A DNA stretch of 32,132 nucleotides. Source: a virus. The notes under the pieces are model-generated. The model was not told the DNA's origin. It saw only the letters and a list, made by a program, of their open reading frames with translations, and ran no database searches. The stretch spans positions 1-32,132 of the IMG/VR virus record IMGVR_UViG_3300025151_000013. The stretch is one strand, 5' to 3'. Both the position numbers and the translations under genes were made by a program. Of the stretch, positions 1-32,132 are shown in pieces (the first letter of the stretch is position 1; every line of letters begins with the position of its first letter).

Positions 1-99
1 CGGCGGCCTCTGCGGTTCTGCGAGTAAATCGTTGCAGAGCCATATCCATCGTCTGCGTAGATACGCCAGTGAGATCAGCGGCATAGCGCAACGCGCCTA
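1..99. repeat. Direct terminal repeat, left copy (circular-contig overlap)
   Basis: The first 99 bases are identical to bases 32034-32132. An exact repeat of this length at both ends of a contig is what a short-read assembler leaves when it closes a circle. It lies inside the tape-measure gene and restores that frame when joined. A real short terminal repeat of the virion DNA cannot be excluded from sequence alone, but its position in the middle of a structural gene makes that unlikely. Confidence 0.95.
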
Positions 100-331
100 A
101 CGCCTCTGTGGTAGTTCCTATTTTGGATGCAGTTTTAGCTAGACTATCTGTTGCTTTAAGGCTTCTATTAACTAATAAAGCTAGACCGCCAGCACCAACC
201 GCGCCAGCTATAGCGGTTTTCAGACTGAATACTGCACCTGCGACCTTCTTAATGCCGCTAGTAGCAGTAGAAAATGCGCCTTTTGTTTTATCAAAGGCCT
301 TGATGGTGATTTTTAGGTTCTGGTCAGCCAT
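1..331 (-). CDS. Tape measure protein, N-terminal part (continues at the right end of the window)
   Basis: The gene starts at the ATG at 331-329, giving MADQNLKITIKAFDKTKGAF. It runs leftwards off the window and continues in frame at 32033 through the 99-bp overlap, ending at 30541. The joined protein is 607 residues. Tape measure proteins fill the tail lumen and set tail length; at roughly 1.5 angstrom per residue this predicts a tail near 90 nm, which is inference. The N-terminal region has Ala/Gly-rich helical sequence. Its start overlaps the stop of the frameshifted GT chaperone by 8 bases, the usual order in siphoviruses. Confidence 0.88.
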   Translation of the reverse strand, partial: MADQNLKITIKAFDKTKGAFSTATSGIKKVAGAVFSLKTAIAGAVGAGGLALLVNRSLKATDSLAKTASKIGTTTEALGALRYAADLTGVSTQTMDMALQRFTRRTAEAA

Positions 332-811
332 TCGTCTCGCTCGCTATTTTGTAATACGCCATCCATTCGTTGAACTCAGATACACTTATCTGCTCAATCT
401 CCTCGATGGTTTTGTGAAGCCGATCAGCCAAAGCAATTAGATTCATCCTTGACGGATCGGATCTCAGTTTCCCTCAGCGGCCTCTACAGACTGGACATCA
501 GCAAACATTTGATTGGCTATTTCGGATATTACCGCTGTTTCTTCGCCCATCAAGTCTATGCGATCTTCTGCCGATATAAACAGCTTATTCCCTGCTTCAT
601 CTTCTGCCTTCATAACAATTAAATCGACCATTGCGCCCACAGTCGTATTGTTAAGAAAGTTAGGGTGCTTTTTCTGTAGCTGATCTAAGTCATAACAGGT
701 GATAGCCCTGCAATACAACTTAAACGCCCCAGATTCGTCACCCCATGCTGGTACTAATACTTCACGCGCATCTAACTTTCGCCTACTGCGTAACTCTTTT
801 GCTAGTCCCAT
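324..811 (-). CDS. Tail assembly chaperone GT fusion, made by -1 frameshift
   Basis: A second frame follows the G-type chaperone and lacks its own good ribosome site. Slipping by -1 on GGGAAAC (467-473) after codon 115 continues through LRSDPSR into a 40-codon frame starting at 446 and ending TGA at 324-326. The predicted fusion is 162 residues. The extension contains SVSEFNEWMAYYKI, which matches the EW-A-YY signature of T-domain chaperones of the lambda G/GT type. In lambda, G and GT bind the tape measure and recruit tube protein. The fusion stop overlaps the tape-measure start. Frames and the slippery heptamer are seen directly; use of the shift is inferred. Confidence 0.85.
464..811 (-). 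CDS. Tail assembly chaperone, G-type, unshifted product
   Basis: This 115-residue protein lies between the tail-tube gene and the tape-measure gene, the fixed place of lambda-G-like chaperones. It starts at ATG 811 after AAGGGGATTAAATC. The sequence is alpha-helical, begins MGLAKELRSRRK and ends EAAEGN followed by TGA. The last two codons are part of the slippery heptamer, so termination yields G and slippage yields GT. The most likely role is to keep the tape measure soluble during tail assembly. Family membership rests on position, size and the frameshift more than on residue identity. Confidence 0.85.
   Translation of the reverse strand: MGLAKELRSRRKLDAREVLVPAWGDESGAFKLYCRAITCYDLDQLQKKHPNFLNNTTVGAMVDLIVMKAEDEAGNKLFISAEDRIDLMGEETAVISEIANQMFADVQSVEAAEGN
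467..473 (-). promoter_or_regulatory. Programmed -1 ribosomal frameshift site GGGAAAC
   Basis: On the minus strand the end of the G gene reads GAG GGA AAC TGA. The heptamer G GGA AAC fits X XXY YYZ in the correct phase, and the zero-frame stop follows it immediately. Lambda uses GGGAAAG at the same place. The -1 frame remains open for 47 codons. I did not identify a clear downstream pseudoknot. Confidence 0.88.
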
Positions 812-826
812 GATTTAATCCCCTTG

Positions 827-1228
827 CTACGCTGTTGCTTCGGTTACTGCTCCACTGCACTGAATGGAGAAGCTGGCCTCTACCATTCCATCAAAAGAAG
901 CGGTTATAGATCGGCTAGTAACAATACCGCCACCTGAGAAGTAAGTCTCGCCAGTGCCAGTTCCAGTTGGATACAGCTCAAAATCAACAGAAGCTCTTTC
1001 ATCAAGTACGCCCTGTGGAGCATCGGCCTCATCCCAGTAGCATTCTACAGTCAGGGTGTTGGTTTTTAACCCTGCCTTGTAGCTACGCGCAGAATCACCC
1101 ATAACGCTATCTTCAATAGGATCAGAACCCCCATCAAAAGTATAGCTGCGAACTTCACCTACTACGGCAACAGAACCGCCTGAAGTCGCAACCTTAACTA
1201 CACCGCTTGAACCAGTTGTTGTTGCCAT
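827..1228 (-). CDS. Major tail tube protein
   Basis: This 133-residue protein is rich in beta-prone Thr, Ser, Val and Gly and has no membrane segment. It precedes the G/GT chaperone genes, where the tube subunit always sits in siphoviruses. It begins MATTTGSSGVVKV after a good ribosome site (AAAGGTGATTTATT). Sequences such as YTFDGGSDPIEDSVMGDSA and LTVECYWDEAD are typical of phage tube proteins of the gpV/TP901 fold. Subunits stack as hexamer rings around the tape measure. The call rests on gene order, size and composition. Confidence 0.82.
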   Translation of the reverse strand: MATTTGSSGVVKVATSGGSVAVVGEVRSYTFDGGSDPIEDSVMGDSARSYKAGLKTNTLTVECYWDEADAPQGVLDERASVDFELYPTGTGTGETYFSGGGIVTSRSITASFDGMVEASFSIQCSGAVTEATA

Positions 1229-1252
1229 AATAAATCACCTTTAAAAGTTAAG

Positions 1253-1687
1253 TTAAGTTGTTCCCCTCTGGTATTGATACAACACCGTAACGGTAATTAT
1301 AACGCCACCAATAGGATCTATAGAACCTTCATCAATCTCAACACTGACTATCTGGGTATCTATAGCATAGCCGCCCCTAGTCCTGTCAGTGTCTAAGCCT
1401 TCTTCTACAGCCTCTATTATATTGTTTCTCGCGCTATCTATGTTAGCCGCTTTTACATAACAGATAAGCTGGTAATTAATTGTTGCCATCCGCTGAGTTA
1501 GCGAACCGCCTAGCGTTGAATCCTCTCTATCTTCGTCTGCGCTTCTAACAAGTATAGCAGGGTATTGAGCATTCGATAGCTTCTCAAAATCAAATGGCTC
1601 TCTAGTAACATACTTAATATCTACAGGCTGTTTAACTGCCTTTAAAGTAGTTACTATGTTTTTCGCTATATCTTCTCTCGCGCTCAT
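1253..1687 (-). CDS. Tail terminator / tail completion protein (gpU-like)
   Basis: This 144-residue protein lies just upstream of the tube gene and overlaps the preceding gene by an ATGA junction at 1684-1687. It starts MSAREDIAKNIVTTLKAV, has a helix followed by beta strands, and contains a QLICYVKAANIDSARNNIIE segment. That pattern is common in phage minor tail proteins which cap the tube and join it to the head. Synteny (connector, gp10-like, terminator, tube) supports the role. No catalytic motif is present. Confidence 0.7.
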   Translation of the reverse strand: MSAREDIAKNIVTTLKAVKQPVDIKYVTREPFDFEKLSNAQYPAILVRSADEDREDSTLGGSLTQRMATINYQLICYVKAANIDSARNNIIEAVEEGLDTDRTRGGYAIDTQIVSVEIDEGSIDPIGGVIITVTVLYQYQRGTT

Positions 1688-2106
1688 TTCAACGCCCTAA
1701 AAAACACTTGCCCCAATCGCTTATGTTCTTTGTCATTAAACCCAAAGAAAGGTCGGGACTTGTTATTCATTGCGGCTTTTTTAGCTTCTGCCGCCCTTGT
1801 AAAAAATATCTCTGCCTGTCGCTTATTAGCTCGGCTAGTCATACTGCCCAGCATCTCCCCTGTAAACTCCAAATCAGGCGTTGTGCTTCTACCTTTTTGT
1901 GTCCTAAAAGCACTGTATTTTTCCGTATAAGGCTTAAATATACCGCCCTTATATCCTACACTATCCTTAGTCCTATCCTCGATTATATTGATCCCTGTCT
2001 GCGCTGTTATTGATAGAGCCTTCTTTACACTAGCTGATAGCTCTTTGCCGCGCTTCTTAGTTGCTCGCTCTATCTGTTTGGCGTTACTAGCTACAGATAC
2101 CTGCAT
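1684..2106 (-). CDS. HK97 gp10-like / virion morphogenesis neck protein
   Basis: This is a basic 140-residue protein. It begins MQVSVASNAKQIERATKKR and ends with FFGFNDKEHKRLGQVFFRAL, resembling the R-P-F-x-G C-terminal pattern of gp10-like and gpS-like head-tail joining proteins. The start ATG overlaps the previous stop (TAATG at 2106), and its stop overlaps the tail-terminator start. It likely sits at the neck between connector and tail terminator. The function is inferred from family pattern and gene order. Confidence 0.68.
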   Translation of the reverse strand: MQVSVASNAKQIERATKKRGKELSASVKKALSITAQTGINIIEDRTKDSVGYKGGIFKPYTEKYSAFRTQKGRSTTPDLEFTGEMLGSMTSRANKRQAEIFFTRAAEAKKAAMNNKSRPFFGFNDKEHKRLGQVFFRALK

Positions 2107-2519
2107 TATCTAGTTAGCCTACCATGATGTAGTGACTGCTTTTCTTTTTCAGTAATCACTGAATCATTATCGGCATCGTATTCAACGCCATCACGCAATA
2201 TAGATTCTAGCTCCTCGCCATACCTCGCTTTATAAAACGAAATCATAGATTGAAACCTGTCACCCTCTACCCAGTTAGTCAATTGTGGTAAAGCGTATTT
2301 CCACAGCACCAAATAGGCACTGCATCGGGTAAATTGTGAATCAGTCAAATAGGCTGAATTCATCTCGCCCGATAAACCTTTTTTATCCCACCATCCTATA
2401 CGCAGTTCTCTTTCAATGTCTGCTTGCGCTCTGGCGTGTTCGCGGTTAAACGAATCAATACCAAGCCCTAAAATGTCGGGAACATAATCTAATAGATTAG
2501 CATCTGTACTAAAAGCCAT
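2106..2519 (-). CDS. Head-tail connector (adaptor) protein
   Basis: This 137-residue, acidic and mostly helical protein begins MAFSTDANLLDYVPDILGLG. It contains EGDRFQSMISFYKARYGEEL followed by an acidic tail, which matches a common phage adaptor pattern in which a helical domain docks on the portal. It lies between the capsid block and the gp10-like gene, as expected for a gp6/gp15-type adaptor. The start ATG is five bases past the upstream stop. Confidence 0.7.
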   Translation of the reverse strand: MAFSTDANLLDYVPDILGLGIDSFNREHARAQADIERELRIGWWDKKGLSGEMNSAYLTDSQFTRCSAYLVLWKYALPQLTNWVEGDRFQSMISFYKARYGEELESILRDGVEYDADNDSVITEKEKQSLHHGRLTR

Positions 2520-2523
2520 TATC

Positions 2524-2811
2524 TCACCATTTGACCAAATCAGCCCAATAAGCCGCTGATGCTGTTTTATCTTTGCGGCCTCTTGCTATGTCCTTAGCAA
2601 ACCTAGCCTTGAATGCTCTGCGCTTAGCCTTGTCTGCCTCACTCTCGCCCTTTCTAGGCGGTTTATTATCAGCACCCTTTTGCCCAAACCTAATCAGCCG
2701 CACTTTGTCGCCTTCTTTAGCTAATACGGCATGACTTTTATTGGGATGTTTAGGGGTACGCTTAGGCTTGTTATAACCTTCAAACCGCTCGCCGCGATAG
2801 GTAATAGGCAT
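2524..2811 (-). CDS. Small basic conserved phage protein (DUF6321-like)
   Basis: This 95-residue, Lys/Arg-rich protein contains FEGYNKPKRTPKHPNKSH, VRLIRFGQKGA and a C-terminal SAAYWADLVKW. I recognise this combination from short conserved proteins in many aquatic phages, often labelled DUF6321; the family assignment is from memory. The gene is the first one after the capsid terminator and has ribosome site GAGGTT. A role in DNA or capsid binding would fit its charge, but nothing in the sequence proves it. Confidence 0.6.
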   Translation of the reverse strand: MPITYRGERFEGYNKPKRTPKHPNKSHAVLAKEGDKVRLIRFGQKGADNKPPRKGESEADKAKRRAFKARFAKDIARGRKDKTASAAYWADLVKW

Positions 2812-2824
2812 TATAACCTCAGAT

Positions 2825-2848
2825 AAAAGCCCCCTCCGAAAAGGGGGC
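2825..2848 (-). terminator. Intrinsic terminator just after the major capsid gene
   Basis: On the minus strand GCCCCC (2829-2834), an 8-base loop and GGGGGC (2843-2848) form a six-GC-pair stem followed by TTTTAT. It lies seven bases after the capsid stop and before the 95-residue gene. It would attenuate transcription into the connector and tail genes, keeping capsid messages in excess. Confidence 0.75.
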
Positions 2849-2855
2849 GATTGTC

Positions 2856-3689
2856 TTAAAGTGCAGCGTCAGACAGTACTTCAACACCGAAGCTGTCATC
2901 AAGCTCGCCAACACCATAAATGGCAGTAGCATTAAGCTCAAAGGCTCGGTTAGAAGCATCGCGCTCAGGCTCGATCTGGAAATCACGCTTCATAGCAATG
3001 GCCAGAGCTTCTGGAGCGAATACAGCACCTTTAGCATCGTCAGAACCATCGATAGAAACATTAGCTGACTCATAGATGTTAACGCCAGCAATAGTGCCTA
3101 CGTAGCCATTTCGCATAGCTTCGTTTTGTAGGTCTCCACCATTGGGGTTAGCAAAAGTGTTAGTCAGGTTAGCTTTCAGAGCATACGCCTGATAAGGATG
3201 TACTACAGCGTTAATAACGCCAGTGACCTTGTTAGCGCGTAGAGTTGCAGCCGCTTTGAAAATATCAGCAACAGTTATCTCAGCACCAGCCGCACCGATT
3301 GAGGAGCTGAATCCGTCAAACAGAGCAATCAGGTCAGTGTCCATTTTGGTAGCGATAGCGTTACCAAGAACAGTTCCCAGCTCGTCAGCAGGATTGCCAG
3401 CACCCATAGCGGCAAGGTCAGTTAGAAGCACTTGAGCACCAACTTCGCCAACAGTGATAGACACTGAGGAAGTTGAAACAGTAGTGCTAGTCATGTCAGT
3501 TCCCTCGGTCAAGTCAGCCGCCGCAATTGCAGGGTACTTAGGAACTTGGATAGTTTTGCCAGCTTGTGCGCCAATCTCATATTGGGTAACAAGGCCAAGC
3601 ATCAAGGATTGCTCCTCGGCAGTGAATCGTGCCTGTGCGATAATATTCGCAAACAGATCGTCTAAAGTTGAGCTAGTAGTTGCAGCCAT
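2856..3689 (-). CDS. Major capsid protein
   Basis: This 277-residue protein directly follows the scaffold gene and precedes a strong terminator. It begins MAATTSSTLDDLFANIIAQA and carries long Ala/Gly/Val-rich stretches with TEGTDMTSTTVSTSSVSITV, typical of the E-loop and strands of HK97-fold capsid subunits. The C-terminal half contains GVINAVVHPYQAYALKANL and FAPEALAIAMKRDFQIEPER, a pattern frequent in capsid proteins of phages with a MuF gene. Ribosome site GAGG precedes ATG 3689. Composition, length and position support the call strongly. Confidence 0.88.
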   Translation of the reverse strand: MAATTSSTLDDLFANIIAQARFTAEEQSLMLGLVTQYEIGAQAGKTIQVPKYPAIAAADLTEGTDMTSTTVSTSSVSITVGEVGAQVLLTDLAAMGAGNPADELGTVLGNAIATKMDTDLIALFDGFSSSIGAAGAEITVADIFKAAATLRANKVTGVINAVVHPYQAYALKANLTNTFANPNGGDLQNEAMRNGYVGTIAGVNIYESANVSIDGSDDAKGAVFAPEALAIAMKRDFQIEPERDASNRAFELNATAIYGVGELDDSFGVEVLSDAAL

Positions 3690-3727
3690 AATAATAACCT
3701 CAAATAAATGTAATAATGGAAAAAGTG

Positions 3728-4387
3728 TTACCGACTTTTCATGGCTTTATAGGCCTCGCGACCACCACTACTCCAGTTAGCAACAATATCGACCATCGAT
3801 TGAGGCTTCGATGTTGAGCCACCTACATTACCTTGACTGCCAGAGCCTCCAGCAGAAGCCCTCACAAAATGGGGATTAGTAGTCAAAAACTCTGTAACCA
3901 TTTCATCAACGGATAACAGATCACCTTTATCATTGTAGCGCGGTGTTCCGTTACCGTCTAGCACTTCTACAGTGCCATCTTCTGATAGGCGTGTACTGCC
4001 CTTCAAAAGTGCGGCTACCTGTGCAGTATCAACAGCATTATTTCTACTCGCTGAGCTAGTCAACGCACCATCTATTAGCGTTTCCTGTAGCTTTCGCTTA
4101 TAACTCTGGATCTCTGCATCTTTCTTCTCGACTGTTTGTTTCAAGATCGTATCGAACTCGCCACGTTGCTTTTGTGCTTCCAGTTCCGCTTCTTCGCGCT
4201 TCTGAATTAGCTCTCTAGCTTCGTCAAGGTTAACGCCTTGTAGTTTCTTATCGAATTTTCTTTGCTCTCTAGCAACTCGATCAGCCACTATGCGATCTAG
4301 TTCATCTTGTGTAAACGTCTTGGCCTGAGTTTCTACTGCCGCTGTCTCAGTTTCAGCTTCTACGGTTTCCATGACTTCTTCGCTCAT
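3728..4387 (-). CDS. Scaffolding protein (DUF4355-like)
   Basis: This 219-residue protein is acidic at the N-terminus. From about residue 25 to 105 it is a charged coiled coil (AREQRKFDKKLQG, KREEAELEAQKQRGEFDTIL). It then has a helical patch and a Gly/Ser-rich linker before a short basic C-terminus (REAYKAMKSR). This architecture and its place just before the capsid gene are those of internal scaffold proteins, whose basic tails bind capsid subunits during prohead assembly. Ribosome site TTAGAGG precedes ATG 4387. Confidence 0.85.
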   Translation of the reverse strand: MSEEVMETVEAETETAAVETQAKTFTQDELDRIVADRVAREQRKFDKKLQGVNLDEARELIQKREEAELEAQKQRGEFDTILKQTVEKKDAEIQSYKRKLQETLIDGALTSSASRNNAVDTAQVAALLKGSTRLSEDGTVEVLDGNGTPRYNDKGDLLSVDEMVTEFLTTNPHFVRASAGGSGSQGNVGGSTSKPQSMVDIVANWSSGGREAYKAMKSR

Positions 4388-4434
4388 GTTACGAACCTCT
4401 AAAAGAGTAGTTGGTGAATTGTTAGTTTAACATA

Positions 4435-4509
4435 TCATTTTTTTGTCTTGCGTTTCTTCTTTTTTGGTCTACCGACCTTTGATCCATATGTACCTTTTCC
4501 GCTTGGCAT
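4435..4509 (-). CDS. 24-residue basic peptide between MuF and scaffold genes
   Basis: A very short gene starts at ATG 4509 with ribosome site AAGAGG, and encodes MPSGKGTYGSKVGRPKKKKR plus a few more Lys residues before TGA. The GTYGSKVGRPKKK pattern recurs as a tiny gene next to portal and MuF genes in many phages. It is almost entirely basic after residue 14, so DNA or RNA contact is plausible. The good ribosome site and the gap it fills favour a real gene. Confidence 0.7.
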   Translation of the reverse strand: MPSGKGTYGSKVGRPKKKKRKTKK

Positions 4510-4519
4510 AATACACCTC

Positions 4520-5266
4520 TTAGTCAAATACTGGTCTAAATCTATGGCGGCAATTATAGCCACCAGCTGTAGCAAACGCGTTAGAACTGCTTTTGCCAGC
4601 CCATTCGCCTTGCCATATTTCTTTTATCTCATCAATTGTGTAGGTCTTGTTAACGTGCTTAGCACAAAAGTCGCGTGTCACCTCATCATCTGCGCCACGA
4701 TACGTAAACTTATCAGCACCAGAATCTAATGCAACTTTAGCGTTGATAGTCCTGTCAAACTGTGTGAGCGAATCATGCACTTGTTGTTTCACATACCTAC
4801 TCATGCCTTCGCCAACAGTAGCTTTAACTGCGGCAACACTAGCCGCAAAAGTTGTACCTGTTAATGTGCTTTCATAAACTTGCTTTGCCAGCACATCTAA
4901 ATACTCTACGCCTAAATCTTCTAAGCCTTGAAACGACATTCTCTGTAGCTGACTAATAATATCGCGATCAAGTTCAACAATATCGCCATATGTTCCTAGC
5001 ATTGCTACTGCATCATCAGCTACGTTAGTATAGTCCCTGATTATGCTATCTACCTCAGTCAAATATTCTTCTGTGATAGCCTTACGTAATTCTGTTCTAG
5101 CGTTTAATGCCCATTCTAAGTCAAACAGCTGACCATCTTGTAGCGGTGCTGTAGCCATAAGGTCAGCAACCCTATTCTCCAACTTAACCAATGCAGAGGC
5201 TATTCTTTCTTCATGCCTTTCAGCTAACCGCTCAACAATGTTGTAGTGGTCAGTATCAGCCGCCAT
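4520..5266 (-). CDS. MuF-like minor head protein
   Basis: This 248-residue protein overlaps the portal gene by 11 bases. The N-terminal two thirds are helical. The C-terminal portion has FTYRGADDEVTRDFCAKHVN and closes with GGYNCRHRFRPVFD, the Cys/His ending of the Phage_Mu_F domain (D-x-x-T-R-x-x-C and G-G-x-N-C-R-H). MuF proteins sit inside the head near the portal and act in head morphogenesis. No toxin or peptidase domain is fused to it here. Start ATG 5266 is embedded in the end of the portal gene. Confidence 0.86.
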   Translation of the reverse strand: MAADTDHYNIVERLAERHEERIASALVKLENRVADLMATAPLQDGQLFDLEWALNARTELRKAITEEYLTEVDSIIRDYTNVADDAVAMLGTYGDIVELDRDIISQLQRMSFQGLEDLGVEYLDVLAKQVYESTLTGTTFAASVAAVKATVGEGMSRYVKQQVHDSLTQFDRTINAKVALDSGADKFTYRGADDEVTRDFCAKHVNKTYTIDEIKEIWQGEWAGKSSSNAFATAGGYNCRHRFRPVFD

Positions 5267-6638
5267 TAGTTATCTCATCTGCAAAATTGCCAATTCTTTG
5301 TGCCCCAGATTCAATCTCGGTATGTGCTTTTACTAGGTTTTCGTCATCAAGCAATAAGTCAGCAATCTTCTTATCAATCTCTTGCGACAAGGTTTCTGAC
5401 TGTACGCCAGTAGCTCTCATCTGCTGTAGGAACAAAAGCTCTTTATCGTAGTCTCTAAGATCAAACGCATCAGGGTAGAATATCTCGACATCGTTAGTCA
5501 CTCCCTGCCACTGACAGAAGAAGTCCCATATCTGCTCCTCAGCAAGCTCTAGGATGTCAGCCTTTTCAGATAGCTTGGCATTAAGCATTTGGAATTCCGT
5601 CTGCATAGCTACGCCAGACTGTGTCAGAGCCTCTGTGCCACGCACTGCGCCCATGTGAGCCATGCGATTAATGGCCTCTACCTTATCAGAAATGCTCGCT
5701 CTAACAGCATCTAGGTTCTGCCCACTAGGTTGCATCTGGTACGGCTTTAGTGCGCCATCCATATCATCAGGCAAGTTAATAACTGCTCCTGCCCCTGCGC
5801 TTGCATCGGTTTCGTAGGTCTTAACCAGTGTGGGATGGTTAGAGATTCGGATAAGTTGCTCAATCTCTGATAGCTCCTGATAGACTGCCCTTTGCATATA
5901 AGCTATGTCTGATAAATCGCTAATACCAATGCCGCGAATTACAGAGCGATTAGCAGGTAAGAAAATAGCAGGAATCTTTCCTAAAGCGTTTGGAATAGTC
6001 TCTAGCTTAGTTTCGTTATCGTTGGTGGCCTTCCAAGTCTCAATAGAATCCTCAGTCCATACTCGATAATAGGTCTCTGTCTCGGTATCGCTAATGCGAT
6101 CAACTGACTCTCTGATCTTCAAGTAGACCAGTTTATGCTTACCACTGGCCATTCTTTCATAACGCCAATCAAATACATTCTCAGGCGTAAACATCGTCAT
6201 GTAGGGGCGAATCTCTTGCGCCAGTTCTTCTGCTCTTGTTGCGGCATTACTCTGCGGCTTGTCGATCATTAACCATACATGGCCGTAGACACTAGCCCAG
6301 ACTTGCGCCTGTCGCATAAACGCATCAAAGCTCCGACCATCTAGGTCAGCATCTTTCAAAAATGGCTGTAGAGCCACGTTATTAGTAAGTGTGTTATAAG
6401 CTCTGGTTGGGGGTACGCGCCACAGAAAGCTAGAGTATATATGGACTATATTTTTGCAATGGTTATCCATTGGGGTTAGATCTAGCCGCCTAGAATATTC
6501 GTCCTTGTCCTCTGCAATGTATCGGGTTAAGTAACCGCCGTCTTTATAATCTTCGCCCCCCATGTAAGAGCGCAGATAAAACTCCCAGCGTTCTTTGTTA
6601 TCATCATAGTTGGGGTGCGTGTATTCAATTGTACTCAT
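5256..6638 (-). CDS. Portal protein
   Basis: The chosen start is ATG 6638 (MSTIEYTHPNYDDNKERW), with AGGTGG a few bases upstream and an ATGA overlap with the terminase stop. A GTG at 6647 would add three residues. The 460-residue protein fits DUF4055/SPP1 gp6-type portals, with TPMDNHCKNIVHIYSSFLWR near the start, GIGISDLSDIAYMQRAVYQE in the middle and an acidic C-terminus. Twelve copies would form the DNA channel at one capsid vertex and dock the terminase. Confidence 0.88.
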   Translation of the reverse strand: MSTIEYTHPNYDDNKERWEFYLRSYMGGEDYKDGGYLTRYIAEDKDEYSRRLDLTPMDNHCKNIVHIYSSFLWRVPPTRAYNTLTNNVALQPFLKDADLDGRSFDAFMRQAQVWASVYGHVWLMIDKPQSNAATRAEELAQEIRPYMTMFTPENVFDWRYERMASGKHKLVYLKIRESVDRISDTETETYYRVWTEDSIETWKATNDNETKLETIPNALGKIPAIFLPANRSVIRGIGISDLSDIAYMQRAVYQELSEIEQLIRISNHPTLVKTYETDASAGAGAVINLPDDMDGALKPYQMQPSGQNLDAVRASISDKVEAINRMAHMGAVRGTEALTQSGVAMQTEFQMLNAKLSEKADILELAEEQIWDFFCQWQGVTNDVEIFYPDAFDLRDYDKELLFLQQMRATGVQSETLSQEIDKKIADLLLDDENLVKAHTEIESGAQRIGNFADEITNGG

Positions 6639-7849
6639 CAAGTCCACCTAGTCGGCTGTGGCACATCATATTCAGTGCGGATAGGAAACATATATTCTAC
6701 CAAATAACCAAGCGCATCATTCATATGATCGAAGCCATCTTTATTCGGTTGGGATGTTCCCTCTTTGTATGTTTGTCTCTCTAAACTTTTAATAGTTTGC
6801 TTACATTTCGGGCTAATTAATAAATGCCGTTCACCATTGCCACTCAGTAAACGACTATTCACCGCATTAATTCTATCCCTGACTAATGGGTGCTGCTTCT
6901 TAACCTTAACGCTGAACCCTGCGTTTTGTAAGATCGACAAATCTGTGCGACCACCAGCGGATGTTTTTCGCTGTCTTGATGCTGGATCGGGGTAGATGAT
7001 TATGTGCCGATTAGGATAACGCTCTCTAATCTCTGCAACCATTTCATCGGTATTAGATCCATACATTACGATTTCATCTATAGCCAACAAGTCCTGACCA
7101 TGCCGCAAGCATATAACAGCACTCATTGGGTCTAAGTTGAAATCCATACCTATATGCAAAGTGCCACCAGTATCCTCGATATTGGTTACTGATAGTTCTC
7201 TACTAAACGCATAATATATCAAACCAGAGTAAGTAACAAATTCTGCACAATATTCCTGATTAAATGTGCGCTCGTCTAAGTCTTGTCTAGCTTGCTCTAT
7301 TTCATCTTCTGGGACATTGCCACCGTCTAAGGTAGTGTATTGAAAGCTCTCCCAGCCATCTGCGCCATCTAACCCTGTAGCCCACAGATCATAAAAGTGA
7401 TTGCGGCCTTTAGGCGTACCAATAAATAGAGCCGATCCCATCCTGTCACTAAGGCTTGGTCTTATTACTTCATTCCATGTCTCAGGGCGCATATCAGCAA
7501 ACTCATCTAAGACAACAAAGTCTAAAGCCCTGCCTCTTAAATTATGCGGCTTTTCTGCACCCTTTAAAGCTATGGTAGAGCCATTGATCATCTTTACAGT
7601 TAGTGCTGTTTCATTCCTCTTTTTTATATATGGCTCTGGTATTGTATCTAAAAGCATATCCCACGCGATCTCTTTAGCCGCGCCATATGTCGGTGCTATA
7701 TACCAACAGTTTTTATTTGCTCCACTAATAGCCGCCCTGAGTATTTCGCCAGTGCTCAAAAAGGTTTTGCCAAATCGCCTACCTGCGACTACAGTTCTAA
7801 ACCTAGCAGGTGATAGAAAAATTTCACTCTGCGGCTTGGTTAATTGCAT
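6638..7849 (-). CDS. terL: Terminase large subunit
   Basis: The ATPase and nuclease of the packaging motor. The chosen start is ATG 7849 (MQLTKPQSEIFLSPARFR); an upstream TTG at 7858 is possible. The Walker A motif is AGRRFGKT (about residues 22-29), and Walker B is FVVLDEFADM with Asp-Glu near residues 115-116. The C-terminal nuclease begins HIGMDFNLDPMSAVI, contains YPDPASRQRKTSAGG and ends GFDHMNDALGYLVEY, supplying the expected acidic residues. At 403 residues it is slightly short for the Terminase_6 family but has all the recognisable blocks. It overlaps the small subunit by 26 bases. Confidence 0.94.
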   Translation of the reverse strand: MQLTKPQSEIFLSPARFRTVVAGRRFGKTFLSTGEILRAAISGANKNCWYIAPTYGAAKEIAWDMLLDTIPEPYIKKRNETALTVKMINGSTIALKGAEKPHNLRGRALDFVVLDEFADMRPETWNEVIRPSLSDRMGSALFIGTPKGRNHFYDLWATGLDGADGWESFQYTTLDGGNVPEDEIEQARQDLDERTFNQEYCAEFVTYSGLIYYAFSRELSVTNIEDTGGTLHIGMDFNLDPMSAVICLRHGQDLLAIDEIVMYGSNTDEMVAEIRERYPNRHIIIYPDPASRQRKTSAGGRTDLSILQNAGFSVKVKKQHPLVRDRINAVNSRLLSGNGERHLLISPKCKQTIKSLERQTYKEGTSQPNKDGFDHMNDALGYLVEYMFPIRTEYDVPQPTRWT

Positions 7850-8189
7850 TAGGATCAATAACTATATTAATTGGCGGTATCTCTTTTACTGGCTCTACGT
7901 ATTGATCACCCCAGTTCTCTCGATCCCTATTCTTTAGATAGAAAATCATTGCAGTGTTATCACCAGATTTTGCTTTTTCAAATAGAGCGTTAGTAATAAC
8001 TTGCATACCTACGCTTCTACCCTTTTTTATAGCATCCGAAAACTCCGCATATTCTTGCTGGCGTTCATAAAAAGTCGTTTCGCTGATATTAAGGCAATGA
8101 CATATCTGGGATACGGTAAGTCCATTAGAGGCCAAATCTTTAGCCTCTTTGCATATTTCTGGCGTGGGTATCCACTTTGTTCTTCCCAT
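7824..8189 (-). CDS. terS: Terminase small subunit
   Basis: This 121-residue protein starts at ATG 8189, which shares one base with the previous stop. Residues about 8-50 form a helix-turn-helix (AKDLASNGLTVSQICHCLN then ISETTFYERQQE). This is followed by FSDAIKKGRSVGMQ and AMIFYLKNRDRENWGDQ, both characteristic of small terminases. It would recognise the packaging site and load TerL. Its C-terminal coding sequence overlaps the TerL start. Confidence 0.9.
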   Translation of the reverse strand: MGRTKWIPTPEICKEAKDLASNGLTVSQICHCLNISETTFYERQQEYAEFSDAIKKGRSVGMQVITNALFEKAKSGDNTAMIFYLKNRDRENWGDQYVEPVKEIPPINIVIDPNAINQAAE

Positions 8190-8440
8190 TACACTTCCGT
8201 TCCAAAAGCCTGTCGAACATTCATTATAGGATTTTTGAGGATTATATCATCCTCTACAGGTGGTAAGCCGTTATGTCTACAATCAACCGCATCCTTCCAG
8301 TATATCAGGGCAGTCTTTATCTGATGGCCAGCACTAGGGTTATCAATAAGGCTTTGAGTTATCTCATCTAGCTTAGACAGCAAATCTGTCCAGCCGTTTT
8401 CCTCGCACTCAATTATTCTCATACTCAATTGCAAGTTCAT
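8189..8440 (-). CDS. Hypothetical protein upstream of terS
   Basis: This 83-residue soluble protein (MNLQLSMRIIECEENGWTDL) has ribosome site GAGGTG upstream of ATG 8440. Its TAA stop shares a base with the terS start, so the two are translationally coupled. It is helical in the first half and contains CRHNGLPPVEDDII. I do not recognise a family. Coupling to terS suggests a packaging or late-regulation accessory. Confidence 0.65.
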   Translation of the reverse strand: MNLQLSMRIIECEENGWTDLLSKLDEITQSLIDNPSAGHQIKTALIYWKDAVDCRHNGLPPVEDDIILKNPIMNVRQAFGTEV

Positions 8441-8474
8441 AGATCACCTCACAGGTATAGTTCTATGCTTGTCA

Positions 8475-8502
8475 ATTATACACTATCAATAATGTGAAGC
8501 AA
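8475..8502 (-). promoter_or_regulatory. Candidate promoter for the packaging and head operon
   Basis: On the minus strand a perfect TATAAT (8475-8480) lies 16 bases after TTGCTT (8497-8502). The predicted start is about 28 bases upstream of the 83-residue gene that precedes terS. The -10 box is strong and the -35 box weak, so an activator may be needed. Confidence 0.4.
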
Positions 8503-8604
8503 TTATTTGCGCTTTTCGATTTGATCTCTGGGTCGTGCGGTTAAATCGTCACTAGCTATCACGCCTAAAGAAATAAGCGTAAAAATAATAATATATATCA
8601 TCAT
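8503..8604 (-). CDS. Possible 33-residue exported or membrane peptide
   Basis: A short frame, MMIYIIIFTLISLGVIASDD followed by a charged tail, starts at ATG 8604 after a weak GAGAC site. Residues 2-17 are strongly hydrophobic, as in a signal peptide or single membrane anchor. It sits in an otherwise gene-poor stretch downstream of a TATAAT-type promoter. The weak ribosome site leaves this uncertain. Confidence 0.35.
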   Translation of the reverse strand: MMIYIIIFTLISLGVIASDDLTARPRDQIEKRK

Positions 8605-8638
8605 GTCTCTAACAGGTAGGGGGTTTATAACAGGCGCA

Positions 8639-8668
8639 ATTATAGAGATTTGCTAGGTTTAGCACCAA
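8639..8668 (-). promoter_or_regulatory. Candidate sigma70-type promoter
   Basis: On the minus strand TTGGTG (8663-8668), an 18-base spacer and a perfect TATAAT (8639-8644) lie in the non-coding gap upstream of the 33-residue frame and of the terminase operon. The -10 match is complete and the -35 partial. Confidence 0.38.
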
Positions 8669-8700
8669 TGCTGTGTAGTTATAGGGGGTATGTAGATAAG

Positions 8701-8727
8701 TGATCCGTTGTCGGCACAGGTGGATCA
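8701..8727. repeat. Inverted repeat TGATCC / GGATCA with nested TGT / ACA
   Basis: TGATCC (8701-8706) and GGATCA (8722-8727) are perfect inverted arms separated by 15 bases that contain a smaller TGT-CGGC-ACA repeat. It could be a hairpin or a protein-binding site in the gap upstream of the terminase genes. Confidence 0.45.
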
Positions 8728-8838
8728 GTCCTGCTAATCGGGGGGAGGATAGCCCCTGCCTTGGATAAGCATTACATTTATTGCTTTTATGGACTTTTTA
8801 GCCAAATTCATGCAAAAGCAACATATATCATGCGAATA

Positions 8839-9003
8839 TTAAATTGCCAAAGCTACCAGTAATGTAATTACAATAATTACTTTGTGCCAGTTCTTGCCAG
8901 TGTACTCAGCCTGTAGCCATTGCTTAAAATTAAACTGCTCAGTCTGCGCGATAGCTTTATCAGCAAATTTGTGGGCATCTGCGATTAGTTTATTTATGTT
9001 CAT
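8839..9003 (-). CDS. Small membrane protein, 54 residues
   Basis: ATG 9003 follows a GGAG ribosome site and overlaps the previous stop (ATGA). The protein begins MNINKLIADAHKFADKAIAQ and ends in a hydrophobic segment VIIVITLLVALAI, giving a soluble helical N-terminus and a C-terminal membrane anchor. It is the last gene of a coupled set of short frames. No family is recognised. Confidence 0.65.
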   Translation of the reverse strand: MNINKLIADAHKFADKAIAQTEQFNFKQWLQAEYTGKNWHKVIIVITLLVALAI

Positions 9004-9116
9004 TTTTTTCTCCTATCTTCCCAGCGTTTCTGTTCATCATGCGTTAACACTATCATTCCATAAGTTACCACCAAGGCTATACATAAAAATAATGTGCCTA
9101 CTATAAAATCAATCAT
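9000..9116 (-). CDS. Small membrane protein, 38 residues
   Basis: ATG 9116 follows AGAGGA and lies inside the end of the upstream gene. The protein starts MIDFIVGTLFLCIALVVTYG, a single membrane helix, and continues into a charged tail HDEQKRWEDRRKK. The stop forms ATGA with the next gene. It is a typical tiny phage membrane protein of unknown role. Confidence 0.62.
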   Translation of the reverse strand: MIDFIVGTLFLCIALVVTYGMIVLTHDEQKRWEDRRKK

Positions 9117-9267
9117 CCCAAGTCCTCTTTTTATTGATTCGATCTATAAAGTAAATCGCGTCATATCCTTGCTTATCTATAAACCTCTCAAATGGCGTTT
9201 TTTTCTTCTCGATAGCAGGGTATTTTTTAGCTAATCTTTTCCATTCTTTTTCATGTTTAGATTTCAT
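9109..9267 (-). CDS. Hypothetical basic protein, 52 residues
   Basis: ATG 9267 lies inside the 3' end of the 141-residue gene. The product begins MKSKHEKEWKRLAKKYPAIE and contains RFIDKQGYDAIYFIDRI. It is strongly basic and soluble. Overlaps on both sides place it in the same coupled operon. No family is recognised. Confidence 0.6.
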   Translation of the reverse strand: MKSKHEKEWKRLAKKYPAIEKKKTPFERFIDKQGYDAIYFIDRINKKRTWDD

Positions 9268-9682
9268 TACCATACTCCCTGTCGTGCATCTCTTGGATAA
9301 CTGTGCGGAGCGTATCTTCTAAATATAAATATACATTCTCTTTGATTGTTTCAGCTAGATTAGGGTCATCTATGTCAATATCATCCATAGCCTCTGACCA
9401 CCAGCAATCATCTTCTCCATATTCGTCTGGCGCATTTTCGTAACAAGTAATAAATAAAGACCTGATTATCTCGCTACTGGCAGGATTTTCGCCAAACAGC
9501 ATAAGCGTAGCCATTCGGCAGCTTGCTTGTGAAAATGATGCAGGATAAATATCATCAAACCAAGTTTCATGCTCTGTTAGCCATTGGTAAACGGCCTCAT
9601 CTTTAGCCTCGCAAGGGAGATCGATTATATCGCCATCCCAATCGCTATATTTGTTTTTCCAGTAGTGTACTAATTCTCTCAT
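9257..9682 (-). CDS. Hypothetical acidic protein, 141 residues
   Basis: The start ATG 9682 (MRELVHYWKNKYSDWDGDII) is chosen because AAAGGGGAT precedes it and the previous gene ends at 9699; the frame is open further upstream to 9733. The protein is acidic, with DEYGEDDCWWSEAMDDIDID, and has no membrane segment. The acidic, Trp-containing composition would suit a DNA-mimic or protein-binding role, but this is only a possibility. Confidence 0.68.
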   Translation of the reverse strand: MRELVHYWKNKYSDWDGDIIDLPCEAKDEAVYQWLTEHETWFDDIYPASFSQASCRMATLMLFGENPASSEIIRSLFITCYENAPDEYGEDDCWWSEAMDDIDIDDPNLAETIKENVYLYLEDTLRTVIQEMHDREYGNEI

Positions 9683-9698
9683 GATTATCCCCTTTTGA

Positions 9699-9863
9699 TT
9701 AACAAATGCCATGCTGTAAACAGTTCTGTACATCTAAATTCTGAACATAGGCGTATATACAAAGTATAACAAAACCGCCTATCAGACCTAAAATATTTTC
9801 TCGATTAAATTTTTGTCGCTGTTCCTTGCGCTTGATGTCCATATAACTTAGTGAATATTTCAT
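9699..9863 (-). CDS. Small membrane protein, 54 residues
   Basis: ATG 9863 follows GAGGATAAAATC. The product begins MKYSLSYMDIKRKEQRQKFN, then has one membrane segment (ILGLIGGFVILCIYAYV) and a short tail with two cysteines (QNCLQHGIC). Its stop lies 17 bases before the chosen start of the 141-residue gene. It is one of four very small coupled genes here, three of them membrane proteins. Confidence 0.62.
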   Translation of the reverse strand: MKYSLSYMDIKRKEQRQKFNRENILGLIGGFVILCIYAYVQNLDVQNCLQHGIC

Positions 9864-9881
9864 GATTTTATCCTCGATTGT

Positions 9882-10142
9882 TTACGGAAAAGGATGGGTA
9901 TTGATGGCTACGGTGACAGTATCCTGCCCCCACTTGTCTGCAATCGCTTGATGCATCAGAGGAATTTCTTTCGTCAATTCTGCTAACAATATTCGGTCTG
10001 GACTCCAATCCCTTCTGTGAGACTTTTTAACCCTGTCGGCAACCTTACAGTGGAATTTGACTAACAAGCCGTAGTTAGCAATAGACATTGCCGCTGTCGT
10101 GTCGATATGCCGAACACGTTCTGTAGGTACGTAATAGCTCAT
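9882..10142 (-). CDS. First gene after the second promoter, hypothetical
   Basis: The start ATG 10142 (MSYYVPTERVRHIDTTAAMS) is supported by TGAGGAAATC upstream. The frame extends to 10196, but that would run back over the promoter. The 86-residue product is moderately basic and soluble, with KSHRRDWSPDRILLAEL. No family is recognised. It is the first gene behind one of two near-duplicate promoters, so it may be expressed with the genes led by 16072. Confidence 0.7.
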   Translation of the reverse strand: MSYYVPTERVRHIDTTAAMSIANYGLLVKFHCKVADRVKKSHRRDWSPDRILLAELTKEIPLMHQAIADKWGQDTVTVAINTHPFP

Positions 10143-10157
10143 ACTGATTTCCTCATA

Positions 10158-10220
10158 TTTGATTAATGTAAAGCTATTATTAACCATAAAAGGCAATGTG
10201 TCAACACTTTATTTAACTTT
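10158..10220 (-). promoter_or_regulatory. Promoter P1, one copy of a duplicated 63-bp promoter element
   Basis: On the minus strand TTGACA, a 17-base spacer and AATAAT form a strong sigma70-type promoter directly upstream of the 86-residue gene. The 63-bp element aligns without gaps to 16089-16151 with 45 of 63 identical positions. The outer arms are identical: TTTGATTAATGT at one end and TTTATTTAACTTT at the other, as read on the plus strand. Confidence 0.78.
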
Positions 10221-10222
10221 TT

Positions 10223-10654
10223 TTAATATTCTCCAATCCTAGCTTCTTCATTGCTGATTCTTTGCTTTAACTCTTTCTGAAATGCTATGACTTCATCTCT
10301 GTTGAATTTGTCATTAATGCGCCATGCCATGCGCTCCATTGCCTTAACTCTGCGCTCTCCGTAATTCTCGACCATCCATTCCCGATATCTCAGAACATAG
10401 TGCGCTTGTTTCATGCCCCAGCAGTTACAATGTGGACATTGGGGATGAATGTTTTCCTCAAACAGTTTAAATATTGTGCGCCCTCTAGGTATAAAGTGAC
10501 CACCCTGCATATTCTTGTAGTGGTCTACTTTGCCGCAAGTAACGCACTGGCAGTATCCGTTATCATCAGAAGCCTTGAGTCTGACAAGCCGCTGTAGCAA
10601 TACAGCCGCCTTCTCGACTTCTTTTGCTGTGGTTGTTTTACGCTTGCGTTTCAT
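10223..10654 (-). CDS. ninG: NinG/Rap-like recombination endonuclease
   Basis: This 143-residue basic protein has the NinG signature: CQCVTCGK (about residues 37-44), MQGGHFIPRGR, then HPQCPHCNCWGM. The paired Cys motifs bind zinc and the GGH resembles HNH-type active sites. In lambda, NinG (Rap) resolves or cleaves branched recombination intermediates and is needed for Red recombination. Its presence with NinB and ERF indicates a phage-encoded recombination set. The start overlaps the DUF3310 gene by 17 bases. Confidence 0.9.
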   Translation of the reverse strand: MKRKRKTTTAKEVEKAAVLLQRLVRLKASDDNGYCQCVTCGKVDHYKNMQGGHFIPRGRTIFKLFEENIHPQCPHCNCWGMKQAHYVLRYREWMVENYGERRVKAMERMAWRINDKFNRDEVIAFQKELKQRISNEEARIGEY

Positions 10655-10847
10655 GATCTATCAAGAAATCAATGTAGTGTTTTGCCTTTTCTAAGTCCTC
10701 GACTCCATTCTTGTCCCTCCATCTGCACAGATATTTGATCGCGCAAGCCTCTGGGTAAGGTATCTCGTTCGCTATAATAAATTCGATGGGCTGGATCGTA
10801 TAATGCTGGTAATGCCAGCCCCCGATCTGGGTTTTTAGAGCTTTCAT
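10638..10847 (-). CDS. DUF3310 family protein
   Basis: This 69-residue protein carries the DUF3310 pattern: HYQHYTIQPIEFI (residues 12-24), CAIKYLCRWRDKNG and DLEKAKHYIDFLI. The family is widespread in phages as a short domain of unknown biochemical role, usually in early regions. It is coupled to the zinc-ribbon gene upstream by an ATGA overlap and to ninG downstream. Confidence 0.88.
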   Translation of the reverse strand: MKALKTQIGGWHYQHYTIQPIEFIIANEIPYPEACAIKYLCRWRDKNGVEDLEKAKHYIDFLIDHETQA

Positions 10848-11032
10848 GCTTCCTCCTCTGGAATAGGCAGCTCGATAGGATTTTTGCCAATGTTAAAATT
10901 GCAAACATTGCACAGACCAAAGGCGTTATTATCGCAATCAGTCCACATTTCCAAAGGACTGCCACATTCGCAGAATTCTCTGGTGATAACCATTGTTTTT
11001 TTCGGAAACTTAATAACATTTTTAGCACTCAT
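10844..11032 (-). CDS. Zinc-ribbon-like small protein
   Basis: This 62-residue protein has CECGSPLEMWTDCDNN followed by CNVCNF. The C-x-C-G and C-x-x-C knuckles suggest one zinc site. The remainder is Lys-rich at the N-terminus and acidic at the C-terminus (IPEEEA). The start lies inside the end of the phosphoesterase gene. It is probably a nucleic-acid or protein-binding factor; no named family is recognised. Confidence 0.7.
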   Translation of the reverse strand: MSAKNVIKFPKKTMVITREFCECGSPLEMWTDCDNNAFGLCNVCNFNIGKNPIELPIPEEEA

Positions 11033-12200
11033 TCAGTTGGCCTATTGATATTTTGACTCTTGAATCTTCGCCATAGTCTTTATGATAAACCACGGCAGTC
11101 ATAGAGCGTTCTGCGCCATACCCAGAATCGCTGTGCCACTGGTCAGTAGCCGTTAAGCTACCCCACCAACTGAATTGCATTGATCCGCATTCTCGCTCTA
11201 CATGGTGGTGGATATGCCCCAGATGGCAGTAGCGGTTCTTGTGCGCCGACCATTGATCATCTAAATTCTTAATGACTGTTTGCAAGATCTGCTCTGGCTT
11301 TATCCTATCGCCATGATGGTACACAAACATATTATTACCCCACTCCCAATGCAAGAACTTAGAATAATTCTCAAGCACTTTTAGTCGCGGCTCTTTCTGG
11401 TACATTAGCTCTATACAGGTCGATAGATGGCAAGCCATATCGTAGTCATGGTTGCCTCTGACATTTATCACCACCACTTCTTTATGCACCTGTAGTAGTC
11501 TGTCAATTAGGATTTGGAACAATTGCCCTGCCAGCTTGAAAGTCTTGCCTATCCTAGTGTCCACATCAACTGGCGTTCCTTTGGTTGTCGTATTTGCGCT
11601 AGAATCAGCATGAAAAAAATCTCCAACATTAACTAAAACGCCTGTTTTAGCATTGCCAACTCTGGTAGCCAATCTATCAACTGCATCTATTAGAACCTTT
11701 GTAGCTATCTTAATATCCCAATCATCATCATCTAGCTTCATGGCGGCATCTGCTAACATACCAAAGTGATGGTCACCTATCATATACATAGCGCAATAGT
11801 CATTATTTGCGCTTTTAGGGGGCTTAGATTTGGTTTTAAGGCCAGATATATCATCACTAAGGCCATCAACCATTGCTTCTATTTTTTGCCTTAGATCGCG
11901 TTTTTCTGGCTCTTGAATCACCCACTGTAGTTTGACTGATCCGTCATCCCCATAGGCGGTAGATATTCTTTTCGCTTCAAATCCTTCTGCTGTTTGGTGG
12001 GTCAAGTCTCGATGGGGGGCTATACCTCTTTGCGCGGCTTTAGCCTCTAGTTTGTTAATTATTCTATCAACAGTCCTGCGATTAATGCCAAGTGCTTTCG
12101 CTGCTTTGTTATTGCTTCCATTCAGCTTGACTGCGTTTAATACTTCTATTTGTTTATCGTTAGCTGCAAACTCATATAGCGTTTTGATGTTAACTTGCAT
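11022..12200 (-). CDS. HTH-metallophosphoesterase fusion
   Basis: This 392-residue protein has an N-terminal helix-turn-helix (about residues 10-55, NNKAAKALGINRRTVDRII), a linker and a calcineurin-like phosphoesterase domain. Metal-site motifs appear in order: MIGDHHFGM, NVGDFFHAD, VRGNHDYD, YHHGD and LGHIHHHVE. Such phage enzymes are thought to act on nucleic acids or nucleotides. The HTH resembles a replication or transposase-type DNA binder and could target the enzyme to phage DNA. Ribosome site GGAGAG precedes ATG 12200, three bases after the ninB stop. Confidence 0.9.
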   Translation of the reverse strand: MQVNIKTLYEFAANDKQIEVLNAVKLNGSNNKAAKALGINRRTVDRIINKLEAKAAQRGIAPHRDLTHQTAEGFEAKRISTAYGDDGSVKLQWVIQEPEKRDLRQKIEAMVDGLSDDISGLKTKSKPPKSANNDYCAMYMIGDHHFGMLADAAMKLDDDDWDIKIATKVLIDAVDRLATRVGNAKTGVLVNVGDFFHADSSANTTTKGTPVDVDTRIGKTFKLAGQLFQILIDRLLQVHKEVVVINVRGNHDYDMACHLSTCIELMYQKEPRLKVLENYSKFLHWEWGNNMFVYHHGDRIKPEQILQTVIKNLDDQWSAHKNRYCHLGHIHHHVERECGSMQFSWWGSLTATDQWHSDSGYGAERSMTAVVYHKDYGEDSRVKISIGQLNEC

Positions 12201-12202
12201 GG

Positions 12203-12661
12203 TTAACTCTCCTGTCGGCTTTTTAGTTCTGCGTACTCACTTTCTGCTGGGATGGTTAGGTTTATCCCCTGATCTAAAGCCCAATGATAGCACTGATCCA
12301 TAAAATGCACCATGTCACCTTTATTTAGATCACTGGTGCGCTTTATCTGCCCCTCTATCTTTTGGTTTTTAATCTGAAAATCATTAGTTCCTAAAAACCT
12401 TCTTTTCAACCAGAGCTTCCATGCTTCTTCTGCATCTCCTTCTGTAACCTTAACGCCCTTGCGCTCCATGCCTGTTTTAATCTCCCTTACCCAGATATGC
12501 AATAAGGCGTTCTGGCTTAAGCTTCTAGGATTCTGATAAGGCTCTAACTTAATACATAAAGGTCGATCATAATCCCAGTTTAGTACTCTATCTTTTAAGT
12601 ACCTTAGTTTGTGCTCAGTTTCTTCTTTAGAAAAAACCTTAACATGGTCGCCACTGCTCAT
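12203..12661 (-). CDS. ninB: NinB-like recombination protein
   Basis: This 152-residue protein matches NinB (lambda Orf): RPLCIKLEPYQNPRSLSQNA followed by LLHIWVREI, then KLWLKRRFLG and HFMDQCYHWA near the C-terminus. NinB binds single-stranded DNA and SSB and helps recombinases load. Its neighbours here include ERF and an SSB-like protein, consistent with that role. ATGA overlap with the upstream gene. Confidence 0.9.
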   Translation of the reverse strand: MSSGDHVKVFSKEETEHKLRYLKDRVLNWDYDRPLCIKLEPYQNPRSLSQNALLHIWVREIKTGMERKGVKVTEGDAEEAWKLWLKRRFLGTNDFQIKNQKIEGQIKRTSDLNKGDMVHFMDQCYHWALDQGINLTIPAESEYAELKSRQES

Positions 12662-12921
12662 AAGGATCTACGCATCCACATATCAGATAGTCTTTCCTGC
12701 GGTGTTTCTAAAGTAGGCATAAAGTGTGTCTTTTTTCTCTCGCTTCTAGGCTTTGGAAATATTTTATTATCGTCAATAATCGTATGCTTGCCGATCCTAT
12801 TTCTCATGGCAGTTTGTGTAACCCCTGCTATCTCAGACAGCTCCTTGTAAGTATAAAATTTTCCATGAACCAGCTTGTCTGATTTACCTATGTATTTAAT
12901 CAGCTTAATATTTTTATGCAC
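12658..12921 (-). CDS. Small HTH-like protein of unknown function
   Basis: An 87-residue basic protein. The start is a GTG (12921) with GGAGAAATAAGAA upstream, overlapping the previous stop. Residues about 22-48 (FYTYKELSEIAGVTQTAMRN) read as a helix-turn-helix, followed by a basic arm (PKPRSERKK). It may regulate or assist replication proteins. The family is not recognised. Confidence 0.65.
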   Translation of the reverse strand: MHKNIKLIKYIGKSDKLVHGKFYTYKELSEIAGVTQTAMRNRIGKHTIIDDNKIFPKPRSERKKTHFMPTLETPQERLSDMWMRRSL

Positions 12922-13279
12922 TTCTTATTTCTCCATCGTAGTAGTAGCCCAGTTTGGTTAAATAATATTGCTTCATTTGCTCCACTTGGCTAGGGTTTAC
13001 CCAAGTTATATCTGCCATCTGCATCTCTACTGTTTTGCTTCGCAAGTTAGTTTTAAACTTTCTAGCTTGCGGAGAGCCTCCCTTATCCTGCGCTCTAGCT
13101 AACCATGAATTTATAAATCTTTTAATCCCTTGCTTCGTTTTGCGTTTAGCTGGGTTAGCGTCACACCATGATTCCATTGCCATCAATTCTTGCTGAACAT
13201 TAACTGCCTGATAGGTTCGCTGCCATGCAATTATATCTCCCTGATCTGGCGTGTAGTTTTCACCTGTATTAAGCAGCAT
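12914..13279 (-). CDS. Replication-protein-like (C-terminal domain of phage replication initiators)
   Basis: A 121-residue basic protein. The central segment MAMESWCDANPAKRKTKQGI followed by KRFINSWLARAQDKGG is a pattern I associate with the C-terminal helicase-loader-like domain of phage replication proteins (O-like, DnaT-like). Here it stands alone without the DNA-binding half, which may be supplied by the winged-HTH gene immediately upstream (13269-13490). Ribosome site GGAGG precedes ATG 13279. Confidence 0.6.
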   Translation of the reverse strand: MLLNTGENYTPDQGDIIAWQRTYQAVNVQQELMAMESWCDANPAKRKTKQGIKRFINSWLARAQDKGGSPQARKFKTNLRSKTVEMQMADITWVNPSQVEQMKQYYLTKLGYYYDGEIRSA

Positions 13280-13490
13280 TAGAACCTCCTAGCGAATATT
13301 CTGCGACACTGCACTTTTCATCATATCTGTTTAATACAGTAATCATCTTTTTGTTAATTAAATGGCCAGCTTCTTTTAGGTCGTAAATCCTACTAGCTAA
13401 CCTTGTTATTCCTAACTCATTAAAAGCATTTAATGTGGTTATGGTTTTGCCAGTTTGTAAATATTCCAAAATTCTTTCTTGCTGTGTCAT
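13269..13490 (-). CDS. Winged helix-turn-helix protein (HTH_39-like)
   Basis: A 73-residue protein consisting of one small wHTH: ERILEYLQTGKTITTLNAFN, then GITRLASRIYDLKEAGHLI. This is the pattern of the short HTH_39 phage family, where G-I-T-R-L-x-x-R-I-x-D-L is the recognition helix. Ribosome site TAGGAG precedes ATG 13490. Its start overlaps the TGA of the methyltransferase 3' remnant (ATGA), so it was once the gene following the methyltransferase. Confidence 0.8.
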   Translation of the reverse strand: MTQQERILEYLQTGKTITTLNAFNELGITRLASRIYDLKEAGHLINKKMITVLNRYDEKCSVAEYSLGGSNAA

Positions 13491-13606
13491 GGTTTGTCTC
13501 CTATTAAGTTTTTAAATATATGTGCAATTACATCCACAGTCCACCCATTGCCTAACATCTTGTAACGCTGAGTATTAGAATTGCCATGTGTATTCTCCTT
13601 TATAAT
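13487..13606 (-). pseudogene. 3' remnant of a C5-cytosine DNA methyltransferase
   Basis: Between the Mom-like gene and the wHTH gene a 39-codon open stretch reads NSNTQRYKMLGNGWTVDVIA and on to IFKNLIGDKP followed by TGA. The R-Y-K-x-L-G-N-G-W-T-V-D-V-I block is motif X, the C-terminus of DNMT-type cytosine-5 methyltransferases. The PCQ and ENV catalytic motifs are absent. There is no in-frame ATG before the Met of KMLGN. A strong AAAGGAG site instead starts an out-of-frame 11-codon peptide (MAILILSVTRC) whose stop overlaps that Met. It is the 3' stub of the gene whose 5' stub lies at 14179-14268. Confidence 0.88.
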
Positions 13607-14172
13607 CTATCAGTGATTAAAATTCTTTTTTTGTTTGCACCGTCAGGCTTGACAAATCTTTCTGCTATCTTTTCAGCAGTGTCCCATTTAAGACTTATGC
13701 TTTTTCTGTTTGCTGGTAAACCTGCTGTTTCTCCAATGTTTACCCAGTTGTCTGCCAAATACACACTGCCTTTTTTGTCTGCACCAATTGTGGTCACAAT
13801 AGCCAATAAATTATCACCATAACGGTTATACCAGTCTGCTTTTGCTCTCCCTCTAATTGCTTTTAGTATTTGACTGCCAAAATTGCGGTGTGGACTGTTT
13901 GCTATACAAAAGCGTTTGTTATCTGCAACACTGTTAAACATTTTGTCAAACTGTTTCTGACCAACATCAAAATAATTTAAGATGCTTTTAGGGGTAGGCT
14001 TAAAGCCAGAACCTAACCAGAATGTAGCACAATCTACTCCATTATATGAGATAATGTATTTTATACAGCGGCCTACCACCCTAGGTGTGCTGACATAACT
14101 GTGATATGTCATCACAATATGGTTTGCTATATCTTTATCAGCCTTTGTTTCAGCAATGCGTATATTCATCAT
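13600..14172 (-). CDS. Mom/DUF4338-like putative DNA-modification protein, sitting inside a broken methyltransferase
   Basis: A 190-residue basic protein starting at ATG 14172 with TAGGAG upstream. Recognisable stretches are YHSYVSTPRVVGRCIKYII (about residues 23-43), DNKRFCIANSPHRNFGSQIL and GSVYLADNWVNIGETAGLP. The asparagine-Arg-Phe, G-S-x-I-L and A-D-N-W-x-x-I-G-x-T blocks resemble the GNAT-fold proteins called Mom (adenine modification of phage Mu) and the related DUF4338/DruA group. The family choice is from pattern memory; Mom-like is more likely given its place in a phage DNA-modification locus. Its coding sequence replaces the centre of a cytosine methyltransferase gene. It is in frame with the 5' stub, separated by one amber codon. 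Confidence 0.6.
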   Translation of the reverse strand: MMNIRIAETKADKDIANHIVMTYHSYVSTPRVVGRCIKYIISYNGVDCATFWLGSGFKPTPKSILNYFDVGQKQFDKMFNSVADNKRFCIANSPHRNFGSQILKAIRGRAKADWYNRYGDNLLAIVTTIGADKKGSVYLADNWVNIGETAGLPANRKSISLKWDTAEKIAERFVKPDGANKKRILITDRL

Positions 14173-14178
14173 AATCTC

Positions 14179-14268
14179 CTATGCGTAATAGTTATCAACT
14201 TTTATACCTAATCTTTCTAGTGCGATACGACCACAAGCCATACCATCGAATAAACTTAAAACATTCAT
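14179..14268 (-). pseudogene. 5' remnant of a C5-cytosine DNA methyltransferase (motif I)
   Basis: ATG 14268, preceded by TAGGAAATTCAA, opens a 29-codon frame MNVLSLFDGMACGRIAL... ending in NYYA then TAG. This is the canonical N-terminus and motif I (F-D-G-x-x-C-G) of phage cytosine-5 methyltransferases, which normally continues S-E-I-D. Here the next codons are TAG GAG ATT, that is stop-E-I, so homology continues two codons past the stop. The coding part is undamaged, so the short peptide may still be made. The rest of the gene is missing apart from the 3' stub. Confidence 0.88.
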
Positions 14269-14561
14269 TTGAATTTCCTATGGCTCGGCAAGCCTCGCCT
14301 GTAATTTTAAAAATTTATTTGTATATATTTAAGTATATATACACCCACTTTTCACCCTTTAACTACGCAGAGCTAAATTTTCGATCTGAGGGCAAAGCAA
14401 CTCAGCGGCTTAGTCGTAATCGTATCGGATATCCAACCTATCCATCCGCAGAAACCGATCTGCTTTTGGGGCTATGTCTGGAGGGTCAACCACGCTCTGA
14501 TGTTTAATTTAAGGTGCTCATCAGCCTCTAGCCCGATTACTAGTGCGATAAGAAAGGTATA
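14269..14561. other. 293-bp non-coding region: AT-rich repeat and clustered hairpins
   Basis: No convincing gene. An AT-rich tract (14306-14341) contains the near-palindrome TATATATTTAAGTATATATA. From 14386 to 14463 three short perfect inverted repeats follow one another: CTGAG/CTCAG (14386-14405), CGGAT/ATCCG (14426-14448) and GCAGA/TCTGC (14448-14463). A plus-strand frame runs through 14280-14507, but it has no ribosome site. It could hold a replication origin, a leader RNA for the modification locus, or a structured RNA; the sequence alone does not decide. Confidence 0.45.
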
Positions 14562-14590
14562 AAGACAATATTTAGATATGTTATTATGAT
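14562..14590 (+). promoter_or_regulatory. Plus-strand promoter candidate for a small RNA
   Basis: AAGACA (14562-14567), a 17-base spacer and TATGAT (14585-14590) form a plausible plus-strand sigma70 promoter. The predicted start falls at about 14597, at the edge of an inverted repeat (CTGTAT/ATACAG, 14595-14612). That repeat could be either the first RNA hairpin or an operator. Confidence 0.45.
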
Positions 14591-14594
14591 CTTT

Positions 14595-14664
14595 CTGTAT
14601 CCGCACATACAGTATTACTCATCTAAATGAGTTTGTAAAGCCCCTTAATTGGGGCTTTATTTTA
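14595..14664 (+). ncRNA. Candidate plus-strand small RNA with three perfect hairpins
   Basis: Three perfect inverted repeats occur in 64 bases: CTGTAT-CCGCAC-ATACAG (14595-14612), ACTCAT-CTAA-ATGAGT (14617-14632) and AAAGCCCC-TTAATT-GGGGCTTT (14637-14658). The last is followed by ATTTTA, so it resembles an intrinsic terminator in the plus direction. A promoter-like sequence precedes it. The result looks like a 60-70 nt compact RNA, opposite to all genes and ending at the HTH gene stop. Alternatively the hairpins are the 3' untranslated end of the minus-strand HTH message. Confidence 0.45.
14637..14663 (+). terminator. Intrinsic terminator between the HTH gene and the non-coding region
   Basis: An eight-pair stem AAAGCCCC/GGGGCTTT with a six-base loop is followed on the plus strand by ATTTT. 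On the minus strand the same stem follows the HTH stop directly and the run after it is ACAAAC. Termination is therefore better supported in the plus direction, but it may work both ways. Confidence 0.6.
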
Positions 14665-14856
14665 CAGCTTGATAAATTCCTCCAAGCCATAACCTAGCGC
14701 CCGAGATACCCTAATAGCAGTATCTAGCCTACAATTTTTTTTACTGCGCCAGATATTTATCTGCTGGCGGTGTACGCCTAACATCCTTGATAGCTCTGCG
14801 CTACTAATCCCTTTCATTTGTTGTGCTACTCTTAGCGAGTTTCCGAAATCTAGCAT
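14662..14856 (-). CDS. XRE/Cro-type HTH regulator
   Basis: The start is set at ATG 14856 (MLDFGNSLRVAQQMKGISSA), giving 64 residues, because AAGGGTGG lies eight bases upstream. A GTG at 14865 would add three residues. The HTH is LSRMLGVHRQQINIWRSKKN, the Cro/C1 pattern of one compact domain with no dimerisation or cleavage domain. It is the only Cro/C1-type regulator in the genome. It lies between hairpin-rich spacers and is a candidate repressor of the duplicated promoters, although this is inference. Confidence 0.82.
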   Translation of the reverse strand: MLDFGNSLRVAQQMKGISSAELSRMLGVHRQQINIWRSKKNCRLDTAIRVSRALGYGLEEFIKL

Positions 14857-14918
14857 TTTTGCCACCCTTGTGTTAAATTTGCAATGATGCTTTCCCCGAG
14901 CATCTCTCCTATGGTTTA

Positions 14919-14945
14919 CCCTCCCCTTCGGGGGAGGGGTTTTTT
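14919..14945 (+). terminator. Strong plus-oriented intrinsic terminator with UUCG loop
   Basis: CCCTCCCC (14919-14926), TTCG and GGGGAGGG (14931-14938) form a perfect eight-pair stem with the very stable C-UUCG-G tetraloop, followed by G and six T. The U-run and UUCG loop exist only in plus-strand RNA. On the minus strand the stem lies in the SSB-HTH spacer and is followed by TAAACC. A second small inverted repeat, GATGCT/AGCATC (14885-14903), precedes it. Confidence 0.7.
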
Positions 14946-14947
14946 AT

Positions 14948-15262
14948 CTAAAATGGGATATCATCATCCTGAAAATCAGCCTGAGATTCCTGCTGTGGCT
15001 TGCTAGGCGGCAATCCATCTTCCTGCCAGACCACCTTGCTATTGCCAAGTATGTTTCCCTGTATCCCTGCCTCCTTTTCTTCTAAGGTAATCTGCTCTGC
15101 AATAAAGCCATGATCGCCATACTTGCCCTCTTTGGTTGTATCTACAAAAGTAGTCAGCGACAAATACTTCCCATATGTTCCATCTTGGCGTTTCTTGCCC
15201 ATTTTTAATCGTTCTTTGTCTATCTTAGTTACATCAATTGACATATTAATTCTAGCTTTCAT
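14948..15262 (-). CDS. Single-stranded DNA-binding protein-like
   Basis: A 104-residue protein with a beta-rich front part (GTYGKYLSLTTFVDTTKEGK) and a disordered acidic tail ending QADFQDDDIPF. The terminal D-D-D-I-P-F is the tip that SSB proteins use to recruit partner enzymes. The front part is shorter than a usual OB-fold SSB and I do not recognise its family. Ribosome site AGGAGG precedes ATG 15262, eight bases after the ERF stop. Its place beside ERF supports a role on single-stranded DNA. Confidence 0.72.
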   Translation of the reverse strand: MKARINMSIDVTKIDKERLKMGKKRQDGTYGKYLSLTTFVDTTKEGKYGDHGFIAEQITLEEKEAGIQGNILGNSKVVWQEDGLPPSKPQQESQADFQDDDIPF

Positions 15263-15270
15263 GTTGCCTC

Positions 15271-15894
15271 CTATCTGGCTTCTCTAAACTCTGTGGTTTT
15301 CATTGTGGCGCGTTCTTCTGTAGTGAATACGCCTCCTTTGCTTGGTGCTTTCCATAGCAGTTGCTTCTCCGTATCTGTTAGCTCTGACCATGCCTCATTA
15401 GCTGTAGCCAGATCACCTGTGGCGATTCCATCTTTTATAGCGTGAACGCTAGGCATTAAGTCCATAACCATATCTTGATACTTTTCCTGCTCTGACTTTT
15501 CGCCTCTCAGCATAGCCGCTTCTGCATCATCATCTGCTGTGGGTATTCCTGCGATACTCTGTAGCGCGTATCGTCTAGCATAAGTGATTGCTGATCCTGC
15601 GGCCTGTGGGTCACGCTTTACGATTGGCAGGATATAAGACATCTCTAGCCATTGCCCCGATATGTGCATAAGCCTCGTTGATACGCCCACGCCAGTCTCG
15701 TCACTGACAGGGAACTGCGTATAGCTTAATCCGTTATCAGCAAAAGGCTGTTTAATAGCTTTTATGACAGAAGTTAGGTCTGCATAGCTTGACTTAAAGA
15801 ATGGGTTGGCACTGTCCTTAACAGCACCGCCCATCTGTGATTGCGCTTGATGTAGCGCACTAGCTAGCTCGTTGATTTGTTCGCTTGATCTCAT
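15271..15894 (-). CDS. erf: ERF-family single-strand annealing protein
   Basis: This 207-residue protein carries the ERF signature: NPFFKSSYADLTSVIKAIK (about residues 26-45), LPIVKRDPQAAGSAITYARR and YALQSIAGIPTADDDAEAA. ERF proteins form rings on single-stranded DNA and anneal complementary strands; in phage P22 this circularises the genome. The C-terminal part is variable and helical. It starts at ATG 15894 with GAGAAGG upstream and overlaps the preceding gene by 35 bases. Confidence 0.93.
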   Translation of the reverse strand: MRSSEQINELASALHQAQSQMGGAVKDSANPFFKSSYADLTSVIKAIKQPFADNGLSYTQFPVSDETGVGVSTRLMHISGQWLEMSYILPIVKRDPQAAGSAITYARRYALQSIAGIPTADDDAEAAMLRGEKSEQEKYQDMVMDLMPSVHAIKDGIATGDLATANEAWSELTDTEKQLLWKAPSKGGVFTTEERATMKTTEFREAR

Positions 15895-16072
15895 TGCCTT
15901 CTCCCATGATGGTTAAAAATTGTTGCTCGGAATACCATGTTGCGGATTGCTCTTTTGCATAGGCATCAGCATAGCCGTTGTAGTATTCTCCCGATTCGCA
16001 CTCTCGCGCTCTATGACCATGTATGCAGTCATACTCGCCCTGCTCATAGTCGGTTAGTTTAAAGTCTTTCAT
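15860..16072 (-). CDS. First gene of the early operon, hypothetical
   Basis: A 70-residue protein (MKDFKLTDYEQGEYDCIHGH) with GTAGGTGAC as ribosome site, 17 bases downstream of promoter P2. It is rich in Tyr, Glu and Gly (GEYYNGYADAYAKEQSATWY) and acidic. The C-x-H-G-H and YxxGY pattern resembles short phage proteins of unknown function. As the first early product it may modify host functions. Confidence 0.7.
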   Translation of the reverse strand: MKDFKLTDYEQGEYDCIHGHRARECESGEYYNGYADAYAKEQSATWYSEQQFLTIMGEGNEIKRTNQRAS

Positions 16073-16088
16073 ATTGTCACCTACTCTG

Positions 16089-16151
16089 TTTGATTAATGT
16101 CAAGCCATTAAACCACACAATATGACAAAAGTAAACTATTTATTTAACTTT
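16089..16151 (-). promoter_or_regulatory. Promoter P2, second copy of the 63-bp promoter element
   Basis: On the minus strand TTTACT, a 17-base spacer and TTTAAT occupy the same positions as the -35 and -10 of P1 (10158-10220). Both copies are 63 bases long with identical arms TTTGATTAATGT and TTTATTTAACTTT (plus-strand reading) and a diverged centre. P2 lies between the late terminator and the first early gene, so it is the likely early promoter. Confidence 0.75.
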
Positions 16152-16155
16152 AGGC

Positions 16156-16179
16156 AAAAAAAAGCCCCATTGAAGGGGC
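16156..16179 (-). terminator. Intrinsic terminator of the lysis/late operon
   Basis: On the minus strand GCCCC-TTCAAT-GGGGC is followed by eight T (16156-16163). It lies between the endolysin stop and promoter P2 and separates late from early transcription. Confidence 0.85.
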
Positions 16180-16183
16180 GTTT

Positions 16184-16210
16184 CGGACAAACTTTGGGGG
16201 TTTGTGTCCG
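16184..16210 (-). repeat. Hairpin directly after the endolysin stop
   Basis: CGGACAAAC (16184-16192) pairs with GTTTGTGTCCG (16200-16210) with one small bulge. It starts immediately after the endolysin TAG and precedes the main terminator, forming a tandem 3' structure that may stabilise the message or back up termination. Confidence 0.65.
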
Positions 16211-16627
16211 CTAGTAAGACCAGATAGCTTCTTCTGGGAAATCTGGGTAATCAGGAAAATCGTCTTTTGTACAAATGTCTAAATGGATAAACCTGTTCTG
16301 GCCTTTCTGCTGTACGCCAATGCGACTAATGCCATTCGCTAGAGCCACAGAAACGACTTCTAAGGCCCTGTCTCTGCTACATAGTATATCGACTGCCTTG
16401 CCTGTCGTATGCGCTCCTAAACGCTCCTTGCGCTGTTCTATGGGATGTTTAGGAGATCTGTAACCACTAGAGATAGGAAAAGAGAAATCGCACTCTATTC
16501 TGATCTTAGTTAATAGCTCAAGAAATTCTGCATCAAAGCCATGCTCACCAGTATGCTGGCAAGCTAATTCCTTCGCGGAAAAATAGTCATTTTCTACAAC
16601 TGTTGGTTCTGTTTTTTTCTTTGTCAT
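16211..16627 (-). CDS. Endolysin, M15-family peptidase
   Basis: A 138-residue enzyme. The zinc-peptidase pattern of Peptidase_M15_3 is complete: SSGYRSPKH, then AHTTGKAVDI (His-x6-Asp) and RFIHLD with the last His. These enzymes cut peptide cross-links in peptidoglycan. There is no signal peptide, so release needs a holin, and holin-like genes lie upstream in the same operon. The family is often about 120-150 residues, so the gene is full length. Confidence 0.88.
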   Translation of the reverse strand: MTKKKTEPTVVENDYFSAKELACQHTGEHGFDAEFLELLTKIRIECDFSFPISSGYRSPKHPIEQRKERLGAHTTGKAVDILCSRDRALEVVSVALANGISRIGVQQKGQNRFIHLDICTKDDFPDYPDFPEEAIWSY

Positions 16628-16629
16628 AA

Positions 16630-17340
16630 TTAGTCCTTAACTAAAATGCCTTCTATAAATATAGCAACTTCATTATCTGACGCGCTACTTTTAGCCTCAA
16701 AGTGGAAATCTGTTTTTTCAGCTATTTTAAAAGGGACTTGTCTATCGAAGCTCACTTGGGATGTAGCCATAGTAGCTTCTGCAACTCGGAGCGTTCTGCC
16801 AGTGCTTGTTTTACTAACATTTCTAAAGGTGATATATTTTTGCCCATTAGCGGTAGCTGATACTACATCGATTCTAAACAAATATAAGCTGTGTCCCGAT
16901 GGCACTGTATATACGCACGCTTGGGTAGTTCCTATAGTTGCGCCAATGAATGCATACTTAGTGCCCCCATTAGATATAGATATATCACCAACATTAGAAC
17001 CTGCTAGTATTGTTGCTGAGTTTATTCTGTAAAAAGACGCGCTAGTTGTAACTGCACTTGTACCAGTAAGGGTGACAGTCTCGCTAATCTCATCATAGTT
17101 AGCGTCTAGACCTTTGATTAAAACATCCATAGTATCGCTAGTAGATGTTGAGACCACATCCATAGTTACTGCTGAACTTGGGTAGCTATAAGCACCGCCA
17201 TCATCCCACACAGTTTCAAATGCTGTTCCTACAACTTTGTTATAACCAAAGATATTTAAGGCTTCAGTGTCAAACATATTCCCTCGTGCAACGTCATAAG
17301 GGAAATGCGTAGTCGGTCTAGTTTTGTTGTACTGGTACAT
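16630..17340 (-). CDS. Beta-rich virion-like protein of unknown role
   Basis: A 236-residue protein with no cysteine knuckles and only one Cys near the middle. It begins MYQYNKTRPTTHFPYDVARG and is almost entirely short strands (NVGDISISNGGTKYAFIG, YTVPSGHSLYLFRIDVV). Similar proteins occur in aquatic phages and are often found in virions, possibly as decoration or fibre proteins; that comes from memory. Its position between holin and endolysin is odd for a structural gene. The ATG overlaps the holin stop (TAATG). Confidence 0.62.
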   Translation of the reverse strand: MYQYNKTRPTTHFPYDVARGNMFDTEALNIFGYNKVVGTAFETVWDDGGAYSYPSSAVTMDVVSTSTSDTMDVLIKGLDANYDEISETVTLTGTSAVTTSASFYRINSATILAGSNVGDISISNGGTKYAFIGATIGTTQACVYTVPSGHSLYLFRIDVVSATANGQKYITFRNVSKTSTGRTLRVAEATMATSQVSFDRQVPFKIAEKTDFHFEAKSSASDNEVAIFIEGILVKD

Positions 17341-17711
17341 TACTTGCCTACTCCTTTGAATCGTTCCGCTGTTCTTGCTCCTGCCAATCCAAGCATTCCA
17401 AGTAACACTGGCATCATAGTCCCTGTGTCAGCCTGTGGGACAACTATGCCAAACGCCGCCGCAATAGGGCTGACTAAAAAGTTTACGCCAAATCCTAAAA
17501 CGCATACCCAAGCACAAGCTGGCCGCCATGATGATTGAAACCAATTGCCTTTTGCTTCTTGTTTATTAACCTCAATTTGAGCTAGTGCATTTTCTTGCGC
17601 GTGTTTCTGCGCCATTGTTGCAATTTCATGCGCCAAAGCATTCTTCTGGTCTTTGTCCTCGATAAATTTATCAAGCAGACCTGTAACTGGTGCGATAAGT
17701 TGTTGCCACAT
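17340..17711 (-). CDS. Holin-like protein (GTA_holin_3TM-like)
   Basis: This 123-residue protein has a charged helical N-terminal half (KDQKNALAHEIATMAQKHAQ), then GNWFQSSWRPACAWVCVLGF and two hydrophobic segments, about residues 64-86 and 97-113. The N-W-F-x-S-x-W-R-P motif before membrane helices is typical of the 3TM holin family found in gene transfer agents and phages. It would form the membrane lesion that lets the M15 endolysin out. Ribosome site GAGGTG precedes ATG 17711. Confidence 0.8.
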   Translation of the reverse strand: MWQQLIAPVTGLLDKFIEDKDQKNALAHEIATMAQKHAQENALAQIEVNKQEAKGNWFQSSWRPACAWVCVLGFGVNFLVSPIAAAFGIVVPQADTGTMMPVLLGMLGLAGARTAERFKGVGK

Positions 17712-17714
17712 ACA

Positions 17715-18191
17715 TCACCTCAATGGGTTGGATAGATAGTCCATGCCTTCCCACAGATCATCTATTTCCCTATTAATGGTATCAAGTTTCTGTTTAACAT
17801 CACCCATACTATCAGAAACTAATTCTGCTTGCTTAACTGTCGCCTTCATTGCTTCCAGCTCTTGTTTCACATTGTTAATATCGTTTCTTATAAGTAACAG
17901 TTTCTCTTGTTGTTCTGATATGGTTTTAAGGTTTACGCCTAACTCTGCAAGTTTTCCCTGTAAGCGCGAAATATCGTTAACTTGTAGCTCTTGTTGAATG
18001 AGTTTAACGCTTTCATCAAGTGGTGTTATATCGGGAATCGATATACTTTCAACAGCCTCTAAGCGTGAATACAGGCTGCTGGCTGTCCATACGCCACCAC
18101 CTATAGTAGAGCCTATACCTAAAACTATGGCTATCCATACACCCTTAAACGATGTGTCACCGATAGTTAGTGTGGTGTCCTCTAAGCTCAT
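17715..18191 (-). CDS. Membrane-anchored coiled-coil protein (spanin-like or holin accessory)
   Basis: This 158-residue protein has one membrane segment, about residues 17-38 (VWIAIVLGIGSTIGGGVW). A long coiled coil from about 60 to 150 follows (ISEQQEKLLLIRNDINNVKQ, VKQKLDTINREIDDLWEGMD). Topology and position just before the holin fit an inner-membrane spanin or a holin regulator. No lipoprotein partner gene was recognised. The start overlaps the upstream stop by ATGA. Confidence 0.62.
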   Translation of the reverse strand: MSLEDTTLTIGDTSFKGVWIAIVLGIGSTIGGGVWTASSLYSRLEAVESISIPDITPLDESVKLIQQELQVNDISRLQGKLAELGVNLKTISEQQEKLLLIRNDINNVKQELEAMKATVKQAELVSDSMGDVKQKLDTINREIDDLWEGMDYLSNPLR

Positions 18192-19036
18192 CCTTCGCTA
18201 CAGCCTTCGCCTGTCATAAAACACTGATAGCCTAAATAGGTCGGGCTGGTTAGGTAAAATTCAGACTCAGACCCAGCATTAAGCACATCAGCATCAGACA
18301 CATAAAAATCCATGCCAAAATTTGTGCCGTTTAGATAGACCGCAGTTGCGTTGTTTGTGCCATCCCAAGCCATCTTAACCCACTGCCTATTCGCATCATA
18401 AGTAACGGTGGCAAGGGTAGCATCAGAGTTATTATTTTCTGCGCCTGTTTGTAAGAAAGCTACAGCATCCTCGTTAGCGGCTACCCCTAAGTAAGCAGAG
18501 GCATTGTTAGCGTGTGTCTCGATGTCATCTACTGATTGGTTATAAGTATCAACTTGATCCTGCGATATGGTTAAGGCCGCCTGATTTGCAGCCACATATT
18601 CTTGGACTTCTGCCTGATCCTCTGGAGTAGCGGCTACTGAAGCTATCTCTGTTACCTCTACTACCGCAATCATATCAACAACCACTTCGGTAAACGTATC
18701 AACTGCGTTACTCATTAGCTCCAGTTCTTGCTCGGCTTTTAGGGTAAGCACTTCTTGCACATCACCATATGGCTGATAAGTAGCCATCCCTGCTAAGGCA
18801 CTGTTATAGGCATCTAACTGCTCGCTGCTAATATGAACCGTACTGGAAACCGTACCATCCGTTAAGTAGCCGCCTTGATAAGAATACTCTAAAGCCGCAC
18901 CGCCAAGCTGAATGCCGCTATCTATTTGATTAACAATAGCACTAGAAGCATCAATAAGATTATCCAACTCACTTGTGAGAGCTACGGAACTTATCGCTGA
19001 TAGAGACAGTATCTTCGCTAATTTGATCGCTTTCAT
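18188..19036 (-). CDS. Secreted protein A, unknown function
   Basis: A 282-residue protein with an N-terminal signal-peptide-like segment (MKAIKLAKILSLSAISSVAL). It then has an acidic, Ala-rich helical body, with EVTEIASVAATPEDQAEVQE and the ISSEQLDAYNSAL / ISQDQVDTYNQSV pair that reads like an internal repeat. The C-terminal part is beta-rich and ends in CFMTGEGC, a possible disulfide. It should act in or beyond the periplasm. It overlaps the next upstream gene by 68 bases in another frame, which is long for this genome. Confidence 0.68.
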   Translation of the reverse strand: MKAIKLAKILSLSAISSVALTSELDNLIDASSAIVNQIDSGIQLGGAALEYSYQGGYLTDGTVSSTVHISSEQLDAYNSALAGMATYQPYGDVQEVLTLKAEQELELMSNAVDTFTEVVVDMIAVVEVTEIASVAATPEDQAEVQEYVAANQAALTISQDQVDTYNQSVDDIETHANNASAYLGVAANEDAVAFLQTGAENNNSDATLATVTYDANRQWVKMAWDGTNNATAVYLNGTNFGMDFYVSDADVLNAGSESEFYLTSPTYLGYQCFMTGEGCSEG

Positions 19037-19595
19037 TTTCGCCTATACCTAAAATAGTATTATACCAATCAGAAGTTTTTCTGCTGTAGTCTGGAATGTA
19101 AATATCTGGTTGGCGTTTCATAACTAAAAAAGCTCTCTTGCCAACTATTAATCTACCACCAGATAGTATAGGGCAAGGCGTTCCACTAACAAACATCGAC
19201 CGCCAGACCTCTAAAGATTCGCACATTCTAGCAACTGCGGCAACTTTCATTCCTAAGTCGCTCAACATTTTTGCATCCCTTCTTCGATTACAGTCAACGT
19301 CAGTCATATAACGTCCACCGCTAATCCCGACCAAGCCTGTTTGTATAGATGATCCAATGCCTTGTAAACAAGTCTCAACGCCATTGGACATATAAGAAGG
19401 GGTTATAGCAGAGCCGACAGGCATTTCTGAGCTACTGCCAGCCCCGTTATAGGTATTTGAAACCGATTTATCCTCGGTTTTATTATGGCTGTTGGTTGTG
19501 CTACCTTCGCCATTGTAAGTATTTAGAGAGCCTTCTTGCGTATTTTCAGCTAGGGATAGACCTGTCAAAAATACCAAACAGATTAAGCGTTTCAC
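18969..19595 (-). CDS. Secreted protein B, unknown function
   Basis: A 208-residue protein starting at GTG 19595, overlapping the stop of the holin-like gene. Residues 1-16 (MKRLICLVFLTGLSLA) form a clear signal peptide. The mature part begins with a Ser/Gly/Asn-rich region containing NTYNGEGS and NTYNGAGS repeats, followed by CNRRRDAKMLSDLGMKVAAV and MFVSGTPCPILSGGRLIVGK. I have seen this Cys-containing core in hypothetical proteins of aquatic phages. A role in lysis or envelope remodelling is suggested by location only. Confidence 0.7.
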   Translation of the reverse strand: MKRLICLVFLTGLSLAENTQEGSLNTYNGEGSTTNSHNKTEDKSVSNTYNGAGSSSEMPVGSAITPSYMSNGVETCLQGIGSSIQTGLVGISGGRYMTDVDCNRRRDAKMLSDLGMKVAAVARMCESLEVWRSMFVSGTPCPILSGGRLIVGKRAFLVMKRQPDIYIPDYSRKTSDWYNTILGIGENESDQISEDTVSISDKFRSSHK

Positions 19596-19759
19596 TTCTT
19601 ATGTACAATTTTCTGTACTGTATCCGATTCATAAATGCGAATGCCCAGCCAAATAATAGTGAATATACTAGCTATTGGGGGCAACCAAGCCGCCATTGAC
19701 ATAACTCCAGTCGATGCCGCAAATACATCAACGGCTTGCTTAGTTTCTTCTTGCATCAT
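19592..19759 (-). CDS. Small holin-like membrane protein, 55 residues
   Basis: ATG 19759 overlaps the previous stop and follows GAGGAAGA. The product begins MMQEETKQAVDVFAASTGVM and has a single hydrophobic segment (AAWLPPIASIFTIIWLGIRI) followed by a charged tail YESDTVQKIVHKK. The W-L-P-x-x-A-S-I-x-T-I-x-W-x-G-I-R-I-Y-E pattern resembles small holins of aquatic phages. It opens the lysis/secretion block. Confidence 0.7.
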   Translation of the reverse strand: MMQEETKQAVDVFAASTGVMSMAAWLPPIASIFTIIWLGIRIYESDTVQKIVHKK

Positions 19760-19941
19760 TCTTCCTCAGATAAACTGTCCTTAATCGAATTAGCATAAGC
19801 ATTAAGAAGGACATTAATTTCCTGCGCTTGCATTTCTAATTGATTAAGCTCTGCTTTTAATACATTTATGCGCTGCACTTGAGCTTTTTGTGCATCGTTC
19901 AAATCATCTTCTGTATAAGTTTTATCATCTATGGTTATCAT
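19756..19941 (-). CDS. Small coiled-coil protein (DUF6447-like)
   Basis: The start ATG 19941 (MITIDDKTYTEDDLNDAQKA) is chosen because AGGAGCGAAC precedes it; the frame extends nine codons further up. The 61-residue product has a short beta N-terminus and a helix with LKAELNQLEMQAQEINVLL. Similar proteins of the MxTIDGxxYxxDxL type (DUF6447) follow tail-fibre genes in many aquatic phages. The function is unknown. Confidence 0.66.
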   Translation of the reverse strand: MITIDDKTYTEDDLNDAQKAQVQRINVLKAELNQLEMQAQEINVLLNAYANSIKDSLSEEE

Positions 19942-19949
19942 GTTCGCTC

Positions 19950-20225
19950 CTAAGTAATTACGCCGCAAGCAATCTTGTTGGCTACACCTTGTGCAACTTC
20001 ACCAATACGAACTAAAGTCGCATCAGCATCATAGTTACCATCTGCATCATAGCAAACATTAACAGATCGCTCATGTGTTTTATTTGTATCTGAACAAGTA
20101 AAGCGCACATTTACATCTTTGCATTCTACTTCTTCTGATATAGTTTCGCCCTCATTATCTGGATCGGGCATTGTGTTTGTACGAGTTCCAGTAAACTCTT
20201 CTAACAGTTCGTATGTTACTGACAT
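19950..20225 (-). CDS. Conserved small protein downstream of the tail fibre
   Basis: A 91-residue acidic protein (MSVTYELLEEFTGTRTNTMP). It contains CKDVNVRFTCSDTNKTHERS and NVCYDADGNYDADATLVRIG, a pattern I recognise from hypothetical proteins located directly after fibre genes in aquatic phages. Four cysteines are present. It may help fibre assembly, which is inferred from position only. Confidence 0.65.
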   Translation of the reverse strand: MSVTYELLEEFTGTRTNTMPDPDNEGETISEEVECKDVNVRFTCSDTNKTHERSVNVCYDADGNYDADATLVRIGEVAQGVANKIACGVIT

Positions 20226-20236
20226 TGCATAAACCT

Positions 20237-23200
20237 CTAGTTATTTTCTAAGTTTTCGATACGCTGTTCTAACTCTTCTATCTTGGCTAATGCTTCTTGC
20301 AAAGCCGCAGTAAGTAGAGGGGTTAGCTTGGATTGGTCAACAGCTTGGTAAAAAGGATTGCCATCTTCATCAAATCCGTCTTTCTCACCTGCAACGGCTT
20401 CTGGCAAATGCTCTTGTAATTCATGAGCAAGGAAACCATCGACAGTTCTGCTTGGATCATCTATAAAGTTAAATCTCTTAACAGGTAAAAGTTTAACCCT
20501 TTCTGATGCGCCCTCTAAGGGCACTATATTTTCTTTCAGTCGGTAATCAGAGGATGTACCGTAGATCATGCTACTGCCTGAATGATAGATCAAGCCGTAG
20601 TTTGATGAGCCTGTATTATTTTGGAAATAACAAAAGGTGAAACCATAGTTGCCATTAGCGCGATATTTAATCGGCTTAGATTGCATGGTAATAGTTCCGC
20701 TCGCAGTATCATCTGCATCTGATCTTAATAGTGAGCCGCCTTGTATGCCATCTAAAGTATCAGCATCTAACCCTGAGCCAGAGCCGTCGTTGCCTGAGTG
20801 CCACACTGCGTTGCCAGCTTGACTAATAGTGCCAGTAACATTTAACGGGCTGTTAATCCACGAGCCGTTGTACGATATCCGCGCATACTCACCTGCTGAT
20901 CCAACGGTGTCGTTAAATCTAACCCATCTAGAATTTAAATTTAAGTCATCTGCTGGTTGTATTGTTATATCGCCACCACCGTGACTCGCCCCTCCTTTTA
21001 TAAAATGACTGCCGTTACCAAAGTTTATTTGACCTGAGTTTGGAAGGGTGAGATTCCCAGTAAGCGTACCGCCAGACTTTTGCAAGAAACTACTAGCCTG
21101 AATACCATCTACAGTATCAGCATCTAAGCCTGAGCCTGAGCCATCGTTGCCAGCTGTCCACATTTTATTCCACGAATACCAAGTTCCAGATTGTTGCGCC
21201 CTGTGGTACATATTTTCATCAGAGCTAAATGCAATTTGATGTCGATAATTAGAAGAGTGTAGATTTGCAGTAAGTACAGCGTTTGCATTATCGTTGACGG
21301 GGGGTTTATTGGTTGAACTGGAGCTGAAATGCTCGTAGCTCATTTGGTAATCGCCAGACTGAACCGTATCTAGGTTCACCGTCTGCCAAGTACTGACTAG
21401 CTTCTCATGGTTATGTGAAGAAGACGCAAACGCAGATGCGTGCTGACCGTCTAATAGGTCAGCGTCTAACCCTGAGCCTGAGCCGTCGTTGCCACTAGTC
21501 CAAACTTTATACCAGCCTCCCCATGAGCCGCTGTACCTTGACCTAAACGCGAGATTTGATCCCGTATACGGAATTGCAAATTGCGTCATGTTTTGGGTGT
21601 CGCCATACCCTGCGTATGTGAAAGTAAATGGGTGGTAATAGCTAGTGCCGCCATAGTTTGACGGCCCGTTTGAGTGAGACCCTAACAAAAGAGTGTAGCC
21701 ATTGCCGCTTCGTGCATTTGACGAATGGTTCCAGTCCGTCGTTCCACTTGTTGTAACTGCGCCAAATCCACCATATAACTGACCATTCATATGGTCGCTG
21801 GCATCACTCCTCAAGAAACTACCAGCATGAACCCCGTCTACAGTATCAGCATCTAAACCTGAACCAGAGCCATCGTTGCCGCTAGTCCAAACTTTATTTG
21901 AATCCCAGTTCAATACACCAGCAGAGGTTGTTTCTAAAGCCCAGTTATTACCTGCAACTGCTGTTGTACCTTCATGCAAGAAAATCGTGCCAGTACGTTG
22001 AAAGCCGTTGACTTGTAATGCGGCAGATGAAGCTGTTATCTGACTACCGCCTAAATATAACTTGTTGCCTGTTATTGTATGGCTAAAGCTGTCATTTGCA
22101 TCACTACGCAAAAAGCTACTAGCCTGAATACCATCCACAGTATCAGCATCTAAACCTGAACCAGAGCCATCGTTGCCTGCTGTCCAAATCTTATTACCCG
22201 CATTTAAAAGCTCCCCATCTTGTTTTATTTGAAAGGCTTCTATCTGCGTGGATGCATTTTGATTGTCTGAAAAAATAGAGAAACTGTTTTCGTTACTAGA
22301 CCGCGTCCCCATGTACTTAACAGTAAACCCGTGATTAGCGTCATCATTTGTTGCAGCGTTTGCGTTACAACGCCAGAGTGTTGTATCTGAACTACCATTG
22401 CCGCCTGTTCGCAGGAATACACCATCGTTTGGAGTATAGGTAATCGTACCAGTAGTACTATCATTAGCATCGCTTCTTAAGAAGCTACTGGCTTGAATAC
22501 CATCTACAGTGTCTGCATCAAGACCAGAACCACTGCCGTCTACGGTTTTGATTTTTGTTAAGACATCCGAAGCTGTATAAGAACTAGAAGCTAACTTCGC
22601 ATCTAACGCAGACTGTAAGCCATCGACATTGGAGATGACATGGTTGTGAGAGTCGTCAGCTATTGTGGCTGTAAGAGAAGCATTAGCCGAACCATCCCAA
22701 GATACACTTCCAGTAACATCACCAGTTAGGCTAAGTGTTCGTGCAGTTGTCCACTTGTCAGCATTAGGATGATAGTTATCTGCAAATACTCTTTGACCTG
22801 TTCCCCATGTACTTGCATTCCATGCACCGTGCCAAATATACATCTCTGGATTTCCTGATGCGTTGCCTTTATCAAAACTTATGGCATTCGCACCACCACC
22901 CGATGAATCTGAGTAAGTATCAAAAACTAATATATCGTGATAATTGCCATCATCACTGCCAGTCATACCACCTTTAGTTCCAAAGAAAGGTTTTATTGCT
23001 TGAACTGAACCTGCAATACCAGAGGTATTTGGCTTCATATCTCTGTCATCAGTTGAGTCTAATCTATGATGGTTATGTGAATCATCGGCAACAGTAACAT
23101 TAATGCTTGTAGTTCCTGAGCCACTAACATCACCAGACAGCGTAATAGTTTGGTTGCCAGTTAAATAACCAGCAGAAGCATGGTTACCCCAACCGTAAGC

Positions 23201-23800
23201 AGTATCCCAGTTAGCATCTTTTCGAGTTCCTCCGCCAGTACCAGAGCTTGGCTTAGAGTAGATGCCTTCCTTATACATTAGCTTGCCGTCAGCTAAGAGC
23301 GTCATGCTTGATTCGCTTGAGCTGAACACAAAGGCATTACCTGAGCCGTAAGACGCTCCATCACTGTGGTAATAGGTTAAGTAGCCTTGCTGTGCATAAT
23401 TTCCTGCTTGGTGGTCGCTAAACTCTATGTTCACACCAGCGCCGTTTGTAGCGGAATATAATCTTAGGGCATCAGTATCTTTTGTAATTTGGAGGGTGCC
23501 TGTTAACGTACCGCCAGAAAGTTCAAGATACCGACCATCAAGGTCAACAGTTAAATCAGTAAGAGAGCCAGTCCTGCCTGCTGTAAGAACACCTGTGCCT
23601 GTCGCAAAAGAAAGAGTATCTACATAATCATTATCCGCAGAACCACCACCAATCTCTACAACAGAATCTGAACCATCATTTTTCTTGATGTACATTTTTC
23701 CATCATAGGTGTTGATTGCTACTTCGCCGAGTTCAAGCTGAGATGTAGATGGAACTGCGCCCTGCGTAGCAGAACGCTTTAATTTGATCGTTTGTGCCAT
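20237..23800 (-). CDS. Long tail fibre with C-terminal S74 intramolecular chaperone
   Basis: A 1187-residue fibre. The N-terminus MAQTIKLKRSATQGAVPSTS is the attachment domain shared with the neighbouring fibre protein. The shaft holds six copies of a segment with GSGSGLDAD-x-x-DG-x-x-x-S-x-L, plus TLTG-type beta repeats. The C-terminal 105 residues are a Peptidase_S74 chaperone: SSDYRLKEN (Ser near 1083 and the Lys five to six residues on), VDGFLAHELQEHLP and KLTPLLTAALQEAL before a trimerising coiled coil. S74 domains fold the trimer and then cleave themselves off at the Ser. The gene ends in TAG. It is the likely receptor-binding protein. Confidence 0.92.
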   Translation of the reverse strand: MAQTIKLKRSATQGAVPSTSQLELGEVAINTYDGKMYIKKNDGSDSVVEIGGGSADNDYVDTLSFATGTGVLTAGRTGSLTDLTVDLDGRYLELSGGTLTGTLQITKDTDALRLYSATNGAGVNIEFSDHQAGNYAQQGYLTYYHSDGASYGSGNAFVFSSSESSMTLLADGKLMYKEGIYSKPSSGTGGGTRKDANWDTAYGWGNHASAGYLTGNQTITLSGDVSGSGTTSINVTVADDSHNHHRLDSTDDRDMKPNTSGIAGSVQAIKPFFGTKGGMTGSDDGNYHDILVFDTYSDSSGGGANAISFDKGNASGNPEMYIWHGAWNASTWGTGQRVFADNYHPNADKWTTARTLSLTGDVTGSVSWDGSANASLTATIADDSHNHVISNVDGLQSALDAKLASSSYTASDVLTKIKTVDGSGSGLDADTVDGIQASSFLRSDANDSTTGTITYTPNDGVFLRTGGNGSSDTTLWRCNANAATNDDANHGFTVKYMGTRSSNENSFSIFSDNQNASTQIEAFQIKQDGELLNAGNKIWTAGNDGSGSGLDADTVDGIQASSFLRSDANDSFSHTITGNKLYLGGSQITASSAALQVNGFQRTGTIFLHEGTTAVAGNNWALETTSAGVLNWDSNKVWTSGNDGSGSGLDADTVDGVHAGSFLRSDASDHMNGQLYGGFGAVTTSGTTDWNHSSNARSGNGYTLLLGSHSNGPSNYGGTSYYHPFTFTYAGYGDTQNMTQFAIPYTGSNLAFRSRYSGSWGGWYKVWTSGNDGSGSGLDADLLDGQHASAFASSSHNHEKLVSTWQTVNLDTVQSGDYQMSYEHFSSSSTNKPPVNDNANAVLTANLHSSNYRHQIAFSSDENMYHRAQQSGTWYSWNKMWTAGNDGSGSGLDADTVDGIQASSFLQKSGGTLTGNLTLPNSGQINFGNGSHFIKGGASHGGGDITIQPADDLNLNSRWVRFNDTVGSAGEYARISYNGSWINSPLNVTGTISQAGNAVWHSGNDGSGSGLDADTLDGIQGGSLLRSDADDTASGTITMQSKPIKYRANGNYGFTFCYFQNNTGSSNYGLIYHSGSSMIYGTSSDYRLKENIVPLEGASERVKLLPVKRFNFIDDPSRTVDGFLAHELQEHLPEAVAGEKDGFDEDGNPFYQAVDQSKLTPLLTAALQEALAKIEELEQRIENLENN
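20710..22541 (-). repeat. Six coding repeats in the fibre shaft
   Basis: Six segments of about 70-88 bases at roughly 20710-20794, 21080-21151, 21424-21493, 21794-21880, 22091-22177 and 22460-22541 encode GSGSGLDAD(T/L)(V/L)DG followed by I-Q-A-S-S-F-L-R-S-D-like sequence. Spacing is 300-400 bases, so each repeat separates a different beta-rich module. The DNA copies differ at many third positions, so they are old or are kept by protein-level selection. Confidence 0.85.
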
Positions 23801-23806
23801 TTGGCT

Positions 23807-23835
23807 CTCCTGTTGCTTGCGTATATACGCAGGAG
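23807..23835 (-). promoter_or_regulatory. Hairpin that could hide the fibre ribosome site
   Basis: On the minus strand CTCCTG (pairing segment at 23830-23835) lies upstream of CAGGAG (23807-23812). The latter contains the ribosome site for the fibre ATG at 23800. Between them sits the perfect palindrome GCGTATATACGC (23819-23830). Pairing of CTCCTG with CAGGAG would block the ribosome site, and formation of the palindrome hairpin may compete with it. Confidence 0.5.
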
Positions 23836-23846
23836 TTTATTTAAAT

Positions 23847-24713
23847 TTAGAAAGTACCGCCATCTAGTGTGCCAGTAAAGCTACTTGCAAAGTTACCTGC
23901 TGTAAGTATTTTACTTGTAGTTGCCGCATCATTTATTGCCCAATAGTCTGCGCTTTCATCCCAGAACAAAGATACGTTAGTTGATGTGCCGCGCTCAACC
24001 TCGATACCGCCATCTTGAGATGGTGTTCCTGTTTCATCGTTGTTAAGGACAATAATGTTATCGCCAACATTTACAGTATTAGAGTTAACAGTTGTAGTAG
24101 TACCAGAGACAGTTAAGTTACCGTCAATAGTAATTGTGCCACTGCTATCGCCAATTGTTGTGTTTGTTAGCTGTGCAAGTCGAGTATTAAGATTGCCAGT
24201 GCTTACATCATCATTTGTATCTGTTGCACTAATAGTGCCATCGCCTGCAATAGCAATGTTAGTTCCTGCCGTTAATGCGGCTACTACGTTAGTGGTATCT
24301 GTAACATCTGCACTAGCTTCAATGCCGTCTAGCTTTGATTTCAACGCATCGGTGAAATTGTTCTGAGTCAATCCACCATCGCCAACAGTATATGTTGTGT
24401 CTGTCCAAGATACGTTAACAACTAAATTGTCAGAGCCGTCTTTTTGTACCTGATAGGTCTTGCCTGCAGCAGTGCTTAGGCTGTTAGCAGCTACACTTTG
24501 TGCTGTGCTTGGGATGTTCTTGTTAGCGGCTTTAGTTGCGCTATCAATAATGTCGGTATAGTAAACACCGCCAATAGTAATAGTCCCAGTAGATCCGTCT
24601 GGATGCCCAATAAATAATTTATCACTGTTAGATGAATAAGCTAATTCACCAGCAGATAATGCAGTTGGCGTAGCTGTACTGGTACTACGCTTAATCTTGA
24701 TTGTTTGTGCCAT
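23847..24713 (-). CDS. Tail fibre-associated protein with shared N-terminal attachment domain
   Basis: A 288-residue protein starting MAQTIKIKRSTSTATPTALS, almost the same first residues as the large fibre. The middle has the repetitive beta pattern GTITIDGNLTVSGTTTTVNS and a coiled segment. It closes with SFTGTLDGGTF, matching the end of the upstream protein (DSDTLDAGSF). It probably forms a collar or proximal fibre segment to which the long fibre attaches. Confidence 0.82.
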   Translation of the reverse strand: MAQTIKIKRSTSTATPTALSAGELAYSSNSDKLFIGHPDGSTGTITIGGVYYTDIIDSATKAANKNIPSTAQSVAANSLSTAAGKTYQVQKDGSDNLVVNVSWTDTTYTVGDGGLTQNNFTDALKSKLDGIEASADVTDTTNVVAALTAGTNIAIAGDGTISATDTNDDVSTGNLNTRLAQLTNTTIGDSSGTITIDGNLTVSGTTTTVNSNTVNVGDNIIVLNNDETGTPSQDGGIEVERGTSTNVSLFWDESADYWAINDAATTSKILTAGNFASSFTGTLDGGTF

Positions 24714-24729
24714 TGATAGTCCTCAATAC

Positions 24730-25119
24730 TTAAAAGCTACCTGCATCTAAAGTGTCAGAATCAGTTGTAGCATCGCCTAAAATAACTGATACCCACTCAA
24801 ATACATTCGCGCTAGTTTCACGATACATCTTCAACTGATTGTCATCTGTATCGTACCATAAATCACCCTCAGACACCTGTGCGCCTGTTGGTGTATCCGT
24901 TTGTCTAAAATCTTGCCCTGCTAATTGTTCTATCGCCCCTTGTACAGTTGTCGCTGTAACTGTGCCAGTAGGCGTTACTGTAACTACTGAACCATCTAAT
25001 GCAGGGATTGCAGTACTTACAGTTATTATTTCAGTTTCTTCGGCAGGCGATATAACTACATCATCTGTTGATATAGATATATTGTTTAAAACATTGTTAA
25101 CCGCCACCGAAATAGTCAC
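24730..25119 (-). CDS. Tail fibre adaptor-like protein
   Basis: A 129-residue protein with a GTG start at 25119 that overlaps the previous TAG stop. It is Thr/Val-rich at first and then has TVQGAIEQLAGQDFRQTDTP and EGDLWYDTDDNQLKMYRE. This D-L-W-Y-D-T-D motif is common in phage fibre proteins. The C-terminus TLDAGSF resembles the TLDGGTF end of the next fibre protein, suggesting a shared interaction tail. Confidence 0.75.
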   Translation of the reverse strand: MTISVAVNNVLNNISISTDDVVISPAEETEIITVSTAIPALDGSVVTVTPTGTVTATTVQGAIEQLAGQDFRQTDTPTGAQVSEGDLWYDTDDNQLKMYRETSANVFEWVSVILGDATTDSDTLDAGSF

Positions 25120-25457
25120 TACCTAGTCACCTCTTGTGTCAGATTAACCTCGCCTTGCATTATTCTTGTAACTATTGCATCACTTGCAGTAAAGATTTCT
25201 AAGTCATAAAAATAACGCCCTGCGCTCAATGCTTTAGTCGTTGCGTTAGGTAATTCTATTTTTATAACACCGTTAGTTGGTGTCGGAATCGAGCAGGTAA
25301 ATGTAGCAGATACATCAGCAGATGTTTTTACCTTTCGCATTTGCGCTCTAGCTGAATAACCAGTGAGATTCTTTGCACTGCCATTTTCAGACAAGGTAAA
25401 TTCAACAGCAAAATCTGAACCTTGATCGATTACTAAATTATATTCTGCGGCACTCAT
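25119..25457 (-). CDS. Baseplate/fibre junction protein (BppU-N-like)
   Basis: The start ATG 25457 (MSAAEYNLVIDQGSDFAVEF) gives 112 residues; a GTG at 25466 is possible. The pattern V-I-D-Q-G-S-D-F, then LTGYSARAQMRKVKTSADV, GRYFYDLEI and a terminal GEVNLTQEVTR is common in small proteins next to J-like tail-tip genes. It probably folds as an Ig-like domain that attaches fibres to the tail tip. No strong ribosome site is visible. Confidence 0.72.
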   Translation of the reverse strand: MSAAEYNLVIDQGSDFAVEFTLSENGSAKNLTGYSARAQMRKVKTSADVSATFTCSIPTPTNGVIKIELPNATTKALSAGRYFYDLEIFTASDAIVTRIMQGEVNLTQEVTR

Positions 25458-25522
25458 AATTATCACATTTTAATCTTGTTAAATTGCATTGTAGCACTAA
25501 CGTTGCTTTATCGCTAAAAGGC

Positions 25523-25732
25523 TTATGTAGCATCAAGCCACGCAAACTTTTCCATTACTAGCTCACTATCTTCATTTGGCGTTAATTGTTGCATGAATAA
25601 CGTAGCAATATCATCACGCGAGCTAAGTGCTTCTCTTAAAATAAATATTGCATCGTTAGCATCAGCAATAGAATTGCAAGACTCAGTAATAGTGTCTGCA
25701 CCTGATTTAGTAGTATAACCAATATCAATCAA
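25523..25732 (-). CDS. Hypothetical protein coupled to the J gene
   Basis: A 69-residue acidic helical protein with a TTG start (25732) overlapping the J stop (TTGA); GGAG lies about eight bases upstream of it. It begins MIDIGYTTKSGADTITESCN and ends FAWLDAT. No family is recognised. The tight coupling suggests a tail-tip accessory. Confidence 0.55.
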   Translation of the reverse strand: MIDIGYTTKSGADTITESCNSIADANDAIFILREALSSRDDIATLFMQQLTPNEDSELVMEKFAWLDAT

Positions 25733-28700
25733 CTTATTAACTCCATTGTACCAGTTAGTCTTACAAATTTAGGCGTTACAGTCGTATATGTCGTTGGCGC
25801 GAGTACTTGTAATCTAAAATCAGTCTTTGTGCTAGTAGATGTAAACATCAAATTAATATATTCATGCGCTTTCACTGTTGCGTAGCTTGGTGAGTATATG
25901 CTAATTTGCTCTTTATCAACCATGCTGTACCATACCCCTGCTGAAAGCCATCTAAAAGGGTGGTAGTATAAAGTTTCGCCAGTTTGCAATACTTGTGAAC
26001 TATGTGACATAGAAATATAAGTCCTATCATTTGCATCATCATAATAAAGACCAGTTATAGTAGCAGTTGTAGATGGACTAGAACTGTCTGCAACTGCGCC
26101 AACATAATCCATTGACCCCGTATGATCGCCTGACAGGTAAATTGTAGAGGCTAGTGAGCCGCTTTGCGATACTGTAACACCACCTGTTGCACCAATTTGA
26201 ACCGCGCTACCGCCTTTGCTTTTAATTTGTATATTAGCAGAAATAGGTTGCACTCTATTAGTGCCTGTGCCATTAGCTACTGTGTAGTCAAATCGCAAAC
26301 TGACCTTTGGTTTTTTTGATATTAAATCTGGAGCGTGTAATGTAAACACTGGAGAGTTATGCGCTGTAGTAGTTAGCGTTTGATTCTCATAAATCATTAT
26401 TGGATAAACTTCACTCACATCACCTGTAAGCTTGCTAACAGCAATGGTATCTGCCGCAATCTGCGCGCCAGTGATTGTACTAGCCGCTATTTCTGTTGCA
26501 GTGATTGTGCCTGATACTATCTCTACAGCTGTGATCGAATTAGCCGCTATAGAATCCTGATTGACTGCATCGGTAGCAATAAGAGCATTAGTAACCGCAT
26601 CATTTACAATCTTAGCTGTGGTTATAGCTCCTGAACTTATTTGTGTCGTATCTACACCACCATTCTTAATAATAAGATTGCCACTGCCATCAGTGTCTAA
26701 GGTTACACCGTCAATCTGTAGTCTATCTGCACTAAGTTCACCTGCTGTTATGTTATCTGCATTTATATTTGTAACTGTGATACTTGAGGCATCTATTGTC
26801 CCTGCTGTTATTTTGTCGGCTGATAAAGAATCAATCTTAGCATTAGTTATTGCCGCATCCGCAATATTAGCTGTAGCGATTGTGCCATCAATTATAAGAT
26901 CGCCAGTTACAAAATCATCATCTGCATCCCAGCTACTTGTGGAGGCGTTATAAGTCCACGCATGGGTAGAATCTGGCGTAGTTGAAGTATCTTTGGTTAT
27001 AACGGCATCTTTATCCTTTGGATCGCGCCCTGCCGCTGTAGTAAATTCTGCTGTAGTAGGAGCGTTGGCATTGGCCTTAGTGATTCTGTATATGCTTGGC
27101 ACTTTAGGAGCAAAGTCAGCAGGGGTAGTATCTGTCCCACTTAGCCCTGTACTTTTTACGCCAAGCTCATTAATCGCATAAACAATAACTTCATAAGTTT
27201 TATTTGGTAATACGCCTGTGATAACAAATGGCGATCCTAATGTGGTCTGCTTATAGACCTGTCCGCTATCCGTGGTGTTCTGCCAAGTTATTTCATATCT
27301 ATCAGTAAAGGCATCATCAGGAGCAGTCCAAGATACTTCAATAGTACCGACTACAGTGCCATCATCATTAACAGTAGTATCAGGCGTTAATACTAATGGC
27401 GATTGCGCTGGCTGCGCTGTTTTGCCATCGTACAAGGTAACTGTACCGCCTACAGTAAAATCAAGCTCATCACTAGTATTCCATGTGTAAGCGGCTGAAT
27501 CGTTCTCAATAGCTTCTATTTCTACAGCTAATCCAGTCTCTTGGTCTAAGATTAAGTTATAGTTAATAATCTCGAATATCTTATTAGTATATCCCAGACG
27601 GGTATTGCTCAAGCGGATATTGTCGCCAACTTTAACTTTAAGCCCTGTCAGGTTCAGGCGCATTTTAACGGTAGTCTGTAGCCTACTCTTTAACATCGTC
27701 AGCCTAGCAATCCGCTGCGCTCTGATGTTGTTAGTAGTCATTGGCAGAGCCATATCAAGGTATATGGTCTCGCCATCTGCGGTGGCATAAGTACTACTAA
27801 CCTGTGAGGGATAGTCAGCCACTACAAAGTTTTCTTCTTCGCTAACAAAGCTGCCTTTTACAGCGTTATAGATATTTCTTCGGCTTTGCTTAGTAATTAC
27901 CTCTAGTGGAGCTATTAGATTATCTTCGTTAATATCTAGGCTAGGTGATTGATATGCGTGGGCAGTCATTACATATTTGCCGCCCACTAAAGTTAGTGTG
28001 CCAATCATAGAAGATAGGATATTTTCTATATTAGCTTTATGGGTATTCGCGGTGTCCAGTACGCCATCACAGGTATATCGTTTCTGTGTGCCGCCAGCAT
28101 CTAAAGAAACATCTTCATCACAAATATCAGCGGCATCTACCACAGACTGTAGATCAATATTATCTATAGATTCGCCTAAACCATACTTTTCATTAGTTAA
28201 ATAATCTAAAAGTATAATTGCTGGATTTGTTGTATAGCCTTCCTCACTCCATGATCCAGTAGGTCTATGATATGAGTCACCGACACTAGAGTCATAATAA
28301 CTAGATGTGCTGTCTTGTCTTGGATCGTAAGCTCTACTTCCTTTTACAATGACACTAATATTTGGAACGCCACTGGTGAAAACTTCGGGATCATATTTTA
28401 ACTTAACTACTAGGGCGGCATTGCCGCTAATCTTATGATTGGCAGTCCAGCCAGTTATATTCCCAGCCAGAGTTGATACTGCATCGGTATCTGATCCATA
28501 TATAAATTCATGTTCTACATAATTAAACCAAGTCCCTTGATAAAATGGCCTATCCCAGATTTTTTCATCATTAAAATAGATTTCTTCAAATTCTTCTATC
28601 CTATGCCCTGCAATCGCAATAACCATCGTCAGATATTTGTTATCAGTTCCGCTAGACCCTATTGCAATTACTGTGCCGCCAATTCTTGAGCGACCATATA

Positions 28701-28914
28701 TCATTTTTTTTGGAGATTGTGGATCGCGCACATTGAAATTAAGGCCACGCATTTGATCAAAGCTTGGCTTCGGCATCAACGCTCGACTAACAGCAGATAG
28801 CCCTGCGCCTACAGCAAATGCTAGTGCGACTTTTGCAAAAACAATCTTGCCAATCCCTGCCTGTATCGCATACGTTGCCGCTGAAGCTAATCCTGCTACT
28901 AATGATACTGCCAT
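25729..28914 (-). CDS. J-like tail tip / central fibre protein
   Basis: A 1061-residue protein. The first 45 residues are hydrophobic (AKVALAFAVGAGLSAVSRAL). Next comes the J signature QSPKKMIYGRSRIGGTVIAI, then hub-like beta domains with AAYTWNTSDELDF. A fibronectin type III domain lies around residues 505-595 (EVSWTAPDDAFTDRYEITW ... YEVIVYAINELG). From about 665 to 835 it has repeated T-I-x-A-x-x-I-x-A-x-x-I stretches (TITATEIAASTITGAQIAAD). The C-terminal part is beta-rich and probably exposed. J proteins form the tail tip, bind receptors and attach side fibres. Confidence 0.88.
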   Translation of the reverse strand: MAVSLVAGLASAATYAIQAGIGKIVFAKVALAFAVGAGLSAVSRALMPKPSFDQMRGLNFNVRDPQSPKKMIYGRSRIGGTVIAIGSSGTDNKYLTMVIAIAGHRIEEFEEIYFNDEKIWDRPFYQGTWFNYVEHEFIYGSDTDAVSTLAGNITGWTANHKISGNAALVVKLKYDPEVFTSGVPNISVIVKGSRAYDPRQDSTSSYYDSSVGDSYHRPTGSWSEEGYTTNPAIILLDYLTNEKYGLGESIDNIDLQSVVDAADICDEDVSLDAGGTQKRYTCDGVLDTANTHKANIENILSSMIGTLTLVGGKYVMTAHAYQSPSLDINEDNLIAPLEVITKQSRRNIYNAVKGSFVSEEENFVVADYPSQVSSTYATADGETIYLDMALPMTTNNIRAQRIARLTMLKSRLQTTVKMRLNLTGLKVKVGDNIRLSNTRLGYTNKIFEIINYNLILDQETGLAVEIEAIENDSAAYTWNTSDELDFTVGGTVTLYDGKTAQPAQSPLVLTPDTTVNDDGTVVGTIEVSWTAPDDAFTDRYEITWQNTTDSGQVYKQTTLGSPFVITGVLPNKTYEVIVYAINELGVKSTGLSGTDTTPADFAPKVPSIYRITKANANAPTTAEFTTAAGRDPKDKDAVITKDTSTTPDSTHAWTYNASTSSWDADDDFVTGDLIIDGTIATANIADAAITNAKIDSLSADKITAGTIDASSITVTNINADNITAGELSADRLQIDGVTLDTDGSGNLIIKNGGVDTTQISSGAITTAKIVNDAVTNALIATDAVNQDSIAANSITAVEIVSGTITATEIAASTITGAQIAADTIAVSKLTGDVSEVYPIMIYENQTLTTTAHNSPVFTLHAPDLISKKPKVSLRFDYTVANGTGTNRVQPISANIQIKSKGGSAVQIGATGGVTVSQSGSLASTIYLSGDHTGSMDYVGAVADSSSPSTTATITGLYYDDANDRTYISMSHSSQVLQTGETLYYHPFRWLSAGVWYSMVDKEQISIYSPSYATVKAHEYINLMFTSTSTKTDFRLQVLAPTTYTTVTPKFVRLTGTMELIS

Positions 28915-29373
28915 TTATTCACCTAAATACTTAGAGTATATGCGCTCTATTAAATCAAATTGCATTCCAACCATTAGATTATCAAAAGGCAGATGTACCT
29001 TCGTATTAATATTTAGCAAAGATACCCCATTGTCACTGCACCAATCTTCTGCGTATTTTATCAACTTGTAACCTGTCGCACCTGCCCTAGAGTCTGGGGT
29101 GACAAAAACAATATCACAGATAGCAAAAACATGGTCTTTGTAGTGCATCGAACGGCTAACAGTCAAAATAAAATAACCAACTAATTTCCCTTCATCTCTT
29201 GCTGTAAAGATTTTAAGAATACCAGCAGCATCTAGCGCAGCGTATTGTTCCCAATCTGGGTTCAGCTTTATCTTGCCTTTATTTAAAGCAACCAGTTCCC
29301 AGTGCTCTTCGATTAGTGGCTGAATATCCTCTTTGACATTAGCCAAGCATTCTAATCCAAACTGCATTGACAT
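28915..29373 (-). CDS. GNAT-family acetyltransferase inside the tail-tip block
   Basis: A 152-residue protein with the GNAT fold pattern: FTARDEGKLVGYFILTV (strands 2-4), AICDIVFVTPDSRAGATGYK with the acyl-CoA loop (R-A-G-A-T-G), and LIKYAEDWCSDNGVSLLNI. It lies between the hub-like gene and J, where lambda has its K peptidase gene, and is joined to both by TAA-ATG junctions. GNAT genes in this place occur in other phages, but the substrate is unknown. It may acetylate a tail protein or a host factor. Confidence 0.85.
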   Translation of the reverse strand: MSMQFGLECLANVKEDIQPLIEEHWELVALNKGKIKLNPDWEQYAALDAAGILKIFTARDEGKLVGYFILTVSRSMHYKDHVFAICDIVFVTPDSRAGATGYKLIKYAEDWCSDNGVSLLNINTKVHLPFDNLMVGMQFDLIERIYSKYLGE

Positions 29374-29988
29374 TTACCAATTAAAATTTAAACTCATGCC
29401 AGTATTTTGCACGCCGCCAACAGTGCTAGATTTCCTGCCCCAGACTATTTCCTTCTCTTGTATTTTTGCCACAAATTCAAATCCTTCATCATTAGGAAAA
29501 TCTAATTTCTGATCGCTATCTGTATATCTGCGTTCTTTTGTTTTCTCTAGCTGTAGTAACTTATTTTCTATTGCTACTGTAATAGTTGAATAATCAGCAC
29601 CCTCGCTGATAGTCATAACATCCATAAAACCGCTAAAAATAGTGGCTGGATCATTAATGATAGAAGCAGTAGCATCAAACGCGCCTAAACGTATCACTAC
29701 CGACCGCCCCTGATAGTCCTCATCTCTAGCCTTTTGAACCAAAGAAGTTTTAATGCCTGTTAGGGTAAGGCTTGCGCCTACTGCACCTAGATCTGTCTTT
29801 TCTTCAAAGCTAGATATGGATAAAAGATCGCCAGCACCTAAATAGGTATTGCTGTTCCAGCTTAGATCGCCATGCCCAGACCACAGATAAATAGACCCAG
29901 ATGTAAAATTAAGATCAACAAGAAAGAACGGCCTAATTAAATCCGCAGTAGCGGCTGTCTGCATTCCTGAGGTTAGGTCTCTGCTCAT
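29374..29988 (-). CDS. Tail-tip hub-like minor tail protein
   Basis: A 204-residue protein beginning MSRDLTSGMQTAATADLIRP. The segment YLWSGHGDLSWNSNTYLGAG, followed by ISSFEEKTDLGAVGASLTLT, resembles the DUF2163-type hub domain found in tail-tip proteins. Lambda L lies at a comparable position but has a Cys cluster, which this protein lacks. TAATG overlap with the upstream gene. Confidence 0.72.
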   Translation of the reverse strand: MSRDLTSGMQTAATADLIRPFFLVDLNFTSGSIYLWSGHGDLSWNSNTYLGAGDLLSISSFEEKTDLGAVGASLTLTGIKTSLVQKARDEDYQGRSVVIRLGAFDATASIINDPATIFSGFMDVMTISEGADYSTITVAIENKLLQLEKTKERRYTDSDQKLDFPNDEGFEFVAKIQEKEIVWGRKSSTVGGVQNTGMSLNFNW

Positions 29989-30539
29989 TATAGAGCCTCA
30001 ACGCAAGCAAAAGAAAAACCATACAAGGAGGCTGAATCAGTAGACCATCCTATATCGTTAGTAGCCATGCGCCATGTGCTTTTAGGCAAAGAAAAGTCTA
30101 GCGTTGCGCCACTCGCAACAACTTCCCTCATGGGTGGCTGTATAGACATTGATCCACTGCCTGTCCAATCTTCTGTCACCATATAGAGATAATTCCCTAA
30201 CTGGAAATAATTCCCAGCATCAACACTTGAGCCAGTTACCGATAAGGTGTCATCTCGCACAGCAGTAGCACTGGTCAGGCTTATTGACTTTGAAATGTTG
30301 TGTAGCGGATGGCCAAAGGTAAATGTCCCAGAACGCCCTTTTAAGGCGATTATAAATGCCTCGACTGATCGTGCCTCTGTGTGGCTTAAAGGCGGCAGGG
30401 TGATCTCTGCTTCCCATCTAGCCCCACCAAAATCATGCGCCTGTTGTTCATAGCTAAAAGGCGATTCTGTAACTGCAACAGACCGCCTTAATCGCATATT
30501 GATACTTTGTATCCCGACACTCGGAAAAGCTAATGGCAT
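29988..30539 (-). CDS. Distal-tail-type minor tail protein (lambda M-like position)
   Basis: A 183-residue beta-rich protein that follows the tape-measure gene directly. It begins MPLAFPSVGIQSINMRLRRS, then has HDFGGARWEAEITLPPL and FIIALKGRSGTFTFGHPLHN. The pattern of a W-E-A-x-x-x-L-P-P-L front and G-R-x-G-T-F motif is frequent in proteins encoded right after the tape measure that cap the tail end. The role is inferred from synteny. Confidence 0.72.
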   Translation of the reverse strand: MPLAFPSVGIQSINMRLRRSVAVTESPFSYEQQAHDFGGARWEAEITLPPLSHTEARSVEAFIIALKGRSGTFTFGHPLHNISKSISLTSATAVRDDTLSVTGSSVDAGNYFQLGNYLYMVTEDWTGSGSMSIQPPMREVVASGATLDFSLPKSTWRMATNDIGWSTDSASLYGFSFACVEAL

Positions 30540-30540
30540 T

Positions 30541-32132
30541 TTATGCTCCTACTAGGGACTTCGAGTAATTACCGCCCCTCATTCTAGCATCAGCCACCGC
30601 CTGTTTAGTAGCGTTTGCAATCTGTGGCATTAGTGTAGCTATCTCAGCACGTACGGTTTGCTGAACGCCTGTACTTACATTGATAGTCTGGTTAATAATA
30701 GTGCCGCCACCGCCTAACTTTTTGCTTGGAATAATCGCTCCTGACTGATTAGGCACAAACATTTCTGCACCGCGCTCACCGACCATGTATGGCTGGCCAG
30801 ATTGTACTGAACCGCCTATAGCCTTCATGGAAAAAGGATCACTTGATCCCAATGCAGAGCCGTATCCAAACTCTCTGTTGGTTGCGGCTTGCGGACTAAA
30901 ATAACCTGTAATCGCTCCGAATGCCGCATCGACTATGTACTTTTGTATAAGCATCTTAATCAGGCTATCTACCACGCTTTTAGCCATAGCTTTAATTGCA
31001 TCAGCAAAATTAGCCGCGCCAGTAATTCCTGCGGCAAGCGAATCTGTCAATCCATCTAAACCCTGCTTCGTTAGGTTTTGTATATTTTCTTGCATTGATG
31101 GCAAAGTATCGCTCCAAGACTTAAAGCCTTTCTGAAGATTGTTTAATCCTTCTTCTGTATTTTTAAATAAATTACCTTTGCCTCCTTTTTCGCCAATAGT
31201 TTCTTGCAGTTTCAATATACTTTGAATAGTTTCATCAAAAAACTCACCAAGCCCATTTTTAACTAAAGGCTCTTGCATTTCTTTTAGCTTTTCGTCAGCC
31301 AAAATAACTTGGTACATTAATTCTTCTATTTTGTCCTTTTTGGCATCCAAGTCCTCGCCTGTCAAAATGTCCGCAAAGCTTGGCATTCCTCCAGCTTCCA
31401 GCGCAGATATTTCCCCAGCAAGCTCTGATATTTCCTCTTTAAGCCTTACAATGTTGTTTTCTTGCGACTTAATTTCAAAAGAATCGAATATATTGTTAGC
31501 TTTATTGACAAACCCAGATATTGCCTCCAAGCCCATATCTAAAGCAGAAATAATATTAGCAATAGATTGCAAAAACCCGCGAGCCAAAGACTGCGCCCAT
31601 TTCTCTACGCCTCCTTCATCTTTAGCTATTTCTTGAAAAAAGCTAGTAATTCTTTCAGTAACTGCTCTGATAGCAGGAGCAAGTGCCGCGACAAATTGGT
31701 CTGTTACTCCTTTCGCTAGGCTTCTTAATTTTGTAAGTGAATCTACAGTATCTTCAACGCCTTTTGCCGCACTGCTAGACATAGTCAGTCCGAGCAACCT
31801 AGCCTCTCCAAGCATTTCTTTTAGGCCATCACTTCCTTGCGATAAGGTGTTAACTAATGCTGCACCCTCAGAATCAAATAGCTTAAAGGCTAATCTCAGT
31901 CTATCGCTTTCGCTTGTCACATTTTCAAACGCATCAGCTAAAACAATCATCCGCTTATCAAGCGGCATTCTGTTCAATTCTTGAGCATTTATGCCTAGTT
32001 CTTTGATTGCGCCTTTAGCCTCGCCTGTCCCTGCGGCGGCCTCTGCGGTTCTGCGAGTAAATCGTTGCAGAGCCATATCCATCGTCTGCGTAGATACGCC
32101 AGTGAGATCAGCGGCATAGCGCAACGCGCCTA
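30541..32132 (-). CDS. Tape measure protein, main part (N-terminus lies at window start)
   Basis: The frame is open to the right end of the window and joins the piece at 1-331 to give 607 residues. The segment begins LRYAADLTGVSTQTMDMALQ, followed by tape-measure-like DSEGAALVNTLSQGSDGLKE and the coiled coil VRLKEEISELAGEISALEAG. Near the C-terminus are GAANFADAIKAMAKSVVDSL and a glycine-rich GGSVQSGQPYMVGERGAEMF, a very common ending in tape-measure proteins. The central hydrophobic part may be inserted in the membrane during DNA entry. Confidence 0.93.
   Translation of the reverse strand, partial: GALRYAADLTGVSTQTMDMALQRFTRRTAEAAAGTGEAKGAIKELGINAQELNRMPLDKRMIVLADAFENVTSESDRLRLAFKLFDSEGAALVNTLSQGSDGLKEMLGEARLLGLTMSSSAAKGVEDTVDSLTKLRSLAKGVTDQFVAALAPAIRAVTERITSFFQEIAKDEGGVEKWAQSLARGFLQSIANIISALDMGLEAISGFVNKANNIFDSFEIKSQENNIVRLKEEISELAGEISALEAGGMPSFADILTGEDLDAKKDKIEELMYQVILADEKLKEMQEPLVKNGLGEFFDETIQSILKLQETIGEKGGKGNLFKNTEEGLNNLQKGFKSWSDTLPSMQENIQNLTKQGLDGLTDSLAAGITGAANFADAIKAMAKSVVDSLIKMLIQKYIVDAAFGAITGYFSPQAATNREFGYGSALGSSDPFSMKAIGGSVQSGQPYMVGERGAEMFVPNQSGAIIPSKKLGGGGTIINQTINVSTGVQQTVRAEIATLMPQIANATKQAVADARMRGGNYSKSLVGA
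32034..32132. repeat. Direct terminal repeat, right copy
   Basis: Identical to bases 1-99. Removing one copy and joining the ends gives a circle of 32,033 bases in which the tape-measure frame is continuous. Confidence 0.95.

What the first reader, a model, noticed from the sequence alone, without database searches (positions are those of the whole stretch)
13487..14268. A cytosine methyltransferase gene hollowed out and occupied by a Mom/DUF4338-like gene
Seen: 29 intact codons of the start of a C5-methyltransferase (MNVLSLFDGMACG, motif I) at 14179-14268, and about 30 codons of its end (RYKMLGNGWTVDVIAHI, motif X) at 13487-13606. Both are undamaged and in the same order and strand. The catalytic PCQ and ENV blocks are gone, and a complete 190-codon gene with Mom/DruA-like blocks lies exactly between the stubs. 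Known: Mom-type proteins modify adenines to evade restriction, and C5-methyltransferases do the same on cytosine. Inference: the stubs are the homology arms left after one DNA-modification gene replaced another, and may define a swapping site used repeatedly in relatives.
Basis: partly seen in the sequence, partly recalled or inferred. Interest (0 to 1): 0.85.

Follow-up and report, generated by a model that had tools for sequence, protein, structure and literature searches.

The report
Modification-gene slot with methyltransferase stubs
In one marine phage a DNA-methylating gene has been gutted, leaving only its two ends, and a gene for a probable DNA-base acylating enzyme sits between them; related phages show that this spot is a regular exchange site for DNA-modifying genes, placed just behind a previously undescribed structured RNA.

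Summary
On the minus strand, 14268-14179 encodes the first 29 codons of a phage C5-cytosine methyltransferase, 13594-13487 its last ~35 codons, and a complete 190-aa gene (14172-13600) fills the gap; the catalytic core is absent. Intact methyltransferases sit at the same position in eight related contigs; a close sibling (L007) has nothing there. The 190-aa protein is a GNAT-fold member of the Mom/DruA (DUF4338) superfamily: its predicted fold matches phage Mu Mom, the residue aligned with Mom S124 is conserved, and its profile matches DruA strongly. DNA-base acylation is the likely role, unproven. The 'swapping site' inference is half right. The locus is a genuine slot: among 125 related loci it holds nothing, two families of DNA methyltransferase, an N6/N4 methyltransferase, an ABC-GNAT fusion, HNH nucleases or small genes. 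But its borders are the neighbouring elements, not the stubs: a stub pair around other cargo was seen only in the window, and relatives of the inserted gene lie in unrelated phages without methyltransferase arms. Replacement by relaxed or illegitimate recombination is likelier than arm-guided swapping. In passing: the ~163-nt leader directly upstream is a strongly covarying structured RNA, absent from Rfam.

The parts
14179..14268 (-). 5' stub of a C5-cytosine methyltransferase: start codon, motif I (FDGMACG), 29 codons, stop TAG
   Evidence: 76-88% aa identity to intact phage C5-MTases; up to 76 of 96 nt identical to intact genes; same offset behind the leader as intact MTases
14176..14180 (-). 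Shine-Dalgarno-like AGGAG made at the stub's stop codon (TCxGAG or GCxGAG in intact genes, TAGGAG here), 3 nt before ATGATG of the 190-aa gene
   Evidence: sequence; coupling of translation is inference
13600..14172 (-). 190-aa GNAT-fold protein of the Mom/DruA (DUF4338) superfamily, probable DNA-base acyltransferase
   Evidence: 12 of 13 family members match the Mom PHROG; AlphaFold2 pLDDT 81; PDB match 8bv8 (Mu Mom); S100 aligns with Mom S124
13487..13594 (-). 3' stub of the same methyltransferase: ~35 codons with motif X region (MLGNGWTVDVIAHIF), stop; fossil that still carries the RBS of the next gene
13269..13490 (-). 73-aa protein (phrog_4973), right border of the slot
   Evidence: conserved in relatives
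12914..13279 (-). 121-aa protein (phrog_1032-like), second right-hand border; anchor in relatives that lack the 73-aa gene
14378..14539 (-). Conserved structured leader RNA, left border of the slot; not in Rfam
14662..14865 (-). 67-aa HTH repressor-like protein upstream of the leader
15271..15894 (-). Erf-like single-strand annealing recombinase of the phage
   Evidence: phrog_2324, E 4e-46
12203..12661 (-). NinB/Orf-like recombination mediator
   Evidence: phrog_72, E 8e-23
11022..12200 (-). 392-aa exonuclease (phrog_704) used to find the relatives

Best explanation
The locus is the DNA-modification slot of a group of marine siphophages. Shown: intact C5-methyltransferase genes stand directly behind a structured leader RNA in relatives; in this phage everything between codon ~31 and the last ~35 codons of such a gene is replaced by a gene for a 190-aa GNAT protein of the Mom/DruA superfamily; other relatives carry other modification genes, nucleases or nothing at the same place. 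Inferred: the replacement came through relaxed or microhomology-based recombination (the phage has Erf annealing protein, NinB and an exonuclease gene close by), not through the stubs as arms; the stubs persist because the first supplies leader context, start and a Shine-Dalgarno site, and the second supplies the ribosome-binding site of the next gene; the new protein acylates bases of the phage DNA from an acyl-CoA and so takes over the anti-restriction task of the lost methyltransferase.
For: Stubs. Intact MTase at the same position. Empty siblings: L007 (392-aa protein 97% identical) and L077 against L080. Mom/DruA kinship: phrog_1384 'Mom-like DNA modification protein' in 12 of 13 members, best 4.9e-6; weak Pfam DruA and Mom hits; hhalign to a DruA set 97.7%, E 1.4e-12; Foldseek GNAT fold, Mu Mom 8bv8 E 1.4e-4 with the highest TMq of the listed PDB hits, 0.59, phage Mom S4TTR0 E 1.6e-6; Ser100 aligned with Mom S124, the residue mutated in the 'inactive mutant' entry 8bv8. 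Slot contents. Same virus in an independent contig (99.96% over 17.9 kb), ending inside the 5' stub.
Against: The two stub/GNAT junctions rest on a single metagenome assembly. The L277 break inside the stub could equally be poor coverage. The recombination route is inferred from absence of arm-bearing donors in the searched collections, which are not exhaustive.
Confidence: 0.7

Rival explanations
1. The stubs are true homology arms of a swapping cassette: modification genes are exchanged by homologous recombination inside the conserved ends of methyltransferase genes.
For: Both stubs are intact at the reading-frame level and 78-85% identical in DNA to a same-slot MTase; the phage has an Erf annealing protein.
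Against: No second stub pair around other cargo among 119 3'-motif and 85 5'-motif stretches; close GNAT relatives have no MTase arms; siblings gain and lose whole genes.
Confidence: 0.12
2. Homing-endonuclease-driven event: an HNH endonuclease or intron cut inside the methyltransferase and repair captured the GNAT gene and deleted the core.
For: HNH genes occupy the slot in L208, L214, L228, L252, L267, L270 and L069; one MTase (L172) carries an HNH-like insertion directly before VSNSQRYK, near where the 3' stub begins.
Against: No nuclease or intron remnant lies between the stubs in the window; the 5' junction has no known homing site.
Confidence: 0.12
3. Assembly chimera: reads of two phage populations, one with an MTase, one with a GNAT gene, were joined.
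For: Metagenome assembly; another contig of the same virus breaks inside the 5' stub.
Against: No shared repeat is visible at either join; reading frames, RBS and spacing are clean; the closest GNAT relative shares no sequence with the MTase ends.
Confidence: 0.05
4. The 190-aa protein is a GNAT that modifies a protein or small molecule (RimI-like), not DNA.
For: The best PDB hits by E-value are RimI-type acetyltransferases, as expected for any GNAT.
Against: Sequence motifs (RN-x-x-S, G-x-V-Y-x-A-x-N-W) and profile hits point to Mom/DruA, not to RimI; Mu Mom has the highest TMq listed.
Confidence: 0.2

Closest known systems
Phage Mu Mom (PF25680, PDB 8bv8)
   Same: GNAT fold; aligned serine (S100 with S124) in the same RN-x-x-S context; G-x-V-Y-x-A-x-N motif; phage accessory gene
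   Different: About 23% identity; no Com gene identified next to it; Mom-invariant D149 not kept; different C-terminal block (GLPxxxKSxSxKW...KPTGENKK)
DruA / DUF4338 (PF14236)
   Same: Strongest profile-profile match (hhalign 97.7%, E 1.4e-12); NxRFxI, NxxS, GTxYxAxNWxxxGxTAG motifs
   Different: No N-terminal DruA region; stand-alone phage gene, no Druantia operon; 20-27% identity
Phage orphan C5-cytosine methyltransferases (PF00145, phrog_116)
   Same: The stubs are the two ends of such a gene; intact copies at the same site in relatives
   Different: Catalytic core absent; cannot be active
GNAT coupled with ABC ATPase, predicted DNA acyl-modification (mentioned in PMC7824862)
   Same: A 355-aa ABC+GNAT protein occupies the same slot in L011, L014, L018
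   Different: A different architecture from the window's stand-alone GNAT; only the domain hits were tested here

Membership tests
C5-cytosine DNA methyltransferase | Motif I (FxGxG-type SAM site) | tested here: met
   5' stub FDGMACG
C5-cytosine DNA methyltransferase | Motif IV PCQ and motif VI ENV | tested here: not met
   absent between 14179 and 13594
C5-cytosine DNA methyltransferase | Motif X region (GNGW) | tested here: met
   3' stub MLGNGWTVDV
Mom (PF25680 / phrog_1384) | Profile match above curated cut-off | tested here: not met
   window protein no hit; one relative E 1.1e-3 (Pfam); 12 of 13 aligned members hit phrog_1384, best 4.9e-6
Mom (PF25680 / phrog_1384) | GNAT fold like 8bv8 | tested here: met
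   Foldseek E 1.4e-4, TMq 0.59; phage Mom S4TTR0 E 1.6e-6
Mom (PF25680 / phrog_1384) | Active-site serine S124 (mutated in 8bv8) | tested here: met
   S100 in ungapped local register; S in all but one of 13 members (T in L287)
Mom (PF25680 / phrog_1384) | D149, invariant in four Mom proteins aligned here | tested here: not met
   no invariant acidic residue at that place
Mom (PF25680 / phrog_1384) | Acyl transfer to adenine N6 in DNA | not testable with these tools
   needs mass spectrometry
DruA (PF14236) | Profile match above curated cut-off | tested here: not met
   window protein no hit; 3 relatives, best E 1.5e-3
DruA (PF14236) | Profile-profile homology | tested here: met
   hhalign A4 vs A6: 97.7%, E 1.4e-12 over 132 columns; both alignments are shallow
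DruA (PF14236) | Druantia operon context | tested here: not met
   neighbours are phage replication/recombination genes

The most novel reading that the evidence does not exclude
A new structured RNA of marine phages (about 163 nt, no Rfam family) marks and controls an exchange slot for DNA-modification genes: whichever modification gene lands behind it (C5- or other methyltransferase, ABC-GNAT, Mom/DruA-like GNAT) comes under the same RNA-based control, a counterpart of the post-transcriptional control of mom in phage Mu. The RNA's covarying structure is shown; its control of the slot is not.
Probability: 0.3. Interest if true: 0.8.

Novelty: new variant of a known kind. Interest (0 to 1): 0.58.

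Why it matters
It is a captured step in the turnover of phage anti-restriction genes: one chemistry (cytosine methylation) replaced inside its own gene by another (probable base acylation), with both ends of the loser still readable. The slot gives a ready list of modification enzymes that substitute for one another in one phage group, including a stand-alone phage branch of the Mom/DruA superfamily that the family libraries searched here do not recognise by itself. The conserved structured RNA at the slot's edge is a testable regulator and would be a new RNA family.

Tried and rejected
Pfam, PHROGs, PADLOC and PDB sequence searches with the 190-aa protein alone: nothing meaningful. tblastn of it against phages: none; plasmids: one DruA at E 0.04, which became the lead. 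First genome scan with a two-sequence alignment: nothing; repeated with a wider alignment. Near-identity search of the window against INPHARED: none. RNA model in 274 genomes of one bacterial class: none, uninformative without a positive control. Search for further stub pairs: only contig edges, introns or inteins, frameshifts and circularly permuted MTases. Rejected: 5' stub as a conserved short leader ORF of the group, since relatives have it only as the start of a full MTase or not at all. Papers on Mom/DruA kinship: none found; PMC7824862 used for Mom background.

Full report
OBSERVATION. The minus strand reads, in order: HTH gene (14865-14662), a ~390-nt intergenic stretch with a conserved leader, ATG 14268 with MNVLSLFDGMACGRIALERLGIKVDNYYA and stop TAG (14181-14179), the 190-aa ORF 14172-13600, and from about 13594 (NTHG)NSNTQRYKMLGNGWTVDVIAHIFKNLIGDKP ending at 13487 inside the start of the next gene. 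blastn against phage records aligns the two stubs in order with single methyltransferase genes; PF00145 and PHROG methyltransferase profiles agree. PCQ and ENV blocks are missing. The window's first and last 99 bases are identical, so the record is a complete circle of about 32.03 kb; its genes are those of a siphophage.

WHAT STOOD THERE BEFORE. Relatives were found through the 392-aa exonuclease (80 loci) and through an exact 23-nt piece of the leader (74 stretches). In L080, L219, L230, L234, L241, L247, L256 and L273 a C5-methyltransferase begins just behind the same leader (L278 and L279 are the longer records of L219 and L230); that of L080 is 344 aa and hits PF00145 at 4e-49. Among 61 distinct intact methyltransferases in the fetched loci, those most like the two stubs in DNA include the same-slot ones (75/96 and 61/72 positions for L279). 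L007, whose 392-aa protein is 97% identical, has neither methyltransferase nor GNAT gene: the leader runs on to the 73-aa gene. L077 against L080 shows the same clean presence/absence of a whole methyltransferase gene. Descent of the stubs from a methyltransferase in this slot is therefore well supported. A second contig of the same virus (L258/L277, 99.96% over 17.9 kb) from another metagenome ends inside the 5' stub, which fits, but does not prove, variation at that point.

JUNCTIONS. Intact genes read GCx-(T/G)Cx-GAG-ATT-GAT; the window reads GCATAGGAGATTATGATG. The homology thus ends within two codons after the stub's stop, and the changed bases make TAGGAG, a stop plus Shine-Dalgarno-like site 3 nt before the double ATG of the GNAT gene. 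On the other side only about 6 nt separate the GNAT stop from methyltransferase-derived sequence (T-x-G-x-S-N-T-Q-R-Y-K), and the stub's last codons hold the ribosome-binding site of the 73-aa gene. Translational coupling is inference.

THE INSERTED GENE. Close relatives (54-86% identity) lie in quite different phages, in varied gene neighbourhoods, and no methyltransferase end was found next to any of them. The window protein alone passes no library threshold, but 12 of 13 aligned members match phrog_1384 'Mom-like DNA modification protein' (best 4.9e-6), 3 match DruA and 1 matches Mom in Pfam. Profile-profile comparison gives 97.7% and E 1.4e-12 against DruA proteins and a weak 45.7%, E 2e-4, against Mom; the alignments are shallow. 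AlphaFold2 gives pLDDT 81, pTM 0.79; Foldseek finds the GNAT fold, with Mu Mom 8bv8 at E 1.4e-4 and the highest TMq among the listed hits, and a phage Mom in BFVD at 1.6e-6. Mom S124, the residue changed in the 'inactive mutant' 8bv8, aligns with S100 (RNSES/RNFGS), which is Ser in all members but one. Mom-invariant D149 has no counterpart. So: a member of the Mom/DruA superfamily, closer to DruA in sequence, which probably works like Mom (acyl group from acyl-CoA to a DNA base), but not a member of PF25680 or PF14236 by their cut-offs. Mom chemistry as background: PMC7824862.

THE SLOT. For 125 loci with the leader RNA, the stretch up to the 121-aa gene was classified (protein families). Empty (73-aa gene first): 55. 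C5-methyltransferase: 8. A second methyltransferase family (phrog_1008, E 3e-31): 7. ABC-ATPase plus GNAT fusion: 3; PMC7824862 describes such a pairing as a predicted base-acylating system. N6/N4 methyltransferase, between the 73- and 121-aa genes: 1 (L013). HNH nucleases: 7. Small proteins without a name, or contigs cut short: the rest. Counts are contigs, not independent events, and several are near-duplicates. The window is the only locus with two stubs.

MECHANISM OF REPLACEMENT. The known relatives of the inserted gene show no methyltransferase arms, the phage has Erf, NinB and an exonuclease within 3 kb, and whole genes come and go in siblings. Relaxed or microhomology recombination is the simplest account. 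HNH genes in the slot of seven contigs, and an HNH-like insertion just before VSNSQRYK in L172, make endonuclease-provoked repair a fair second.

THE LEADER RNA. A 29-sequence alignment of the leader gives 40 pairs in 7 helices; 97.0% of cells are paired against 81.0% in shuffles and 33-40% when partners are slid; 29 pairs show double changes, 196 cells against 55.8, and 0 of 500 shuffles reach any observed value. Single-sequence folding is not unusual (z -0.27), so the case rests on covariation. No Rfam family matches. A covariance model (R1, 163 positions) finds it in 48 of 62 sources searched, including most relatives whose contig spans the region, between the HTH gene and the slot. It lies outside the given finding but forms the left border of the slot, and deserves its own study.

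Noticed in passing
window 14539-14378, minus strand; L077:1658-1819, L005:2901-3063 and about 45 further loci: Conserved leader is a strongly covarying structured RNA (29 of 40 pairs with compensatory changes, core GAGCGUGGUUGACCCUCCAGACA) without an Rfam match; it sits just upstream of the cargo slot in most relatives.
   Followed up: yes
L018:2433-3497, also L011 and L014: ABC-ATPase plus GNAT fusion protein (phrog_11143, unknown function) in the same slot, resembling a predicted DNA-acylation system.
   Followed up: partly
L013:4177-4872: N6/N4 DNA methyltransferase inserted between the 73-aa and 121-aa genes, absent from close relatives L032 and L050.
   Followed up: partly
L187:486-2300 (+); L172 whole, reverse strand: Phage C5-methyltransferases interrupted at catalytic motifs: intein-like insertion at PCQ (L187) and an HNH-like insertion before motif X (L172).
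   Followed up: no
L092, L105, L130, L139, L174: Circularly permuted C5-methyltransferases: motif X (MLGNGWTVDV) followed by motif I (SMYDGMSCGHIAL) near the C-terminus of one ORF.
   Followed up: no
L301:3872-5107; L281: Bacterial DruA proteins apparently fused to, or lying beside, transposase or integrase genes.
   Followed up: no
window 1-99 and 32034-32132: Exact 99-bp terminal repeat: the record is a closed circle of about 32,033 bp.
   Followed up: yes
L234 and L247, ORF starting 253 nt after the leader motif: C5-methyltransferase fused in frame to the small GKGSxQRPTN protein that is a separate downstream ORF in L080 and L077.
   Followed up: no
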